Shown here: one piece after another, positions 1 through 64,000 of the stretch
How the letters are laid out: each line of letters starts with the position of its first letter
Numbering within the stretch: the stretch's first letter is position 1
Assembly: GCA_017630215.1 (NCBI GenBank)
Contig: JAGBVR010000015.1
Location: 1 to 64,000 of the forward strand
Direction of reading: 5' to 3'
DNA: 64,000 bases
Origin: Bacteroidales bacterium
GTDB lineage: Bacteria; Bacteroidota; Bacteroidia; Bacteroidales; UBA932
The notes under the pieces: generated by a model
Database searches by the model: none
Seen by the model: the letters and a program-made list of their open reading frames with translations, nothing else
What the model was told of the DNA's origin: nothing
Made by a program: the position numbers and the translations under genes

Positions 1-113
1 ATTGCGAGGGCACGGACCGTGGCAATCTCCCATCTTAATCCTTAGGGCGATCAAGAAGAATGGTTGCTTCCTTCCTGACTATCAAATCTGTATATGTAAT
101 CTCCAGTCTGAAA

Positions 114-206
114 CCTTGGAACACACGTAGGATCCCTTGGACGCATCTATTGAGGATCTGCGTATTCGAAGGTCGTGGACTGAATACCTTGAGACACACG
201 AATACG
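114..206. repeat. CCTTGGAACAC element, degenerate pair
   Basis: An exact CCTTGGAACAC lies at 114-124. It is followed by an inverted, diverged copy (GTATTCGAAGG, about 162-172) and a diverged direct copy (CCTTGAGACAC from 187). The head-to-head arrangement matches the units near the RAYT gene at 16.8 kb. Confidence 0.6.
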
Positions 207-403
207 TAGTCAATTGAGTGATTCTGCGATCTTTGTCTTCAAAAGTTTCGAGGCAAACAATTCACTAAGATATTCTGTCAGCCCATTGAGCGGAATATCA
301 TCATCTGGCTGCACTCCAGTCGCTAAACGTGTATGGAATCAGCACCAATGAGCGGCGGGAGGACATACTTAGAAGAATACCTACAGAAAAGAGCGTTGGC
401 CAG

Positions 404-491
404 CTACTACCTTGCAACCGGAAGGTACTACTCGCTAAGCAGGTAATAACCAGCTACTACCAACTACTAGCCGCCACTACCTGGTACTACC
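404..491. repeat. CTACTACC short-repeat cluster
   Basis: CTACTACC occurs at 404-411 and 454-461, both inside CCAGCTACTACC. Variants (GGTACTACTC, AACTACTAG, CCACTACC, GGTACTACC) lie between and after them. The spacing is irregular. No protein is encoded and the function is unknown. Confidence 0.5.
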
Positions 492-580
492 TCAGCAATG
501 GCGTCTAATTGGTCAATATATACTTTGTCGGATGCTTACCGTTAAACGACTTTGCCTAAAGTTAACTGACTTTAACGAAA

Positions 581-618
581 TATCCCGACTTTGATCTAAC
601 TTTATCAAAGTCGGGATA
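581..618. repeat. Perfect 15-bp inverted repeat
   Basis: Arms at 581-595 (TATCCCGACTTTGAT) and 604-618 are exact reverse complements around the 8-nt loop CTAACTTT. Related ACTTTG/AAAGTTA half-sites lie just upstream (547-576), so this may be a nested operator or a degraded mobile-element end. No T-tract makes it a clear terminator. Confidence 0.55.
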
Positions 619-721
619 ACTTTATAAAACTTACAAGACGCAGTTCACCGGAGGCTTACCTTTCAACTTTTCTTATGTATTTCAGGAGAGAATCCGAGCA
701 GATTCGTGTGGGGATTTGGCA

Positions 722-749
722 ACCCCAAGCCCGGTCAGGGGCTTGAGGT
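722..749 (-). repeat. Post-stop hairpin, copy 1
   Basis: Arms 722-732 and 739-749 form an 11-bp stem with one mismatch around GGTCAG, about 35 nt after the lipoprotein stop. The same loop and a covarying stem recur at 4210-4237 after the next gene. It may end or stabilise the transcript, but no U-tract follows on the minus strand. Confidence 0.5.
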
Positions 750-783
750 CGATTATTATTATCGGCAAGACCGAAAATCTAAA

Positions 784-3700
784 TTAAAGATTAGCTGCAC
801 CGTAAACGCCGGCAGGATCAAGACCTGCATCATTTAAAGTAATAGTTACCTGAGCTGTAGGATCAGTTGGCATTACACCGTTAGCCTCATACTCTGATGT
901 TCCGATTGCGCACCACAGACCGTCAGTGTTGGCTGGAGTCATTGTGTTTGTGCCATTGAATACAACAGTTGAATTAACCGAAGCTTTACGAACTACTACT
1001 GGAATGAATGCACTGATTTCGCAATCCTTGATAGTAGCGTTATTATTGTAACCTGCATCCATACGGATACCATACTTAGTATCAAGAGCATCGATCTTTA
1101 CATTCTCGATAGTAGCGCCCTGAACAGTTCCAAGAGCTATACCTCTTCCAGACTCAGTAACCTCGCAATTACGGATTGTGATATTCCATCCCGAAGTATT
1201 CTGAACGAGAGAGTGTACCTTAGTGGCAGTACAATTCTCCATTACGAACTTGTTAGCACTTTTAATATCTACAGGAAGAACTGATGAGTCGGCACCTGTA
1301 CCCTCAAATGTACAGTTAGAAACTGTTACATTATTTGGATAGTAGTTAGTCTCAACTGAATGAATAAAGATTTCAGCAGCAGCTGTAGTCTTGAAATTGA
1401 TATTCTTGATAAGCAATGAATTAGGGTTATCTTTATCTCCTCTTGCCTTAATAGAGATAGTACCATTATATGTCTTTTCAGTACCATCAATAACTATATG
1501 TTCACCATTATTCTGCTCATAAGTGAAGTCACCTGCAATATCCTGTGCGAACTGGATAGTCACATCCTTACCAGCATTTGTAAGAGCCTGAAGCTGAGCT
1601 GCAGTGTGAGCTACAGAATATCCCTTGCCATCAACATTAACGATACCAAGACCTACACCTGAAGTCTCAAGGTTGCATACACCCGCTGCACCAACTGCAT
1701 AGTGTTCGGCAACGCCCATATTCTCGACTGTAGGATTGATGATTTCAACGTATGTTGCAACAGCTGTGTTGTTTGTAACATCAACCTCTACAGCAGTCTT
1801 ATTAGCTGTAGAAGACTTGAATGTACAATTGTTATAAGTTGCAGTCAGATTACTATAGGCATTTTCATTGAAAACCTTTGCTGCTCTATCAACACCGATG
1901 AAAGTACAATTGTTATAAACAGTCTTTCCATTATAAACCCACGCTGCATATTTGCCGGTAGTTGTATTTGTGAACTGACAGTTATTGAAAACAAAATTAC
2001 CATCACTTGTTGTAATACCCTCAAACTTACAATTTTCAAAGGTCAAGGTACCATTGTCAGCATCAAAACCAGAATCATAATGATTATTTGACGATGAGAG
2101 CTTAAAGGTCAAATTCTTAAATGTAATATTTCCACTAGTAGTTGTTGCATCTTTCTGGGCTTCCGCATCTACTACTGCATCGTCTGTAGTACCGACAATA
2201 GTAATATTCTTGCCAGCTGCATTAAATGAACCTACGGCAATCTCACCAGAAACAGGAATCACACCACCATCAGCTACGTCAGAAAGAGCAGCAGCAAATG
2301 CCTCATTAGAGTCTATTGATTCTTCTGTATTAGCAACAGCAACATTTGTTACTGTATTCTCTCCAGGAGTTCCGTATCCAAGAACGGCTCCCGCAGTCAT
2401 ACCCTTTACTTCACAATAGTCATAGTTTCTGTCAAGAATAACGCTACCGTCAATCACAGTATTGCCAGAGATATTGTTATTTGAGTCTGTTGCATAACCT
2501 GCGACTCCGCCTGCATCACGATAACCCTTTACTGTAAAATTCTTAACAGTGTTACCTGTAAGGACAACTTTACCATTTGCATAACCGATAAGACCTCCAA
2601 CCTTGTCACCATTGTCATATTTACCAGTAGCGAGAAGATCTGGTGTAGCGGTTATGATAGCATTATCGATAGTACAACCTGTAATTGTACCTCTGAAATA
2701 TCCAGCTATACCAGCCACACGTCGGTTACCTTCAACGGCCACATTCTTGACTGTAACATTTTCTATTGTCAATCCAAACTGTGCAGAACCTACTACAACA
2801 CCAATACCATTAGAGGTATTTCCTGCATCGTCAAGAGATTTGACAGTCGCATTATTGATTGTGAGATCCTTAATAACACCATCACGAGCAGAGCCAAAAA
2901 GACCAGCTGACTGATATTTTCTTTCTGCAGTAAGGTCTACATAAAGATTGCTGATAGTCTTACCATTACCATCGAATGTACCCTGGAAACCTGCAGCATC
3001 TCCTGTAAGTCCGATAGGAGTCCAAGGGAAGTTTCCGAGGTCTATGTTCTCTGTAAGAACAAAAGTCTCACCAGCAAAATTTTTAGCTGGCTCAGTAGCT
3101 CTTGTTTCAATAGTTCCGTTAACAGCTGCTGCCAGCCATGCAAGCTCAGAAGGCTTAGTGACCTCATATACACCTGCATCATTCTTTGCTGGTGCTGAAA
3201 TAAACTTACCATCCCAGATCTCCATCTCATCAGCTACACCAGCCCACTTGTCCTCGAGGGTGATAGTGTAGTCTGAAGTAGAAGTAATAAGGTTACCAAC
3301 GATGTTTGTACGGTAGTTAGGCTTTACAGGGACATTCTTGATCTCATTGTCAATGTTACCCTCAGTAGTATTGATCACGTATGATACGGTTACCTGAGTA
3401 CCCAATGCCTCTGCGAAACCTACATAGTTCATAGCTACATAAGTATAGTTCTTACCGTTCACTTCAAGAGTCTCGGTAGGAACAGTATTCTCAGCGAATT
3501 CATAAGTTGAATTCATCTGTGCACTTGCAGCCAGATTTGCGACATCGAATGTATTAGAAAGACCGGCAACAGTCACAGATGAGCCCTCGAGTACAACGTC
3601 ATCAATAAATGCTCCATTGCCTTCAAGACTTTCTGGAGTTGTAGCGATGTTGATCTGAGAGATAGGACGTGTAAGAGTAACAGTTCTGCCTGCGAGATTC

Positions 3701-4158
3701 TTGCCTTCAACGATGAAGTCTCTACCTGCAAATGCAGCATAGTCTACCTTGTTCGCATAAAGATCAGTCTTTACAGTCACATTTGTGAGGTCATCCACAT
3801 CATAAGCCTCATTCTCTTCACCCACCTGAGCCCAGAAAAGAACTGTATAGTTCTGATCGTTAACGAGTTCGAGGTTAATAGTGGCTGTACCGGCAGTCAT
3901 AGGAGCTGTCTTATGATACAGAAGGTTATCTGTACCTGTGAACTCCACAGTATTAGCTTCAGCGGTACGATAAACCTCATAGTGAACAATATTCACATTG
4001 CTCACATCATCACCAAGAGCCTTGGTTGCAAGAGCATCCGGAACCTGCACTGTGTAGGTCACGGTGTTGCCGCCTACAGGCTCGAGATTCTCCTGCTGAC
4101 AAGAAGCAGCGAAGAAAAGTCCTGCAAGAGCAGAAGCAAAAAGTAAAATCTTTTTCAT
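784..4158 (-). CDS. Fimbrillin-like lipoprotein with GLUG/beta-helix extension
   Basis: This 1124-residue predicted surface lipoprotein is the last gene of the six-gene operon. The signal peptide ends in the lipobox AASC with Cys20. Residues about 30-310 form a domain shared with the four preceding lipoproteins, including VPVKPNYRTNI and TRPISQINI. It resembles fimbrillin-type (DUF6562-like) N-terminal domains. Residues about 320-620 carry GLUG-type repeats (AGLFG, GVVVG, AGIAGY, VGGLIGY, AGGVAGY). The remainder has right-handed beta-helix repeats of the NCTFEG kind. A TKALGD motif sits at residues 45-50, where fimbrillins are often cleaved after a basic residue. A role in adhesion or polymer assembly is inferred from architecture and operon context only. 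Confidence 0.8.
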   Translation of the reverse strand: MKKILLFASALAGLFFAASCQQENLEPVGGNTVTYTVQVPDALATKALGDDVSNVNIVHYEVYRTAEANTVEFTGTDNLLYHKTAPMTAGTATINLELVNDQNYTVLFWAQVGEENEAYDVDDLTNVTVKTDLYANKVDYAAFAGRDFIVEGKNLAGRTVTLTRPISQINIATTPESLEGNGAFIDDVVLEGSSVTVAGLSNTFDVANLAASAQMNSTYEFAENTVPTETLEVNGKNYTYVAMNYVGFAEALGTQVTVSYVINTTEGNIDNEIKNVPVKPNYRTNIVGNLITSTSDYTITLEDKWAGVADEMEIWDGKFISAPAKNDAGVYEVTKPSELAWLAAAVNGTIETRATEPAKNFAGETFVLTENIDLGNFPWTPIGLTGDAAGFQGTFDGNGKTISNLYVDLTAERKYQSAGLFGSARDGVIKDLTINNATVKSLDDAGNTSNGIGVVVGSAQFGLTIENVTVKNVAVEGNRRVAGIAGYFRGTITGCTIDNAIITATPDLLATGKYDNGDKVGGLIGYANGKVVLTGNTVKNFTVKGYRDAGGVAGYATDSNNNISGNTVIDGSVILDRNYDYCEVKGMTAGAVLGYGTPGENTVTNVAVANTEESIDSNEAFAAALSDVADGGVIPVSGEIAVGSFNAAGKNITIVGTTDDAVVDAEAQKDATTTSGNITFKNLTFKLSSSNNHYDSGFDADNGTLTFENCKFEGITTSDGNFVFNNCQFTNTTTGKYAAWVYNGKTVYNNCTFIGVDRAAKVFNENAYSNLTATYNNCTFKSSTANKTAVEVDVTNNTAVATYVEIINPTVENMGVAEHYAVGAAGVCNLETSGVGLGIVNVDGKGYSVAHTAAQLQALTNAGKDVTIQFAQDIAGDFTYEQNNGEHIVIDGTEKTYNGTISIKARGDKDNPNSLLIKNINFKTTAAAEIFIHSVETNYYPNNVTVSNCTFEGTGADSSVLPVDIKSANKFVMENCTATKVHSLVQNTSGWNITIRNCEVTESGRGIALGTVQGATIENVKIDALDTKYGIRMDAGYNNNATIKDCEISAFIPVVVRKASVNSTVVFNGTNTMTPANTDGLWCAIGTSEYEANGVMPTDPTAQVTITLNDAGLDPAGVYGAANL

Positions 4159-4209
4159 CTTCTTTTGTTTTTAGTTAATAATTATTGTAAGGGATTATTC
4201 TATGTTGCA

Positions 4210-4237
4210 ACCCTCAGCCCGGTCAGGGGCTGGGGGT
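4210..4237 (-). repeat. Post-stop hairpin, copy 2
   Basis: Arms 4210-4220 and 4227-4237 pair around GGTCAG, the same loop as at 733-738. Relative to copy 1 an A-T pair is replaced by C-G, so the pairing is kept while the sequence changes. It lies 7 nt past the stop of the 984-residue lipoprotein gene and upstream of the next gene. Confidence 0.5.
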
Positions 4238-4243
4238 CGGGAA

Positions 4244-7198
4244 TTATTCTGATACAATATTGAATTCACTCCAATACTGAGCAGCCTTGTAAGCATCTAC
4301 CGATGCTGCTGGTACGACAACCTTAGCAATTTCAGTTTCGTAGAAAACATACTTATCTGCTATTGTTGGAGGTGTGGCCGACTTGCAAACAACTTCCTTA
4401 ATTTCATAGCATTGATAAAATGCTGATGATGCAATAGTCTGTACAGAAGCACCAATTGTTACATTTGTCACAGCATTACAAGACTGAAATGCATATTCTC
4501 CGATTGAAATGACATTATCAGGGATATTGATATTTGTCAAGCTATAGCACTGCGAAAATGCATTTGCACCAATTATAGTTACGCTTTTAGGAAGAGATAT
4601 GCTTGTCATCCAATTAGACGGAGTTGTATTTGCCTCACGTTTGAAAGCGTTGTTTCCAATTACAGTAAGTGGTGCATCAAGAGTAATTACACCTTTACCT
4701 GTACTGCGATCCCATTCATTTGATACAATGTTGACCCCAAGCGCTTCTGGAGTAGTAGGCTCAAGCTTCATTTCGTCTGATGTATACCAAATCTCATTAT
4801 TTTGCTGTACCCTGACAACATTCTCACCGACAAGTTCATAACCGCTACGAACATACTTAAGAGCAAAATTCTTTGCAGCGGCGTCGGTGTAAGTTCCACC
4901 AGTAATGACAACTGAGCCACCTTCATAAACATTATAACCGGATCCAACTATATCATTGAATGTGCCTCCAGCGATAGTCATTGAACCTTTCTGAACTCGG
5001 AAACCACCATTGAATGTACCTCCATTGACAATAATCTTTCCATCATTTGCAATGTCAGTCAGACAAGAAGTCCAAGTATTGCCATTACCTTCAACTCGTC
5101 CGTCCTTGATGCTGAATGTACCGGCATTTATAGTTACAACAGATGAGCCTTCGGACATCAAAGTTGCATTACCGGAGTTTTGGTTATTGAGACTTCCACC
5201 ATTGATAGTGACAGCTGAGTTCCAAGCATATACAACGTGACAGCCATTTCTATTTCCTTCAATCTCTCCACCGTTTATAGTAAGAGTTGCACTTGAGTTG
5301 TATATACCGTTGTTAGCAGTTACACCTTCAGATACTGTCATTGAAGAACCTTCCCTATTGTTAAGCGAGTAGCCACCTATTGAGGTAAAGTTTCCACCCT
5401 TGATGTCAGCTATACCATAGTTGAATACAGCAGCCCCACCATTATCACCCATAGAATTGAATGAGCCGCTCTCGATAGTGAGTTTCGCATTTGGATACAA
5501 TGTTTCCTTCGCATCATAACCATTATAGATACCGCGTGCCTTAACTGCACCGATACCGAAACTATCCTTGATAGTAAGGTCACCGAAATTAGAGATTGCA
5601 TATGTCGTACTTACCTTAGATTCGTCTGCAAAGGTAAGTTCCCATCCTCTGAGGTCAAGCGTAGCCTTCCTACCTTTAGGGAATGTAAGAGTAGTATCAA
5701 GAGCAATGTTTGCGCCGAGACCGATGACAGATTCTGCTTCAGCATTTTTGAATGCTTCAGCGAGCTGGGCAGCCGAGTATATCAGGCCGTCTGGATCTTC
5801 CTGATCTTCTCCGATCACTACTGGAGCATTACCGTCGACTAATTTTACAGGATTGTTATTTTCATCTGCTGCAGAGCAGCCTGCGAGAACGACCTTGCCC
5901 AAATTCTCCGCAACAAAGGCTGCACCAATTTCATTGAAATCATTAACTGTGATTCCAGAGAAAAATACGACAGCACCATTAGAAACAGTCTTGATAAGCG
6001 GTTTCTTGAGACCTGTGATAATAACTCCTCTTTCAGCTGACCTGGTCACGACTGGAACCATATCATATAATCTCAAAGTACCAGACGGTATATTAAGATC
6101 CTCGATTTCCTGCTGGGCCATATCATAGGGACCTGGATAGATGTAGAAAGTTGCAGGATTTGCTGCACCATCTTTTATAAAAAGCTTATTGACAGCATAC
6201 GCAAGACCGGCAGCGGATGAAATCTCATAGTCACCATTGATATTCTTTACGAGACCTTCAGCAATAATTTCCATCTCACCCTCTTCATCAGCCCAATCCG
6301 GGTTAAGAACAACATCATAATCAGATGAAGCAGTGATGAGATTACCAATGATGTTGGTTCGGTAGTTTGGCTTGACAGGTACATTCTTAACCTCGTGAGA
6401 GATATTACCGTCCGAAGTCACGATAGTGAATGAAAGATCCACATTGGTACCGTTCGCAGGGATGAAACCAAGATAGTTCATACCGGCGTAGGTGTAGTTC
6501 TTACTATTTACAGGGAGAGAGCCATCAGGTGCATCCGCTTCTGTGTATGTAAACGCATTAATTGAAGGCTGTCCGACAGGGGTCTGCTCAGCGACATTGA
6601 ATGCGCTATAAAGTCCCTTTACAGAAAGTGAGGACTTTGTAATCTCAATGTCTTCCTTGAACTCCTTAAGGCTTTCCGGAGTGGTAGCAATATTGAGCTG
6701 CGCGACAGGACGGGTCAAATTAACAGACCTTCCTGCGAGAGACTCACCCTTTTTAATGAAATCAACACCTGAGAATACAACTGCATCGTTATTATTAGCA
6801 GGAGAACCCACAAACTGTACCTCAGTAAGCTTTTCGACATTATACACTCCATTATCTTTTACCTGTGCCCAGAAAAGAACAGTTGAACTCTGATCCTTGA
6901 CAACCTGGATATCAATTGATGCAGTACCATTTGATATAGTTGCATCATCACTATGATATAGAAGACGGTCAGCCTCAGTAAACTGGATATCTCCGTCTAC
7001 ATCAGTACGCCACACCTCATAAACGAGCTGCATCTGGTTAGGAGCCTCATCACCGATAATCTTTGTCTTCATATCCTCCGGCAGCTGTATAGTATAGCGC
7101 ACTGTCGAATCCGAAGGTATGTCGTCAAGCTTCTCGTTCTGGCAAGAGGCAAAAACTGCTGCTGAAATAATAGTAGTAATATATAAAAATTTCTTCAT
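4244..7198 (-). CDS. Fimbrillin-like lipoprotein with beta-helix and BspA-type LRR tail
   Basis: This is a 984-residue lipoprotein with lipobox FASC (Cys19). The N-terminal domain (about 30-310) is a paralogue of its neighbours and shares TRPVAQLNIATTPESL and VPVKPNYRTNIIGNLI. Residues about 520-800 hold repeated INGGTF-like beta-helix turns. The last 140 residues are BspA-type leucine-rich repeats (VTIIGANAFSQC, VISIGEYAFQSC, VQTIASSAFYQC), a family linked to surface binding in Bacteroidales. TKIIGD follows the lipobox with Lys at residue 46. The gene sits 85 bp upstream of the 1124-residue paralogue. The role is inferred to be cell-surface adhesion or a fimbrial accessory subunit; the ligand is unknown. 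Confidence 0.8.
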   Translation of the reverse strand: MKKFLYITTIISAAVFASCQNEKLDDIPSDSTVRYTIQLPEDMKTKIIGDEAPNQMQLVYEVWRTDVDGDIQFTEADRLLYHSDDATISNGTASIDIQVVKDQSSTVLFWAQVKDNGVYNVEKLTEVQFVGSPANNNDAVVFSGVDFIKKGESLAGRSVNLTRPVAQLNIATTPESLKEFKEDIEITKSSLSVKGLYSAFNVAEQTPVGQPSINAFTYTEADAPDGSLPVNSKNYTYAGMNYLGFIPANGTNVDLSFTIVTSDGNISHEVKNVPVKPNYRTNIIGNLITASSDYDVVLNPDWADEEGEMEIIAEGLVKNINGDYEISSAAGLAYAVNKLFIKDGAANPATFYIYPGPYDMAQQEIEDLNIPSGTLRLYDMVPVVTRSAERGVIITGLKKPLIKTVSNGAVVFFSGITVNDFNEIGAAFVAENLGKVVLAGCSAADENNNPVKLVDGNAPVVIGEDQEDPDGLIYSAAQLAEAFKNAEAESVIGLGANIALDTTLTFPKGRKATLDLRGWELTFADESKVSTTYAISNFGDLTIKDSFGIGAVKARGIYNGYDAKETLYPNAKLTIESGSFNSMGDNGGAAVFNYGIADIKGGNFTSIGGYSLNNREGSSMTVSEGVTANNGIYNSSATLTINGGEIEGNRNGCHVVYAWNSAVTINGGSLNNQNSGNATLMSEGSSVVTINAGTFSIKDGRVEGNGNTWTSCLTDIANDGKIIVNGGTFNGGFRVQKGSMTIAGGTFNDIVGSGYNVYEGGSVVITGGTYTDAAAKNFALKYVRSGYELVGENVVRVQQNNEIWYTSDEMKLEPTTPEALGVNIVSNEWDRSTGKGVITLDAPLTVIGNNAFKREANTTPSNWMTSISLPKSVTIIGANAFSQCYSLTNINIPDNVISIGEYAFQSCNAVTNVTIGASVQTIASSAFYQCYEIKEVVCKSATPPTIADKYVFYETEIAKVVVPAASVDAYKAAQYWSEFNIVSE

Positions 7199-7216
7199 AG
7201 AAAATATATTTATTCA

Positions 7217-8149
7217 TTAATCAATAGGATGTTCCTGACTCGACGAAGCAGTATCGAGAGTAATCTGATAATCAAGTGTACCTGTCATCATTCGGCCTTT
7301 GATATTGGTCTTCATATTGGATTTTACAGGGACATTATCTACAACAATTGTACGATTGGATGCTCCAGTTTCTGATGTGTAAAGATCAAGAGTGACCTTG
7401 ATGACATCACTTGCAAAGCAGAAGAAGGATGCAATATGTTCGTTTCCAGGTATCTGGGACCTTTCATAAGTTACGGGCTGCTCTACTGTTTCTACAGATG
7501 GTGTTCCGGTCAGAAGATCAAAGGACTGTGAGAGTCCCTCCACTTTAACAGAGCTATGTGTCGGCGTCATTGAAAGATCAGAAGCAGCATTCCAATCTTC
7601 AGTTGAAGTCAAGAAATTCACCTGAGCAGTCAGACGTTTCAAAGTGACAGGATCAACGGCTTTACCATCATAGTTATCTATTTCATCCACAGTGTAGAAT
7701 GCATCATAGATACCCGAGTTAGCAACGGCAGCATCCGGCATTTCTATCAAATGCCTCTCTGCATCAGGAGTATAAATCGGCTGCAAGACAGTGGATTCAC
7801 CATCAGTGACCTGATCATAATGCTGAGCCACGAACACAATCCTATACGATTGCTCACGCATCATTGTCACAGGACAAACGGCTTCACCTTCGATCAAAGC
7901 CACCTGGGCATATTCCTTTGCCAAAGTATATTTCTCAACACCCTGCTCATCCACACTCTTCTTATAAAGTGCGTACCAGACATAATTGGCGTCTGCGCCA
8001 TCATTCAGTGCCTTTGTAGCGTCTGCGACAGAGATAGAATAATTGACTGTAAGCTCTTCGCCAGCAGGCCTCTGAATGTCATCTATCTTGTGGCAGGATA
8101 CTACGAGCAGCAGAGATATAAGTGAGAAATATGTATAAATTCTTTTCAT
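7217..8149 (-). CDS. Short fimbrillin-like lipoprotein
   Basis: This 310-residue lipoprotein has only the shared N-terminal domain and no C-terminal extension. The ATG at 8149 is chosen because it opens directly into a lipoprotein signal peptide with lipobox VVSC (Cys19); the upstream in-frame extension lacks that logic. The signatures KRLTAQVNF and VPVKSNMKTNIKGRM align with the paralogues, and ATKALND places a Lys at residue 46. Its size matches a simple fimbrillin subunit, so it could be a structural or capping subunit while the longer paralogues carry binding modules; that split is inference. It lies 18 bp before the 984-residue gene and is probably cotranscribed. Confidence 0.75.
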   Translation of the reverse strand: MKRIYTYFSLISLLLVVSCHKIDDIQRPAGEELTVNYSISVADATKALNDGADANYVWYALYKKSVDEQGVEKYTLAKEYAQVALIEGEAVCPVTMMREQSYRIVFVAQHYDQVTDGESTVLQPIYTPDAERHLIEMPDAAVANSGIYDAFYTVDEIDNYDGKAVDPVTLKRLTAQVNFLTSTEDWNAASDLSMTPTHSSVKVEGLSQSFDLLTGTPSVETVEQPVTYERSQIPGNEHIASFFCFASDVIKVTLDLYTSETGASNRTIVVDNVPVKSNMKTNIKGRMMTGTLDYQITLDTASSSQEHPID

Positions 8150-8249
8150 AAATATAACAAAATCGTATATAGAGGATCTATTTAATAAAATATAGTATTC
8201 CATCAGATAGAATAAAGTCTCCGGGGTTAACCTATTTTGTCAAAAAAAA

Positions 8250-11200
8250 TTAAGGAAATTCAGGATAAAAACTATCTACATTATATGACCAGCTAGGCCT
8301 GAAAAATGACCCGCTATTTTTCTGTTGATATTCAGGATTAGTGAAACTACCTCCTACCCAGCTCATATTATTTCCTTGTTTGACATTTTCTACAACCGTT
8401 ATTGGAGCTCCATTAAGAGGATTAAAAGTCAAAGTACCGGCACAGTCATTTACATGCTTTAAGTCTACGCCAAATAATTTAACATCAACACCTACGTAGT
8501 AAGCACACCCCAAAACTTCGCAATATTTACCATTTTCATAATTATGGTTATATGCATTTGCAAAACTTGCATCTAAATCATAATAGGTATTTCCACTCAC
8601 GAAATAATCAGAAATTGTAATATTATAATTCGTTCCTTCTTCTTTTCGTTCTGAAACAACATCCCCGATAAATTGGTTCACGTGTCTTCCTGCTATATCA
8701 GTATTACCCTTTGCGAAAATCTTGATCCCTGAACGGTAAGGATCGTCTGATTTGAAATCTTCTTTATCCCAAACATTAGCTACAACTGTCTTATTAGGTT
8801 GCCCCACACAATTAATTTTAGTATTTGTAACTTTACATTTGTCTATAATTGCATTCGGGGATTTAATAAAGCCTATTAATCCACCACATTCTCCATTAGT
8901 ATACCACCATTGTAAACAATTTACAATGGCTATGTTTGGAATTTTTCCAATACCAAACAAGGCAGTTATTCCCGCAATAGATTGTAAAGAAGATAGGTTC
9001 ATCTCGTAATTTGTTGGCAATGAATAATAGTTTGGTATATTTGGTTCATAGTTTTCAATAATATAATTATCTACTGAACAATTTTCCATAGTACAACTAC
9101 TTGAACCCACATAACCAATCAATCCACCCATCTTACATACAGCATAAACTTTACCATCTTTTACATGGACGTTTGAAACATTATAATTTCCTCCCGAATG
9201 TGAAACTAATGTTCCAGCATATGCATTACCTGCTCCACCATCATTAGTTACTCCATATGCAGGAAAAGGGATGTCTGGATTATGCACGTTCTTGATGTCT
9301 GCCCCAATGAAAGTTATATCCTTATGTATGGTAGTGCCACTAGTAGATTGAATAAAAGCTGCTCCAACACCATCATGCACCATATCGACTTTTAAATTAT
9401 AAAGAATATGATTCTCACCATCCAAAGTTACTATGGACTTTATTGGATCAAATTTATAAGCGCCCAAATCCACGTCTGTTTTGAAGGAGACAGCAGAATG
9501 ACTGGACCTCTGCAACTTCGCCACATCAAAAGCAGAATACATAAGCTTAACATTTGACTCAACAAGTGGCTCCACAGTGGTCTCTCCATCCCACTTCGGG
9601 CAGAAGCGGTTGGCCTCAACTGTTGGATCACCGAAATAAATCTTACCTCTATAATATTCTTCATCACCAAGCCAGCCATTGTATGCTGTATAATCTTTTT
9701 CTGCAAGCCAAGCACCTTCGTTGCTCTCTACGTATCTTGAATTGTAGTCGGCTACATTTGCATTTTCTGATGTACAATTTGTGAAGACAAGCCTCTCACC
9801 GTTGTCATATCCGCTGAAAAGGCCTACGAACTTTCCTTCTGAAAGTGTTCCTGTAGCAGTTGTGTGGCTGATCTTACAGTTATCGATTGTCACAGAAAGA
9901 GTCTCAGCACGGTCTTCCTTTGAAGAACGAACTACATAACCGATCATACCACCGGCTGCACCGGAAGATGTTTCTGCTGAAGAGTTCTGTATAGTTACAT
10001 TGGTAAATGTATTTTCACCGGAAAGTGAATTGACCAATACACCCACGTGTGTGTCACCAGATATGTTCACATTGTCAAGAATGATATTCTGGATATGAAG
10101 GTCAGAAGCTATGCCAAAGAAAGCTTTCAAGCCATTGATATTCTTCAACATATAGCTGCCCCCCCCTACTGGCGAACCTGTGACATTATGGTCATTATAT
10201 ATTCCTGCATCAATTGTCAGGTTCCTATATCCGGACTCAGCAAGACCAATCTGTGATGCTGTTGTCGGTGGCATTCCACTCATATCCAGATTAGCACAGA
10301 TATGATATTTTTTACCTTCAGTACCACCATAGATAAGAAGTGCAGCAAGCTCCTCAGGCTTTGTTATATGAATCCATCCGTCTGTTTCAGTTGAAGGTAC
10401 ATCTTCTGAGCTATCTGCAAGAGAATCGTTCCAGCTCGGCGCGATCTCTTTGAAAATTAGATTTGTACGTTTATTAGAACCAACAGTTAACTCTACTGTT
10501 GCTTCCTTCATAGGATTATTAGAATCCTGACCATATATTGCCACATCGACAGTCACCTTATCAGTCAATGAGGGAACCAAAATATATGTTGTACCTATAT
10601 AGCGATAGTCTGTATTATCAAAGGTGATATTACTTTCATCATCATCAAGATCGAAATCTGTAAAAGTGAATGAAGGAGAGGTAATAGTCTCAGAATTTTC
10701 AACTGCATTTACGCCTGAATCAGATAATGTAAAAACTGAAGGTATACCGTTTACTTTAAACACAGCTTTTGAAACCTGTGCATCATCAAAGTCTTCAGCA
10801 AGAGCTCCAAGATTTACCTGTGCAAACGGGCGAGTCAATTTAACTGTATTTTCTTTCTTGTCACTTGCAGAAAGATTTACTGTTTGAACTGAATAAAATG
10901 CATCGAGAGACTCGAGAGTATTGTAAGCGAGGTCATTTTGATGATAGTTGATTTTAATTGGCTTATTGAGCTGGATCTCATCATTTATAAAAGTATAATT
11001 ATAAGCCGTAAAAGGAGCGTCCGAATCGTATGCCCAGAAATACACCTTATAGGTCTTTCCGTAATAAAATGCTATCTGGACTTTGTTCCAATCATCTCTA
11101 CTATACTCTTTTGAAAATACAGGAGTTTCTCCATTTTCTTCATAAACCTGCACGAGGAGGTTATCCACCTTCGAACCGTCACCGATTGCCTTGGTGACAG

Positions 11201-11345
11201 TCTCGAAGTCCTCGAACTTCGGCTTGAAGGTAAGTACCTTTTGCTCATCTGCCGGCTCGACATCAGACCACATCTCATCGATCGCACAGGATGTGACCAA
11301 CAAGAGGGCTGTCAGGGCCAGGGCTATATAGTGGAATGTTTTCAT
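8250..11345 (-). CDS. Fimbrillin-like lipoprotein with GLUG-type tail
   Basis: This 1031-residue lipoprotein has lipobox VTSC (Cys20). The N-terminal domain (about 35-310) contains TRPFAQVNLG and the NKRTNLIFKEI strand equivalent to the NYRTNI motif of its paralogues. The rest has GLUG/beta-helix repeats, for example VGVLVN, AGGMIGYV, KMGGLIGYVG and CGGLIGF. The fimbrillin-like TKAIGD motif is at residues 51-56, slightly later than in the 1124- and 984-residue paralogues. It is the third gene of the operon. A large surface-displayed stalk or adhesin is the likely product. No catalytic motif was seen. Confidence 0.78.
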   Translation of the reverse strand: MKTFHYIALALTALLLVTSCAIDEMWSDVEPADEQKVLTFKPKFEDFETVTKAIGDGSKVDNLLVQVYEENGETPVFSKEYSRDDWNKVQIAFYYGKTYKVYFWAYDSDAPFTAYNYTFINDEIQLNKPIKINYHQNDLAYNTLESLDAFYSVQTVNLSASDKKENTVKLTRPFAQVNLGALAEDFDDAQVSKAVFKVNGIPSVFTLSDSGVNAVENSETITSPSFTFTDFDLDDDESNITFDNTDYRYIGTTYILVPSLTDKVTVDVAIYGQDSNNPMKEATVELTVGSNKRTNLIFKEIAPSWNDSLADSSEDVPSTETDGWIHITKPEELAALLIYGGTEGKKYHICANLDMSGMPPTTASQIGLAESGYRNLTIDAGIYNDHNVTGSPVGGGSYMLKNINGLKAFFGIASDLHIQNIILDNVNISGDTHVGVLVNSLSGENTFTNVTIQNSSAETSSGAAGGMIGYVVRSSKEDRAETLSVTIDNCKISHTTATGTLSEGKFVGLFSGYDNGERLVFTNCTSENANVADYNSRYVESNEGAWLAEKDYTAYNGWLGDEEYYRGKIYFGDPTVEANRFCPKWDGETTVEPLVESNVKLMYSAFDVAKLQRSSHSAVSFKTDVDLGAYKFDPIKSIVTLDGENHILYNLKVDMVHDGVGAAFIQSTSGTTIHKDITFIGADIKNVHNPDIPFPAYGVTNDGGAGNAYAGTLVSHSGGNYNVSNVHVKDGKVYAVCKMGGLIGYVGSSSCTMENCSVDNYIIENYEPNIPNYYSLPTNYEMNLSSLQSIAGITALFGIGKIPNIAIVNCLQWWYTNGECGGLIGFIKSPNAIIDKCKVTNTKINCVGQPNKTVVANVWDKEDFKSDDPYRSGIKIFAKGNTDIAGRHVNQFIGDVVSERKEEGTNYNITISDYFVSGNTYYDLDASFANAYNHNYENGKYCEVLGCAYYVGVDVKLFGVDLKHVNDCAGTLTFNPLNGAPITVVENVKQGNNMSWVGGSFTNPEYQQKNSGSFFRPSWSYNVDSFYPEFP

Positions 11346-11371
11346 TCAGTTAAAGTTTTATACTTATATTA

Positions 11372-12379
11372 TTATATAGTGATATTGAACTCGCCGTCAA
11401 AAATAGGGTTGATGGATACTCCACCGTAGGATTCCTGGGTCATGAAGCGGCCGCGGATGATGGTGTGCTTGCCTTTCTGGAGAGGGACGTCGATACCGTT
11501 GATGAGGGAGACTTCGGTATTGTCCTTGTCGTATACTCCGATGGCCATATTGACTGTGGTCTCGTCGCTGTTCGAGAAGCAGTAGTCGAAGCCGAGGTAG
11601 GCTGTTCCTTCATCGATCTGCTGGATGTTGGACTCGAAACGGATACCTGTTCTGGAGTCGTTAGGACGGTCAGAGTGCATATTGAAGGCACTTGGCTTGA
11701 ATCCCGTGTAGTAGAAGATGATCTTGTACTCGCTCAGGTCGATGTCCGACGGTTCCACCTTGGTGTCGCCTTTTTCGGTCTTTGTGCGGGCTTCCTTTGT
11801 GAGGAAGTCGATGAGGTCGGTGGACTCGAAGGTAAACTTCGCGATGGCTCTGGACATTTCGATGACACCGCTTACAGGCGGAACTTCAGAACCGAAACGC
11901 ACTACGTCTACTGTAGTCCATCCTCTGTAGCAGTCACGCATGTCGTTGTTACCGCAGTAGGTGGTGTTCTCGATGATTTCACCGAAGTTGTCAGAGTTAT
12001 AGAAGTAATTGCCCTGTGTGCCGGCTGGTACGAAGTCTGTCCATACCATGAACTTGTAGTTTCCTTCCTGTATGAAAAGGCTGACCTCGTAATTCAGTTC
12101 TGTAACATCGGCTTCTGTGAATACCCAGGTCTTCGACGCTGTGGTAGAGAAGTCTCCCCTACGGGTCTCTGGGAATGCCTTGATGACATATCTTGTGTCA
12201 TAGTCTTCAGGGTCAGAAGATGATTTGGTCACCCAGTCAACGATCTGATAAATAGGGAGTTCTGTGTCGTACTGGATTCTGAGTTTCACCTCTGCATCCA
12301 CAGGATCAGGGAATTCGTGAACACAGGAAACTAGTGTGAGGAGCGCTGCGAGAGCGACGAGGATATTAATATTTTTCAT
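11372..12379 (-). CDS. Fimbrillin-like / anchor-type lipoprotein
   Basis: This is a 335-residue lipoprotein with lipobox LVSC (Cys19). It is the most diverged member of the family: the conserved strand reads EMSRAIAKFTFES and the C-terminal strand KHTIIRGRFMT. TKSSSD begins at residue 51. Its ATG overlaps the stop of the DUF3575 gene (ATGA), so the two are translationally coupled. In Bacteroidales fimbrial operons this slot usually holds an FimB/Mfa2-like anchor, which is my best guess here. Membership of a named Pfam family was not settled by eye. Confidence 0.72.
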   Translation of the reverse strand: MKNINILVALAALLTLVSCVHEFPDPVDAEVKLRIQYDTELPIYQIVDWVTKSSSDPEDYDTRYVIKAFPETRRGDFSTTASKTWVFTEADVTELNYEVSLFIQEGNYKFMVWTDFVPAGTQGNYFYNSDNFGEIIENTTYCGNNDMRDCYRGWTTVDVVRFGSEVPPVSGVIEMSRAIAKFTFESTDLIDFLTKEARTKTEKGDTKVEPSDIDLSEYKIIFYYTGFKPSAFNMHSDRPNDSRTGIRFESNIQQIDEGTAYLGFDYCFSNSDETTVNMAIGVYDKDNTEVSLINGIDVPLQKGKHTIIRGRFMTQESYGGVSINPIFDGEFNITI

Positions 12380-13710
12380 CGCTGGCCCTCCTTTGCTTTA
12401 CGGTCTGACTTCTTAGCGCCATTGGCCTTCTTGAGGTCAAACTTATATGTGAATGATATTGCTGCATTGTCAATGCCGATGAATGTGGTGCGGGCACCTC
12501 TTTCGTGGTACGGGCCGTTGGCCTCGTTGTAGAAGACATCATATTTCGCGTCGTATGCTCCGGCTCCGACGGCAAACTCCATACCCCAGCGAGGGTTCTT
12601 CTTGAACTGAAGTGCGTAACCGATGCTGAGACCTCCTCCGATGGCAGGGCTTTCACCCTTGTGGTCCTGATAGCGCCATCCGTCCATATGGTCGAGACCA
12701 ATCTTGCCTGCATAATCGCCAAGTGCAAAGTTCCAATAACCCATTCCGAAGTGGGCTCCGACGTAAAGTCCGTTGGTCTTAGGGATGTAGTATCTCACCT
12801 CTGGCTGAATCATCAGTGTTCTGAATTTCAGATTGTTGATACCGGCATAATCCCATCCAGACCAGTACACTGGAAGGGCGATCGAAAGGTTCTCGATAAT
12901 GTCCACCTCGACTGCGGCATTGGCCATCAGGAAGGCTGCGCCGATGAGATTGGTCTTGACTGTGAGCTTTCTCACCCACTTATCCTCCTGAGGTTCGATC
13001 TGCTGTACAGGCTCTTCCACAAGCTGCGGCTGCTCGACTACAGGCTGCTCGATTACTTCCACGGCCTCCTTTTCAAGAGTCGCAGGAGCGACAGGCTCTG
13101 TAGACAGGTCGATGTCGACTACACCTTCCAGCTCCTGTTCTTCGATGCCCGTGTATATAAAAATGCGAAAAGAACGCAGGTCTGGAAAATGCGTTCTCAA
13201 AAGATAATCCCATGCAGCACCGCCGTTCAGATTACGGAGCTGTTCCTTGCGGTCAGGAGACTTTCCTTCGATGATCCTCAAGGCTTCCTTCCTGTCCGGA
13301 ACATTCTGGTCAGCCCTAACCTGTCTGGCAAGTCCTTCCCAGTCCTCGGTGATGGCATTAAGATGCACCAGAGAGTCCGCGAAGACCAGCTTCTCGTGAA
13401 GAATAGCAGTCATCACCGATGCTCTTGAGCTGGCGAGGCGCTCATTGTTTTCCACTGTTCCTTCGGGAGATGCACTGGCGGTATACTCCACACGGTGTAT
13501 CCTGAAATTGGACAAATCCTGGATAAGGCGTATCCTTGCAATGAAATTGTCGATGCGGTCGCCATTGTCGCGGAATTCGCGATCAAAGGCCGTTTTTCCT
13601 TGACGGAAGTAGACCGCCACGGAATCGCACGACTGCTGTGCAGATACACTAACAGCCCCCATCATCAGCACCAGGAGGCTGATAATGAGGGATTTAGAGA
13701 TGTATTTCAT
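12376..13710 (-). CDS. DUF3575-type outer-membrane protein of a fimbrial operon
   Basis: This 444-residue protein is the first gene of the operon. The ATG at 13710 is preferred over an upstream in-frame GTG because it starts the signal peptide (MKYISKSL to VSAQQ). Residues about 30-150 look OmpA-like, with YTASASPEG and ERLASSRA. A Glu/Pro/Gln-rich linker spans about 205-245. The C-terminal part (KLTVKTNLIGAAF, IQPEVRYYI, GAHFGMGYW) is a DUF3575-like beta-barrel found at the head of Bacteroidales fimbrial operons. A role as outer-membrane scaffold or biogenesis factor is inferred. It is probably driven by the promoter at 13768-13798. Confidence 0.82.
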   Translation of the reverse strand: MKYISKSLIISLLVLMMGAVSVSAQQSCDSVAVYFRQGKTAFDREFRDNGDRIDNFIARIRLIQDLSNFRIHRVEYTASASPEGTVENNERLASSRASVMTAILHEKLVFADSLVHLNAITEDWEGLARQVRADQNVPDRKEALRIIEGKSPDRKEQLRNLNGGAAWDYLLRTHFPDLRSFRIFIYTGIEEQELEGVVDIDLSTEPVAPATLEKEAVEVIEQPVVEQPQLVEEPVQQIEPQEDKWVRKLTVKTNLIGAAFLMANAAVEVDIIENLSIALPVYWSGWDYAGINNLKFRTLMIQPEVRYYIPKTNGLYVGAHFGMGYWNFALGDYAGKIGLDHMDGWRYQDHKGESPAIGGGLSIGYALQFKKNPRWGMEFAVGAGAYDAKYDVFYNEANGPYHERGARTTFIGIDNAAISFTYKFDLKKANGAKKSDRKAKEGQR

Positions 13711-13767
13711 ATTACTTGACACAATTCGTTGAGAAATTTTCAGGTTAAATTCGTCGTAGAATGACTA

Positions 13768-13798
13768 CAAATGTACAATTTCCCTACCAACTATGCAA
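13768..13798 (-). promoter_or_regulatory. Promoter of the fimbrial operon
   Basis: On the minus strand TACATTTG (13775-13768) matches the Bacteroidota -7 box TAnnTTTG. A TTG at 13798-13796 lies 20 nt upstream as a -33 element. The leader to the ATG at 13710 is about 50 nt. Confidence 0.6.
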
Positions 13799-13831
13799 GA
13801 AAAACAGCTCTTTATTTCTACGAAATAAGAG
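13796..13831 (-). terminator. Intrinsic terminator of lpdA
   Basis: On the minus strand CTCTTATTTC pairs with GAAATAAAGAG around GTA, with one bulge. A T-rich TTTTTCTTG stretch follows. It begins about 6 nt after the lpdA stop and abuts the promoter of the fimbrial operon. Confidence 0.65.
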
Positions 13832-13836
13832 AAAGG

Positions 13837-15303
13837 CTATCCATGAATGGCCGACTGAAGGATTTCAGTCAGGGTCGGATGAGTGTGGATTATGCTCTGA
13901 AATTGGCTTAAATTGGCCTTGCGGTTTATGAGGGCGCAGGCCTCCTGGACAATGTCGGAAGCATGCGGGCCGTAGAGATGACAGCCGAGAATCAGGCCGT
14001 CGGCGGCGGAAACGACTAGTTTGCAGAAGCCGTCGGTCTGACCCATTGTCACCGCCTTGCCGTTGGCACGGAAGAAGGACTTCAGGCATTTCACGTCAAT
14101 CCCCTTTTCCTTGCATTCGTCCTCGGTCAATCCGACGCTTGCAGCCTCGGGCGAAGTGAATACAGCGGCCGGCATCACATTCAGGTCAATATCATTCGGG
14201 ATGCCCATGATGTGGTCGAGGGCGACGATCCCTTGGAAGGTCGCGGCATGAGCCAGCATCATCTGACCGTTGATGTCACCGATGGCATAGATATGAGGGA
14301 TATTGGTCTGCATGAATTCATTGACTTTCACACCCTTAGAATGAGTTTCAATGCCTGCATCCGAGAAGTTGAGCGAGTTCAGGGCGGCACGTCTTCCGAC
14401 AGCCATAAGAACCTTGTCAGCGACGACTTTTTCTTCTTTGCCTTTGCGGAGGAAGGTGATTTCGTATTCGGTTTTTTCTTCGGATCCGGTGTGCTTGATC
14501 TGTATTTCTGTCACCTGCGACTGCGTATTGATCTCGATGCCGCGTTTACCCAGACTTTGCTTCAATCTCTTGGCAAGATCCGTATCGAAACGAGGCAGGA
14601 TGTCCTTGCAATATTCGATGACGGTGACTTCACTGCCGAAACTACGGAAAATCGAAGCGAATTCCAGTCCGATGACACCACCTCCGATGACACACAGACG
14701 GTTCGGAACGTGGTCAATATCAAGGATTTCCTTGGAGGTCAGGATACCGGGAAGGTCGGCTCCAGGGATCGGTAGAGATGAGGAGACTGAACCTGTTGCG
14801 ACGATGATGTAGTCGGCGGTGTAGTCTTGGGGAACTGGTGATTTTTGACCAGCTGGATCCGGGATTGCCGGCGGAAAGGTTCCGGTAGCTTCCGGGATTG
14901 GCTCAGACTCCATCTGAGTTTCTGAAGACGGGACATTCGGAATGACCGAAACAGTGCGGACATCTTTGAAGAATGCACGGCCTCTGACCAGGGTTATGAG
15001 CTTATTTTTGAGAAGGGTTTCAACACCGGATTTCAGCTGTTCCACTACAGCATTTTTCCTCTCTGTCACTTTACTGAAGTCTAACTTGAAATCAAGCTTG
15101 CCAACTCCGTATTTATCAGCTTCTTGAAGCTGGTCTATAAACTCTGCATTTTTACAGAAGGATTTGGTCGGAATGCAGCCTTCATTGAGACAGGTTCCCC
15201 CTACAGGACCGGCCTCGATGAGCACGGTTTCCACTCCTCTTTTTGCAGCCAGAAGTGCGGTCTCGTATCCGCCCGGTCCGGCACCGATTATGATGATTTT
15301 CAT
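13837..15303 (-). CDS. lpdA: Dihydrolipoyl dehydrogenase
   Basis: This 488-residue FAD-dependent oxidoreductase reoxidises the dihydrolipoyl arm of the glycine cleavage H protein or of 2-oxoacid dehydrogenases, using NAD+. The FAD-binding GAGPGG is at residues 7-12. The redox disulfide is Cys38/Cys43 in GGTCLNEGCIPTK. The NAD-binding motif GGGVIGLEFAS lies near 207. The C-terminal catalytic His475-Glu480 dyad is in HPTLTE. Residues about 121-159 form a Pro/Ser/Glu-rich insertion that is not standard for the family. The gene is separated from the gcv operon by 4.2 kb of repeats and a RAYT gene, but the functional link is clear. Confidence 0.93.
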   Translation of the reverse strand: MKIIIIGAGPGGYETALLAAKRGVETVLIEAGPVGGTCLNEGCIPTKSFCKNAEFIDQLQEADKYGVGKLDFKLDFSKVTERKNAVVEQLKSGVETLLKNKLITLVRGRAFFKDVRTVSVIPNVPSSETQMESEPIPEATGTFPPAIPDPAGQKSPVPQDYTADYIIVATGSVSSSLPIPGADLPGILTSKEILDIDHVPNRLCVIGGGVIGLEFASIFRSFGSEVTVIEYCKDILPRFDTDLAKRLKQSLGKRGIEINTQSQVTEIQIKHTGSEEKTEYEITFLRKGKEEKVVADKVLMAVGRRAALNSLNFSDAGIETHSKGVKVNEFMQTNIPHIYAIGDINGQMMLAHAATFQGIVALDHIMGIPNDIDLNVMPAAVFTSPEAASVGLTEDECKEKGIDVKCLKSFFRANGKAVTMGQTDGFCKLVVSAADGLILGCHLYGPHASDIVQEACALINRKANLSQFQSIIHTHPTLTEILQSAIHG

Positions 15304-15331
15304 ATGTGGTTTTTGTTATCAGTTTCAGTTA

Positions 15332-15339
15332 CAAATTTA
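15332..15339 (-). promoter_or_regulatory. Putative lpdA promoter (-7 box)
   Basis: TAAATTTG on the minus strand matches TAnnTTTG 28 nt upstream of the lpdA ATG. No clear -33 TTTG was picked out. Confidence 0.45.
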
Positions 15340-15465
15340 GTGATTTATGTGAGATTTATGGTTTTCAGGTGAGAAATTTATATGGTCTGAATCGGAGGAT
15401 GAGAAAACGTGAGACAGTTCGGTCTGACGAGACGGATAGAAGCAGCAGTATTCAGAAGGAAAGTT

Positions 15466-15494
15466 AATGTTCCACGGTCCTAGCGTGGAACATT
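15466..15494. repeat. Hairpin variant of the CCTTGGAACAC family
   Basis: AATGTTCCACG (15466-15476) and CGTGGAACATT (15484-15494) form a perfect 11-bp stem with a 7-nt loop. The arms contain the CCGTGGAACA variant also seen at 17721 and 17765, so this is probably a REP-like element folded on itself. A T-rich stretch follows on the plus strand. Confidence 0.55.
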
Positions 15495-15576
15495 TTGTCT
15501 GATTTTTATAAAATTCCGAACAAATTTCATCTTCAAAACAAGCCTCTCACTAGTCTGCAAAGGCGATTTTGAAAGA

Positions 15577-15605
15577 TAGCCGTATTCTTTTTGAATATAC
15601 GGCTA
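15577..15605. repeat. GAATATACGGCT hairpin, copy 1
   Basis: TAGCCGTATTC (15577-15587) pairs with GAATATACGGCTA (15593-15605) apart from a 2-nt bulge. The right arm is nearly the same as that of the hairpin at 56149-56178 after the nuclease gene. Apart from this, 15495-15950 shows nothing convincing. A minus-strand frame over 15533-15814 has a hydrophobic stretch but no recognisable family. Confidence 0.5.
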
Positions 15606-15939
15606 ATGGTCCGGAACTTTGCATCTGTAAATATTGAATATAATGATATGGGAAAGAATATTGGGACATTGACATATAGAGCAAGGAAGATGTAGGTGAT
15701 GATTGTCCAGCCATTGAGACTATGGTCATCCCACATTCCCAATGCCACATTCACAGCATATGTTGGCGATTTACAAGCCGATGAGCAGCATTTTGAGGTG
15801 AAGGCCGTTGCCACCCTTGATTGGGACTTGACGATTTTCCGAGCCGATGAGCAGCTGGAGTGTCTGGATTTCTCCTTTCATTTGTGACGAATCCTTTGAA
15901 TCCGGTTCCCTGATTATGAGATGAACGTCCACTGGATTT

Positions 15940-16748
15940 GGGGGTCCAAACCTTGGAACACAGCTGATGGTGACATTGATTGTACATTGAAGATTTTTGT
16001 TTTCCAAGGTAATCTTGGGATGACCTTGAAACACATTGAAGCAGAACGGGTTCGCCAGATTGGGGATCTTTGTGCCCGAAGGTTTAAGGGAGATGGTTGC
16101 GGGACTGGACTCGATGGTTTACGGGAGATGATTACAGGTAGGAAATTGATGACAGTGTTATGGAAAAGATTGAAAAATACAGATCAGGAAAGCCTTTACA
16201 AGCTTAGGCTTTCCAAACCTTGGAACACAGGTGATGGCGACATTGATTGTACATTGAAGATTTTTGTTTTCCAAGATAATCTTGGGATGACCTTGAAACA
16301 CATTGAAGCAGAACGGGTTCGCCAGATTGGGGATCTTTGTGCCCGAAGGTTTAAGGGAGATGGTTGCGGGATTGGACTCAAAGGTTTAAGGGAGATGGTT
16401 ACAGGTAGGAAATTGATGACAGTGTTATGGAAAAGATTGAAAAATACAGATCAAGAAAGCCTTTACAAGCTTAGGCTTTCCAAACCTTGGAACACAGCTG
16501 ATGGTGACATTGATTGTTCATTGAAGATTTTTGTTTTCCAAGGTAATCTTGGGATGACCTTGAAACACATTGAAGCAGAACGGGGTCGCCAGGTTGGGGG
16601 TCTTTGTGCCCGAAGGTTTACGGGAGAGAGTTGCGGGATTGGACTCGAAGGCTTACGGGAGATGATGCAGGAGTGGACTCGATGGTTTACGGGAGATGAT
16701 GCAGGAAAGATTGAAGCCGAAAGATTGAGGGCAAAGTTTAAAGATTGA
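15940..16748. repeat. 267-bp tandem repeat, about three copies
   Basis: CCTTGGAACAC recurs at 15951, 16218 and 16485, exactly 267 bp apart each time, and the intervening sequence is nearly identical. Each unit also contains the inverted variant TTTTCCAAGGT, a CCTTGAAACAC variant and CCGAAGGTTTA. The third unit diverges near its end and runs into the RAYT gene. Because 267 is a multiple of three, a plus-strand frame stays open through the array (15921-16748, 275 residues). Its residues look unlike any protein I know, so I treat the array as DNA-level repeats. Confidence 0.85.
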
Positions 16749-16768
16749 ATATAAATAAGAAAGAAAAC

Positions 16769-17659
16769 ATGAAACACGATTTAGAAAAGGGATACTTCCA
16801 TATCTGTACAGATGGAAAGTCTATCCCGTGGATGTTCCAGGACGATGAGGATTTTATCAAAGGTATAAACAGAATCGGCATATGCATTATGAAGACCGCC
16901 GTTGCAGTGGAAGCATTCGTCTTGATGGACAACCATCTTCACTTCCTGCTATGGGGGAAAATGCCTGATTGCAAGAAATTTATCAACTTATATAAAAGGC
17001 TTACCGGAATATGGATATTGAAGAAGTATGGCATAGGGAATTATCTGCACGGTCTTCCGACAGAAATCATTCGATTGGAAAGCGAGGAAAGCCTGCTTAA
17101 CACGATAGCATACATTGATAGGAATCCACTTATTGCCGGTTACAGATATATGCCGGGAGAGTATCCGTGGGGATCTTCGCGATATATGTTCAGGGATACG
17201 GATTACGGAGATGATAAGGGTATGGTTGGAGTAAGAACTATTTCATCATTTACACGCAGAGAACAGAAATCAATATTGAATTCAAATATCATTGTTCCAT
17301 CTGACTGGAAAGTAAATGAAGCCGGAATGCTGGATCCACGATCGTTTATAGACATATCTGGTCAGGAAGCTTACTTCAGAAGTCCTATGAGATATTCATT
17401 TTTTCTGGCTAAAAAGCTTGAAGGAACTGTAGAACTGGAATTCAAAGAATCACAAAAAACATTTATACCGGACAAAGAGCTAAGATTAATTGTAAACCAA
17501 TTAGTTAAAAACCACTACGGGGTCTATGGCATACGCGAACTGGGAGTAAATGAAAGATTATATATCGCCAGAAAACTGAGATACAATTACGCTTCAACCC
17601 TCAAACAGATTTCTAGAATGGTCCTTCTTGACAAGGCTGCATTGGAGGGATTCATCTAG
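16769..17659 (+). CDS. REP-associated tyrosine transposase (RAYT, Y1/HUH family)
   Basis: This 296-residue protein is a predicted single-strand DNA endonuclease of the IS200-like Y1 superfamily. RAYTs are domesticated relatives that recognise and probably spread REP elements. The ATG at 16769 is preferred to the in-frame TTG at 16745 because AAGAAAG precedes it. The HUH motif is His56-Leu-His58 in MDNHLHFLLWG. The helix AYIDRNPLIAGY supplies the likely nucleophile Tyr115, and EYPWGSSRY is a further RAYT signature. Residues about 230-296 look like a C-terminal helix-turn-helix. No IS-like ends flank it; instead tandem and inverted CCTTGGAACAC elements lie on both sides. Confidence 0.85.
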   Translation: MKHDLEKGYFHICTDGKSIPWMFQDDEDFIKGINRIGICIMKTAVAVEAFVLMDNHLHFLLWGKMPDCKKFINLYKRLTGIWILKKYGIGNYLHGLPTEIIRLESEESLLNTIAYIDRNPLIAGYRYMPGEYPWGSSRYMFRDTDYGDDKGMVGVRTISSFTRREQKSILNSNIIVPSDWKVNEAGMLDPRSFIDISGQEAYFRSPMRYSFFLAKKLEGTVELEFKESQKTFIPDKELRLIVNQLVKNHYGVYGIRELGVNERLYIARKLRYNYASTLKQISRMVLLDKAALEGFI

Positions 17660-18090
17660 AAACATTTCCCCGTACTCTGCTGATCACATTAAAGATAGAT
17701 TTCACGAGCACAACCACAAACCGTGGAACACAATTAAAGATGCCAATACGATCATAGCTTCAAACCGTGGAACACATATACCGCTGACTATCGCGGCTCA
17801 TTGAAGAACAGCGTGTCTGAAGGTCACTTCAGAACAGAAGAGTTTGGAACACAGAGAATTGAATCAGAGTCATCATATTTGGTATTCTTGTGTTCGAAGG
17901 TTTCAGAAGTAAGCCATAATAGCTAACTTCATAATAATTTGATAGCTTAAGATTGACAGTTGAAGATTCTTGATCTAAATGGCAAATATCAAGAAAATCT
18001 CGATCAAAACAGATGATAAAAGATTCTGAAACTGGTCTCTAAAGCATAGGCGTCTCAACTAAACATTCAGGATGATAGAAAGGCAACAGT

Positions 18091-18169
18091 CAAGCGCGAG
18101 GACGGCCTTTGGGACGAGCCGCCCGCAGCGCTTGATCTGTAGTCGCCGGAGGTCGTATATTCCGGCGAC
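18091..18169. repeat. Double-hairpin module A
   Basis: CAAGCGC (18091-18097) pairs with GCGCTTG (18128-18134), enclosing a GC-rich loop. Seven nt later GTCGCCGGA (18142-18150) pairs perfectly with TCCGGCGAC (18161-18169) around a 10-nt loop. No gene or T-tract accompanies it. It could be a structured RNA or a hairpin target for the nearby Y1 enzyme. Confidence 0.5.
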
Positions 18170-18254
18170 GGTGCAGTTATTTGATAACCTTTTTCTGATA
18201 CACTTAATCTAAAAAGGCTTTGCATATGACCTTCAGCTATTCCACCGAGGATAC

Positions 18255-18404
18255 ATCTCACATAACTACAAACCTTGGAACACGCTCTGGATAAATTCAG
18301 GAGTCTTGTTGATGGTTCGTGTGTTCCAAGGTCTTCTATCAATGACCTTGGAACACACGAAAATACTATAGAATGCCCTAGCTAGACATCAGCGTGTTCG
18401 AAGG
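18255..18404. repeat. Composite CCTTGGAACAC unit, copy 1
   Basis: A forward element (18273-18283) and an inverted element (18321-18331) form an inverted pair about 37 nt apart. A second forward element (18346-18356) follows, paired with GTGTTCGAAGG (18394-18404). The internal text GCTCTGGATAAA and GTTGATGGTTCGTGTGT is shared with copies at 18.8 and 19.1 kb. Confidence 0.7.
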
Positions 18405-18622
18405 TTTACGGAGCGAAACATATATACATATAAAGATGCGCTGGAAGCACTCAGATTCGAAGGAACAACTGAAAAATTCTAAGAATTGTGATGGAATTAT
18501 CTTGTGGTATTTTTACTCGCTTCAGGAGAAAATCTTAGAAAACACGTTCTATGCTCGGAAGTAAAATAGTTAAAGTTTAAATGAGTCATATGAAATACAT
18601 AAATAATCGTAGGAGAAGCACC

Positions 18623-18699
18623 GTGGCCGGCAAATACTCCCGCCGGCCACTCCTCCAAGTGTGTGAAAGCGCAGCCAAAGGCTTTCACACACTTGGAGG
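18623..18699. repeat. Double-hairpin module B, perfect stems
   Basis: GTGGCCGGC (18623-18631) pairs perfectly with 18642-18650 around a 10-nt loop. After one base, a 19-bp perfect inverted repeat follows: 18652-18670 against 18681-18699, again with a 10-nt loop (GCAGCCAAAG). Two adjacent extended stems with equal loop sizes, about 1 kb from a Y1-type transposase gene, suggest a recombinase target or a structured RNA. Confidence 0.65.
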
Positions 18700-18788
18700 T
18701 GCCTGCAGAAAGAATACTTGATTATGGAATGGACTTTATTGACAACCTAAAATTCATTTTACCCCAAAATCAGATATCATTACTACAA

Positions 18789-18951
18789 TCACACATTAAA
18801 GTCTTGCACCGATCACAAACCTTGGAACACGCTCTGGATAAAGTCAGGCGTCTCGTTGATGGTTCGTGTGTCTCAAGGGCATTGGTAGAAGACCTTGGAA
18901 CACACCGACATCCAATCTAATGTCCAGAGAGTTCTTTCGTGTGTCTGAAGG
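18789..18951. repeat. Composite CCTTGGAACAC unit, copy 2
   Basis: Forward element 18820-18830, inverted variant GTGTCTCAAGG (18867-18877), forward element 18893-18903 and inverted variant GTGTCTGAAGG (18941-18951). It shares CACACATTAAAG, GCTCTGGATAAA and GGCATTGGTAGAAGA text with the copy at 19.1 kb. Confidence 0.68.
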
Positions 18952-19075
18952 TTTGCGAAACATGATTTACGTCTGGGCGAGAGCGGAGATAAAGCTAGAA
19001 CAGCATAGATCAGTTCCTGCTAATTCAGATTACTTTCAATGATCGTATCATGGAGCTGAAATCATTACGGTAATC

Positions 19076-19236
19076 ACACATTAAAGGTATGCGCCAGTCA
19101 CAAACCTTGGAACACGCTCTGGATAAATCTAGGAGTCTTGTTGATGGTTCGTGTGTCTCAAGGGCATTAGTAGAAGACCTTGGAACACACGAAAATACTA
19201 TAGAACGACCCAGCTAGACATCAGCGTGCTCTAAGG
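19076..19236. repeat. Composite CCTTGGAACAC unit, copy 3
   Basis: Forward element 19105-19115, inverted variant GTGTCTCAAGG (19153-19163), forward element 19178-19188 and inverted variant GTGCTCTAAGG from 19226. It is 285 bp from the matching point of copy 2. Its 3' half matches copy 1 closely (ACGAAAATACTATAGAA; AGCTAGACATCAGCGTG). Confidence 0.68.
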
Positions 19237-19499
19237 TCAGTGGAACAGAATAGACATCAGCGTGCTCTAAGGTTTGCGGAACAGAATACGATAAAATCGA
19301 AGGGTTCCTAAAAGAAAACTAAACCAAAGAATGAAGGTTTCCAAGGTCATAAAACAGAATACGATAGAATCGAAGGGCTCCTGATTGAAAGCTGGAAAGC
19401 ACACTAAACCAAAGAATGAAAGTTTCCTAAACTTCAGATATTCAGCAGATAGATACAATTTCAAATTCAGCAGCATCCTACTGTACAGATAATGTAAAA

Positions 19500-19530
19500 C
19501 GCCGCACCCTTGCATGGTAAGGGCACGGCG
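19500..19530 (-). terminator. Terminator of the gcv operon
   Basis: CGCCG...CGGCG encloses CCCTT...AAGGG around an internal CA/CA mismatch. On the minus strand it is followed by TTTTACATT. It lies 21 nt past the gcvPB stop. Confidence 0.6.
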
Positions 19531-19551
19531 CGTATTGATTTATGATTTCTG

Positions 19552-21087
19552 TCAGACGAGATCCTTGTATCTAAGGATTGGCTGACGGGCAGCTGTGGTT
19601 TCATCGAGACGACCCACTGGAGTGTTATGTGGGGCTTCCTTGAAGTACTCCGGAGATTCCAGAGCTTCCTGAGCAAGTTTCCTCATCACTTCGATGAATT
19701 CATCCAGTGTTTCCTTCGACTCTGTTTCAGTCGGTTCGATCATAATGGACTGATGGAACAGAAGAGGGAAATAGATGGTCGGTGCATGGAATCCGTAGTC
19801 GAGAAGTCTTTTGGCGACATCCAGAGTGGTGACTCCTGTAGACTGGTCGGCAAGGCCGTCGAAGACGAATTCGTGCTTGCAGACTGTAGGAATCGGAAGC
19901 TTATAGACATCCTTTAGGGACTCCTTGATGTAATTGGCCCCTAAAACGGCCAAAGGACCGACTTTCTTTATGTTTTGCTTACCGAGCATCAGAATGTAGG
20001 TATAAGCTCTTAAAAGCACCCCGAAATTGCCCATAAAGCCGGAAATCTGACCGCAGGCCTGACATCCGCACTTGCATTCCGGTGCACATCCGCAGGCTGG
20101 ACCGAATGCGCCTGATCCTTCTGGAGAAGATGCACATTTGCAAGTTCCGTCAGCAATATACAAGGTACCGTCCTCAGCTTCCACAACTTTCGGTACAGGA
20201 AGATGCGAAGCAAGATGTGCTGCAACTCCTACCGGGCCAGATCCCGGACCGCCACCGCCGTGAGGGGTTGAGAAAGTCTTATGCAAATTAAGATGCAGGA
20301 CATCGAAGCCCATATCTCCCGGACGGACCACACCCATAAGCGGATTCATATTGGCTCCGTCATAGTAAAGCAGACCTCCGCAAGCATGTACGAGTGCAGC
20401 GATTTCCCTGATATCCTTTTCGAAGAGTCCGAGGGTATTCGGATTGGTCATCATGATACCGGCAATAGTATCGTCGAGAAGTGGCTTAAGATCCTCTACA
20501 TCAACAAGTCCCACTGGATTGGACTTTACCTGTACGATATCCAGTCCGCAGACTGCCGCGGAAGCAGGATTGGTTCCGTGCGCGCTGTCAGGGACAATGA
20601 TCTTCGTACGCTTTAGATCACCACGGGCGATGTGATATTGGCGTATCACCATAAGTCCGGTGAGCTCGCCGTGAGCTCCCGCGAACGGATCGAGGGTGAA
20701 TTCCGCCATACCTGTAATCGCTGAGAGTGCAGCTGCCAAGTCTTTATAAAGGCGCAATGCTCCCTGAACGGTCTCGGCTGGCTGCAATGGATGCAGACCT
20801 GCAAAGACAGGATTGGCAGCAATCTCTTCATTGATCTTAGGATTGTATTTCATCGTGCAGCTTCCCAGTGGGTAGAATCCGGAATCGACTCCGAAATTCA
20901 TCTGAGAAAGATTTGTATAATGACGCACGACATCAAGTTCGCTTACCTGAGGGAGAGCTGGTGCCTCTGAACGAAGCAGTCCTGCAGGTAGCTCAGAAAC
21001 TGTCGATTCCCACTTGTTGGCAGGGAGAGAATATCCTTGTCTTCCTTCCTTGGAAAGATCAAAGATCAGTTTATCGTAGTACTTCAT
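19552..21087 (-). CDS. gcvPB: Glycine dehydrogenase (P protein) subunit 2
   Basis: This 511-residue PLP-binding subunit of the two-chain P protein decarboxylates glycine and transfers aminomethyl to the GcvH lipoyl arm together with GcvPA. The PLP lysine is Lys270 in [29 protein letters not shown] and MMTNPNTLG are also conserved. Its ATG overlaps the gcvPA stop (ATGA). It is odd in having a Cys-rich insertion at about residues 312-348 with eight Cys (316, 318, 332, 334, 338, 340, 342, 345) in CxC-like spacing. Homologues I recall have a short linker there, before [10 protein letters not shown]. The insertion could bind metal or be redox-sensitive, but that is unproven. Confidence 0.93.
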
Positions 21088-22415
21088 AGAGCAACCTCCT
21101 CAGCTAAATATCCTACAATAGCATCGACACTTTCCTTGGACACTTTCTCGGTCACGCAGAAATTCACCAGTCCCGGTTCCACTTCTACGGCTCCGAATAC
21201 TCCAATCAGCTGAAGCGCATCCTGGATTCTCTGAGCCGGAACCTTCGTCTTGAGCGTAAATTCCTTCAGGAACGGCTTGTCGAAAGCTTTCTCAAAGAGC
21301 CCTGTCTCCAGAAGTCTGTCGTGGAGATAATGTGCTCCGCCATAGCAGAGTTCATTGACTTCACGAAGTCCCTTCGGTCCCATAAGAGACATGTAGACAG
21401 TCACATACAGAGCCATCAGAGACTGATTCGAGCAGATGTTGCTGGTCGCTTTCTCGCGTCGGATATGCTGCTCGCGGGCCTGGAGAGTAAGGACATATGC
21501 ACGCTTTCCATTGACATCCTTTGTGGCACCGACAATACGTCCCGGGAGCTTGCGGACGTGGTCTTTCGTGCAGGCAAGGAAGCCCACATACGGTCCTCCA
21601 TAGCTAAGAGGAATTCCCAATGTCTGAGAGTCACCGCATACAATATCCGCACCCCAATCTGCAGGAGTCTTGATCACGGCAAGAGATGAAGGATCTGAAT
21701 AGACCATGAAGAGACCCTTCTGAGCATGTACTGCATCGGCAAAACCGGTAAAGTCCTCAATGATACCGTATTTATTGATTCCAGGCACGAGGACTCCGGC
21801 CACATCACCTACAGCAAGTTCTGTCAGGAGAGATCCATATGAAGTCACTCCGTCAAGGCAAGGTATCATTGTCACTGCGATGCCTTTGAACTTAGCATAG
21901 GTCTTTACGACTTTGACCACCTGAGGAAGAAGGCCCTCTGAAAGAAGAACGCGGGTCTTTTTCTTGGTGGCTGCCATTGCCATCATCATTGCCTCGGCAG
22001 CAGCTGTAGCTCCGTCATACATAGACGCATTGGTACAATCCATTCCGGTCAATTCTGTGATCATCGACTGATATTCGAATATATAACGGAGGGTACCCTG
22101 GGATACTTCAGGCTGGTAAGGGGTGTATGCTGTAAGAAATTCCGAGCGGGAAATGATATGAGGAATAACCGCCGGAGAATAGTGGTCATAAGCTCCGAGA
22201 CCACAGAGACAGAACAAACTTGTATTCTGCTCGGCCAGGGCCTCGAAATACTGCCGGACCTCGTGCTCGGACATTGCATCCGGGAGGTCGTATTCTTCAC
22301 GATAGATGACATCCTGAGGGACATCGGAGTAGAGATCCTCAAGGGATTCCACTCCGATTCTGTCAAGCATCTGACGGATGTCATCTTCCGTATGCGGAAA
22401 ATAAGCGAATGCCAT
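21084..22415 (-). CDS. gcvPA: Glycine dehydrogenase (P protein) subunit 1
   Basis: This is the 443-residue partner of GcvPB in the two-subunit P protein. The ATG at 22415 is chosen because [12 protein letters not shown] is the usual start and lies 4 nt after the gcvH stop; the longer frame would run into gcvH. Conserved family text includes [27 protein letters not shown] and [10 protein letters not shown]. The split into two chains is normal for many bacteria and is not a frameshift. It is cotranscribed with gcvH and overlaps gcvPB by 4 bp. Confidence 0.93.
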
Positions 22416-22419
22416 AGTC

Positions 22420-22803
22420 TTATTCGTTAGCGCACATTGACTCGTATGCTGCCGCATCCATAAGGGCCTCAAGCTCAGAAGGATCGCTCATCTCGACCTT
22501 GATGATCCAGTTTGCGAATGCGTCCTGGTTAAGAAGTTCAGGAGCGTCTTCGAGCTCTTCGTTAATCTCGATTACTGTTCCTGATACAGGGCTGTAAAGG
22601 TCGCTGGCTGCCTTAACGCTCTCGACAGCTCCGAACTCTTCACCTTTCTCGAGTTCGTCGTCTACCTCAGGCATATCCACGTATGAGAGGTCACCCATTG
22701 CGTGCTGGGCGAAATCTGTGATTCCGATTATGGCTACATTACCTTCTACTTTTACCCATTCGTGTGACTCGCTGTAATAGAGTCCTTCTAGTGTTTTTGA
22801 CAT
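22420..22803 (-). CDS. gcvH: Glycine cleavage system H protein
   Basis: This 127-residue lipoyl carrier shuttles the aminomethyl group between the P and T proteins. The lipoylation site is Lys64 in GAVESVKAASDLYSPVSG, and the size and fold match the family. It lies between a 27-bp repeat array upstream and gcvPA 4 nt downstream. The lipoate ligase at 25.2 kb is the likely source of its cofactor, and LpdA at 13.8 kb its reoxidant. Confidence 0.95.
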   Translation of the reverse strand: MSKTLEGLYYSESHEWVKVEGNVAIIGITDFAQHAMGDLSYVDMPEVDDELEKGEEFGAVESVKAASDLYSPVSGTVIEINEELEDAPELLNQDAFANWIIKVEMSDPSELEALMDAAAYESMCANE

Positions 22804-22843
22804 AATTGTTATTAGTTATATTGGTTTATAGATTCTCACGTCG

Positions 22844-23004
22844 CTGCGCTCCTCAGAATGACAGAGGGGGCTGCGCTCCTCAGAATGACAGAGGGGGCTG
22901 CGTTCTTCTGAATGACAGAGGGGGCTGCGGTCTGCTGAATGACAGTGGGGGCAGCGTTCTTCAGAATGACAGTGGGGGCTGCGTTCTTCTGAATGACAGA
23001 GTGG
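22844..23004. repeat. 27-bp tandem array between gcvT and gcvH
   Basis: Six units begin at 22844, 22871, 22898, 22925, 22952 and 22979, exactly 27 bp apart. The consensus is CTGCGTTCTTCAGAATGACA followed by GAGGGGG. The array starts with GATTCTCACGTCG and ends at the gcvT stop. Related units with a 19-bp hairpin occur at 35018-35119. There are no spacers, so it is not a CRISPR. Confidence 0.85.
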
Positions 23005-24105
23005 TTATTTCTTATAGTTGGTTTCGTAAAAACGTTTTTTGGTGACAATTCCAGGGAAAACCTTCTTGCGGATACGGATCTCGACTGCTGTTCCGAGCTC
23101 AGTATATGCTTTGTCGACCATTGCCACACATACGCTGCGGTCAGTAGAAATCGAGCGGTATCCTGTAGTCACGATACCGACCTGCTCACCATTCACTTCC
23201 ACCGGGTATCCCGCACGTGGAATTGCCTTATCCTGAAGTTCTATTCCGACAATCTTACGGACCAGTCCCGCCTCTTTCTGTGCCACTAGGGCGTCGCGTC
23301 CGATGAAGTCCTTTTCCTTGATCTTTGCAAACATTCCGAGTCCTGCCTCGAGCGGAGTTATCTCATCGCTCAACTCGTGACCATAAAGAGGAAGTCCTGC
23401 CTCAAAACGGAGGGTATCACGACATCCAAGTCCGCAAGGGGTAACACCTGCCTGAAGCAATATATCCCAGATTTCATTGATAGCTTCGTGTGTACAATAG
23501 ATTTCGAAGCCGTCCTCACCTGTGTAACCTGTGCGGCTGACTACCATACGGGCACCTTTCCATTGCGCCTCATAATAAGTGTAGAATCCAAGTCCAGCAG
23601 CTGGAACAAGACCGAGGGTCTCTACAGCAAATTTCTCAGCCTCAGGGCCTTGAAGGGCAATTTCTCCCCAGGAATCTGATGCATTTACCACTTCCACATC
23701 GAATCCTTCTCTCTGGGCGCAGATCCACTCGTAATCCTTGGCGATATTGGATGCGTTGACCACGAGAAGATATTTGTCCGGCTCGAATTCCTTGTAGACC
23801 AGGAGATCGTCTACAACGGTTCCGTTTGGATATAGCATCATTCCGTAGAGTATCTTTCCGTCAGGGATACCTGATATGTTATTCGAGAAGATGTGGTTCA
23901 CGAATTTCTCGGCATCAGGTCCGCTTACAAAGATTTCTCCCATATGGGACACGTCGAACATTCCGGCACGGTGACGGACCGCATTATGCTCGTCAGTGAT
24001 ATTGGTGTATTGGATCGGCATCATGAAACCTCCAAAGGGGCTCATCTGCGCTCCGAGCGCTGTGTGCTTGTCGTAAAGACAGGTTTTCAAAAGATTTTCT
24101 TCCAT
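23005..24105 (-). CDS. gcvT: Aminomethyltransferase (T protein)
   Basis: This 366-residue protein releases ammonia from aminomethyl-H protein and passes the methylene to tetrahydrofolate. Typical text includes FDVSHMGEI, VNASNIAKDYEW, SRTGYTGEDGFEIY and GLGCRDTLR, with a C-terminal barrel domain near GIVTTGYRS. It is the first gene of the gcv operon. Its 45-nt leader region leaves no room for a glycine riboswitch of the usual size. The following gcvH gene is separated by about 200 bp of 27-bp repeats, which is unusual spacing inside an operon. Confidence 0.95.
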   Translation of the reverse strand: MEENLLKTCLYDKHTALGAQMSPFGGFMMPIQYTNITDEHNAVRHRAGMFDVSHMGEIFVSGPDAEKFVNHIFSNNISGIPDGKILYGMMLYPNGTVVDDLLVYKEFEPDKYLLVVNASNIAKDYEWICAQREGFDVEVVNASDSWGEIALQGPEAEKFAVETLGLVPAAGLGFYTYYEAQWKGARMVVSRTGYTGEDGFEIYCTHEAINEIWDILLQAGVTPCGLGCRDTLRFEAGLPLYGHELSDEITPLEAGLGMFAKIKEKDFIGRDALVAQKEAGLVRKIVGIELQDKAIPRAGYPVEVNGEQVGIVTTGYRSISTDRSVCVAMVDKAYTELGTAVEIRIRKKVFPGIVTKKRFYETNYKK

Positions 24106-24143
24106 AATATGTCTCAGTGTTACAATCTAGTGGTAAAATCTTT

Positions 24144-24175
24144 CAAATTTAAATAAAAAATAATCAAACGAGCAA
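24144..24175 (-). promoter_or_regulatory. Putative gcvT promoter
   Basis: On the minus strand TAAATTTG (24151-24144) is a -7 box and TTG at 24175-24173 lies 21 nt upstream. It sits between the pfkB terminator and the gcvT ATG. Confidence 0.5.
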
Positions 24176-24190
24176 TATCGACAAGAAAAT

Positions 24191-24223
24191 CCCCGAAAGA
24201 TTTCATCATAAAACCTTTCGGGG
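24191..24223 (-). terminator. Terminator after the PfkB kinase gene
   Basis: CCCCGAAAG (24191-24199) pairs with CTTTCGGGG (24215-24223). On the minus strand it is followed by ATTTTCTTG. It separates the sugar kinase from the gcv operon. Confidence 0.75.
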
Positions 24224-24247
24224 ATATCCGCATAATAAATTAACCAA

Positions 24248-25126
24248 TTATTGAAGCAGATTTTTCGGGAGGACCGGCATTGCGCCATTCTGAGTGCAAA
24301 CATAAGCCGAAACCTCTACAGCTCGCTTATGTGCTTCAGGAATTGTCTTTCCCTTCAGTATCGAAGCTATGAAAGATCCTGTGAATGAATCACCGGCGCC
24401 CACAGTATCCGCAACAACCACCTTTGGGGTATTCTGGAAGGACATCTCATGTGCGCTGAAGACGTAACTGCCTTCGGTTCCGCAGGTGAGGATGAGCATC
24501 TTGAATCCATAGTCGCCGAGCAGTTTCTTACAGGCATCTTCCTGTGAAAGACCCTGATATCCAAACATTTCCGATACGACCACAAGTTCTTCATCATTTA
24601 TTTTCAAGACATTGCACTTTGCAAATGAATTCTCGATCGTCTCTTTGCAATAGAAATGCTGTCTGAGATTAATGTCAAAAATTTTATAAGTATCCTCAGT
24701 ATCAGGCATAGCATCAATGAAACGGTTGATTGTCGCTCTTGATACTTCACTTCTCTGAGCAAGCGAGCCGAAGCAGACAGCCTTGCAGTTCATTGCAAGT
24801 TCTTCCAATGCTGAAGAATACGGTATATTGTCCCAAGCAACATTCTCCATGATCTCATAGCATGGAATACCTTTCTCATCGAGTGTTACCTGAACTGTAC
24901 CTGTCGGATAGTCTACAGTTTCAAGGCTGTACGCAAGTCCTCTCTGATCGAACTTCTCCTTGATTTCGCGACCGAGCTGATCATCTCCTATCGCACTTAC
25001 AGCAAGCGATCTGAAGCCGAATTGTCCCACATGGTACGCGAAGTTAGCCGGAGCACCTCCGATCTTTCTTCCTTCAGGCAGGCAGTCCCAAAGTGCCTCA
25101 CCCATTCCGATAATATATCTTTCCAT
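24248..25126 (-). CDS. PfkB-family sugar kinase, probably fructokinase
   Basis: This 292-residue ribokinase-fold enzyme phosphorylates a sugar with ATP. GGAPANFAYHV (residues 23-33) is the N-terminal PfkB signature. DTVGAGDSFTG (from 240) holds the catalytic Asp246 and anion hole. The start at 25126 gives MERYIIGMGEALWD, the normal beginning; the upstream in-frame ATG adds only five residues. GEALWDCLPEGR is typical of fructokinase-like members, but the substrate is inferred. It stands alone between the lipoate ligase and gcv genes. Confidence 0.85.
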   Translation of the reverse strand: MERYIIGMGEALWDCLPEGRKIGGAPANFAYHVGQFGFRSLAVSAIGDDQLGREIKEKFDQRGLAYSLETVDYPTGTVQVTLDEKGIPCYEIMENVAWDNIPYSSALEELAMNCKAVCFGSLAQRSEVSRATINRFIDAMPDTEDTYKIFDINLRQHFYCKETIENSFAKCNVLKINDEELVVVSEMFGYQGLSQEDACKKLLGDYGFKMLILTCGTEGSYVFSAHEMSFQNTPKVVVADTVGAGDSFTGSFIASILKGKTIPEAHKRAVEVSAYVCTQNGAMPVLPKNLLQ

Positions 25127-25209
25127 AATGTGTGGTTGCATTGATAACTGACGTGTAGATTCAAATCGTTTTTCATTTGCGAGAAAACGGGAAAACGAAA
25201 ATACAGGAT

Positions 25210-25908
25210 TCAGAACTGTTCATACGCCGAAGCCATTTCCTCGATTACGTACAGATCTTCCTCAGACAGAGACAAGGTGCCGTCACAGAAATAATCCACA
25301 AGACGCTCTTCCAGAATCTCTATTGATCCTATCATTGCGGGATCAAGATAATCCTTCAGATTTCCAACTCGCTGTCTTACCGAAGCCACGCCGTGACGCT
25401 GGAGTTTCTCCACAGGAGGACGTATAGCCTCTTCCAGAGCATCGAAGTCAGTATTGTATAAAAGAGTTCCGTGGACGATGCTCCTGTCCGGAAGCTGGTG
25501 AAATGCATTGCCGCTGACCTTGCGTCCTTCCACGAGGATATCGTTCCTGCCGGATTTTTCGGCTTTCAGTCCGAGAGAGCACAGACAAGAGGTCAATGCT
25601 GAAAGATAACGCTCGAATATTTCCGCGACATCTCCCCTCTTGGACACATATGATATCATGATATTGTCGCGATCGGCATAGACACAGCCACCGCCACTCT
25701 TTCTACGTACTATTTTCACTCGGTTCCGACGGCAATAATCAAGATTGACTTCAGCCTCCAGTACCTGATTTCGGCCGATTATCACTGTCGGCGCGACTTT
25801 CCAAACGAAAAGAGCCTCTTCTTCCACTGACTTGGCGACATATTCCTCCATTGCGAGCCAGAAGGCAAGGGACCTTTCTTTATTATCTGGCAGGATGATG
25901 TTTTTCAT
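25210..25908 (-). CDS. lplA: Lipoate-protein ligase A family protein
   Basis: This 232-residue BPL/LplA/LipB-fold enzyme attaches lipoate to carrier domains such as GcvH. RRKSGGGCVYAD (68-79) is the lipoate-binding loop and Lys130 in GRKVSGNA is the conserved lysine. It is shorter than E. coli LplA because it lacks the separate C-terminal domain, which in some bacteria is a different protein or is absent in transferases. The ATG at 25908 is preferred; the upstream in-frame codon is TTG and falls on the putative promoter. Proximity to gcvH supports the role. Confidence 0.85.
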   Translation of the reverse strand: MKNIILPDNKERSLAFWLAMEEYVAKSVEEEALFVWKVAPTVIIGRNQVLEAEVNLDYCRRNRVKIVRRKSGGGCVYADRDNIMISYVSKRGDVAEIFERYLSALTSCLCSLGLKAEKSGRNDILVEGRKVSGNAFHQLPDRSIVHGTLLYNTDFDALEEAIRPPVEKLQRHGVASVRQRVGNLKDYLDPAMIGSIEILEERLVDYFCDGTLSLSEEDLYVIEEMASAYEQF

Positions 25909-25929
25909 ACATTCAAACGTTAAATCCTT

Positions 25930-25937
25930 CAAATTTA
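25930..25937 (-). promoter_or_regulatory. Putative lplA promoter (-7 box)
   Basis: TAAATTTG on the minus strand lies 21 nt upstream of the lplA ATG and matches TAnnTTTG. Confidence 0.45.
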
Positions 25938-26477
25938 TGAAAAAGTTTCAATCATTATCCAGCCTGGTATTTATTTTTAATGAATGATATACAAGGTTAC
26001 ACTGAAATATATCAATATTCCGCAAACCTTCAGATACATAATCTTCCAATACCTCTACCACATAGTACTTCCATGTGTTCCAAGGCATTCCGCACTTTAC
26101 CTTCGAAAACAAGAATCGTCATCGGGTACTTCACAGTAGCGACAAACGTGTTCCAAGGTTTATGTATGGAAAAATATACTCGCTAATGTCTGGATGCATT
26201 GCTGACGGAATATGCAGGGCGAGCCTTCATATAGAACTTTCACGCAATCTGCAAAATATCCTGTGCCTCACGAATCAGGGAAAATCCTGTAGTAGTACAT
26301 TAAAAGGAACAAGAATTCTCACAAGAATCATTTCCCGTTACCCGTATGAGGATTAATCAAGAGAGACTTTCTAATCGCTTTCTTGTTGGAAACTGAAATA
26401 TCATCCCTTTTTAAGTAAAAATCAGTAGAATACGGCATCATATATGTTTTCAGCGATTGAAGATAAAACGGACAGAT
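25938..26477. other. Gene-free gap with CCTTGGAACAC-type elements
   Basis: Two exact GTGTTCCAAGG elements lie at 26075-26085 and 26148-26158. A diverged opposite-facing copy (AACCTTCAGATACA) is near 26026 and ACCTTCGAAAACA is near 26099. The remainder to 26477 shows no convincing gene. Confidence 0.6.
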
Positions 26478-26954
26478 ATGAAAAATTCGGGACAAGGATC
26501 ATTAAGCATGAGAGTGATATTCAGGAACATGATGGAAAAAGGATACTATCCGACATATGAGAACGATCATATCCTTTTCAATATCGATGACAATGTGGCA
26601 GTACTGGAATACGAAGAGGAAGTACTGAGCATCAGGATTTTCTTCTCTATCGAGGAAGATGAATACGACCTGTTCCTGGAAGCGTCCAATGCGGCAATGC
26701 TGGAGAGCTTCATCGTCAAGCCTGTGATCCTGGAGAATATGAAGAACATAATGTTCAGTTGCGAGATGATGTGCGGTACTTTGAGGGAATTCAAGAAACT
26801 CCTTCCTCGTGGAATCCAATATCTAACGGAGGCAATAGCAGTACATAAGATGCAGATGAAACGACTGATATTGGCTGAAAAAGTATCCTCCGCGACGATT
26901 TCCGCAGCGGAGGAGGCATATTCTTTAAAGAAAGGATCGAAAATAGTTTCTTAG
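26478..26954 (+). CDS. Conserved hypothetical, CesT/YbjN-like size
   Basis: This 158-residue soluble protein has no signal peptide. I do not recognise the family with confidence. The first half alternates short strands (DHILFNIDDNVAVLEYEEEVLSI cut by turns) and the second half is helical, which recalls small YbjN/CesT-like folds. The ATG at 26478 is chosen over an in-frame TTG 21 nt upstream. The stop codon interlocks with that of nhaA on the other strand (TTAG), so the two are convergent with no space between. Confidence 0.6.
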   Translation: MKNSGQGSLSMRVIFRNMMEKGYYPTYENDHILFNIDDNVAVLEYEEEVLSIRIFFSIEEDEYDLFLEASNAAMLESFIVKPVILENMKNIMFSCEMMCGTLREFKKLLPRGIQYLTEAIAVHKMQMKRLILAEKVSSATISAAEEAYSLKKGSKIVS

Positions 26955-28300
26955 TTTTCTTTCGGGAGGGTCTTGGAAAGTAGCATTACTCCAAGCACTG
27001 CTGAGACCACTGAACCGGCAATGACTCCGAGTTTTGCCTGATCAAGCAGTGCACCTCCTGCTGTTCCGAGTCCGGAATATGAAAGATCGGCAATGAACAT
27101 GGATACAGTGAAACCGATTCCGCAAATGACACAGACACTCGCGAACGATTTCCAGGTCGTATTGGTAGGAAGATGTACGATATTGAGTCTGACTGCCAGC
27201 CACGAGAATGTGAATACTCCGATGAATTTTCCGAGAACAAGTCCAAGCATTACAGCAAGTCCAACTCCTGAAAAGAGGGTTCCTACACTCATGCCGGAAA
27301 GATCGACTCCTGCATTGGCAAATGCGAATAAAGGTATGACGACATAATTGATCATGAAATGGAGATGGTCCTCCAGATCCTGAAGCGGACTGATCATCTT
27401 ATCTGCTGCTGATTCTATGCTTTTGAGAGTATGAACCTGGTCATTTGTAAGTACGATCGTATTATGCTGCTCATCAATCTTTATGACAGGGAATTTGTTG
27501 ACATTACGTCTGATACGCTCGAGATAATAGCCTGTGCCATTTGTAAGTGTAGAAGGAACACAGAAAGCTGTGATTACTCCAGCAATAGTAGCATGAATTC
27601 CCGAATTCAACATCAGGTACCAAAGTACAAGACCGAAAAGTATATAGAATCTCTTTCTGCGGCATTTAAGTAGATTGGCAAGAATCATGACAGCCACACA
27701 TGCTGCAGACAATAGCAGATAGGTCAGATTGATATCGGAAGAATAAAAGAGAGCGATGACAAGAATTCCACCAAGGTCATCCGCTACAGCCAAGGCTGCG
27801 AGAAATATCTTCAAACCGACAGGAACTCTTTTACTGAAAACTGAAAGAACACCTAAAGAAAAGGCAATATCTGTAGCCATCGGTATGGCCATACCTCTCT
27901 GCATCAATGGATCTGACGGGCATATAAGACTGAAGATCAGTACGGGAACAATCATTCCTCCGCATGCTCCTATAATAGGAAGAAGAGCCTTGTCAGGTGT
28001 GGATAGTTCTCCTACCTTGATCTCTCTCTTGATTTCCAGACCTACAGACAGGAAGAATATTGCCATCAGAAAGTCATTGATGAATTCTCCAAGCGTAAGG
28101 GCATGATCCGAATGACTGAAAAGGTTGAACTCGCCTATAGAAAAGGCAACTGGAAGATTCCACAGATGGAAATACCCTTCTTTAATGGCGTCCACATTTG
28201 CACAGACCAGAGCCAGAATGGTAAAGAATATCAAGACAAAGCTCGCATTGACGTGTTTTATATACTTACTCACAAAACTATAATTAGTCAGAGACTTCAT
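26951..28300 (-). CDS. nhaA: Na+/H+ antiporter NhaA
   Basis: This 449-residue inner-membrane antiporter exports Na+ in exchange for protons and helps pH and salt homeostasis. FLSVGLEIKREI, the unwound-helix motif ATDIAFSLGVLS and the ion-site pair in ALAVADDLGG (Asp-Asp) are all present, as is GIGFTVSMFIADLSY near the C terminus. It is longer than E. coli NhaA, mainly through a charged cytoplasmic loop near residues 245-295, as is usual in Bacteroidota. It is divergent from the second antiporter at 28495. Confidence 0.94.
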   Translation of the reverse strand: MKSLTNYSFVSKYIKHVNASFVLIFFTILALVCANVDAIKEGYFHLWNLPVAFSIGEFNLFSHSDHALTLGEFINDFLMAIFFLSVGLEIKREIKVGELSTPDKALLPIIGACGGMIVPVLIFSLICPSDPLMQRGMAIPMATDIAFSLGVLSVFSKRVPVGLKIFLAALAVADDLGGILVIALFYSSDINLTYLLLSAACVAVMILANLLKCRRKRFYILFGLVLWYLMLNSGIHATIAGVITAFCVPSTLTNGTGYYLERIRRNVNKFPVIKIDEQHNTIVLTNDQVHTLKSIESAADKMISPLQDLEDHLHFMINYVVIPLFAFANAGVDLSGMSVGTLFSGVGLAVMLGLVLGKFIGVFTFSWLAVRLNIVHLPTNTTWKSFASVCVICGIGFTVSMFIADLSYSGLGTAGGALLDQAKLGVIAGSVVSAVLGVMLLSKTLPKEN

Positions 28301-28324
28301 TTAATCCTTAATTAAAAAACGCGG

Positions 28325-28358
28325 CAAATGTAGTCATTTTTTTAAGTTGTCGATCAAA
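28325..28358 (-). promoter_or_regulatory. Putative nhaA promoter
   Basis: On the minus strand TACATTTG (28332-28325) is a -7 box and TTTG at 28358-28355 lies 22 nt upstream, just before nhaA. Confidence 0.5.
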
Positions 28359-28421
28359 AAAATCGCTTTTTCTCCCTTTGCGAAACCTGCATACTCGGCA
28401 CCCGGATAAGGTATGCAAGAT

Positions 28422-28452
28422 TTTGAGTTTAACAAGAAAATTCTTATATTTG
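28422..28452 (+). promoter_or_regulatory. Consensus Bacteroidota promoter of the antiporter gene
   Basis: TTTG at 28422-28425, a spacer of exactly 19 nt, then TATATTTG at 28445-28452. This is a full match to the Bacteroidota sigma-70 (SigABfr) consensus, 42 nt before the ATG. Confidence 0.75.
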
Positions 28453-28494
28453 CATTAAACGCAATGACAACTTAACCATACAAGCTGCCATCAA

Positions 28495-29673
28495 ATGAAA
28501 AAAATCATCTTATTTTCGGTATTCCTCCTTCTGGGACTTGCCGGCTCTCAAGTATTTCCGATACTTCTGGGACCAGAAATCCATGCACACCTAAAGCCGT
28601 TTTTCGATGTAATGCTCTACATCTGCCTCGCTTTCATCATGATCAATGTCGGACGTGAATTCGAGCTGGACAAGACCAAATGGAAATCCTACACTGAAGA
28701 TTACTTCATCGCAATGGCTACAGCTGCAGTCCCTTGGCTGCTTATCTGCGGTTATTTCATCCTCCTGATGCCTGCCCAATACCGTCTGGACTGGGGAGCC
28801 TGGAAAGAGACACTGCTTCTAAGCCGATTTGCCGCTCCTACATCGGCGGGAATCCTATTCACCATGCTCGCTGCAGCGGGATTGAAGAAATCTTGGGTGT
28901 ATCAGAAGACCAGAGTACTGGCTATATTCGACGATCTGGATACTATTCTCCTTATGATCCCTTTGCAGATCCTGATGATTGGAATGAAATGGCAGCTAGG
29001 AGTGGTCGTGCTTTTCGTATTCCTTTGCTTGTATCTAGGTTGGACACGACTGAATTCGCTCAGAATGATCCAGCATTGGTCTGCCATACTCGGATATGCA
29101 ACCGTATTGGTATTCATTTTCCAGGGGCTTTACGTTATAACTAAAGAAATCTTTGGCCCTGACTCGGCCATCCATATCGAAATCCTCCTTCCTGCATTCG
29201 TATTAGGAATGATGATGAAGACAAAGGAGCATCATACAAAAGCTGATGAAGCAGCCTCATCTGTAATATCTTACATGTTCATGTTCCTTGTGGGACTGAG
29301 TGCACCACTTTTTGTGGGAGTCGACTTTGGAGCTACTGCCGGGGACTGCGTCATCGGAATGGTAGGAGACATGACATGGGGTGAGATTGCCCTTCATGTA
29401 CTCATAACCACAGCATTATCTAACATCGGCAAGCTTCTTCCCGTATTCTTCTATCGCGACAAGAGTCTCACTGAGCGTCTTGCATTGAGCATAGGCATGT
29501 TCACACGTGGCGAAGTTGGAGCTGGCATTGTATTCATTGCATTGGGATACGGCCTAGGAGGTCCTCTCCTTGCGATTTCACTGCTCACGATTCTGACAAA
29601 CCTTATCCTTACAGGATTCTTTGTAGTGATTGTGAAAGCCCTTACAATGAAGGCAGACGCTGCAAAGCATTAA
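28495..29673 (+). CDS. Cation:proton antiporter (CPA family)
   Basis: This 392-residue inner-membrane protein has about twelve hydrophobic segments. The pattern resembles Na+/H+ or K+/H+ exchangers: AFIMINVGREFELD in an early helix, AIFDDLDTILLMIP with acidic residues in a mid helix, and FTRGEVGAGIVFIALGYGLG late. The ion is not determined. It is divergent from nhaA, so two antiporters share this locus. A consensus promoter precedes it and a long hairpin at 29692-29739 ends it. Confidence 0.8.
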   Translation: MKKIILFSVFLLLGLAGSQVFPILLGPEIHAHLKPFFDVMLYICLAFIMINVGREFELDKTKWKSYTEDYFIAMATAAVPWLLICGYFILLMPAQYRLDWGAWKETLLLSRFAAPTSAGILFTMLAAAGLKKSWVYQKTRVLAIFDDLDTILLMIPLQILMIGMKWQLGVVVLFVFLCLYLGWTRLNSLRMIQHWSAILGYATVLVFIFQGLYVITKEIFGPDSAIHIEILLPAFVLGMMMKTKEHHTKADEAASSVISYMFMFLVGLSAPLFVGVDFGATAGDCVIGMVGDMTWGEIALHVLITTALSNIGKLLPVFFYRDKSLTERLALSIGMFTRGEVGAGIVFIALGYGLGGPLLAISLLTILTNLILTGFFVVIVKALTMKADAAKH

Positions 29674-29691
29674 TCATTGAAACTCACTAGA

Positions 29692-29739
29692 TTACGTTGA
29701 ATCACCTGCTCCAAGTGACCCGCAGGTGGTTCAACGTAA
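29692..29739. terminator. Long bidirectional terminator hairpin
   Basis: Arms 29692-29709 and 29722-29739 form an 18-bp stem with one non-Watson-Crick position around a 12-nt loop. It sits between the convergent antiporter and TonB receptor genes. Confidence 0.7.
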
Positions 29740-29771
29740 AATACTATATATAAACCACTTACAACACCCCC

Positions 29772-32165
29772 TCAAAACTCGACAGTAACACCGATGGCTG
29801 GAACAATTGTGCCGCTCCATAGTTCCAAAGTCTCGAGGGCATAGCGCTGCGCGAGGTCAAGAGCTTCAGGATTGACAATTTCTCCCGTACTCAGATAAGC
29901 GTCAGGCTGGCGTATCTTGCTGAATGTCACGTTCTGCAAATCTATATAAAGACCGAGGGTCCATTTTCTAAAATAGAAGTTCTTATCGACACGTAGATCT
30001 ATCTGATAGTATGGATCCAGACGGCCTTGATTATATTTCAAATAGTCATAAACAGGTCTTCCGGCAGCATCCCACACGACTTTCAACGAAGAAGCTTCCT
30101 CATTATAAGGAGTGTATGGAGAACCACCAATAGCACTGACCTTCATACCAATGCTCCAATATTTTGGAAGGTCATATACTCCGCTGAGATTCAATATGAA
30201 ACGATTGTCCCATGCAGATGGAATGTAGTCGGAATCCTCAGTCGCACGGTACTCGCTTCTATACAATGTGGCCGACCCCACAAGGGTCAGTTTCTCCGGA
30301 ATAAGCCATCTTACAAGAAGTTCAGCACCATAGGCCCTGCCTCGCGAAGAAGACACCAGCTTTTCCTCACCTATGCTTCCATAATCGGCCCCCACACAGG
30401 TCAGAGGCACACCGGTTTCCAATGATAAAGGTATATCAATGAATTGTTTATAGAAGCCTTCAAGGCCTATGAAAAGTCTGTCACGAAATTTCCAGTCCGC
30501 CCCGACAGCAGTCGAAAACACTCTCATATAGTCAAGGTCTTTATTGGCAAGATAGCCATCTGAATCTCGGAAGCTCAATGCGGTAATCGGTGGGAGCTGG
30601 TGATAGAATCCGGCACTGGCATTGAAGGACCAGTTCTCCCAAGGGAGATAAGAAACAGATGCACGTGGTGAAAGCTGTTTCCAGAAACTGGCGGTATTTT
30701 CCGAGTATGAAGCTCCGTCTGCACGAAGGCCGGCTGAAGCATTAAGTTTTCCTCCGGGAGATTTATAATCGGCAGATGCGAAGATTCCGGCTCCGAAAAA
30801 AGACAGAGCAGTTTCATAATCCAGAGGAATCCCTGTTTTAAGCTGACGATAGACATCGCTGTCATAATGACGGAAATAAAGATCTGCACCTTCACGTACT
30901 GTCCACGGGCCGTAATATGACTTGTTCTCGAACCTCATCTGGGCCTTTCCCTCAAGTGAGCTGGTGTATAAGATAAGATTTTCCGAAAGTGTTTCGTCGT
31001 TGTTCAGATATTTACGGCTGCGGTTATTAAGATAACTGTAACTAAGACTGTATGTCTGTATATGATTGTCAGAGAAATGCTTGTACGAAGCTCCTACAGT
31101 AAAGGTCTCCTGCTTCAGAACAGGCAGATAGCTAAGAAGATACTCATCTCCCTTATCATCGGGATCATCACTGAGTTTCATATTGTCGAAGCCGGCCAGC
31201 GCTATGAATGAAATTTCATTTCTGCCTCCTATCTTAGTCTTCGACTTGAACTGACCATCTATATAGTTCGGGAGCATGGGCAGTCCCAGAAGCCGGAACA
31301 GAAGCTGCAGATAGGATTGTCTTACAGATGCGATATAGGTAGTTCGTTCACCCATGTGTCCGCTTGCGCTTACTCCGACTTCGGATGCTCCGATAGTTGC
31401 CTTGAATGCCTGTTTATCTGGATTACCATCCTTCAAGGTGATATCCATCACCGAACTGAGTGCTCCGCCTCTGTTGGCAGGGAAGGATCCTGTATAAAAG
31501 CTGATTTCTCTGATAAGGTCTGAATTCAGAATGCTGACAGGGCCTCCTGAGGCTCCCTGAGTGGCAAAATGATTGATGTTGGGAATCTCGACTCCATCTA
31601 TGAAAAAGGCATTTTCAGAAGGGCCGCCACCTCTGACAATCAAATCGTTGCGATACCCTATCGGAGAATATGACACTCCGGGATATGAGCGGACGATACG
31701 GGCAATGTCTTTATTGGCTCCGGGTATTCTGTCAATATCTCCCAGACTTATTACACGTACGCTGACCGGGCTTTCCACGCTTCTCAGAAAAGGAGATGGC
31801 TTAACAGTGGAGGCTGCCAGTTCATCTGGATCCTGATCCATTTCTATCTCTATGAAAGGCGTATAAGGAGATATTTTATACTCAGCTGTTACAACAGTTC
31901 TGTAACCTAGCTGAATCGCTGAGAACTGGACAATACCCGGGCGCACATTTTCAAGAGTGAATACCCCGGTGGAGTCTGCAAGGGTTCCGGACCCGTCGAT
32001 CCCGACTATGACTACAGCAGCATATGGAATGCTTTCTCTGGTAAGACGGTCAATTATTCTTCCGCTGACATTGTATCCCGGAACAGCTTTAGACTGGGCA
32101 TCAGAAGTATATGATACTATCATGGATGCCATTATAATGGCAATAAAAAAGGCAAGACGTTTCAT
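29772..32165 (-). CDS. TonB-dependent outer-membrane receptor
   Basis: This is a 797-residue receptor. A signal peptide (about 1-23) is followed by a carboxypeptidase-regulatory-like domain (VSGRIIDRLTRESIPYAAVV, about 34-115). Next comes the plug (about 128-235, with DIARIVRSYPGVSY, LIVRGGGPSENAFFIDGVEI and NRGGALSSVMDI), then the 22-strand barrel to the C terminus (GVTVEF). It is smaller than SusC proteins and lacks a SusD partner, so a glycan role is not implied. The substrate is unknown. It lies 50 bp downstream of the acyltransferase gene on the same strand and may be cotranscribed with it. Confidence 0.9.
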   Translation of the reverse strand: MKRLAFFIAIIMASMIVSYTSDAQSKAVPGYNVSGRIIDRLTRESIPYAAVVIVGIDGSGTLADSTGVFTLENVRPGIVQFSAIQLGYRTVVTAEYKISPYTPFIEIEMDQDPDELAASTVKPSPFLRSVESPVSVRVISLGDIDRIPGANKDIARIVRSYPGVSYSPIGYRNDLIVRGGGPSENAFFIDGVEIPNINHFATQGASGGPVSILNSDLIREISFYTGSFPANRGGALSSVMDITLKDGNPDKQAFKATIGASEVGVSASGHMGERTTYIASVRQSYLQLLFRLLGLPMLPNYIDGQFKSKTKIGGRNEISFIALAGFDNMKLSDDPDDKGDEYLLSYLPVLKQETFTVGASYKHFSDNHIQTYSLSYSYLNNRSRKYLNNDETLSENLILYTSSLEGKAQMRFENKSYYGPWTVREGADLYFRHYDSDVYRQLKTGIPLDYETALSFFGAGIFASADYKSPGGKLNASAGLRADGASYSENTASFWKQLSPRASVSYLPWENWSFNASAGFYHQLPPITALSFRDSDGYLANKDLDYMRVFSTAVGADWKFRDRLFIGLEGFYKQFIDIPLSLETGVPLTCVGADYGSIGEEKLVSSSRGRAYGAELLVRWLIPEKLTLVGSATLYRSEYRATEDSDYIPSAWDNRFILNLSGVYDLPKYWSIGMKVSAIGGSPYTPYNEEASSLKVVWDAAGRPVYDYLKYNQGRLDPYYQIDLRVDKNFYFRKWTLGLYIDLQNVTFSKIRQPDAYLSTGEIVNPEALDLAQRYALETLELWSGTIVPAIGVTVEF

Positions 32166-32215
32166 AAAAATACACTACTAACGTCTTGCCGAAATACATT
32201 TTTCGTGCTAAATCA

Positions 32216-33391
32216 TTATCCTATGATATATTTTCCGGCCTTAGGAATTTTCTGAAGAATGACTGAAGCAACTGCCACTGCTACGAACGCAACGACAGCG
32301 GCAAGAATAATCTCTACAGGGGTAGTCCAGAAGCCTAGAATTCCTTCGCTACCAGACCCCAGCCAGTTTCTGAAGAAGCCACATACCGGCACAAGCACCA
32401 GAAGATGGGCCAGATACATACCATAGCTTGCTTTGGAAACCGGAAGAAGAATCTTTTTGTAGAAACAGCCTGCACTCTTGATTTTCCTGAAAAGAAGAAT
32501 CCATCCAATAGTCATCAGCACTACTCCTATCGTGTCATTACACCAGGTAGTTTCCCAATATACAGCATCATTTATGATATTGTCAGCAGGAAAAGAGCCG
32601 CCACAGGTCTCGTAAACTCTTCTTAGAAAGCCACCAAATGTGATGGCAAAGCCTGCAAGCCAGCAAGGAAGTCCGATTGTCAAGGTCTTTTTCCACGACA
32701 GTTCACCCACAAATCTGCGGAAATACAATCCTAGGAGCAGATAACCTATGAATCCGCTTATATAATAGAAGGTACCGTAGCCGTTCCAGCTTGCCTCTCC
32801 CCAGAGAGGATAAAGGGCCTGACGAGGAATTCCGGTAGGGCCATAAGCAAACGCCATAGGCTCCTGACTTACCCAGTCACGGATCAGAGGAATGAATGCC
32901 GTAAAAATCCATATTCCAAGATAAACCTGCAGTTCTTTCTTTCCGACTTTTTCAGCCCAAGGCGAAAGCAAAGGCATGAGCATATATACACCTATGAGCA
33001 TGTATACGAACCAGAGATGTCCGGCAGAATAATTGAAATTCAGAAGCAGGCTCTTGAGGTTAGAGACAGGTTCACCCCATACGAATGCATATACAAGACT
33101 CCAGAGGAGAAAAGGAACTAATATCCTGATGGCTCTACGTTTGACAAATTCTCCGGCGCTGTAATGCAAAGGGAACTGCAGATAGCTGGAAGCCACTATG
33201 AAAAGCGGCACACAAGCCCTTACAAACGAGTCGAAGAAGGATGCCCAGAAAGCATCTGTTTCAGTGAGGATCAAAGATCCGTTGCCTCCAAGGTAGAAAG
33301 GTTCGGTACTGTGTACAAGAATGACCATAAAACAAGCGGCCACGCGCATCCAATCTATCCAGATTTCTCTTTTTAATGTGTTGGTTTCCAT
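32216..33391 (-). CDS. Acyltransferase 3 family membrane protein
   Basis: This 391-residue protein has about ten transmembrane segments. WIDWMRVAACFMVILVHS at the N terminus contains His27, which corresponds to the conserved histidine of the AT3/OafA family that O-acetylates surface sugars. YLQFPLHYSAGEFVKRRAIR is the following conserved Arg-rich loop. The gene is 3 bp downstream of the methyltransferase gene. It may modify a surface glycan or small molecule; the substrate is unknown. Confidence 0.88.
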   Translation of the reverse strand: METNTLKREIWIDWMRVAACFMVILVHSTEPFYLGGNGSLILTETDAFWASFFDSFVRACVPLFIVASSYLQFPLHYSAGEFVKRRAIRILVPFLLWSLVYAFVWGEPVSNLKSLLLNFNYSAGHLWFVYMLIGVYMLMPLLSPWAEKVGKKELQVYLGIWIFTAFIPLIRDWVSQEPMAFAYGPTGIPRQALYPLWGEASWNGYGTFYYISGFIGYLLLGLYFRRFVGELSWKKTLTIGLPCWLAGFAITFGGFLRRVYETCGGSFPADNIINDAVYWETTWCNDTIGVVLMTIGWILLFRKIKSAGCFYKKILLPVSKASYGMYLAHLLVLVPVCGFFRNWLGSGSEGILGFWTTPVEIILAAVVAFVAVAVASVILQKIPKAGKYIIG

Positions 33392-33394
33392 AGA

Positions 33395-34123
33395 TTAATT
33401 AATTGTCAGTTTAGCAAGATAATCGTAATGATCGCCTTCTTCAATAAGTTCGGTGGTGAAACCATTTTCTTCAGCATATATGGCTAAAGTCTCGAAATCT
33501 ACGTAAAGCCAGTCAAACGGCTCACCAAGAATGTCTTTGTATTCCATCCGGTAGTCGAGCTGGCCGTAATAATCGTCGGCAAGATCGATCATCAGGCTCC
33601 CATCCTCCTCTTCATATAGATAACGGAGATCGCTTGAGTCGATCAGTATGGATCCCCCAGGAGCAAGGAGTTGCTTCATACGTTCGAAGAAGACGGGCAT
33701 ATTGTCCAATGTCCCGATGATGCCGGTTCCGTTCATCAGCATAAGGATCGTATCGAATTTTTCCGTAAAGGATTCGTCAAAGAGATTGACCTGCCGGGCG
33801 TCAAGCCCCCGCTGCATCATTACCTCAACAGAAAGAGGGGAAATGTCTATTGCCACGGAAGTTTTTCCGAGTTCCTTGAGAGCTATTGAATGACATCCGC
33901 TTCCTGCACCTACATCCAGAATCCTGCCCTTCGCCTGCTCCAAAGCAATTCTTTCGACCAGAGGCATGGCGTCAAGGGTCCGGAAAAGGTCCTCTACTGG
34001 AATTTCATCATCCTCGAACATAGAGGAATGCACTATCAGTGTATCGGCATTTCCATTGACATAATAATCATATATGGCAGCTCCCATAGGATCAGCAGCC
34101 GAATTCAGGACTTCTTTTTCCAT
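33395..34123 (-). CDS. Class I SAM-dependent methyltransferase
   Basis: This 242-residue protein has motif I ILDVGAGSGCHSIAL (from 68), an acidic post-II position (AIDISPLSVEVM) and FDTILMLMNGTGIIG. The ATG at 34123 is preferred because the in-frame ATG at 34156 lies within a promoter-like TATATTAG stretch. The methyl acceptor is not predictable. It is followed 3 bp later by the acyltransferase gene, so the two may act on the same product. Confidence 0.85.
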   Translation of the reverse strand: MEKEVLNSAADPMGAAIYDYYVNGNADTLIVHSSMFEDDEIPVEDLFRTLDAMPLVERIALEQAKGRILDVGAGSGCHSIALKELGKTSVAIDISPLSVEVMMQRGLDARQVNLFDESFTEKFDTILMLMNGTGIIGTLDNMPVFFERMKQLLAPGGSILIDSSDLRYLYEEEDGSLMIDLADDYYGQLDYRMEYKDILGEPFDWLYVDFETLAIYAEENGFTTELIEEGDHYDYLAKLTIN

Positions 34124-34217
34124 TAGCACAAGTTTTAAAGTGCTAATATACGACATTTAGGCGTAATTTTAAAAGAAATAAAAATGTCAGAGAAGGATAA
34201 ACATCTGAGCAACAATC

Positions 34218-34290
34218 CAATACACCATCTACGTGCCGCACTATGGGGAGCACGCAGGAGACATAAGGGACTGACAATCAGAATATTGAG
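34218..34290. repeat. ACGTGCCGCAC intergenic repeat, copy 1
   Basis: CAATACAC (34218-34225), ACGTGCCGCAC (34231-34241) and GGGAGCACGCA (34246-34256) align with the same three blocks at 59451-59489. CGTGC and GCACG can pair. Both copies lie just upstream of plus-strand genes. Confidence 0.6.
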
Positions 34291-34314
34291 CTTTTCAGAT
34301 ATAGTATAGGAAAA

Positions 34315-34346
34315 GTTGTGCAGGTGTATAAAATTGATTATATTTG
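34315..34346 (+). promoter_or_regulatory. Promoter of the nitroreductase-like gene
   Basis: GTTG (34315-34318), a 20-nt spacer and TATATTTG (34339-34346) lie 22 nt before the ATG at 34369. This supports that start over the in-frame upstream one at 34318. Confidence 0.6.
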
Positions 34347-34368
34347 GAAAACTTTATCAAACTGGTTT

Positions 34369-34986
34369 ATGAAAACTTTACACATCATCATTGCAGGGCT
34401 GTGCATGACATTGGCAGCAGCCTGCACGCAGAAGCAGAACAATGCTCAGAAAGAAGAAGGAAATGCTGTCATCGAGAACATCATGTCACGACGGAGCATC
34501 AGGACATATAAGCCATGCACCGTAGCGCGCGACACAATGAAGATGATTCTTGAATGCGGTATCAATGCACCAAGCGGAATGAACAGGCAATCATGGGAGG
34601 TCCGCATTGTGGACAATCCTGAAGTTATGACTGAGATCATTCAGCTTATGACAGCCGGCAATCCGGATGTGGAGCCGGGGACAGTCAAAGGATGCTTCAG
34701 AGGTGCCCCGGTAATGGTTTTCATTGCAAATGATCCCGCTTATGATTTTTCGGTGATCGACTGCGGACTGCTTTCTGAGAACATCATGCTGTCAGGATGG
34801 TCACTCGGAGTGGGTTCAGTATGTCTCGGAAGTCCGATAAGATACCTCAGAAATGCACCAGAAGCAATGACAATGCTCGGTTTCAGCGAGGGATATGCTC
34901 CTGTTATATGCATTGGAATGGGATATCCGGCAGAAGCTCCGGAAGCAAAGCCTAGGGATTGGGGAAAAGTCAGATTTGTGGATTAA
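34369..34986 (+). CDS. Nitroreductase-family lipoprotein
   Basis: This is a 205-residue FMN-dependent oxidoreductase fold with an unusual lipoprotein signal (LAAAC, Cys19), so it should be anchored outside the cytoplasm. SRRSIRTYKP (40-49) is the phosphate-binding RRSxR motif of nitroreductases and NAPSGMNRQSWE follows. SGWSLGVGSVCLGSP and IGMGYPAEAP are typical C-terminal blocks. The substrate is unknown. The start at 34369 is set by the lipobox and the promoter just upstream. A 19-bp perfect hairpin with 26-27-bp repeat units follows the stop. Confidence 0.85.
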   Translation: MKTLHIIIAGLCMTLAAACTQKQNNAQKEEGNAVIENIMSRRSIRTYKPCTVARDTMKMILECGINAPSGMNRQSWEVRIVDNPEVMTEIIQLMTAGNPDVEPGTVKGCFRGAPVMVFIANDPAYDFSVIDCGLLSENIMLSGWSLGVGSVCLGSPIRYLRNAPEAMTMLGFSEGYAPVICIGMGYPAEAPEAKPRDWGKVRFVD

Positions 34987-35017
34987 ACACGAAGAACATT
35001 CCAAGGCATCAGAAGAG

Positions 35018-35119
35018 CGCAGCGACGTGAGAATCTCTAAAATGTCATTAGATAGATTCTCACGTCGCTGCGTTCGTCGGAATGACTAAAGGGCTGTGCT
35101 CACCGGAATGACAAAAGGG
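35018..35119. repeat. 19-bp hairpin plus two 26-bp repeat units
   Basis: Arms 35018-35036 and 35054-35072 are exact reverse complements around a 17-nt loop. Units 35068-35093 and 35094-35119 (CTGCGTTCGTCGGAATGACT-type) match the six-unit array between gcvT and gcvH. The element may end transcription from the nitroreductase gene. Confidence 0.75.
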
Positions 35120-35152
35120 ATGTGACCCTCGGTTTGAGAAGGCTGCTACGTG

Positions 35153-36331
35153 CTATTTAAGCAATTCAGCAACTGCCTTCATGTCGACTTTCTCACGAGT
35201 GTAGGCCTGCGGGAAGGACAGACCGTTACCGAGAAGCTCGAAGTTCAGCGAAGCTGCCATTTCGTTAAGCAGACGGACACTTGCACCAGCCCATGTATAT
35301 GAACCGAAGGCATAAAAGCGACGACCCTTGATCAGACGGGCCTGAAGGGCCTTCATAAAGGTCTCTGCTGGAGGGAATATGCCATTGTTATATGTTGGTG
35401 CTCCGACTACGATCGTATCATATTTGAATACATCTCTGAGGGCGCCTGAGATGCCAAGCTCTCCGGCGTTGTTACCGGCAAGATCATGGATGGCATAAGG
35501 CACACCCTGTTCTTCAAGTTCCATAGCAAGGGCATCGGCTGCAGCGGCGGTATTACCGTACATCGAAGCATATACTATACAGACTCCCCTTTCCACCTCA
35601 TAGCGGCTCATCTTGTCGTAAAGCGCTATTACAGAGGCGATTCCCTTTTCCCACACAGGGCCGTGCGTACTGCATATCCTCTTGATTTCCAATCCTCCGA
35701 GTTTCTTTAGAGCAGTCTGTACCGGAACACCGTACTTGCCTACAATGCAGGCATAATATCGCATCATTTCATCACGATACTGCTCAAAGGTACCCTCGGA
35801 ATCCGCAACATCTTCGTCGATCGTACCGAAGGTTCCGAAAGCATCGCCGGAGAAAAGAGTATTCTCTTCTTCAAGCCATGTCACCATTGTTTCAGGCCAA
35901 TGTACCATCGGGGTCATGTAGAAACGCAGCGAACAATTGCCGAGACTCACTCTATCCCCTTCCGCAACCACCATGATCCTATCATCAGGCACATTATGAT
36001 AGCCTTTGAGCATCGGAACGGTCTTGGCATTGGCAACAATCTGCAGTCCGGGATACTCTTGGAGCATATATGAAATCAACGACGAATGGTCTGGTTCCAT
36101 ATGATTTACCACGAGGTAATCCAGAGGTCTGTCTCCGATGGCATCATGAATATTTTCCAGAAAGTCTTCTTCAAAACCGGACTCGACCGTATCTATCAAT
36201 GCGGTCTTCTCGTCTGCAACTACATAGGAATTGTAACTGACACCCACCGGAAGCGGCCATAGGCCCTCAAAGAGGACCTTGTCAGTATCGTTGACACCTA
36301 CGTATGCTATTCTATCGGATAATTTCACCAT
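35153..36331 (-). CDS. fprA: FprA-family flavodiiron protein
   Basis: This 392-residue cytoplasmic protein reduces O2 to water or NO to N2O in anaerobes. The N-terminal metallo-beta-lactamase domain has diiron ligands His77, Glu79, Asp81 and His82 in NHMEPDHSS, with His144 (MVHWPE) and Asp163 (FSGDAFG). The C-terminal flavodoxin domain begins near 250 (VYASMYGNTAAAAD). It starts 2 bp after the ferritin stop, so the two form an operon for oxygen and iron stress. The redox partner is not encoded nearby. Confidence 0.93.
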   Translation of the reverse strand: MVKLSDRIAYVGVNDTDKVLFEGLWPLPVGVSYNSYVVADEKTALIDTVESGFEEDFLENIHDAIGDRPLDYLVVNHMEPDHSSLISYMLQEYPGLQIVANAKTVPMLKGYHNVPDDRIMVVAEGDRVSLGNCSLRFYMTPMVHWPETMVTWLEEENTLFSGDAFGTFGTIDEDVADSEGTFEQYRDEMMRYYACIVGKYGVPVQTALKKLGGLEIKRICSTHGPVWEKGIASVIALYDKMSRYEVERGVCIVYASMYGNTAAAADALAMELEEQGVPYAIHDLAGNNAGELGISGALRDVFKYDTIVVGAPTYNNGIFPPAETFMKALQARLIKGRRFYAFGSYTWAGASVRLLNEMAASLNFELLGNGLSFPQAYTREKVDMKAVAELLK

Positions 36332-36333
36332 AA

Positions 36334-36855
36334 TTACTCTGCTGTTGCAAGCGGCGATGGGACATTATATACACGGGAAGCCAGATCCTTGTCCAGCATA
36401 TACATGCCATATTTATTATTCTCCACAGCCTCGAAAGCTGCTACCATCTCGCGTGCAGATTCCTCTTCTTCCACCTGCTCGTCTATGAACCACACCAGAC
36501 GGTTGATCGAAGCGAAATCACGGTCCTCATTGGCAATCGCAGCAAGATTGTTAATCAGAGAAGTAACCTTCTTCTCGTGCTGAAGGGTCTGCTTGAACAT
36601 ATCCAGAACGGAATCCCAGGCAGTCGGCACCTCTTCTATCGGCTGAAGTTCGACCTTTGCATCACGCGAATTGAGATAATTCATAAAGATGCGGGCGTGA
36701 GCCTGTTCCTCCTGGAACTGTACATAAAACCAATTGGCGATACCTTTGTACCCCTTGGCTTCTGCATCGAGAGACATGGAAAGATAAAGATAAGCTGACC
36801 AAAGTTCAGCATTGATCTGAGCATTGATAGCATTGTGTAAGTTATTACTGATCAT
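36334..36855 (-). CDS. ftnA: Ferritin
   Basis: This 173-residue bacterial non-haem ferritin oxidises and stores iron in a 24-mer. Ferroxidase residues are visible: Glu17 in INAELWSAY, Glu50 and His53 in QEEQAHARIF, and the ExxQ in WFIDEQVEEE. The ATG at 36855 gives the standard N terminus; the longer frame would cross the promoter at 36919-36926. It is directly followed by fprA, coupling iron sequestration with oxygen removal. Confidence 0.94.
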   Translation of the reverse strand: MISNNLHNAINAQINAELWSAYLYLSMSLDAEAKGYKGIANWFYVQFQEEQAHARIFMNYLNSRDAKVELQPIEEVPTAWDSVLDMFKQTLQHEKKVTSLINNLAAIANEDRDFASINRLVWFIDEQVEEEESAREMVAAFEAVENNKYGMYMLDKDLASRVYNVPSPLATAE

Positions 36856-36918
36856 ATCTGTATTGTTTAAATTGTCCTTACTTGCAAATAGTTTTGAATC
36901 ATTCAATTTTATAACTTG

Positions 36919-36949
36919 CAAATATAAAGAAAGAATTCCACAACCCCAA
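36919..36949 (-). promoter_or_regulatory. Ferritin operon promoter
   Basis: TATATTTG on the minus strand (36926-36919) is an exact -7 box. TTGG at about 36949-36946 lies roughly 20 nt upstream. The 5' leader is about 55 nt. Confidence 0.6.
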
Positions 36950-36968
36950 GGTTTAGCAAGTTTTTTAA

Positions 36969-36976
36969 TATATTTG
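36969..36976 (+). promoter_or_regulatory. trkH promoter (-7 box)
   Basis: TATATTTG matches TAnnTTTG 28 nt before the trkH ATG. A -33 element is not clear. It is divergent from the ferritin promoter. Confidence 0.5.
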
Positions 36977-37004
36977 CAAAAGTTTAAAGGACCATACATA
37001 TAAT

Positions 37005-38456
37005 ATGAGCATCAAAGCAATATCGACTAATATCGGCAAGGCATTACTCATCAATGCCTTTTTCATGCTCATTTCGATAGTCATCTCCATTTATAACGGT
37101 TTCGATTCAGCTTTCACTCCCCTTCTGATAAGTTTCCTTGTGACCTTCATCACTGGTACTTTTCCGTTCATATTTGTAAAGAAGAATCATACCACAACAC
37201 TCCAGTCAGGTTTTCTCACCATTGTTCTGGCGTGGATTCTGTCCTTTATATTCGGAATGCTCCCTTATGTACTTTGGGGAGGAGAATTCACATTGATAAA
37301 TGCATGGTTTGAAAGCGTTTCCGGATATACAACGACCGGTTCAACGATATTGAACGATATAGAAGCACTACCAAAGAGTCTTCTTTTCTGGAGATCATCC
37401 ACACACTTCATCGGAGGATTGGGAGTAATCGTATTCCTGCTTATCATAATCCCAGACAATAGTCCGGCGAAACTCCGGCTCACGCATCTGGAACTGTCGT
37501 CACTGTCAAAAGAAGGATACAGATATAAGACAGGTACCACCACCAGAGTAATGGTCTATGTATACTTCGGGCTAGCTGCAGTAGAGACATTGTTGCTTTG
37601 GGCTGCCGGCATGTCATTATTCGATGCAGTCAATCACGCATTCAGCACGGTTGCTACGGGAGGATTCAGCACAAAGAATACTTCGGTAATGTACTTTGAC
37701 AATGTCTGGATAGATATCATCATTACTGTTTTCATGGCCCTTTCAGCCATGCATTTCGGAGTCATTTTCTCGATCATAGCCAAACGGTCATTCAAACCGC
37801 TGAGACATTCGGTGACCAAATACTATTTCGGAGTGATTGCCGTTTTCAGCCTCATCGTTGCCGTTTCACTTAAACTGCAGGGAGGGTATCAGTCATGGGG
37901 CGAAGCTGCGATGGACTCTACTTTCCAGACTGTCAGTTTTCTGACAACAACCGGATTCGGTCAGTCAGACAACAGCCACTGGCCTATTCTAGCCAACACT
38001 ATCCTGCTGTTCGCAGCGTTCCACTGCGGATGCTCAGGATCTACGACAGGAGGAATAAAGGCCGACCGCATGTACATAGCTCTCAAGGCAATATATGGAG
38101 ATTTCCAGAAAAGACTTCATCCCAGCTCCCTTTTCAGGACAAGGATAGGAGGGAAGGTCATCAATGAAGGAATCGTCTCATCTGTATTCCTTTACATTGT
38201 GCTGTATATAGCCATTCTGTTCGTTTCGTTCATACTGGTTCTTATCTGCGGAGTGGAAATAGGAGAAGCATTTTCGGGTACGGTATCATCACTGGGCAAT
38301 GTAGGTCCCGGAACGGGAACTATCGGTACCATGGGCAATTACTCATCACTTGGGCCTATGGTCAAGTTCATATTTACAATAGACATGTTCATGGGACGAG
38401 TGGAAATCTTTCCGATTCTGATTGTATTATCAATGATGTTCAAACGACAGAAATGA
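37005..38456 (+). CDS. trkH: TrkH-family potassium transporter
   Basis: This is a 483-residue membrane protein. The four pore-loop selectivity motifs of the TrkH/KtrB superfamily are recognisable: GYTTTGSTI, STVATGGFST, SFLTTTGFG and SSLGNVGPGTG. It imports K+ together with a cytoplasmic TrkA subunit, which is not in this window. Its stop overlaps the ATG of the downstream LuxR-type gene (ATGA), so the two are translationally coupled. Confidence 0.93.
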   Translation: MSIKAISTNIGKALLINAFFMLISIVISIYNGFDSAFTPLLISFLVTFITGTFPFIFVKKNHTTTLQSGFLTIVLAWILSFIFGMLPYVLWGGEFTLINAWFESVSGYTTTGSTILNDIEALPKSLLFWRSSTHFIGGLGVIVFLLIIIPDNSPAKLRLTHLELSSLSKEGYRYKTGTTTRVMVYVYFGLAAVETLLLWAAGMSLFDAVNHAFSTVATGGFSTKNTSVMYFDNVWIDIIITVFMALSAMHFGVIFSIIAKRSFKPLRHSVTKYYFGVIAVFSLIVAVSLKLQGGYQSWGEAAMDSTFQTVSFLTTTGFGQSDNSHWPILANTILLFAAFHCGCSGSTTGGIKADRMYIALKAIYGDFQKRLHPSSLFRTRIGGKVINEGIVSSVFLYIVLYIAILFVSFILVLICGVEIGEAFSGTVSSLGNVGPGTGTIGTMGNYSSLGPMVKFIFTIDMFMGRVEIFPILIVLSMMFKRQK

Positions 38457-39037
38457 CGCCCTGTATAGCTATAATTGACAGAAACACGCTCAGCGGCATT
38501 GCCTTGCGAAGCATCCTATGGGAAACTTTCGGCAATGTGGAGATCCACCTGTACAATACCATGGACAGATTCATTGCCGATTCGAACAGGCATTTCATTC
38601 ATTTTTATGTCGACTCGGACATCCTTTTCAGGTATATCGATGAGTTTGTCACGCTGAAGAATCATACCACAGTCCTTCACGAAGGCAGCGGAGCCAAATT
38701 CATCAAGGAAGGGTTCAATGTGCTTGATCTATCGCTTGGCGAAGGCGAACTCAAGAGCAGGATCATGCAGATGCAGCTGGTCAGCAGATATGAGCAGCAG
38801 ATGGATCAGAGACGCCGGAAGAATGCCGGAAACGAACTTTCCCCTCGGGAACAAGAGGTATTGGTATATATGGTCAAGGGGCTTATCAATAAAGAAATAG
38901 CAGAGAAACTGGGAGTATCTCTGCCTACTGTAATCTTCCATCGGAACAACATCTGCGACAAGCTTAAGACCCGATCGATCGGAAAGCTGACGATTCACGC
39001 AGTCCTGTCCGGACTTATCGACATCAATGAAATCTGA
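38453..39037 (+). CDS. LuxR-type regulator coupled to trkH
   Basis: This 194-residue protein has a C-terminal LuxR/NarL helix-turn-helix (about 128-190; LSPREQEVLVYMVKG, NKEIAEKLGVSLPTV, HRNNICDKLKTRS). The first 110 residues look like a diverged receiver (CIAIIDRNTLSGIALRSIL), but the usual phosphoacceptor context with a following Met-Pro is missing. It may therefore be phosphorylation-independent. The 4-bp overlap with trkH suggests it senses or controls potassium supply, which is inference. Confidence 0.8.
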   Translation: MTPCIAIIDRNTLSGIALRSILWETFGNVEIHLYNTMDRFIADSNRHFIHFYVDSDILFRYIDEFVTLKNHTTVLHEGSGAKFIKEGFNVLDLSLGEGELKSRIMQMQLVSRYEQQMDQRRRKNAGNELSPREQEVLVYMVKGLINKEIAEKLGVSLPTVIFHRNNICDKLKTRSIGKLTIHAVLSGLIDINEI

Positions 39038-39132
39038 TCAGATCAGCATATAAGCATTAAGCTAGCATTTGAAAGTTAATGAAACCTACGAACACGGAGA
39101 TCGCGAGCTCCTTGTCCGTACAGTACATCAAT

Positions 39133-39143
39133 GTGTTCCAAGG
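39133..39143. repeat. Solo GTGTTCCAAGG element
   Basis: An exact 11-mer copy lies in the 130-bp gap between the LuxR-type gene and the GH3 gene. No inverted partner is close, so it is an orphan copy of the RAYT-associated family. Confidence 0.55.
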
Positions 39144-39167
39144 TATTCCATTGGATGACCCCTATTT

Positions 39168-41375
39168 TCAGATCCTGAGTCTCAGCTTTCTTAGCTTTGA
39201 GATGTCTGATGTGCCACCGTAATAGAGTATGTATTCTCCGGATGCGGCTTCCATCTTACCGGTCTCAGGATTAAAAAGGTCGATATTTTCTGCTGAAAGC
39301 GGAATCTCCACCACAGCTTTCTTTCTTGCCTTGATGTGGACTCTCTTGAATCCACGGAGGCTCATGATCGGTCCATCCACATCATCAGCCTTCTTTATAT
39401 ATACCTGAACGACTTCGTCTCCATCTATACGACTGGCATTCTTCACACGGATTCTCAAAACATCATTCTTCACCTTGGCTCTTCTGTATTTGAACTTGCT
39501 GAAGCTAAGTCCGTGGCCGAATGGGAATAAAGGCTTACCCTGGAAATATCTGTAGGTATGACCAGGCATATCATAGTTACCGAAGTCAGGAAGATCCGCA
39601 TCAGAGGCATAGAATGTGACAGGAAGGCGTCCCGCAGGATTATAATCTCCGAAGAGAACATCTGCAACGGCCTGTCCTCCAGCCTGTCCCGCATACCATC
39701 CCTGCAAGATGGCATCACAGACCTCCACCTCGGGAGCAAGGGCTACGGCTGAACCTGAAAGGTGTACGAAGATGATTGGTTTTCCGGTCTTTGCAAGCTC
39801 TGCGATATACTGTCTCTGAGTCTCGGGTAGTTCGATCGAAGTCCTGTCGCCACCCTTGAAGCCTTTATAGTTCACTCTCATTTCCTCGCCCTCGAGCTTT
39901 GGAGAAAGACCACCTACATAAATAATCGCTTGAACGTCGTCAAAAATTGACATATCCATTGCTGCATATTCCTGCGCTGCTTCCTGCAACAAGGCCTCGT
40001 CGTGATAATTGCCTTCAGTCTCGCTGTATTTTCCCGCATCATCAGATGCTGCTGCGATTTCGCATCCCTTCGCATATACCACATTTTCAGCACCCACCTT
40101 CGCAGTGATACCTTCCAGAACGGTGATGGTCTTGCGAGGTATTCCATTATAATTGCCCCACATCACCAGGGAATCAGCCGCATTGGGGCCAACGACAGCG
40201 TATTTCGCATTCTTGGCCAATGGCAACACCTTACCTCTGTTCTGAAGAAGAGTCATTGTTTCACGTGCCATCTGGAGAGCAAGATCATTGTGCTGGTCAC
40301 ATGCGAGAAGATCGCGGGAAACAGAATTCCATGAAACCATTTCCTCAGGATCCATTTCTCCAAGTTCAAAGCGAGCCTTCAGAATACGGAATACTGCTCT
40401 GTCAATTTCAGCCTCAGTAATCTTTCCTGCCTTGAGTGCCTCACCGAGAGTATGGAACGAGTCGCCACATTCAAGGTCTGCACCACTGCGGACTGAATTG
40501 GCTGTAGCAGAAGGGGGATCATTAGGGAAGATATTGTGACATCCCTCATTGAAGAAATCATGTACCGCCCAACAGTCTGTCACCACCATTCCATCGAATC
40601 CCCACTGCTCGCGAAGAATCTTTATCAGGAGTTTGTCGCTGCCGCAGCAAGGCTTGCCTTCGTACGCATTGTAAGCACACATAATCTCCTTAACATCAGT
40701 GGTTTTTACAAGACGTTCGAATGCATATAGATATGTCTCGTTAAGATCTCTCCAAGATAATTCCTCAACATCGAAAATATGACGTTCATACTCCGGACCA
40801 CTGTGGATAGCGAAATGCTTCAGACATGCATGAAGCTTGTCATATTTCTGCGAACCGTCCCCCTGAAGACCGTTTACGACGGCGCGTCCCATTACAGTAG
40901 TAAGATATGGGTCCTCTCCGTAGGTCTCCTGTCCTCTTCCCCAGCGAGGATCACGAAAGATATTGATATTAGGAGTCCATACCGACAGTCCGTGATAGCG
41001 CTGCACTCCCTCACCTTCGCGGGCAATGCTGAACTTGATTCTCTGTTCTGTAGAAGCGACATCGAAAACCTGCTGGAGAAGTGCATCATCCCAGCTGGCT
41101 GCCATACCTATGGACTGAGGGAAAACGGTAGCCAATCCGTTGCGGGCAGATCCGTGCAGGGCCTCGTTCCACCAATTATACTTTCTGATGCCGAATTCGG
41201 AAATTTCCGGAGAGTCATAGTCCATAAGCAGTATCTTCTGCTCCACGCTCAGACGTCCCAAAAGGTCATTGGCCCTTTCTTCGGGGCTTAGGGAAGGATC
41301 CTGATACGGATGATTCTGCGCAAGGGCAGAAATCGCTGCCATCAGAGTGATGGAAAAGAATAGAATGCGTTTCAT
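39168..41375 (-). CDS. Glycoside hydrolase family 3 protein
   Basis: This 735-residue secreted exo-glycosidase has a signal peptide of about 1-19. The N-terminal barrel contains RDPRWGRGQETYGEDPYL (141-158), the KHF motif near 187-189 and the nucleophile Asp267 in MVVTDCWA. The C-terminal sandwich (about 380-600) and a fibronectin-III-like domain (about 640-735) complete the usual GH3 layout. The motifs resemble beta-xylosidase/beta-glucosidase members; the sugar specificity is inferred. It is divergent from the ECF sigma gene, sharing a 90-bp promoter region. Confidence 0.92.
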   Translation of the reverse strand: MKRILFFSITLMAAISALAQNHPYQDPSLSPEERANDLLGRLSVEQKILLMDYDSPEISEFGIRKYNWWNEALHGSARNGLATVFPQSIGMAASWDDALLQQVFDVASTEQRIKFSIAREGEGVQRYHGLSVWTPNINIFRDPRWGRGQETYGEDPYLTTVMGRAVVNGLQGDGSQKYDKLHACLKHFAIHSGPEYERHIFDVEELSWRDLNETYLYAFERLVKTTDVKEIMCAYNAYEGKPCCGSDKLLIKILREQWGFDGMVVTDCWAVHDFFNEGCHNIFPNDPPSATANSVRSGADLECGDSFHTLGEALKAGKITEAEIDRAVFRILKARFELGEMDPEEMVSWNSVSRDLLACDQHNDLALQMARETMTLLQNRGKVLPLAKNAKYAVVGPNAADSLVMWGNYNGIPRKTITVLEGITAKVGAENVVYAKGCEIAAASDDAGKYSETEGNYHDEALLQEAAQEYAAMDMSIFDDVQAIIYVGGLSPKLEGEEMRVNYKGFKGGDRTSIELPETQRQYIAELAKTGKPIIFVHLSGSAVALAPEVEVCDAILQGWYAGQAGGQAVADVLFGDYNPAGRLPVTFYASDADLPDFGNYDMPGHTYRYFQGKPLFPFGHGLSFSKFKYRRAKVKNDVLRIRVKNASRIDGDEVVQVYIKKADDVDGPIMSLRGFKRVHIKARKKAVVEIPLSAENIDLFNPETGKMEAASGEYILYYGGTSDISKLRKLRLRI

Positions 41376-41391
41376 AAGTTTCGAAATTTCC

Positions 41392-41399
41392 CAAATTTA
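41392..41399 (-). promoter_or_regulatory. GH3 promoter (-7 box)
   Basis: TAAATTTG on the minus strand ends 16 nt before the GH3 ATG. The divergent sigma-factor -7 box is only 15 bp away, so regulation of the two may be linked. Confidence 0.5.
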
Positions 41400-41413
41400 G
41401 AAAATTTATCTCA

Positions 41414-41421
41414 TATATTTG
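41414..41421 (+). promoter_or_regulatory. Sigma-factor operon promoter (-7 box)
   Basis: TATATTTG lies 46 nt before the ATG at 41468. The -33 region overlaps the GH3 -7 box. Confidence 0.5.
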
Positions 41422-41467
41422 CAACACCCGGCAAAATCAATCGTCATAAAGGTGAAAACGAAACTTG

Positions 41468-41968
41468 ATGAAAGACACTGTTGACATAGAAAAAGTGTAC
41501 GACTCCTACTCCCACAGACTGTACAATATCAGTCTGAGGATCACAGGCAGCAGCGGTGATGCCGAGGAAATAATGCACGACACACTGCTCCAATACTGGA
41601 AGTTCAGACAAAAGGAACAGATCAGAGATCTTTCCAAATGGCTGACAAGCATATGTATCAGAAAGTCCATCGACAGACTGAGGGATAAAAGCAGATGGAA
41701 TGAGTTTCTGGAAGGGTATGAAGATCCGGCACTGGAAGAATCCCCATCAGATGACGGAGAATACAATGCATCACAGATTCTGAAGGCTTTAGCCGGTCTC
41801 CCTGGTCATTACCGTGCAATCTTATCACTTCACCTATTCGAAGGATTTGATTATCAAGAGATTGCTCAGATAACGGGAGCCAAGGAAAACACCATAAGGA
41901 GTCTGTATATGAGAGGCAGAAAATTATTGGCCCAAGCCATAAAGACAACAGGATATGAACGGAATTGA
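41468..41968 (+). CDS. ECF-type RNA polymerase sigma factor
   Basis: This 166-residue sigma-70 family factor has region 2 near residues 8-75 (YNISLRITGSSGDAEEIMHDTLLQYW) and region 4 near 105-160 (LPGHYRAILSLHLFEGFDYQEIAQITGAKENTIRSLYMRGRKLL, shown only in part by its core DYQEIAQITG). The ATG at 41468 follows an in-frame TTG. It overlaps the next gene by 14 bp, the usual sign of a sigma/anti-sigma pair. Its regulon probably includes the GIN-domain gene of the same operon. Confidence 0.9.
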   Translation: MKDTVDIEKVYDSYSHRLYNISLRITGSSGDAEEIMHDTLLQYWKFRQKEQIRDLSKWLTSICIRKSIDRLRDKSRWNEFLEGYEDPALEESPSDDGEYNASQILKALAGLPGHYRAILSLHLFEGFDYQEIAQITGAKENTIRSLYMRGRKLLAQAIKTTGYERN

Positions 41969-42440
41969 GAAATATATCAAGGAGAATATCGGAAAATTCG
42001 ACGTCGCTTCCTTACCGGAAGGAAGCAGGAATTCTTTTCTGCAAAAGGTGAAGGCCGAAAAACGGCGTCGCAGAGTAAGGACAATCATGCTGGCAATCTC
42101 GTCAATGGCGGCTGCGGCTGCTATTATGGTTTCCATTTTGCCGGATAGTTTGTCATACGAGATAGAAAAACACCATAAAGAACTTGCAGTCAAGGAAATG
42201 GAAATCATCACCACACTGTCTGATACATCACCGGAATTAATAGACGAGGTTATGAATACAGTCAGAGTAGTGGTTTCAGAAGCAATCCCTCTGGAAGAGC
42301 AGCTTCCAGATGAGATGGGATTCAAGGCAAAGAAACAGATCCTGCATGAATACTATGACAGCAAATACAGGGCATTGGAACAGATCCATGATCAATACAG
42401 GGATCAAGTTGCGCAAATTAAGAATATAAATATAAACTAA
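41955..42440 (+). CDS. Single-pass membrane protein, putative anti-sigma factor
   Basis: This 161-residue protein has a charged N terminus (about 1-38), one membrane helix (about 42-62; MLAISSMAAAAAIMVSIL) and a Glu/Lys-rich, probably helical outer part. No zinc-binding anti-sigma motif (HxxxCxxC) is seen. Position and the 14-bp overlap with the sigma gene suggest it holds that sigma factor at the membrane, which is inference. Such sigma-linked small membrane proteins occur in Bacteroidales upstream of GIN-domain genes. Confidence 0.7.
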   Translation: MNGIEKYIKENIGKFDVASLPEGSRNSFLQKVKAEKRRRRVRTIMLAISSMAAAAAIMVSILPDSLSYEIEKHHKELAVKEMEIITTLSDTSPELIDEVMNTVRVVVSEAIPLEEQLPDEMGFKAKKQILHEYYDSKYRALEQIHDQYRDQVAQIKNININ

Positions 42441-42453
42441 AACGGACAAGATT

Positions 42454-43392
42454 ATGAAAAGATTGTTTTTGACAATTGCATTGGCTGCGATTTCGGTTTT
42501 GGGACTGATGGCAGAGGAAAAGACAAAGGTCTTTGAATTCGGTGACATTACAAGAATCGAATCGGGATTGCTGTATCAGATTCATATCACAGAGGGTACC
42601 TCTGGGAAAGTTACACTCGTTTACGAAAGCGATTATGAGAAGCATCTCAAGGTCAAGTATGGCGAAAGCGAGTCAAAGCTCCGCCTTGGTCTGAATGATA
42701 TTCCGAACAAATTCAAGAAAGGAAAACAGCCGGTGATCCATGTCTATCTGGAAATGGACCGGATCGATGAAGTCGTGGTAGCGGGAGGATCAGCAGAAGC
42801 GGTCTTTGACGGAAAATTCACCGGCAATGATGTCAGAGTAGCGGCAGGAGTGGCGGCCGCCATTTCCGACCTCAATCTAGAGTGCCGGAATCTGGATCTG
42901 ACTTGTTCTGGTGCAAGCAGAGCTTCCATTAAAGGTAGCGTCACGGATAGGATGGAAATAGAATTGAGCGGAGCATCAAACGCTGACTTGAATCTCGCTG
43001 CAAAAGAACTCGAATGCAACATTAGCGGTGCCAGCTCATTCTCCAACATCGGAAATATCGCAGAATGCGACATCGAGTGTTCCGGAGCCAGCAAATTCAC
43101 AAACAGCGGAGACATTCAAGTCGGAAATATAGAGTGCTCCGGAGCTTCATTGCTGAAACTCAATGGAAAAGGTTCCAAACTTGACTTGGAGGGATCGGGT
43201 GCGTGCAAGATAAACACAAAGGATTTCACAGCAATGGATGTAATGCTGGAGCTGTCAGGAGCAAGCAACGCGGCAGTATATGCTGATAAGACCTTGAAAT
43301 ACATTGTTTCAAGGGCGAGCAAGCTTACTTACTACGGAAAAGCAGAACCAGTCAATCTGGATGAATCCGACAATGTAGTTAAAGGAAATTAA
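42454..43392 (+). CDS. GIN-domain (DUF2807) secreted protein
   Basis: This 312-residue protein has a signal peptide of about 1-20. The rest is a repeated parallel beta structure with IECSGASLL, LTCSGASRAS, IELSGASNAD and LELSGASNAA turns, typical of the head GIN / DUF2807 family. Members are predicted envelope or adhesin-like proteins of unknown biochemical role. It closes the sigma factor / membrane protein operon with 13 bp spacing, which suggests an envelope-stress function. Confidence 0.88.
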   Translation: MKRLFLTIALAAISVLGLMAEEKTKVFEFGDITRIESGLLYQIHITEGTSGKVTLVYESDYEKHLKVKYGESESKLRLGLNDIPNKFKKGKQPVIHVYLEMDRIDEVVVAGGSAEAVFDGKFTGNDVRVAAGVAAAISDLNLECRNLDLTCSGASRASIKGSVTDRMEIELSGASNADLNLAAKELECNISGASSFSNIGNIAECDIECSGASKFTNSGDIQVGNIECSGASLLKLNGKGSKLDLEGSGACKINTKDFTAMDVMLELSGASNAAVYADKTLKYIVSRASKLTYYGKAEPVNLDESDNVVKGN

Positions 43393-43394
43393 GT

Positions 43395-44201
43395 CTAGTC
43401 TTCATGACGACGAAGTGAGAAGAAGAACTGGAGACCTCCCCACTGACGGTTGATGACAGATATATCGCCTCCGTGGAACTTCACGGCATTCTTCACGATG
43501 GAAAGTCCGAGGCCGGATCCGCCGACATCGCGGGTACGGCCTTCTTCTATGCGGTAGAAGCGCTCGAATATGTTTTCAAGATGTTCCTGCGGCACACCTT
43601 CTCCTGTGTCATAATAAGTGAGATAACAGAATTTCTCGATCGTACTGTAGCATTCCAGATGTATGGTTATGTCATCACCGGCGTACTTGAGACTGTTCTC
43701 TACTAGGTTTCTGAGGATAGTATAGACGAGAGTCCTGTTACCTGTCAGAACAGTTCCAGAACTGAGCATATTCTCCACTTTTACCTTCTGAGCGATTATG
43801 CGGTCCTCAAACTCGGCAAAAACTTCATTGGCTACGTCATAGAGGTCGATATTCTCCTTACGGAACTTCGATGATTTTTCCTCCATCTTGCTGATGAGAG
43901 ACATATCTGTAATGAGTTCAGTAAGACGAAGCGTCTGATTATAAGCCTTTTCAATAAACTCATTCTTCTTCTCTGCCGGCATGTCCGGACAAGCTATAAG
44001 AGTCTCGAGGTAGCCCCGGATAGTGGTTACAGGGGTACGGAGTTCATGAGCGATATTGCTCGTCATCTGCTTTTTCAGCTTGCTTTTCTGACGGGCTTCC
44101 GCCTCTGCGACATTTTTTCTCACCTTCCAGAATATGATTCCCGCAAGCGCAAGCGCCAGCACTGCCACAACGGCGACGATATAGATCCAGAGATATTGCA
44201 T
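43395..44201 (-). CDS. Sensor histidine kinase
   Basis: This 268-residue kinase has one N-terminal membrane helix (about 4-25) and no periplasmic sensor domain. The H box is IAHELRTPVTTI with His52. The N box is NLVENSLKYAG, G1 is DTGEGVP and G2 is GGSGLGLSI. It resembles PhoR-type kinases but lacks the PAS region, so the signal may come from the membrane or a partner. Its ATG overlaps the stop of the response regulator by one base (TAATG). Confidence 0.9.
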   Translation of the reverse strand: MQYLWIYIVAVVAVLALALAGIIFWKVRKNVAEAEARQKSKLKKQMTSNIAHELRTPVTTIRGYLETLIACPDMPAEKKNEFIEKAYNQTLRLTELITDMSLISKMEEKSSKFRKENIDLYDVANEVFAEFEDRIIAQKVKVENMLSSGTVLTGNRTLVYTILRNLVENSLKYAGDDITIHLECYSTIEKFCYLTYYDTGEGVPQEHLENIFERFYRIEEGRTRDVGGSGLGLSIVKNAVKFHGGDISVINRQWGGLQFFFSLRRHED

Positions 44202-44899
44202 TATTCAGCGGCATTGAACACATAGCCGTAGCCAGTGCGGTTTACAAGATAATTCTTACGGATTCCAAGCTTGCTCCTGATACGGGCAATATGAACATCC
44301 ACAGTCCTGTCAAGGACATAAGGAGCGTCTTTCCAAAGCTCGTCGATTATATTTTCACGAGAGTAAATCTGTCCGGGATGTGATGCAAGGAATGAGAGAA
44401 CCTCGAATTCCTTCTTGGAAAAGACTACAGGTTGACCATCTACGTAGACATGCTTCTGCTGAAGATCAATCTTCACCGCACCCACTTCAATCCATCTTCC
44501 ATCAGGTTCTTCAGGAACAGCTTTAGAGGCACTTCTCTTAAGCACCGCCTTCACGCGTGCTATCACTTCAAGAATCGAGAATGGTTTCGGAATATAATCA
44601 TCACCTCCTGCAGAAAATCCAGCCAGAAGATCATCCGGATCAGTCTTGGCTGTCAGAAAGATAATCGGCACCTGATTCTGTCTATCACGAAGAACCTTGG
44701 CCATTTCCAGACCAGACATTCCTCCCATCATCACATCAAGTAGTATAAGCGAGTGCTGAGTACCCAGCTTGTCCAAAGCTTCCTCTGCAGATGCAGCCGT
44801 ATCCACGACATAACCAGCGTTTTCCAGATTGAACTGAAGAATCTCACGAATTCCAGACTCATCGTCCACTATAAGCAGCTTCTTTTCCATAAATTTCAT
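44201..44899 (-). CDS. OmpR/PhoB-family response regulator
   Basis: This 232-residue regulator has a receiver (about 6-120) with Asp12/Asp13 and phosphoacceptor Asp55 in ILLDVMMGG, then Lys in FLTAKTDP. The winged-helix DNA-binding domain follows (about 138-230; FEVLSFLASHPGQIYSRENI, RTVDVHIARIRSKLG). An alternative ATG at 44890 would give a slightly longer leader from the promoter at 44909-44916. It pairs with the adjacent histidine kinase. Confidence 0.92.
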   Translation of the reverse strand: MKFMEKKLLIVDDESGIREILQFNLENAGYVVDTAASAEEALDKLGTQHSLILLDVMMGGMSGLEMAKVLRDRQNQVPIIFLTAKTDPDDLLAGFSAGGDDYIPKPFSILEVIARVKAVLKRSASKAVPEEPDGRWIEVGAVKIDLQQKHVYVDGQPVVFSKKEFEVLSFLASHPGQIYSRENIIDELWKDAPYVLDRTVDVHIARIRSKLGIRKNYLVNRTGYGYVFNAAE

Positions 44900-44908
44900 A
44901 TTATCTCA

Positions 44909-44916
44909 CAAATGTA
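44909..44916 (-). promoter_or_regulatory. Response-regulator operon promoter (-7 box)
   Basis: TACATTTG on the minus strand matches TAnnTTTG. Only 9 nt separate it from the upstream ATG at 44899, so the transcript has almost no leader. Confidence 0.45.
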
Positions 44917-44961
44917 ACAAAAACTTAACAGAAAACATTATGCAGCCTTCAAAAAACGCTG

Positions 44962-44969
44962 TACCTTTG
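44962..44969 (+). promoter_or_regulatory. Orphan plus-strand promoter (-7 box)
   Basis: TACCTTTG followed by CA is a strong-type Bacteroidota -7 box. It points into a gene-free stretch that ends in a terminator-like hairpin at 45055-45090. Confidence 0.45.
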
Positions 44970-44974
44970 CACCG

Positions 44975-45090
44975 GGTTGATCAGAGAATCATTCTCAGAT
45001 TCTCACAACCTATTGGTTATTAGTTTTAGTGTTATTAATTATGTGGTTAGATGAGGTTCCCCGCGTGATGCGGCGAGCCTTATTTGTTTT
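44975..45090 (+). ncRNA. Candidate small RNA
   Basis: The segment runs from the orphan promoter at 44962 to a GC-rich hairpin (45055-45064 with 45070-45079, loop GTGAT) followed by TATTTGTTTT. It would give a transcript of about 115 nt. A 39-codon frame starting ATGTGGTTAG at 45041 crosses the hairpin and is a weaker alternative (a leader peptide). No known RNA family was recognised. Confidence 0.35.
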
Positions 45091-45426
45091 ATGTATATTG
45101 CCAGACCTTGGAGGCAACAAAATCCGGATGGACAGAAAATCCCTTTATAGTGTAGCTTAGATAGCTTGCTTGGAACATATACTCCAAATTTGTCAGCTGC
45201 GAAGTCTTGCAGTACACACATCCATCAAACCTTCGAACACATGGATTACGAAACCGCTATTTGTACTGCTCGTTCATGTGCTTCAAGGTCTTCAGCACTT
45301 TACCTCCGAACACACAAATCCTCGTTAAAACGCATATATCTTTCCTATGCGTATTCCAAGGTTTGGATTATTTTTCGCACAAAATAAACTTGTGAAACAC
45401 TCCGCTGCCGAAACATCGAAATCCGG

Positions 45427-45575
45427 CGGCTCGAATCATGGAGGACTGCTCAAATCTTGGAAGCAGCTCAAATCTTGGAAGATATCCCAAAACAAGAAAG
45501 ACAACTCAAATAATGAAAGACAATTTAAATCATGGAAGCTACCTAAACCATGAAAGACAAATCAAACCATAGAAA
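45427..45575. repeat. Degenerate 18-19-bp tandem repeat
   Basis: About eight units share the core CTCAAATCATGGAAAG with drift, for example CTCAAATCTTGGAAG twice, then CTCAAATAATGAAAG and TTTAAATCATGGAAG. The core resembles the AAACCTTGGAACA element and may derive from it by slippage. Confidence 0.6.
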
Positions 45576-45652
45576 ACGATCCATTGAGGCTTAGATTTAT
45601 TGAGACATCTTGTGTCTGGAATCATTAACAAACCGGGGACCCCAAAAACAGA

Positions 45653-45682
45653 ACCGCCGCTCCTGTCACAGGTCACGGCGGT
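45653..45682. terminator. Possible terminator hairpin
   Basis: ACCGCCG (45653-45659) pairs with CGGCGGT (45676-45682) around a 16-nt loop. No annotated gene ends into it, so it could terminate an unseen transcript. Confidence 0.35.
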
Positions 45683-45830
45683 AAAAATTGAAGTCTTTCT
45701 GTTTTAAGTCCGGATATGTAGCATATATCCGATTATCTTGTATTTGCAAAAGTCGGTAAAGATGCTTGTTAATTAAAGTGCAATTTCCGCAAATAAATAT
45801 ACGCTTTCCGAAATCATGTCAATAATTTAT

Positions 45831-45838
45831 TATATTTG
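45831..45838 (+). promoter_or_regulatory. AraC-gene promoter (-7 box)
   Basis: TATATTTG is an exact -7 box 25 nt before the ATG at 45864. A TTTC at 45805-45808 is a poor -33 candidate. Confidence 0.5.
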
Positions 45839-45863
45839 TCGTGAAAACGAATAATTTATAGCT

Positions 45864-46721
45864 ATGAAAACATATACATTCAGCGAATACGGCAAAGAAA
45901 GGCTAAGCATATACGAAGTGAACGGAAGCACTGACATGAAAAGGCTTGTGAAGGCCAATAAATATCATATGATAGTAATAGTTTCAGGTACAATGATCGC
46001 GGATGTCAATTTCAGAGTATTCAGCATGGGTGCCAACTCATCACTTCATATATCTTCCGGAGAAACAATCCGAGAAATCTCCACATCTGCAGACATGATA
46101 GGATACCATCTTATATATAGTCCAGAATTTCAGACAGAAATGAGGACAACCCGTAGATCTCCTATCAGTCTTCAGTTGAAAAGAGAGTATCCCTATCAAG
46201 AGTTCACTGAAAGTGAATTTGAGCTGATCCACAGTTCCATCAAAAGAATCATCGGATATATCAACAATCCCGGACACTCTTATCAATCAATATTGATAAA
46301 AAATGAAATATATTCCATGCAGCTAAACATTTCCGACAAACGAAGGAAAGAACACGGCAGCATGATGACCGACAACGCCAGCCACCAGGAAGTAATCAGA
46401 GAAAGATTCAAGAATCTTGTAGAGGGACACTGCTATAAACATCACAGTGTCAGTTGGTATGCAAATGCAATGTTCATATCACCGGACTACCTTTCCAAGA
46501 TAGTAAGAGAATACGACGGTACATCAGCCAGAGCATGGATCAATGCTAAGATCATCGAGAAAGCTAAATTTCTTATGGTGCAGTCTGATCTGACTCTCAA
46601 GGAGATAGCTGACAGGCTGAATTTCCCTGACCAGTCTAGCTTCGGAAGGTTCTTCAAAAGCAATACGGGTCAGTCTCCAAAGGAATACAGAAGGAAACTG
46701 AACGAGGGAAAGTTACAATAG
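45864..46721 (+). CDS. AraC-family transcriptional regulator
   Basis: This 285-residue regulator has an N-terminal cupin-like sensing part (about 1-150). The C-terminal AraC DNA-binding domain follows (about 185-280), with two helix-turn-helix units including VSWYANAMFISPDYLSKIVR and LTLKEIADRLNFPDQSSFGR. FFKSNTGQSPKEYRR is the family end signature. The target is unknown. Its end overlaps the convergent mntP stop by 9 bp. Confidence 0.9.
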   Translation: MKTYTFSEYGKERLSIYEVNGSTDMKRLVKANKYHMIVIVSGTMIADVNFRVFSMGANSSLHISSGETIREISTSADMIGYHLIYSPEFQTEMRTTRRSPISLQLKREYPYQEFTESEFELIHSSIKRIIGYINNPGHSYQSILIKNEIYSMQLNISDKRRKEHGSMMTDNASHQEVIRERFKNLVEGHCYKHHSVSWYANAMFISPDYLSKIVREYDGTSARAWINAKIIEKAKFLMVQSDLTLKEIADRLNFPDQSSFGRFFKSNTGQSPKEYRRKLNEGKLQ

Positions 46722-47273
46722 CGTATGCTCTATGAGAATCTTCACTCCGATTGCTATCAAAATGAGACCACCGACGAGCTCTGCCTTTGATTTGAACCTA
46801 GTACCGAATAAATTGCCTATATAAACACCGACTGCTGAAAAGGCTCCGGTAGTCAACCCGATTATGAAGACAGACGTCCAGATATTGACCTTTAGAAATG
46901 CCAACGAAACTCCGACTGCCAAGGCATCTATGCTGGTAGCAACAGCAAGTGCCAGCATTGTTCGAAATGAAAAATCCGGATCTGTGCAGCAGCATTCATC
47001 TTTTTCAAAGGATTCCTTCAGCATTTTACCCCCTATGATGCCTAGCAGGACAAATGCGATCCAATGATCAAAACTAGCGACTATATCCGCAAATGCGACA
47101 CCCGCAAAATAACCAATCAGCGGCATAAGGGCCTGAAACCCGCCGAACCAAGCCGCTGTGAAACAGGCATAACGAGGACGTACCTTACACACAGAGAGGC
47201 CTTTGCAGATAGAAACTGCAAAGGCATCCATTGACACTCCCACTGCCAGTATTAAAAGTTCTGTTATGTGCAT
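46713..47273 (-). CDS. mntP: Manganese efflux pump MntP
   Basis: This 186-residue membrane protein has six transmembrane helices and the duplicated acidic motifs VSMDAFAVSICKGL and TSIDALAVGVSL that define MntP/YebN. It exports Mn2+. The ATG lies at the last base of the metallophosphatase stop, so it is the 3' gene of the downstream minus-strand cluster. No yybP-ykoY-like riboswitch was seen upstream, as the gene is inside an operon. Confidence 0.92.
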   Translation of the reverse strand: MHITELLILAVGVSMDAFAVSICKGLSVCKVRPRYACFTAAWFGGFQALMPLIGYFAGVAFADIVASFDHWIAFVLLGIIGGKMLKESFEKDECCCTDPDFSFRTMLALAVATSIDALAVGVSLAFLKVNIWTSVFIIGLTTGAFSAVGVYIGNLFGTRFKSKAELVGGLILIAIGVKILIEHTLL

Positions 47274-48079
47274 CAGAAATCAATCGAAAGGTGTCCGACA
47301 TTAAGTCCCCATTTCCAGTTCTGTACAATGATGACATCTTCCCCATCAAGATCTTTGACGACCTGCTTGTCATCAAGCAGGGTATGAGAATGTCCACCTA
47401 CGATAAGATCGACATTTCTCACCGAAGCTGCCAGATCCTTATCCTCGCCATATCCCAGATGAGACAGGCAGATGACCATATCACAGTCCTTTTCTTCCTT
47501 GAGATATTCAGCCAATCTGTTAACGACCTGGGCTGGATCCTGATAATTCAATAATTTGGCGATATCCCTGTCAACAACCTCCATGATATCGGTAAGAAGT
47601 CCGATGAGACCGATCTTCTGACCTCCTCGACGGATGATTGTGAATGGTTTGACAAGACCCTCCAGAACAGTTCCGTCGAAGTCATAATTGGCACAAACAA
47701 CATCTGCCTTGAGGCTTCTAAGACGGCGGGCAAGTTCCTCCAGGCCATTATCGAACTCGTGGTTACCCAGTGTAACGACATCAAACTTGAGTGCATTCAG
47801 CACATCTATTTCTATATTACCGGAAAGCTCAGTGAAATATGAAGTCCCCTGGCTGAAGTCTCCAGCATGAACCAGAAGCACGTTACGTTTTCCATCCACA
47901 CATCTGACGCTGTCGATATAGGCTGCGTGTTCGATAACTCCGCCACGTCCCTTGTAGTCTCCGGAACGCTGCGGATCAATATGGCTGTGCGTATCGTTCA
48001 TATGAAGGATCGTCAGATCCTGCGCATTCAATGACATTGATGCCATTGCAATGCATATTGCAGTCAGAATTCTTTTCAT
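47273..48079 (-). CDS. 5'-nucleotidase-type metallophosphatase subunit
   Basis: This 268-residue secreted protein has a signal peptide of about 1-20. It is the N-terminal half of the UshA-type fold. Metal ligands are in HMNDTHSHID (Asp29, His31), GNHEFDNG and GGHSHTLL. It lacks the C-terminal substrate-binding domain, which is encoded by the gene immediately upstream with a 4-bp overlap. The pair probably reassembles into a periplasmic nucleotidase. Confidence 0.87.
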   Translation of the reverse strand: MKRILTAICIAMASMSLNAQDLTILHMNDTHSHIDPQRSGDYKGRGGVIEHAAYIDSVRCVDGKRNVLLVHAGDFSQGTSYFTELSGNIEIDVLNALKFDVVTLGNHEFDNGLEELARRLRSLKADVVCANYDFDGTVLEGLVKPFTIIRRGGQKIGLIGLLTDIMEVVDRDIAKLLNYQDPAQVVNRLAEYLKEEKDCDMVICLSHLGYGEDKDLAASVRNVDLIVGGHSHTLLDDKQVVKDLDGEDVIIVQNWKWGLNVGHLSIDF

Positions 48080-48927
48080 TTTCTCTTTTTATTCTTCAGA
48101 TCCTTAACTACTACCCTGCCGTCAGCCTCATATTCTATAGGTCTTCCGGCTGCTGTTTCCCCATGTACATATTCCAGAACGGCATCGATGATATCTTCAT
48201 TCTCGAATACTGTAACAGACAGTGCATTACGATCCAATGTAAGACCGTCACCACCACTAAGAAGAAATGAAATTGTAGCCATACCATAAACCTTATCGTC
48301 ATCAATCGGCTCACCTCCGATCGTCGCCTCAACAAGCTTTCCGTTTTCAGCCACAACGCGGACTCCACCAAGAACCTGGAATCTGTCTGCTGCCATATCT
48401 TCAAGAATGGTTCTTATCTGCTTTCCGGTATGTTCTACATATACAAGCTGGTTCTTGAAAGGAAACATAGACAGCATGTCATCCAGAATGATGTCTCCTT
48501 CTGGCATATCGATACGGATACCACCGAAATTAGCCACTCCTATATCAACCTTCTTTCCGGAAAGCTTTTCTGTTCTAGCCATCAGAATATCTACAAACCA
48601 GTCAGAAAGAGCGGACTCAGGATATGATACCGTCATCGCTCTTGTAGAATATCCTATCACATCCTTGACACGTGCCATTTCGGGCTGTGCGGCCATGACT
48701 ATGGAAGCGGTCTTTCCTACGATTGACCTTTTGCGATAGGTCTTTCCGTTGGGAGCGATATACTTGCCGCCTTTGAACTCACCGAGAGCCTCGGCGACAT
48801 TGTCCTTAGAGGGAGACATTGTGCCGGTACGGCTTCCATCCATGTACGCGGCCTCCCATTTATAATCCTGTCCCATTGCGACAAAGCAGCTGAGAATCAG
48901 GCCTGCAATCAAAGTTATTCTTTTCAT
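48076..48927 (-). CDS. 5'-nucleotidase C-terminal domain protein
   Basis: This 283-residue exported protein has a signal peptide of about 1-20 from the ATG at 48927; the frame extends upstream but lacks a sensible start. NFGGIRIDMPEGDI and YVEHTGKQIRTILE match the substrate-binding half of UshA-type nucleotidases, and ISFLLSGGDGLT is the typical final block. The gene precedes the catalytic-domain gene, so the domain order is reversed relative to fused UshA. I see no frameshift; each half has its own signal peptide. Confidence 0.85.
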   Translation of the reverse strand: MKRITLIAGLILSCFVAMGQDYKWEAAYMDGSRTGTMSPSKDNVAEALGEFKGGKYIAPNGKTYRKRSIVGKTASIVMAAQPEMARVKDVIGYSTRAMTVSYPESALSDWFVDILMARTEKLSGKKVDIGVANFGGIRIDMPEGDIILDDMLSMFPFKNQLVYVEHTGKQIRTILEDMAADRFQVLGGVRVVAENGKLVEATIGGEPIDDDKVYGMATISFLLSGGDGLTLDRNALSVTVFENEDIIDAVLEYVHGETAAGRPIEYEADGRVVVKDLKNKKRK

Positions 48928-48929
48928 AA

Positions 48930-50288
48930 TTAATTCTGCCTGAGCCATTTCCAAAGGTCCTTGAATGTCGTTTTCTTACCAAACATAAGGATACCTATCT
49001 TATATATTTTAGCAGAAGCCCATCCGCATGCAATGAATGTTGCCGCAAGGAGAGCCACAGACAAGGCAAGTTCCCACGCCGGCACCCCGTATGGAATTCT
49101 GGCAAGCATAACGATAGGAGAAGTGAACGGAATCATTGACCCCCACCACACCACAGGACTGTCCGGAGCCTTGAATGCATACATGGCAATAAAGAAAGCA
49201 AGAAGAAGAGGAACGGTCAGAGGAGTCTGAAGCTGCTGAGTATCAGCTTCATTTTCGACAGCAGAACCTATGGCTGCAAAGAAAGAAGCATAAAGAAGAT
49301 AGCCTAAGGCGAAGTAAATGATGAATGCAAATATCATCTGACCCCAATTAAAGTCCATAAGTGTACTGAGGACTGTCCCGAGTCCGCTCTCCTTAGAAAT
49401 CGTTTCTGCCATCTGAGCCATGTCAGCTGCACCCATCTGAGTAGTCATCTCCATCATTTCCTGCGCCTGTGCAGGGTCTCCCATAAGCGAGTCAAAGCCT
49501 ACAAAAGCAGAGAATCCTCCCACAAGGACGAGCGTAAGGATGATCCACAGAAAAAATTGAGTGAGAGCTACGCAAGCCACACCGATGATCTTTCCGAACA
49601 TAAGTTCCGTAGCCTTGACAGAAGACACAAGGACCTCCACCACACGGCTTGACTTTTCTTCGATCACGCTCTGCATTACCATTCCAGAAAACATCATCAC
49701 GAAAATATAGATGATCATCGAGAGCACCAATGATATGATCATAGGAACCTCAAAAGATGACTCCTTTTCCTGACCGGAATCATCGAACACATAGGTGGAC
49801 ATCGGCGTATTTACTCTGATATCTTCCATAATTGTCTTGAGATCGGCGATATCATACTGAGATATACGATAATCTTCCACTGCATCGTTTACCTTGCCAC
49901 GCACCTCTTCCGTAAGATCTATACTCAAAGGCTTTTCAGAATAAGATGCCACTGAAAGAGTCTTGCTGCCAGAATCGACAGGAGATATTATCACTAGCGC
50001 ATCCACTCCTTTTTCGCTGACAAAACCCTGCTTGTCATCGATAGCTTCATCATAGAAACTGTATGTGACAGATTTACTGTCCACCAGATAAGGCTTGACT
50101 ATTCCAGACTGATCGAGAACAGCCACTTCTTTTCCTTTATCCTTCGCCATTACCATAATGACACTTGGAAGGATACACATTGCCGCAAAGAAAACTGGAA
50201 CAAGAAATGTGGTAAGAAGGAATGACTTTTTCTTGACGCGTGTCAGATATTCACGCGAAATGATGGTAGATATATTTCTGAGTTTCAT
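48930..50288 (-). CDS. ABC-2 type transporter permease (NatB-like)
   Basis: This 452-residue membrane subunit has one N-terminal helix (about 22-46), a long outer loop (about 50-180) and five or six C-terminal helices. NISTIISREYLTRVKKKSF at the start is typical of NatB/YhaP-like exporters. The ATPase partner is 3 bp upstream (50292-51203). The substrate is unknown; relatives export sodium or antibiotics. Confidence 0.88.
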   Translation of the reverse strand: MKLRNISTIISREYLTRVKKKSFLLTTFLVPVFFAAMCILPSVIMVMAKDKGKEVAVLDQSGIVKPYLVDSKSVTYSFYDEAIDDKQGFVSEKGVDALVIISPVDSGSKTLSVASYSEKPLSIDLTEEVRGKVNDAVEDYRISQYDIADLKTIMEDIRVNTPMSTYVFDDSGQEKESSFEVPMIISLVLSMIIYIFVMMFSGMVMQSVIEEKSSRVVEVLVSSVKATELMFGKIIGVACVALTQFFLWIILTLVLVGGFSAFVGFDSLMGDPAQAQEMMEMTTQMGAADMAQMAETISKESGLGTVLSTLMDFNWGQMIFAFIIYFALGYLLYASFFAAIGSAVENEADTQQLQTPLTVPLLLAFFIAMYAFKAPDSPVVWWGSMIPFTSPIVMLARIPYGVPAWELALSVALLAATFIACGWASAKIYKIGILMFGKKTTFKDLWKWLRQN

Positions 50289-50291
50289 ATG

Positions 50292-51203
50292 TTATGCCCC
50301 CTCTGTTACAAGTTTGATGAATATATCGTTCATTCTCGGAACAAGTTCCTTGAATGAATTCACAGTCAGGTCCTGTGAAAGGATTTCCTTAAGAGCCTTA
50401 TTGCCTTCATTTATACCCTCAAGAGATAGAATGGCAGTATGACGACCTGCATCATCCTGATCAGACAGTACCTTGAAAACTCCCGGGACCGATGCCAGAG
50501 AGCCTCCTGAGTAGATCAGCTCTACATTATTGTTTCCATACTGTCGGCGGATCTCATCCACGCCACCAGTAATGACCACCTTTGATTTATTGATCAGGGC
50601 GATGTTGTCGCAAAGTTCCTCTACAGATTCCATATTATGGGTAGAGAGGATTATTGTAGCTCCTTCGTCGCGTAGTCTGAGAATTTCTTCGCGGATCACC
50701 TGCGCATTCACAGGGTCGAAGCCAGAGAATGGTTCATCAAGAATAAGCAGAGACGGTTTGTGAACCACTGTAGTTATGAACTGAACCTTCTGAGCCATAC
50801 CCTTGGACAACTCTTCCACTTTCTTGTTCCACCAGCTCTCGATTCCGAATCTAACAAACCATTTCTTGAGTTCGGAAGCAGCTTCCCTGGAGCTCATACC
50901 CTTTAGCTGGGCGAAATACATAGCCTGTTCTCCCACCTTCATCTTGCGGTAAAGTCCGCGTTCTTCAGGAAGGTAACCTATCTTCTCGACATCATCCTGA
51001 GTGATAGGACGGCCGTCGAAAAGGACCTCACCACCATTCGGGATGGTGATACGGTTGATTATACGGATCAGCGTGGTCTTGCCGGCACCGTTAGGACCCA
51101 GCAGTCCGAAAATCTTTCCTTTAGGGATATCCACTGACACCCTGTCAAGAGCCACTTTCTCTCCAAAGCTCTTGTATACGTTCTTACATTGAATCAATCC
51201 CAT
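50292..51203 (-). CDS. ABC transporter ATP-binding protein
   Basis: This 303-residue ATPase has Walker A GPNGAGKTT (36-44), signature ELSKGMAQKVQF, Walker B LLILDEPFSGFDP and switch STHNMES. A C-terminal regulatory tail (about 225-303) is typical of NatA-like proteins. It drives the adjacent ABC-2 permease. It lies 6 bp downstream of holA on the same strand. Confidence 0.93.
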   Translation of the reverse strand: MGLIQCKNVYKSFGEKVALDRVSVDIPKGKIFGLLGPNGAGKTTLIRIINRITIPNGGEVLFDGRPITQDDVEKIGYLPEERGLYRKMKVGEQAMYFAQLKGMSSREAASELKKWFVRFGIESWWNKKVEELSKGMAQKVQFITTVVHKPSLLILDEPFSGFDPVNAQVIREEILRLRDEGATIILSTHNMESVEELCDNIALINKSKVVITGGVDEIRRQYGNNNVELIYSGGSLASVPGVFKVLSDQDDAGRHTAILSLEGINEGNKALKEILSQDLTVNSFKELVPRMNDIFIKLVTEGA

Positions 51204-51209
51204 ATATCA

Positions 51210-52250
51210 TTACATATTTAAAATCTTTGCTGTCAGCTCCACCATCAGCTGAGCAGGAGTAGCCTCCCCCACATCTCCACCCTTGCCCTTATAGTCATAA
51301 TCCTTAAGCAGGGATATTACCGCCATACACTTTTTGAGCGGATAGTTCCTCACAGCCGTATCATATTGACTGAAAAAGTATGGTGGAACTCCTAAAATCT
51401 TTGTCTTCAAGGCATTGTCTGGACGAGGATTCTTCATCAGCAGAGCCTCATATTTCAATATCTTGTGGAAATGCATAAACAATGCACTCACAGCCATAGG
51501 CATAGCGAATTTTGCTGCAGAGCCGATATATGCTGCAATTCGCAAAGCCTTTGCCGAATTTTTAACAGAAAGTTCGTTGGTGAGTTCGAATATGCTGAAC
51601 TGCCTGCTGATACCCACATTCTTTTCAATATCATCAGCGGTTACTTCCACAGTTCCCTCCGGAAGATTCTTCAGCATCTTGTCAGTTTCTATGGCAATCT
51701 TGTTCAGATCGGTTCCGGCATGCTCGGCCAGAAGAGCCGCCGCATCAGGAGTTATCCTCAAGCCCCTAGTCTGATAAAACATTGATATCCACTTGGGTAC
51801 TTCATAATCTCTCAGCAGCTGGGAATCGACTACTACTCCCATCTTCGAAACGGTCTTATACAGAGATTTCCTCTTATCAGCTCCCGCTCCGTGCATAGCT
51901 ATGACAAGCACCGTCGAGTCCAGAGGTTTCTGACAATAGACGGCCAATTCCTCCAGGGTCTTCATCATCTGAGCCTCTTTAACAACGACCAGCTGACGTT
52001 CGGCAAACATCGGATAACGTCTGGCCGCCGTAATGACAGCATCGGCATTCACATCAGCACCATAGCATACCGTCTGGTTGAAGTCGCGTTCACTTTCGTC
52101 AAGGCAATTTTCCACAATGGCATCACACACCATATCCACATAATAAGGTTCATCGCCCATCAGCAGATAAACCGGCTTGAAGATACCGCTGCGGGCATCC
52201 TTGACTATCTCCCTGCAGAGAGAATCCGTATCTATAAAACCTTTTGCCAT
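51210..52250 (-). CDS. holA: DNA polymerase III delta subunit
   Basis: This 346-residue clamp-loader subunit opens the sliding clamp. Typical text includes PVYLLMGDEPYYVDMVCDAI, the block VVVKEAQMM and a mid-region RLELTNELSV-like stretch (FSIFELTNELSVKNS). The ATG at 52250 is preferred to the upstream in-frame one at 52286, because the -7 box at 52258-52265 lies between them. The gene opens the minus-strand run to mntP. Confidence 0.88.
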   Translation of the reverse strand: MAKGFIDTDSLCREIVKDARSGIFKPVYLLMGDEPYYVDMVCDAIVENCLDESERDFNQTVCYGADVNADAVITAARRYPMFAERQLVVVKEAQMMKTLEELAVYCQKPLDSTVLVIAMHGAGADKRKSLYKTVSKMGVVVDSQLLRDYEVPKWISMFYQTRGLRITPDAAALLAEHAGTDLNKIAIETDKMLKNLPEGTVEVTADDIEKNVGISRQFSIFELTNELSVKNSAKALRIAAYIGSAAKFAMPMAVSALFMHFHKILKYEALLMKNPRPDNALKTKILGVPPYFFSQYDTAVRNYPLKKCMAVISLLKDYDYKGKGGDVGEATPAQLMVELTAKILNM

Positions 52251-52257
52251 AAGAATG

Positions 52258-52265
52258 CAAATATA
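52258..52265 (-). promoter_or_regulatory. holA promoter (-7 box), near-leaderless
   Basis: TATATTTG on the minus strand ends only 7 nt before the holA ATG, so the mRNA would start at or next to the start codon. Confidence 0.5.
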
Positions 52266-52850
52266 ATGTTTTTCTATTAAAAACAATTGTGCGGGTTATC
52301 GCGTCTATCACTTTTGGAGTACCGGTTTATCTTAATCATCACATCCTTGCTCCTGAATCGATTGAAAATTCCGGATAACCATATCCATCGATACAATATC
52401 CTGAATGAATCTTCACGAAACCTTGAAATACAGAGGCATAATGAAGAGAATGAGGAGTGGGTCTGTGTGTTCGTAGGTTTCAAAGGATGAGTCGCAAAAG
52501 TATGTGTCTCGGTAATCCCCTGGAAGACCATTGATTCTTCGCTATGAAGTTTCACTTGGCTCGCTTCGAAACTTTGGAGCACGGTGATGTTCAATATGGA
52601 AGAGGAACTAGCGATTTATGTGTTCCAAGTTCTTCACTGACGCACCTTGGAACACAGAGAAGCGCAACATAGAGAGTGAGGAAATGGTCTGTGTGTTCAA
52701 AGGTTTCAATGACGCCGGAATTTGGAATGGATAAGAATATGATGTGACTTATACCTCGAAAATTCCGTTTGATTGAGCAAAAAGAATTTCATTTATGGGA
52801 AAGGGAACAAATTTATAAGTAATAACCTTGATGATTCAGAAATTAATACA
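52266..52850. other. Gene-free gap with CCTTGGAACAC-type elements
   Basis: It holds GAAACCTTGAAATACA (about 52418), GTGTTCGTAGG (about 52468), GTGTTCCAAGT (52620-52630), an exact CCTTGGAACAC (52645-52655) and GTGTTCAAAGG (52693-52703). The 52620/52645 pair is a close inverted repeat. No gene is supported. Confidence 0.65.
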
Positions 52851-52858
52851 TACCTTTG
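52827..52858 (+). promoter_or_regulatory. Promoter of peptide-lipoprotein operon
   Basis: CTTG (52827-52830), a 20-nt spacer and TACCTTTG (52851-52858). The leader to the small ORF is about 80 nt. Confidence 0.6.
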
Positions 52859-52944
52859 CGTTTTAATTAAAACACCACACCGCACCACACCTATGATAGC
52901 GGTAGCAAAAACGAAAACTAATACAATAAATACAACATTCAACT

Positions 52945-53070
52945 ATGATCAAAAACACAAATTACGAATCTCCAGAGACAAAGGTCATGGAGATAATGGC
53001 AGAGGGAGTGCTCTGTCAGTCAGGAGTAGGAGGAGGATTCAATCCATACGACGAGGAAGAATTGTTTTAA
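52945..53070 (+). CDS. 41-residue conserved-type peptide before a lipoprotein gene
   Basis: The frame ATGATCAAAAAC to TAA encodes 41 residues containing YESPETKVMEI, AEGVLCQSG and an acidic DEEELF tail. Short ORFs of this pattern (a hydrophobic stretch, then EGVLCxSG and an acidic end) commonly sit just upstream of surface lipoprotein genes in Bacteroidales. The function is unknown. It is 24 bp before the 620-residue lipoprotein gene and behind a good promoter. A longer overlapping frame (52773-53084) is rejected. Confidence 0.6.
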   Translation: MIKNTNYESPETKVMEIMAEGVLCQSGVGGGFNPYDEEELF

Positions 53071-53094
53071 TAACAAACAGCTAAAATCAGAATT

Positions 53095-54957
53095 ATGAAA
53101 AGAGTTTATTCATTAGTGTTTACGGCTGTTTCAATTTTCGCGGCCGTCTCTTGCCAGAAAGAAATGAACGAGCCGCTCAAGAACGGCGGTGACTTCACTG
53201 TAACAGCTTCAATCGGAGCCGACACCAAGACTGTACTCGAGGAGGGTAACAAGACATATTGGATTCCGGGAGACCAGATTTCCGTATTTGACGCGAGTGG
53301 AGCAGAAGCGATATTCAGCACTGATATCAAAGAGAAATCTGCAACTGCAAGCTTTACCAACGACGCACCTTTCAATGCACCTGAGTCACTCATTGCCATC
53401 TACCCGACAAGAACAGATAAAACAAGCTTACTCGTTGACGGTGTCATAATGAACCTTCATATCGGAACCCCTCATACTGCTGTAGCCGGAAGTTTCGATC
53501 CAAAGTATGCACCTGCGGTCGGTACTGCGAAAGAGACTGGAAGCAATGAACTTGTCTTCAACAATGTACACAGCCTCATCAAATTCACTATCAGCGGAAA
53601 AACTGCTCCGACAAAAATTATACTTCAGAATAACGGCCTAAGAAGTATTGCCGGTCTCTATCACTATAATGTTGCCGACAAAACCATTGAGCAAGGCGAT
53701 GGTAGGAATGCTATCGAATTGATAGGCACATTTGAAGTCGGCAAGACATATTACATTCCTGTAATTCCCGGCTTATGCGCAGGCGGTCTCTCACTTTTCT
53801 TCGACGGAGAGTTAGCAAAGAATTCAGGTAAAGACATCACCCTTCAAAGCAATAAGATCTACAATTTCGGAGAGGTAGCTATGCCGGAAGACAAGCCAGA
53901 ATTCGAGAATGATTTTGCAAAGCGCGTATGGGGTAAATACGCTCCTAACGGTGAGGGATGGATTGTAATGGGCGCAGGCAACCTCGACCGTGGTATGACA
54001 ATGGATAACCAGTACCTCTACGTTTCCAAGTCGACCGCTTACGCTCCAGTAATCAAGGCATTCAACTATGATGGAGCAGAGGCTTTCGAAGTCAATGTAA
54101 CAGGTATGGGATCAGCAAACGAGTGGGGTGATGCAATGCAATATTCTGTCAACTGCGTAAGAACAATGCCTAAGAATGACGGTTCATATGTGCTCATTGC
54201 TTGCAATCTTAAACTTAATGCCAATCATGCTCTCGAAATATGGGCGTGGGTGAACGGACCTCAGTCTGCTCCTACTTGTATCGGACGCTACGCTTACGAT
54301 GCTGTTGCAACCGCTCAGGATCACAGAAGATATGGCGACAGATTCTCAGTAAAAGGCACTTGGGAGGATGGCGAACTCTGGTTCCCTTCAATGGAGGATG
54401 ATGATCACGGTAAGACTATCGTATTCAAGACTTTTGAGGGTGTAGACGCAAGTAACCGTCCTTCTGAATATTACAGAATGGAGCCAAGTCGGTCAAATAT
54501 GAAGGATCTTGCTTTCTATCCTGGCTATGACGAGGTCTTCTCTACTTGTAACGGTAATGCTAAGTTTGTAAAGCTCGACGGTACAACTTTCTCTACGGGC
54601 TGGAAAAACTGGGCAGTTACAGATGATTACTCATCGACCCACACCAGAACATACTGCTACAACTTCTTTGAGATTAATGGCAAGAAGTATATCGCATACG
54701 TTAAGATCGATAAGATGAATGGTCGTACAGGTCGTCTCGTTGTAATCGAGGATGAGACTTCTGACTTCAAGACAGCACTTAACGCCAACAAAGTTGTGTT
54801 CGAAGCACCTTTGCAGCACTCATCAGAGTTCAACACTGATTCTGCTGCGTCAACAGGCAATACACTCGGAAACTGTAATGTGATTGTCAAGGATGGAGTC
54901 ACTTACATCGGAGCTCACATTCAGGGACTTGGCCTTTCACTTTTCCAGGTGAAGTAG
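53095..54957 (+). CDS. Fimbrillin-like lipoprotein with propeller-like C-terminal region
   Basis: This 620-residue lipoprotein has lipobox AVSC (Cys20). Residues about 30-270 resemble a fimbrillin-type domain (TASIGADTKTVLEEG, KTYWIPGDQISVFD, FNNVHSLIKFTISG). A DTKT sequence at 43-46 sits where fimbrillins are often processed. Residues about 280-620 form another domain with repeated strands (DNQYLYVSKST, YVLIACNL, ALEIWAWVNGPQSAPT), resembling the DUF4623-type propeller-like region. It is probably a surface binding protein. A strong terminator follows. Confidence 0.78.
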   Translation: MKRVYSLVFTAVSIFAAVSCQKEMNEPLKNGGDFTVTASIGADTKTVLEEGNKTYWIPGDQISVFDASGAEAIFSTDIKEKSATASFTNDAPFNAPESLIAIYPTRTDKTSLLVDGVIMNLHIGTPHTAVAGSFDPKYAPAVGTAKETGSNELVFNNVHSLIKFTISGKTAPTKIILQNNGLRSIAGLYHYNVADKTIEQGDGRNAIELIGTFEVGKTYYIPVIPGLCAGGLSLFFDGELAKNSGKDITLQSNKIYNFGEVAMPEDKPEFENDFAKRVWGKYAPNGEGWIVMGAGNLDRGMTMDNQYLYVSKSTAYAPVIKAFNYDGAEAFEVNVTGMGSANEWGDAMQYSVNCVRTMPKNDGSYVLIACNLKLNANHALEIWAWVNGPQSAPTCIGRYAYDAVATAQDHRRYGDRFSVKGTWEDGELWFPSMEDDDHGKTIVFKTFEGVDASNRPSEYYRMEPSRSNMKDLAFYPGYDEVFSTCNGNAKFVKLDGTTFSTGWKNWAVTDDYSSTHTRTYCYNFFEINGKKYIAYVKIDKMNGRTGRLVVIEDETSDFKTALNANKVVFEAPLQHSSEFNTDSAASTGNTLGNCNVIVKDGVTYIGAHIQGLGLSLFQVK

Positions 54958-54985
54958 AATTGTCACTAACTATATATAGAGAAAG

Positions 54986-55017
54986 AGAACATCGGAATCC
55001 CGATGTTCTTTTTTTTT
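54986..55017 (+). terminator. Strong intrinsic terminator
   Basis: AGAACATCGG (54986-54995) pairs with CCGATGTTCT (55000-55109 frame: 55000-55009) around a 4-nt loop, followed by a run of T to 55017. Confidence 0.9.
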
Positions 55018-55245
55018 GCACTCACTCTTTGATAATATTTATTAGAAAGCCGAGCTGATAAAAGATAAAAAAAGTTCAAAAAGGATAAAAAAGAGAAAAA
55101 CTTTACATAAAAAAGAGAAAAATGTGCAGGGGAAGGGTTGAATCTTCTTGTTTTTTTGTTCAATTTTGTCGGTAGGAAGGAGAGCAAAGCATATAAGTTT
55201 TATATGGCCATACAAGGCTTAAGTTTCACGATAAATAAAATTTAT

Positions 55246-56136
55246 ATGCTGAAAGAGTTTAAATACGCAGACCTGCTTGACGATGAAGTGTTCAAGCTGG
55301 TATTCGGGCGAGAGTCCAGCAAGGATGTAATGATAGAATTCTTGAATCTGGTAATAGATGACAGAAGAATTATCGACCTTGAGTTTATGGACAAGGAGAT
55401 GAAGGCGGTGGACCGAAACAAGAAGGATTCCACCTATGATATGTTCTGCAAGACTGATGACGGGTCCAGAATTATCGTAGAAGTGCAAAGACGTAAACAA
55501 CCATTTTACCCAGAAAGAGCTTTGTATTACTCGACATTTCAAATCCAGCATCAAGTGGATTCAGGCTCGGACAACTATGATTTCCTTCCGGTATATGTAA
55601 TTAACATTCTGGACTTCAACATAAAGCAAAACAATGAGAATCCTAATGTAAAGACCATATACAGACTGTATGAACGAGATAGTCACAGTATACTCACAGA
55701 CAGACTCACATTTGTTTTCATTGAATTAAAGAAGTTCAACAAAAAGCTTGAAGAGCTGAATGGCAACATACTTGATGGTATATATTTCTGCTTGAAGAAT
55801 ATGCCATCACTGACAAAAAGGCCGGTTCTTCTTGACAATGAGATTTTTAAGAAGATATTCAGAATAGCTGAATTAGTGAATATGGATGCGGATACCCGCC
55901 TTAAAGTAATTAACAAGATGACAACTGAAAGAGATTTAAGAAATCAGATGGCATATGCCAGACAAGAAGCCATCGAAGAGGGCTTGGCGGAAGGCTTGGC
56001 GGAAGGTTTAGCAAAAGGTAGAGCAGAAGGTAGAGCAGAAATGGCAACAAAACTGCTGGCAAAGGGAATGAGTGTTGAAGATATAGCGGAAGTGACAGAA
56101 ATGTCAATCGACGAGATACTTAATCTTCACAAGTAA
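55246..56136 (+). CDS. PD-(D/E)XK nuclease family transposase-like protein (Rpn-like)
   Basis: This 296-residue protein is predicted to be a DNA nuclease of the Rpn/PDDEXK_2 family. DDEVFKLVFGRESSKDVMIE is the N-terminal signature. The catalytic elements are Asp in TYDMFCKTDDG and Glu-Val-Gln in IIVEVQRRK. The tail has EGLAEGLAEGLAKGRAEGRAE-like repeats and ends in a helical bundle, which is usual here. The start is uncertain: 55246 gives the family N terminus, 55204 is a longer alternative, and the frame itself opens at a TTG at 55138. Such genes move readily between genomes. Confidence 0.85.
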   Translation: MLKEFKYADLLDDEVFKLVFGRESSKDVMIEFLNLVIDDRRIIDLEFMDKEMKAVDRNKKDSTYDMFCKTDDGSRIIVEVQRRKQPFYPERALYYSTFQIQHQVDSGSDNYDFLPVYVINILDFNIKQNNENPNVKTIYRLYERDSHSILTDRLTFVFIELKKFNKKLEELNGNILDGIYFCLKNMPSLTKRPVLLDNEIFKKIFRIAELVNMDADTRLKVINKMTTERDLRNQMAYARQEAIEEGLAEGLAEGLAKGRAEGRAEMATKLLAKGMSVEDIAEVTEMSIDEILNLHK

Positions 56137-56148
56137 ATTTACGAAAAT

Positions 56149-56178
56149 CAGCCGCATATTCAATCGAATATACGGCTG
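56149..56178. terminator. Bidirectional hairpin, copy 2 of GAATATACGGCT element
   Basis: CAGCCGCATATTC (56149-56161) pairs with GAATATACGGCTG (56166-56178), one mismatch, loop AATC. It lies between the convergent nuclease and hpf genes. The right arm is almost identical to 15593-15605. Confidence 0.7.
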
Positions 56179-56198
56179 ACAATCAAGCGATTTAAATT

Positions 56199-56489
56199 TT
56201 ATTCTGCTCTTTTCTCCTTTTCCTTTACAAGTTTCTCCTTAAGAATGTCTGCGCAGTCCACTACTGCGTCTTCGAAGGTCTTTGCATTCTTCTCTACCAC
56301 GATGGTGCGGCCAGGGATTGAGACCTGAACTTTCACACATTTGTTCTCGTGGTCTGGAAGCAATGAAAGCGCTACATCCACTCCTGTTACTGCATCGTAG
56401 AACTTCTCGATACGAGAGAATTTCTTGTCAATAAAGTCCAACAGTTTCTGATCTGCATTGAACTTGATGCTCTGCACTCTAATCTCCAT
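56199..56489 (-). CDS. hpf: Ribosome hibernation-promoting factor
   Basis: This 96-residue RaiA/HPF-family protein binds the 30S subunit and inactivates ribosomes in stationary phase. FNADQKLLDFIDKKFSRIEKF and the basic C-terminal region match the short HPF type without a dimerisation domain. It overlaps the recombinase stop by 11 bp and is cotranscribed with it. Confidence 0.92.
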   Translation of the reverse strand: MEIRVQSIKFNADQKLLDFIDKKFSRIEKFYDAVTGVDVALSLLPDHENKCVKVQVSIPGRTIVVEKNAKTFEDAVVDCADILKEKLVKEKEKRAE

Positions 56490-57465
56490 TTTTACCTCCG
56501 TTTTTTGCCCTTGGGTGGGCTGATTTATAAATACTCTTCAGCCGGGCGATATCCGTGTGGGTATAAACCTGAGTTGCCGCCAATGAGGAGTGTCCAAGCA
56601 GTTCCTTGATGGAATTGATATTCGTTTCCTCGTTAAGAAGTTCTGTGGCGAGAGAATGACGGAGGACGTGCGGAGACTTTCTTCCCGTTATGCCCTTGAC
56701 ATCACTCAGCTCGCTCTTCACTACCCTGTCCACATATGCAGGATAAAGGGATTTACCTTTATATGTGATCAGAAGCGGCTCTTTCAAAGACCTTTTCCCA
56801 CCGCACACCGTCTCAACTGCATCCAAATATAAGTAAATTTCTTTACACAAAGAAGCAATCAGCGGAATTTCTCGCATTTTGTCCCCTTTTCCGGTCACTT
56901 TGACAATATTTCTGCCAAAATCAATACTTCCGACTGTAAGCGAGATAAGTTCTGCACGACGAAGGCCAAGATTGTATAATAGAGAGACTATCAGCCTGGC
57001 AAGACGGTCTTCGTACACCGCTTTTCCGCTCTTGGTATCCCAAGAAGTTTTGAATGCCTCAAGGTCCTTGATATCCTCCTCTTCTGAAATTCGGTCGAAA
57101 TATTCTTCCATTGCCTGCTTCCTGAAATAAACAGGAAGGCGCTTTTCTACTTTCGGCTTGGCGACAAGCTTGACAGGATTGGACTTCAACAAGCCTTCCT
57201 TCATCAGATAGCGGCAGAAGCTGCTGAGGGCGGAGAGATGAAGGCCGACAGTTCTCGCTGACAAGCCTTCTTCCATCAGCGCTACTTCGTATTGTCTTAT
57301 TTCCGAACGATTCAGGGAAGCCAGCAGAGTATCGTCATCAACTGCCTCATCACTGTGTATGATACGAAGATAGTTCTTCAGGACGTCACTGTAGATGGAG
57401 ACTGTTCTGGGAGAATAGCGTCGGATGTCCCGAATATAGGCTAAATATTTTGTAATTAAACTCAT
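56479..57465 (-). CDS. xerC: XerC-like tyrosine recombinase
   Basis: This 328-residue recombinase has an N-terminal SAM-like DNA-binding domain (about 1-100) and a catalytic domain with Arg in NLGLRRAELISL, Lys in VTGKGDKMREI, HVLRHSLATELL, LGHSS and the nucleophile Tyr301 in QVYTHTD. All catalytic residues are present. It resembles XerC of the dif system more than a phage integrase. It overlaps the CCA-adding enzyme gene by 4 bp. Confidence 0.9.
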   Translation of the reverse strand: MSLITKYLAYIRDIRRYSPRTVSIYSDVLKNYLRIIHSDEAVDDDTLLASLNRSEIRQYEVALMEEGLSARTVGLHLSALSSFCRYLMKEGLLKSNPVKLVAKPKVEKRLPVYFRKQAMEEYFDRISEEEDIKDLEAFKTSWDTKSGKAVYEDRLARLIVSLLYNLGLRRAELISLTVGSIDFGRNIVKVTGKGDKMREIPLIASLCKEIYLYLDAVETVCGGKRSLKEPLLITYKGKSLYPAYVDRVVKSELSDVKGITGRKSPHVLRHSLATELLNEETNINSIKELLGHSSLAATQVYTHTDIARLKSIYKSAHPRAKNGGKNGD

Positions 57466-58973
57466 TTCACCGGGAACATTCCGAGCTCAGCAGCTTTTTC
57501 ACGCATCAGAGCGTCGGCAGCTTCGAAAGTATTCTCTATCTGACCATCGAGGATGGCATTCTTCACATATTCCTTCAATTGACCTATGGTATTGCACGGT
57601 TCGATACCGAACAGATCCATCACATAGTCACCAGTAATCGGATTCTTGAAATTCCTTATAGCATCCTTGGCCTCGACTTCTACAAGCTTGGTCTTTACAA
57701 GTTCAAAATTTGCATGCAGACGGGCTACCTTGCGAGGATTCTTGGACGTAATATCTGCATTGCACAGAAGCATGAGGTCATCAATATCATTGCCGGCATC
57801 AAAGAGAAGTCTGCGGACTGCCGAGTCCGTAACTTCCTCAGTAACAAGGGCAATCGGCCTCAAATGAAGACCGACAAGCTTCTGAACGAATTTCATTTTC
57901 TCATTCAGAGGCATTTTCAATCCTTGGAAAATCTTCGGTATCCATCGGGCTCCTACGACTTCGTGACCGTGGAATGTCCAGCCGAGTGCAGGATCATATC
58001 TCTTGGTAGCAGGCTTGGCGATATCATGAAGAAGAGCGGCCCAGCGAAGCCATACATTCGGTTCTGTGCGAACCCTCTCAACCTCTACCCCATCCTCATA
58101 AACGAAATCCTTCAACCGGCCCTCAGATATGGCCTGTACTTCAAGTGCTGCGACATTGTCCAGAACTTCAAGCGTATGTGAGAAATTTTCCTTATGTCCC
58201 TTTCCATCAACACTCTCCACTCCTTTAAGCTTTGCCAGCTGAGGGAGAACATAGTCCAGAAGTCCTGTCTCGTCAAGAAGACGGAATCCGATGGAAGGTC
58301 TGGACGTAACGAGTATCTTATTTAACTCCTCGACGATTCTTTCCTTAGAGAGAATCTCCATACGATCACGGTTACGACGTATTGACTCAAGAGATTCAGG
58401 AACTATATTGAACTGCTGGGTATCATTGGAAAGCTTGGTGGCGAATCTGATTGCCCTTACCATTCTGAGCGGATCGTCGCTGTAGGTAGTGTCCGGATCC
58501 AGCGGGGTACGGATTATGCCGGCGGCAAGGTCGCGTATACCGCCGAAGGGATCCACCAATGCCCCGAAATCCTCCTTCTGGAGGCTGAATGCCATCGCAT
58601 TGATGGTAAAATCTCTTCTGAGCTGATCATCTTCCAATGTTCCATCCTCAACAATTGGCTTGCGTGAGTCACGGCGATATGACTCCTTGCGGGCACCGAC
58701 GAACTCGACTTCGATTCCCTTGTACCGGAGCATCGCTGTTCCGAAATTCTTGAATACAGAGACATTGCTGCGGACCTTCTCCCCTACCGCCTGCGCTAGT
58801 TCGATTCCGCTGCCCTCGACTACAATGTCAATATCTTTGCTCGGACGACCGAGAAAGCAGTCACGGACATAGCCACCGATTACAAAGGCACGAACGCCCT
58901 TTTCGGCTGCCGCTTCGGAAACTATTGAAAAGATCTTGTGATCGAGAAAGCCTTGTGTTATTGTTGCTGACAT
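57462..58973 (-). CDS. cca: CCA tRNA nucleotidyltransferase with HD domain
   Basis: This 503-residue enzyme adds CCA to tRNA 3' ends. The nucleotidyltransferase core has GGYVRDCFLGRPSKDIDIVV with the catalytic Asp pair. RRDFTINAMAF and DPLRMVRAIRFA follow, then the HD domain (LLHDIAKP, near 310). Bacteroidota normally carry this long form. It overlaps the upstream restriction-type gene by 16 bp. Confidence 0.93.
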   Translation of the reverse strand: MSATITQGFLDHKIFSIVSEAAAEKGVRAFVIGGYVRDCFLGRPSKDIDIVVEGSGIELAQAVGEKVRSNVSVFKNFGTAMLRYKGIEVEFVGARKESYRRDSRKPIVEDGTLEDDQLRRDFTINAMAFSLQKEDFGALVDPFGGIRDLAAGIIRTPLDPDTTYSDDPLRMVRAIRFATKLSNDTQQFNIVPESLESIRRNRDRMEILSKERIVEELNKILVTSRPSIGFRLLDETGLLDYVLPQLAKLKGVESVDGKGHKENFSHTLEVLDNVAALEVQAISEGRLKDFVYEDGVEVERVRTEPNVWLRWAALLHDIAKPATKRYDPALGWTFHGHEVVGARWIPKIFQGLKMPLNEKMKFVQKLVGLHLRPIALVTEEVTDSAVRRLLFDAGNDIDDLMLLCNADITSKNPRKVARLHANFELVKTKLVEVEAKDAIRNFKNPITGDYVMDLFGIEPCNTIGQLKEYVKNAILDGQIENTFEAADALMREKAAELGMFPVK

Positions 58974-59371
58974 AGCATTTCAGTATATGTCGGGACGGTA
59001 TCGATGAATTCGAATCCATCTGGATTCCTTCTGCATATGAAGGTCTTGGTCCCGTTGGTTATGATCATGTATTTTACTTCAAGAACGATATTATACCTTA
59101 TGGCCTGGTCGAGAACTTCCTGTGTAAGAGCGACTTCCGGTCTTTTGCATTCGACGACCATCAGAGGTTTGGCATTACGGTCATATACAAGGATATCAGC
59201 CCTGAGTTGTTTGCCGGCAAGGCGGAAGCCCACTTCGCTCATCATCATATGCAATGGTACCTGCATCTGCTCGGAAAGGACGCGGATGCACCATTGCCGC
59301 ACCTGCTCTTCGGGAGTAAGCGCGACCTCTTTCTTGCGCAGAGGGTCCCATATTGTACGGCCATCAGTCAT
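58958..59371 (-). CDS. Type I restriction HsdR N-terminal-like protein
   Basis: This 137-residue stand-alone protein has a PD-(D/E)XK-type core: Asp59 in LRADILVYD, then Glu74 and Lys76 in VVECKRP. It matches the HSDR_N_2 family found alone in Bacteroidota genomes. No methylase or specificity gene is near, so it is probably not an active restriction system here. Its 3' end overlaps the cca start by 16 bp, suggesting cotranscription. Confidence 0.82.
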   Translation of the reverse strand: MTDGRTIWDPLRKKEVALTPEEQVRQWCIRVLSEQMQVPLHMMMSEVGFRLAGKQLRADILVYDRNAKPLMVVECKRPEVALTQEVLDQAIRYNIVLEVKYMIITNGTKTFICRRNPDGFEFIDTVPTYTEMLCQQQ

Positions 59372-59390
59372 AATACGTTCATGTAACTTG

Positions 59391-59398
59391 CAAATATA
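59391..59398 (-). promoter_or_regulatory. Promoter of the hsdR-N/cca/xerC/hpf operon (-7 box)
   Basis: TATATTTG on the minus strand lies 19 nt before the ATG at 59371. The four genes overlap or abut, so this may drive all of them. Confidence 0.55.
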
Positions 59399-59450
59399 GT
59401 TAAAAGTTTAGATACTGACAAGGTGAAGCGTAATACATTGAAACACAACA

Positions 59451-59525
59451 CAATACACACCCCACGTGCCGCACCAGAGGGAGCACGCACACATGGTAAC
59501 AGATTAGAAATCAGAGAATTAAGCG
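59451..59525. repeat. ACGTGCCGCAC intergenic repeat, copy 2
   Basis: CAATACAC (59451-59458), ACGTGCCGCAC (59464-59474) and GGGAGCACGCA (59479-59489) align with 34218-34256. The flanking text ATCAGAGAATT also resembles copy 1. Confidence 0.6.
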
Positions 59526-59553
59526 CATCATATCAAAATACAAAATAGTTTTA

Positions 59554-59561
59554 TAACTTTG
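59554..59561 (+). promoter_or_regulatory. rluA-type gene promoter (-7 box)
   Basis: TAACTTTG matches TAnnTTTG, 18 nt before the ATG at 59580. No clear -33 box was seen. Confidence 0.5.
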
Positions 59562-59579
59562 TGGCTTTAAACGAAGTCT

Positions 59580-60275
59580 ATGGCAAAAGGAAGAAAAAGA
59601 AACGACGATCTCGAGATCGTATACGAGGATCAGTGGCTGATCATCGTGAACAAGCCGAGCGGTCTGCTGAGCATGTCCACAGGCAAGCAGGGCGAGGATA
59701 CAGCTTATGCGAGGGTCTTTGACTATGCGGGAAAGATCTTCATAGTCCATAGACTCGACAGGGACACCTCCGGTCTTCTGGTTTTCGCAAAGGATGAGGA
59801 AACCAAGATATCGTTACAGAGCAATTGGGAGGAAGCAGTCCAGGAAAGAGGCTATGTGGCTCTTCTGGAGGGTAAGATAGAGGATGAGGAAGGCTGGATC
59901 GAGAGCTGGCTGTACGAGTGCAAGAAATCTCTGAAGGTATACTGCTACGAACTGGGGCCGAAGGACACACCGGAAAAGCCGCCGCGCAAGGACTGGCAGT
60001 TCGCGGCAACGCATTGCAAAAGACTGTCGTACAAAGCAATAGGCGATAAGGAATACACATTGGTCCAGTTCCAGCTGGAGACGGGCAGGAAAAACCAGAT
60101 CCGTACTCACTGCCAGTGGATCGGACACCCGGTGGCGGGCGACAGGAAATACGGCGCAGAATCCAATCCGATCGGTCGTCTGGCACTTCATGCCGAGGTA
60201 TTGTCCTTCATCCATCCTTGGACCGGAAAAACGATGAGATTTACGGCAAAGGCTCCTAAGGCATTCAGGCTATAG
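59580..60275 (+). CDS. RluA-family pseudouridine synthase
   Basis: This 231-residue RNA-modifying enzyme has the catalytic Asp60 in VHRLDRDTSGLLVFAKDEE and the final block GRKNQIRTHCQWIGHPVAGDRKYG. There is no N-terminal S4 domain. The target uridine (23S rRNA or tRNA) cannot be assigned. Its end overlaps the convergent glycosyltransferase stop by 6 bp. Confidence 0.9.
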   Translation: MAKGRKRNDDLEIVYEDQWLIIVNKPSGLLSMSTGKQGEDTAYARVFDYAGKIFIVHRLDRDTSGLLVFAKDEETKISLQSNWEEAVQERGYVALLEGKIEDEEGWIESWLYECKKSLKVYCYELGPKDTPEKPPRKDWQFAATHCKRLSYKAIGDKEYTLVQFQLETGRKNQIRTHCQWIGHPVAGDRKYGAESNPIGRLALHAEVLSFIHPWTGKTMRFTAKAPKAFRL

Positions 60276-61439
60276 GATTTCTTTGATGACAGCCAACTCC
60301 TTTGATGCTGTGGAAGCCCAGTCCAGTTCAGGAGGAAGTGATTGCGACCGAGGATTGCGAAGCATCGATAAAGCTTTGCCAGAGAGTCCGTCGATGAGGC
60401 CGTCTCCAAGAGGGACTGTGTTTTCACCACCGATGACTTCCGGAATACCACCGACATCCGTTCCTGCTACTGAAGCTCCGCAGCGGATCGCTTCGGCACC
60501 TATCATTCCCAGACCTTCATTCAGACTCGGGAGCAAGAGTACATCCACGCAATTGAGCAGGAAAGGCATTTCCTCTGCCGGAATATTCCCCCAGAAGCGT
60601 ACATCTATGCTTGAATCATCAGTCATAGCTTTCTGAACCTGCGGACGCAGCTTACCATCGCCTATCATCCAGAACTTCAGAGGAGAACCATATCCCGCTT
60701 GTATTGAATGAAATACCGGCTGGAGCAACAGTACATTCTTGACAGCCACGATGCTTCCGGCATATGCAACCACTTTATCCCCTTCAGATATTCCGTATCC
60801 AGCTCTCAGAGCCACACGTTTTTCTGCACTGAAACGAGTAAAGACGGATGAGACTCCATTATAAAGAACCTCTTTCCGTACTGACGGATTAATGCGGTCC
60901 GAATCTTTCAAAAGGGCCTTGCTTACAAAGAAATTGCATGCGGCGCCTTCCATCAGAGAACGTGTATCCCTGAGTATCATTGGATTGCGCCAAGGATGAG
61001 TATGAATCTCGGATCCATGCCATGTCACGAGATACGGTATCCCAAATCTGGATGAAACTTCTGATGCGAAAAGCGCTCCTGTAAATGAGTGTGCGGAAAT
61101 ACAATCATATCCTTTGAAAAGGTCAACACAGCGGGACATGAAACCCGCAAAGAACAATGGCTTCCAGTGAAGTTTATGGACAAGGATATGGTCAATCAGG
61201 GAGAAGTCGTACCACAAGAGACGATACCGTACGTCATCCACCACCGTCTCTTCTATAAACGGTACCTGGGGATTATGCCTCACGCGGCGTGTAAACGCAT
61301 TATCGTGACTATGAATGCAATAAGCATCGATCTCACATTCGCCGGTAGCACGGAGATGCCTGATACGGTTATGAACGGCATTGAAAAGTCCTTTTCTATC
61401 GAACGGACTGCTTTCGACTATGACGGCGATCTTAAGCAT
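60270..61439 (-). CDS. Glycosyltransferase family 4 protein
   Basis: This 389-residue GT-B enzyme has the donor-site motif PSLNEGLGMIGAEAIRCG with the EX7E pair, and GTDVGGIPEV. It probably adds a sugar to a surface polysaccharide. The ATG overlaps the GT2 gene stop by 8 bp. It is the 3' gene of the glycan cluster in this window. Confidence 0.9.
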   Translation of the reverse strand: MLKIAVIVESSPFDRKGLFNAVHNRIRHLRATGECEIDAYCIHSHDNAFTRRVRHNPQVPFIEETVVDDVRYRLLWYDFSLIDHILVHKLHWKPLFFAGFMSRCVDLFKGYDCISAHSFTGALFASEVSSRFGIPYLVTWHGSEIHTHPWRNPMILRDTRSLMEGAACNFFVSKALLKDSDRINPSVRKEVLYNGVSSVFTRFSAEKRVALRAGYGISEGDKVVAYAGSIVAVKNVLLLQPVFHSIQAGYGSPLKFWMIGDGKLRPQVQKAMTDDSSIDVRFWGNIPAEEMPFLLNCVDVLLLPSLNEGLGMIGAEAIRCGASVAGTDVGGIPEVIGGENTVPLGDGLIDGLSGKALSMLRNPRSQSLPPELDWASTASKELAVIKEIL

Positions 61440-62451
61440 GGAAGAAGGATCTTATCTTTGAGGACATACGATATACTTTTATAGTAAGTCCGGGACGTCC
61501 GATCTTATAAAGCATAATATTGAAGATCTGTCCGACCCGTACTGAGAAGAGGCCAAGAGATGAGTCACGCGCCATGATACCATATAGCCATGTAATATAG
61601 TCCTGATCAAGAAGTTTCGTACGTTTCGACATAAAGACATTAAGAATACGGCATGCATATCTTCCGACAACATCCTTATGATAAAGGGAAGTGAGTTTTT
61701 CGCTGCCCGGATAAAGCTGGACCAGACGATCCAACACCTTTGAATATGCGGGAATGAAGCGACGCAGCTGCATCAGATGTCTGTCTGATGAGATATCGCT
61801 ACCCAGCGATCCCGGGCGCAGATAATACCCATATACCGGGACATCGCAGGTATGCACCGAAGTAGATATCGCAAGGTAAGAAAATACAAAAAGCTTATCC
61901 TCTGCATAACTTAGTTCTTCATTGAAACGCAGGTTACCCAATGTCTTGCGTCTGAACATCTTTGCCCAAGGAGCATCCAGCATTTCGCAGTTTTTCCTTA
62001 AATTATTGCTGAAAAATTCGGATATGCCTGACGCTCTGTATGTTCTGGTTTCCTTTGGAAAGACAATCTTCGCAGTGACTCCTCCGATAAAAGTCGTATA
62101 ACCACCGATTATGATATCCTCACCGGAGATACCTTCAAACATCATCTCCAAGGCGTCCGGAAGCAGTACATCATCAGAATCCACGAACATCAGGTATTCA
62201 CCCTTGGCAAGGGATATTCCCGCATTGCGTGCTGAGCTGACTCCCCCGTTTGACTTGTGAATCGTCCGGAAACGCGGATCCGTAGCAGAATAGCGGTCAC
62301 ATATCAATGGCGAGGAATCAGTACTTCCGTCATCTACCAGAAGTACCTCATAAGAGGTAAGGCTTTGCTCAAGAATGCTGTCCAGACATCTGGAAAGATA
62401 ATCTTCCGCATTATATACCGGAACAATTATGCTGACCCTGCACTTATCCAT
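61432..62451 (-). CDS. Glycosyltransferase family 2 protein
   Basis: This 339-residue GT-A enzyme has VSIIVPVYNAEDYLSRCLDS, the nucleotide-sugar motif VDDGSTDSS, SARNAGISLAKGEYLMFVDSDD and a C-terminal helical part. The DXD-like metal site is DSDD. The sugar and acceptor are unknown. It sits 30 bp downstream of the pyruvyl-transferase-type gene. Confidence 0.9.
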   Translation of the reverse strand: MDKCRVSIIVPVYNAEDYLSRCLDSILEQSLTSYEVLLVDDGSTDSSPLICDRYSATDPRFRTIHKSNGGVSSARNAGISLAKGEYLMFVDSDDVLLPDALEMMFEGISGEDIIIGGYTTFIGGVTAKIVFPKETRTYRASGISEFFSNNLRKNCEMLDAPWAKMFRRKTLGNLRFNEELSYAEDKLFVFSYLAISTSVHTCDVPVYGYYLRPGSLGSDISSDRHLMQLRRFIPAYSKVLDRLVQLYPGSEKLTSLYHKDVVGRYACRILNVFMSKRTKLLDQDYITWLYGIMARDSSLGLFSVRVGQIFNIMLYKIGRPGLTIKVYRMSSKIRSFFHA

Positions 62452-62481
62452 ATCATTAAGAATCTGTTTTGATTGTTGAAA

Positions 62482-63621
62482 CTAAAGATTTTTCAAGTTT
62501 TCCCGAAGAAATGCAAGTGATTCACTCCGCTTGTCTTTCAGTATAAGATCCACCTTTTCCCAATCTATATCAGACAGAAAGAACTCCCCGTCATCCTCTG
62601 GATCTATCCCATGCACCAGCCTCATATCAAGCCCGAACATATTCAGAAGAGACTTAAGACGTGCCAATCCCCTCTGATTGTTTCCGACGGCAACGAAACG
62701 CTTGTGCATCAGAATAGCGAGCACGCAGCCGTGAAAGGAGTCAGTCACGACAAATTCCGCATCCGCAAATGCAGCCAGCCATTGCTCTACAGGAGGAACG
62801 ACTCTCTCTTCCACAGGCTTGTCATTGACATATGGATAAACCGACACATCATATGCTTCCAGTCCGGATACTCTTGTGATAAAATCAATTACACATTCCT
62901 TCTCTCTGGATCTGTCCAATATATATGTCACGATCTGTCCCCTGGCAGGATGAGTCTGGACGCGAGCTGCCATCTCCATATAAACATCAGTTTGAAGAAG
63001 CATGACTGGATCCAGAACATGAACCGCCCCATCACAATCAAACCATTCAGCACAATGTCCCACAGCAGAATCCTCTCGTACTGACACTCCGTCGAACTTT
63101 TCCAGAAGTCTGGCACAAGCCTCGAGCTGCATATATTCATACTCGAGCTGATCTGTACCGAACGAGGCTGCATATGCCACCCTTCTGACATTCCAATCCT
63201 TTGTAAATGCAAGGAATGCATCTTCAATCGGATGGAAATATCTGGGACGCCATACCTGATCGCTTCCGACAACAAATGCATCATATTCATCAGATTTGAT
63301 ATCCGCATAGGATTCCAGTATACGCGGACGGATATGTTCCTGAACAAAAGCATCAGTATAGGACGACAAGACAGGTAATTCCCGGGCATACCTCCTCTCT
63401 CTGAAGACTTCCGGTCCTGAATTTCCCTTAAACAGTTTTTTAAAGATTCTTGCTGCGTATACAAATGGAGCCTTAAGTCCACTGGGTGCCGGCATCTTAT
63501 CCTTAAGGTCTATCACAGAAGCACAATGTCCCTGCGACTCAAGCACTGTCTTGAGTGCATACGCTTGAAGAATACCGCCATAATTGGTATGAAGCGGCAA
63601 TGTTATTATCGCTACCTTCAT
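62482..63621 (-). CDS. Polysaccharide pyruvyl transferase family protein
   Basis: This 379-residue protein starts PLHTNYGGILQAYALKTVLES, which is typical of the family that adds pyruvate ketals to capsular sugars. FVVGSDQVWRP and FVVTDSFHGCVLAILMHKRF are the other conserved blocks. Its ATG overlaps the upstream gene's stop by 4 bp. With the next gene it forms a common Bacteroidales pair. Confidence 0.88.
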   Translation of the reverse strand: MKVAIITLPLHTNYGGILQAYALKTVLESQGHCASVIDLKDKMPAPSGLKAPFVYAARIFKKLFKGNSGPEVFRERRYARELPVLSSYTDAFVQEHIRPRILESYADIKSDEYDAFVVGSDQVWRPRYFHPIEDAFLAFTKDWNVRRVAYAASFGTDQLEYEYMQLEACARLLEKFDGVSVREDSAVGHCAEWFDCDGAVHVLDPVMLLQTDVYMEMAARVQTHPARGQIVTYILDRSREKECVIDFITRVSGLEAYDVSVYPYVNDKPVEERVVPPVEQWLAAFADAEFVVTDSFHGCVLAILMHKRFVAVGNNQRGLARLKSLLNMFGLDMRLVHGIDPEDDGEFFLSDIDWEKVDLILKDKRSESLAFLRENLKNL

Positions 63622-64000
63622 TTCACAATCCTCCTTTTTATCTTGGATAGCATCGTACGAGCACTTCTGTATACCTTTTTATGAAGAGGAGTCCTTACGA
63701 CAAATCCTTTCATGTATCCGATCAGATTCTTTGCCGAATGGAGTCCAAGGAAAAACTCTTCCCTTCTCTGGGGAACCTGCGGATTTTGGGCAAAAGCTCC
63801 GTTTCTCTTGAGTGCCAGGACCTGATCGATTTCCTTTACCGGCAGTCCTGAAATCGACCTTCTTCCCCTCTCCGTATTGACCAGAATCAAAGAGACTCCC
63901 CTGTCATCATCCATTTCCGGAGCTGCTTCCGACACATTCCAAAGATCCGCCAATGTCAGGTCGCTGCCGCTGCCTCCTTTTCTGAAAGGACACTGATAAC
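63618..64000 (-). CDS. F420 dehydrogenase beta-subunit-like protein, 5' end cut
   Basis: The frame stays open to the window edge, so the start is missing. The visible part begins YQCPFRKGGSGSDLTLADLW, which matches the iron-sulfur/flavin-type beta-subunit of F420-reducing hydrogenases. Such proteins recur in Bacteroidales glycan clusters next to pyruvyl transferases. The role is unclear and possibly redox. The stop overlaps the pyruvyl-transferase-type ATG by 4 bp. Confidence 0.75.
   Translation of the reverse strand, partial: YQCPFRKGGSGSDLTLADLWNVSEAAPEMDDDRGVSLILVNTERGRRSISGLPVKEIDQVLALKRNGAFAQNPQVPQRREEFFLGLHSAKNLIGYMKGFVVRTPLHKKVYRSARTMLSKIKRRIVK

Follow-up and report, generated by a model that had tools for sequence, protein, structure and literature searches.

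The closest described relatives of the system reported here are the RAYT (TnpAREP) proteins and their repeats, the TIRYTs, and the RAYTs of Bacteroidetes. According to the cited sections of PMC8266576, inverted sites of TnpAREP of E. coli and others pair within the single strand and are recognised and cleaved as hairpins. In REPINs, as described in the cited part of PMC3116915, spacers are likewise constant in length and compensatory changes are common. RAYT repeats without GTAG have previously been reported in Bacteroidetes for subclass 2.6, which is RAYT group 5; the cited sections of PMC6006769 include neither their sequence nor their geometry, and in the literature cited here such repeats appear only as atypical structures recognised by eye. 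Some TIRs of TIRYTs are double palindromes and some are moderately abundant families, and subclass 2.1 is reported to lack REP-like sequences (cited passages of PMC3733652 and PMC6006769).

The window, that is, the whole stretch of 64,000 nucleotides analysed here (contig JAGBVR010000015.1 of a Bacteroidales bacterium), contains a gene at 16769..17659 (forward strand) encoding a product of 296 aa which is, judging by its sequence, an intact, distant RAYT-like HUH protein of the Y1 type with the catalytic core H56, H58, Y115, N119, Y132 and W134. The residues His56, His58 and Tyr115, pointed out in the initial annotation, proved invariant in 138/138 homologous loci, which suggests that catalysis is needed; N119 is present in 99% of the loci and P120 in 54%. 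The tyrosine motif, Y---NP in class 2 TnpAY1, reads YIDRNP in the window protein, the commonest letters over the homologues being Y-V-L-R-N-P. The homologues are 272-330 aa long (median 291), and their C-terminal part is conserved in places (Q280 in 100%, R283 in 96%). This part had no Pfam match, the HTH and Bac_DnaA_C domains of subclass 2.1 included, in searches with 60 members at E <= 0.01 and with 10 C-terminal parts at E <= 10. The NCBIfam model NF047646 (REP_Tyr_transpos) matches the window protein below its cut-off (28 vs 80 bits, E 1.7e-6) and 50/60 aligned members at E <= 0.01, while Pfam Y1_Tnp matches it below the gathering score (15.5 vs 23 bits) and 29/60 members at E <= 0.01. 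A search of 400 genus genomes gave one match at E <= 1e-58 per genome in 17 genomes, together with several distant paralogues per genome. No match to the protein was found in plasmid and phage records (E <= 1e-3), in PHROGs (E <= 1), or among PDB sequences, whether queried by the protein alone (E <= 1) or by a profile (E <= 0.1). The RAYT gene is domesticated, being present as a single close copy per genome and having no plasmid or phage match.

All 15 exact 11-mers of the initial annotation are present at the places and on the strands given there (0.03 expected, 0/100 shuffles reaching 15), and with two mismatches allowed there are 58 matches vs 14.4 expected. The 11-mer belongs to a 138-bp unit with four such sites at spacings of 48, 25 and 48, the layout being AAA-site-N37-inverted-N14-site-N37-inverted-TTT and the core CCTTSGAACAC. 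The outer ends AAA and TTT are found in 17/17 non-redundant units, and the inner sites do not carry them; the consensus set leaves out 7 to 8 redundant units as well as L072, whose spacing is 49. The unit has terminal inverted repeats of 14 bp. Among pairs of forward (F) and inverted (R) sites within 200 bp of each other, the F-R spacing is 48 in 41/75, the R-F spacing 25 in 23/26 and the F-F spacing 73 in 22/39. The spacers are nearly constant in length, with only about 37% of their letters alike between units.

Upstream of the gene lies the 267-bp tandem array described initially (15945..16666, 2.7 copies); it consists of three complete units (15948..16085, 16215..16352 and 16482..16619), each with about 129 bp added, which together make up the period. 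Downstream, the three composite units noted earlier, starting at 18273, 18820 and 19105, correspond to complete units at 18270..18407, 18817..18954 and 19102..19239. The first of them is the best preserved (1 mismatch over four sites; outer and inner inverted repeats of 17 and 18 nt), and the last, a redundant unit, has the right end TCA, not TTT. A degenerate half unit (F-N37-R) is located 3' of the gene at 17839..17903. The eight more loci of the initial annotation turned out not to be eight full loci: there are four complete units at 111..248, 26024..26161, 45227..45364 and 52569..52706 (first sites at 114, 26027, 45230 and 52572), a half unit (F-N37-R) at 39082..39146 (F at 39085), and a degenerate site pair with spacing 46 at 52418..52480 (first site at 52421). 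An Rfam search over 15300-19600 gave only three microRNA matches far below cut-off, which were taken as chance.

In the window and 20 further stretches of its genome, 25 complete units were counted, 10 of them in the window, overlapping partial matches (three in the window, two in L068 and L076) being excluded. The whole genome contains 36 exact 11-mers vs 4 for the pattern read backwards. With open reading frames as a proxy, nearly all units are intergenic, so the initial claim that all are stands for most of them; the exceptions are the half unit at 39085, whose 138-bp span as scored shares 52 bp with a 735-codon frame, the L076 unit, 14 bp of which lie in a 120-codon frame, and the tandem array, which overlaps a 275-codon frame composed of the repeat itself. 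Gaps with units are of all three kinds, divergent, convergent and co-directional, which is why the units were not taken as terminators or promoter elements. Related units occupy different intergenic places in both orientations, and pairwise similarity between copies often ends at or near the unit ends, distant copies being alike over a unit-sized stretch. Mobility of the unit is likely. Alignment block ends at sites resemble recombination at the sites; they were not counted as evidence of cleavage, because site conservation by itself would produce them. Plasmid records gave no match to the unit.

The related genome G169, from a sister species, lacks the RAYT field at the syntenic place. It has about 27 bp at the place of the unit with first site 26027, vs about 471 bp in the window genome, and misses about 130 bp around the half unit at 39085; at the place of 52569..52706 the gap is occupied by a unit of another family. 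The search for exact insertion ends in G169 yielded none: the absent stretches differ in size from a single unit and do not break off exactly at unit ends, and insertion and deletion are indistinguishable at these places.

Close RAYT loci number 17, from 17/400 genus genomes, the window's included. A four-site unit lies within 1.5 kb of the RAYT gene in 17/17 of them vs 0 units in shuffles; at a stricter score, 16/17 loci have a unit, against a single one in 503 kb of shuffled sequence. Shuffles served as the null because the reversed-sequence control, which found units, is worthless, reversal preserving inverted repeats, and was disregarded. Units stand on both sides of the gene in 14/17 close loci, the window's included, which qualifies the initial remark that the gene has no IS ends. 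Distant paralogue loci have units in 81/121 cases. The units of each close locus have their own core, the consensus sites being CCTTSGAACAC, CCGTTGAGCGG and others, and core distance follows protein distance (Mantel r 0.665, p 0.0001, close loci). Relatives possess their own gene and their own site version, which points to joint evolution of gene and site; the cognate pairing of RAYT and unit is well supported.

It was proposed initially to test whether copy number falls to background in genomes lacking the RAYT gene. Among 200 genus genomes, more than six exact copies of CCTTGGAACAC occur only in G000 (36) and G169 (25), which agrees with such a fall in part; G169 (86% complete), however, has these 25 copies, and its complete four-site units number at least 11, with no RAYT closer than one at 48%, whose flanks carry the other core. 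The refuting condition named initially, equal abundance in relatives without the gene, thus holds in part. More than five copies of CCGTTGAGCGG were found only in G169, G021, G187 and G007, three of which have a RAYT flanked by CCGTTGAGCGG (hypergeometric p 1.2e-5, the cut of more than 10 copies having been set after the counts were seen), and GTAGACGGTCC has 33 copies in G081, while none of 41 others has more than 4. In G007 (61% complete), CCGTTGAGCGG units are present and no close RAYT was detected. As a clean presence/absence test, copy number fails at G169 for CCTTGGAACAC and at G007 for CCGTTGAGCGG.

The best same-orientation periods of 98 loci fall at 51-54 bp (50 loci), 61-63 (5), 71-73 (32) and 82-85 (5), and the best-fitting step over the periods is 10.45-10.6 bp. 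Tested against uniform periods, 17 protein clusters gave p <= 2e-4, and nine discovery classes weighted equally, the misfits 66 and 77 included, gave p 0.14. In a hold-out of 27 loci, of which 19 have units, 10/19 deviate from a multiple of 10.5 by no more than 1.5 bp, or 12/19 with doubled periods halved (about 38% expected), and a test for phase gave a significant result (p 0.0006); the seven loci outside the two commonest classes are not in phase (p 0.57), the exceptions including 37, 58, 80, 81 and 128. Same-orientation spacing is mostly 51-54, 61-63, 71-74 or 82-85 bp, close to helical-turn steps; the hold-out agrees for the common classes, with exceptions.

It seems probable, if by no means certain, that the gene at 16769..17659 encodes a single-copy RAYT-like HUH/Y1 endonuclease and that the 138-bp unit is its cognate non-autonomous element, bound as a duplex and copied or moved. 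We infer that the sites are recognised in double-stranded form, for which the period classes and the lack of excess agreement between inverted partners speak. The protein would bind its sites of 11-12 bp as duplex DNA, perhaps via the C-terminal part, the same-orientation sites lying roughly on one helix face; the Y1 domain would then nick the AAA/TTT outer ends, and the unit would be copied or moved while the RAYT gene itself would stay fixed. A broader scenario is put forward tentatively: a RAYT branch in this gut Bacteroidales genus may have passed from reading a folded single strand to reading a duplex, an HUH multimer sitting on four same-face sites of 11-12 bp, with unit length changing mostly in steps of full helical turns (about 52, 62, 73 and 84 bp), the site drifting with the protein, and several families sharing a genome and replacing each other in turn at identical intergenic positions.

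Among the rivals, a classical REPIN survives best, though we consider it rather unlikely. The inverted sites would form single-strand hairpins cleaved by the RAYT, and the spacing would reflect hairpin geometry and recent common origin. Such a mechanism is the one known for TnpAREP (PMC8266576, cited sections), and the constancy of spacer length in REPINs (PMC3116915, cited part) speaks in its favour. So does the unit at 18270, in which R-N-F is a perfect inverted repeat of 18 nt and which folds as a long hairpin of -36 kcal/mol (DNA parameters); two others tried gave -16. Compensatory changes, common in REPINs according to the same part of PMC3116915, were not found: inverted partners in 31 units showed no excess agreement (F1-R2 z -2.0, R1-F2 z -1.7) in a test of limited power. 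Long-spacer complementarity is no higher within a unit (0.32) than across units (0.37), the guide GTAG/GTGG was found in the 6 nt 5' of 0/40 sites (10 window units), and hairpins do not require helix-step spacing of same-orientation sites. Of the initial assignment to a RAYT/REP-like system, the RAYT-like protein and the non-GTAG repeats tied to it stand, while the term REP-like is too narrow, there being no GTAG-foot hairpins and no compensatory changes between inverted partners.

It is less probable still that the RAYT now acts as a DNA-binding regulator or nucleoid-like factor, with the units as its operators or architectural sites, and that these have spread by ordinary duplication, not RAYT catalysis. 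The strict geometry, the classes near helical steps and the tandem amplification beside the gene would suit such a role, but the invariance of the HUH residues and tyrosine, the presence of units in gaps of all three kinds and the unit-sized likeness of distant copies argue against it. That the units are a MITE family of another transposase, adjacent to the RAYT gene by chance, is very improbable in spite of the 14-bp terminal inverted repeats, the MITE-like dispersal and the G169 units without a detected cognate RAYT, because 17/17 close and 81/121 distant RAYT loci carry units and the cores of the close group change with the protein.

What were atypical structures now have a precise, testable definition, namely a bounded four-site element with a cognate protein, a spacing rule and many versions. 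How domesticated transposases recognise and spread repeats becomes a question for the bench, of duplex or single strand and of helical phase, and dozens of protein-site pairs are on offer for the specificity code of HUH proteins.

With the REPtrons (RAYT/TnpAREP with REPs or REPINs; class 2 TnpAY1; E. coli, Pseudomonas, Stenotrophomonas) the present system shares the HUH motif with a single tyrosine, low copy number, repeats of its own both beside the gene and dispersed intergenically, and protein-repeat covariation. Unlike them, it has no GT[AG]G foot and no compensatory pairing, and possesses a long C-terminal part and two inverted pairs of sites, four in all, whose same-orientation spacings lie close to helical steps. 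IS200/IS605 elements belong to the same HUH/Y1 superfamily, whereas here there is one close copy per genome and N119 (Y---N) in place of Y---Q. Subclass 2.6, as far as the cited sections of PMC6006769 describe it, likewise has a Bacteroidetes host, atypical repeats without GTAG and further genomic copies, but its proteins have a median of 179 aa and the motif YIH[QN]NP (Table 1 there), compared with 272-330 aa and another tyrosine motif here. The TIRYTs (TIRtrons; TnpAY1 subclass 2.1), in the cited passages of PMC3733652 and PMC6006769, share a long RAYT-like protein extended at the C-terminus and a gene bordered by inverted repeats that have no relation to GTAG REPs; their common TIR motif GGGGWSAS does not occur in the site consensus of the 17 close loci, and those passages do not describe a fixed four-site geometry or spacing classes. 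The system is a variant of the RAYT/TIRYT kind.

The window encodes a RAYT-like HUH/Y1 protein of 296 amino acids (16769..17659, forward strand), and the system described here comprises this distant RAYT-like protein and a cognate, bounded, four-site intergenic element. The protein scored 28 bits against the NCBIfam profile REP_Tyr_transpos (cut-off 80) and 15.5 bits against Pfam Y1_Tnp (cut-off 23), and, since both values lie under the cut-offs, it is a distant family member. Over 138 loci, H56, H58 and Y115 were invariant, N119, Y132 and W134 were kept at 99%, and Q280, in the C-terminal part, at 100%. A Pfam search of the C-terminal part found no domain; a helix-turn-helix may be read there from the sequence pattern and from what the accessible portion of PMC6006769 gives for subclass 2.1.

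The initial annotation had listed 15 exact CCTTGGAACAC sites, and all of them are located at the positions claimed (0.03 expected). The window's genome (2.26 Mb, 57.8% complete) contains 36 exact copies versus four of the pattern read backwards, the sites not being independent of each other. In the best copy (18270-18407), the sites run F-R-F-R as a result of two nested inverted repeats, with spacings of 48/25/48 bp, where F is the 11-bp site and R the inverted site. A scan for this geometry, with five overlapping partial matches left out, found ten complete units in the window. Another 15 came from 20 stretches fetched around further matches in the same genome, and a shuffled and a reversed window yielded none. 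When sites with at most two mismatches were paired within 200 bp in the window and the stretches, free of the spacing rule and with tandem copies included, the F-R spacing was 48 in 41/75 pairs, the R-F spacing 25 in 23/26 and the F-F spacing 73 in 22/39.

All 17 non-redundant units have the outer ends AAA and TTT, and their pairwise agreement is 80-87% in the sites, about 37% in the N37, N14 and N37 spacers and about 34% beyond the ends. The constant ends indicate that the element is bounded, with 14-bp terminal inverted repeats. The redundant copy at 19105 has the right end TCA, and one spacing of the unit in stretch L072 is 49. Among 20 units, AAA accompanies 100% of outer sites and only the preceding A is kept at inner ones (85%); a weaker motif, A at +11 and +15, lies 3' of the site. 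Spacers are common to subfamilies of copies in either orientation; many similarities between copies end at or near the unit ends, and others run at least 60 bp further. The proposed intergenic location held for the dispersed units, which an ORF proxy places in gaps of every gene orientation, but three overlaps with frames were found. The 138-bp span scored from half unit 39085 shares 52 bp with a 735-codon frame, the unit in stretch L076 shares 14 bp with a 120-codon frame, and the tandem array coincides with a 275-codon frame made of the repeat itself.

Several other repeats were observed in the window. A 275-codon open frame (15921-16748) crosses the 267-bp tandem array, 267 being a multiple of three; it had no family match above cut-off and is probably not a gene. 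The hairpin at 18616-18711, inside the repeat field, has perfect 19-nt arms (18652-18670 and 18681-18699); about 80 bp of it is kept at 83% at the syntenic place of the sister species, so it may predate the RAYT field. At 45429-45575, 65 bp from the end of unit 45230, repeats of 18-19 bp (GCTCAAATCTTGGAAGCA) that resemble half sites form a tandem array. A 27-bp tandem repeat in 5.9 copies (22843-23001) lies beside a frame which we take to be gcvH-like.

Some homologue (E <= 0.001) is present in 166 of the 200 genomes of the genus sample, several paralogues being common. The close group, 45-63% identical to the window protein, is present as a single copy in 17 of 400 genomes, including the window's own, and at E <= 1e-45 was absent from the other 294 genomes of the order sample. 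A four-site unit lies within 1.5 kb of the gene at 17/17 close loci (16/17 at a stricter score), on both sides at 14. The cores differ, including CCTTSGAACAC (window), CCTTAGGCCAC, CCTSAGAGC, CCCTTGGGA, CCGTTGAGCGG (several) and others, and core distance tracks protein distance among the close loci (Mantel r 0.665, p 0.0001). The core of a distant paralogue in genome G081, GTAGACGGTCC, has 33 copies there versus at most four in each of 41 others.

Dependence of the element on the presence of the RAYT, as initially proposed, was borne out only in part. Over 200 genomes, exact CCTTGGAACAC copies number 36 in the window's genome, 25 in the sister species G169, six in G116 and at most three in the rest; yet G169, with at least 11 complete CCTTGGAACAC units, has no RAYT above 48% identity. 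CCGTTGAGCGG has 45 copies in G169, 27 in G021, 21 in G187, 16 in G007 and at most five elsewhere. A RAYT with this core in its flanks occurs in G021, G187 and G169, and also in G066, which has only three exact copies (hypergeometric p 1.2e-5 for the association, the copy cut having been chosen afterwards). In G007, units are present and a close RAYT was not found. Both cases count against pairing, but the assemblies of G169 (86%) and G007 (61%) are incomplete, so the gene could have escaped assembly or have been lost. Cognate pairing of the RAYT and the element is, on balance, very probable, and mobility of the element by the RAYT seems likely.

The sister species was compared with window positions 11357-63789 over 54 kb (contigs C15 and C100, L277-L279), using three known unit families; on these two contigs, identity across syntenic blocks of more than 300 bp is 67-96%. 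The RAYT locus measures about 450 bp there versus about 4.2 kb in the window, the place of unit 26027 about 27 bp versus 471, and that of unit 52572 about 191 bp versus 526; at half unit 39085 about 130 bp is missing. Four units were found, three of CCGTTGAGCGG type and one of CCTTGGAACAC type, two of them at contig ends, and all four fall in three of the five gaps where the window has units. The intergenic places of window units mostly carry, in G169, units of another RAYT family. Near 2576-2660 of stretch L191, a TCGAAAGCAC four-site unit was also recognised by eye; at that place the window's genome carries two units of its own type (L069).

A unit search free of core and spacing assumptions covered 138 RAYT loci, of which 17 are close and 121 distant. 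The distant set comprises 21 loci, 98 places among the matches listed (two listed were left out) and two other paralogues of the window's genome. Units were found at 17/17 close and 81/121 distant loci and at none in 503 kb of dinucleotide shuffles; a stricter score and narrower range gave 16/17, 65/121 and one, respectively. The best same-orientation periods over these 98 loci were 51-54 bp (50 loci) and 71-73 bp (32), with 61-63 bp and 82-85 bp at five loci each, 104-105 bp at two, and 66, 77, 95 and 125 bp at one each. The step of best fit was 10.6 bp (R 0.88), subsets giving 10.45-10.6. On the FastTree protein tree, five period classes at 93 loci required at fewest 10 changes. Against uniform periods, 17 protein clusters gave p <= 2e-4; classes weighted by loci gave p 0.016, nine classes as equals, misfits included, p 0.14, and seven, two misfits left out, p 0.00035.

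The prediction was then written down before 27 further loci were fetched. Units were present at 19 of them and absent from shuffles; 10/19 periods came within 1.5 bp of a 10.5-bp multiple (12/19 with doubled periods halved; about 38% expected). The phase test gave p 0.0006, but this value was carried by the 51-54 and 71-74 classes; the other seven periods (37, 58, 80, 81, 84, 114, 128) were not in phase (p 0.57). The 16 discovery loci outside the two main classes gave R 0.66 (p 0.0004), and together with these seven they were in phase with the main classes (23 loci, p 0.002). Two or three period classes are therefore firm, and the complete helical ladder is likely rather than proven. In G116, long arrays of partly perfect four-site units accompany distant RAYT paralogues at C54 (L273, 2463-2974; period 128 bp, off the ladder) and C105 (L264, 2490-3075; period 84 bp).

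Pairing of inverted partners in a single strand would predict compensated differences within a unit. Such compensation was not seen in 31 units (20 from the window's genome, 11 from G169), whose sites are about 85% alike, which limits the power, and it was likewise absent from the spacers; partner agreement gave z -2.0 (F1-R2), -1.7 (R1-F2), -1.5 (F1-R1) and -1.8 (F2-R2). Tentatively, the sites may be recognised as duplex DNA, a reading that we place a little short of even. Among the titles and abstracts listed, none dealt with helix-phased RAYT sites; supplements and most subscription papers lay outside this scope, so an earlier description is possible. Among known systems, according to the accessible portions of the sources, compensatory changes are common in REPINs (PMC3116915) and TnpAREP recognises folded single strands (PMC8266576). 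The portion of PMC6006769 available reports no REP-like sequences for subclass 2.1, and gives the Bacteroidetes subclass 2.6 atypical structures without GTAG. TIRYTs and double-palindromic TIRs are described in the accessible part of PMC3733652.
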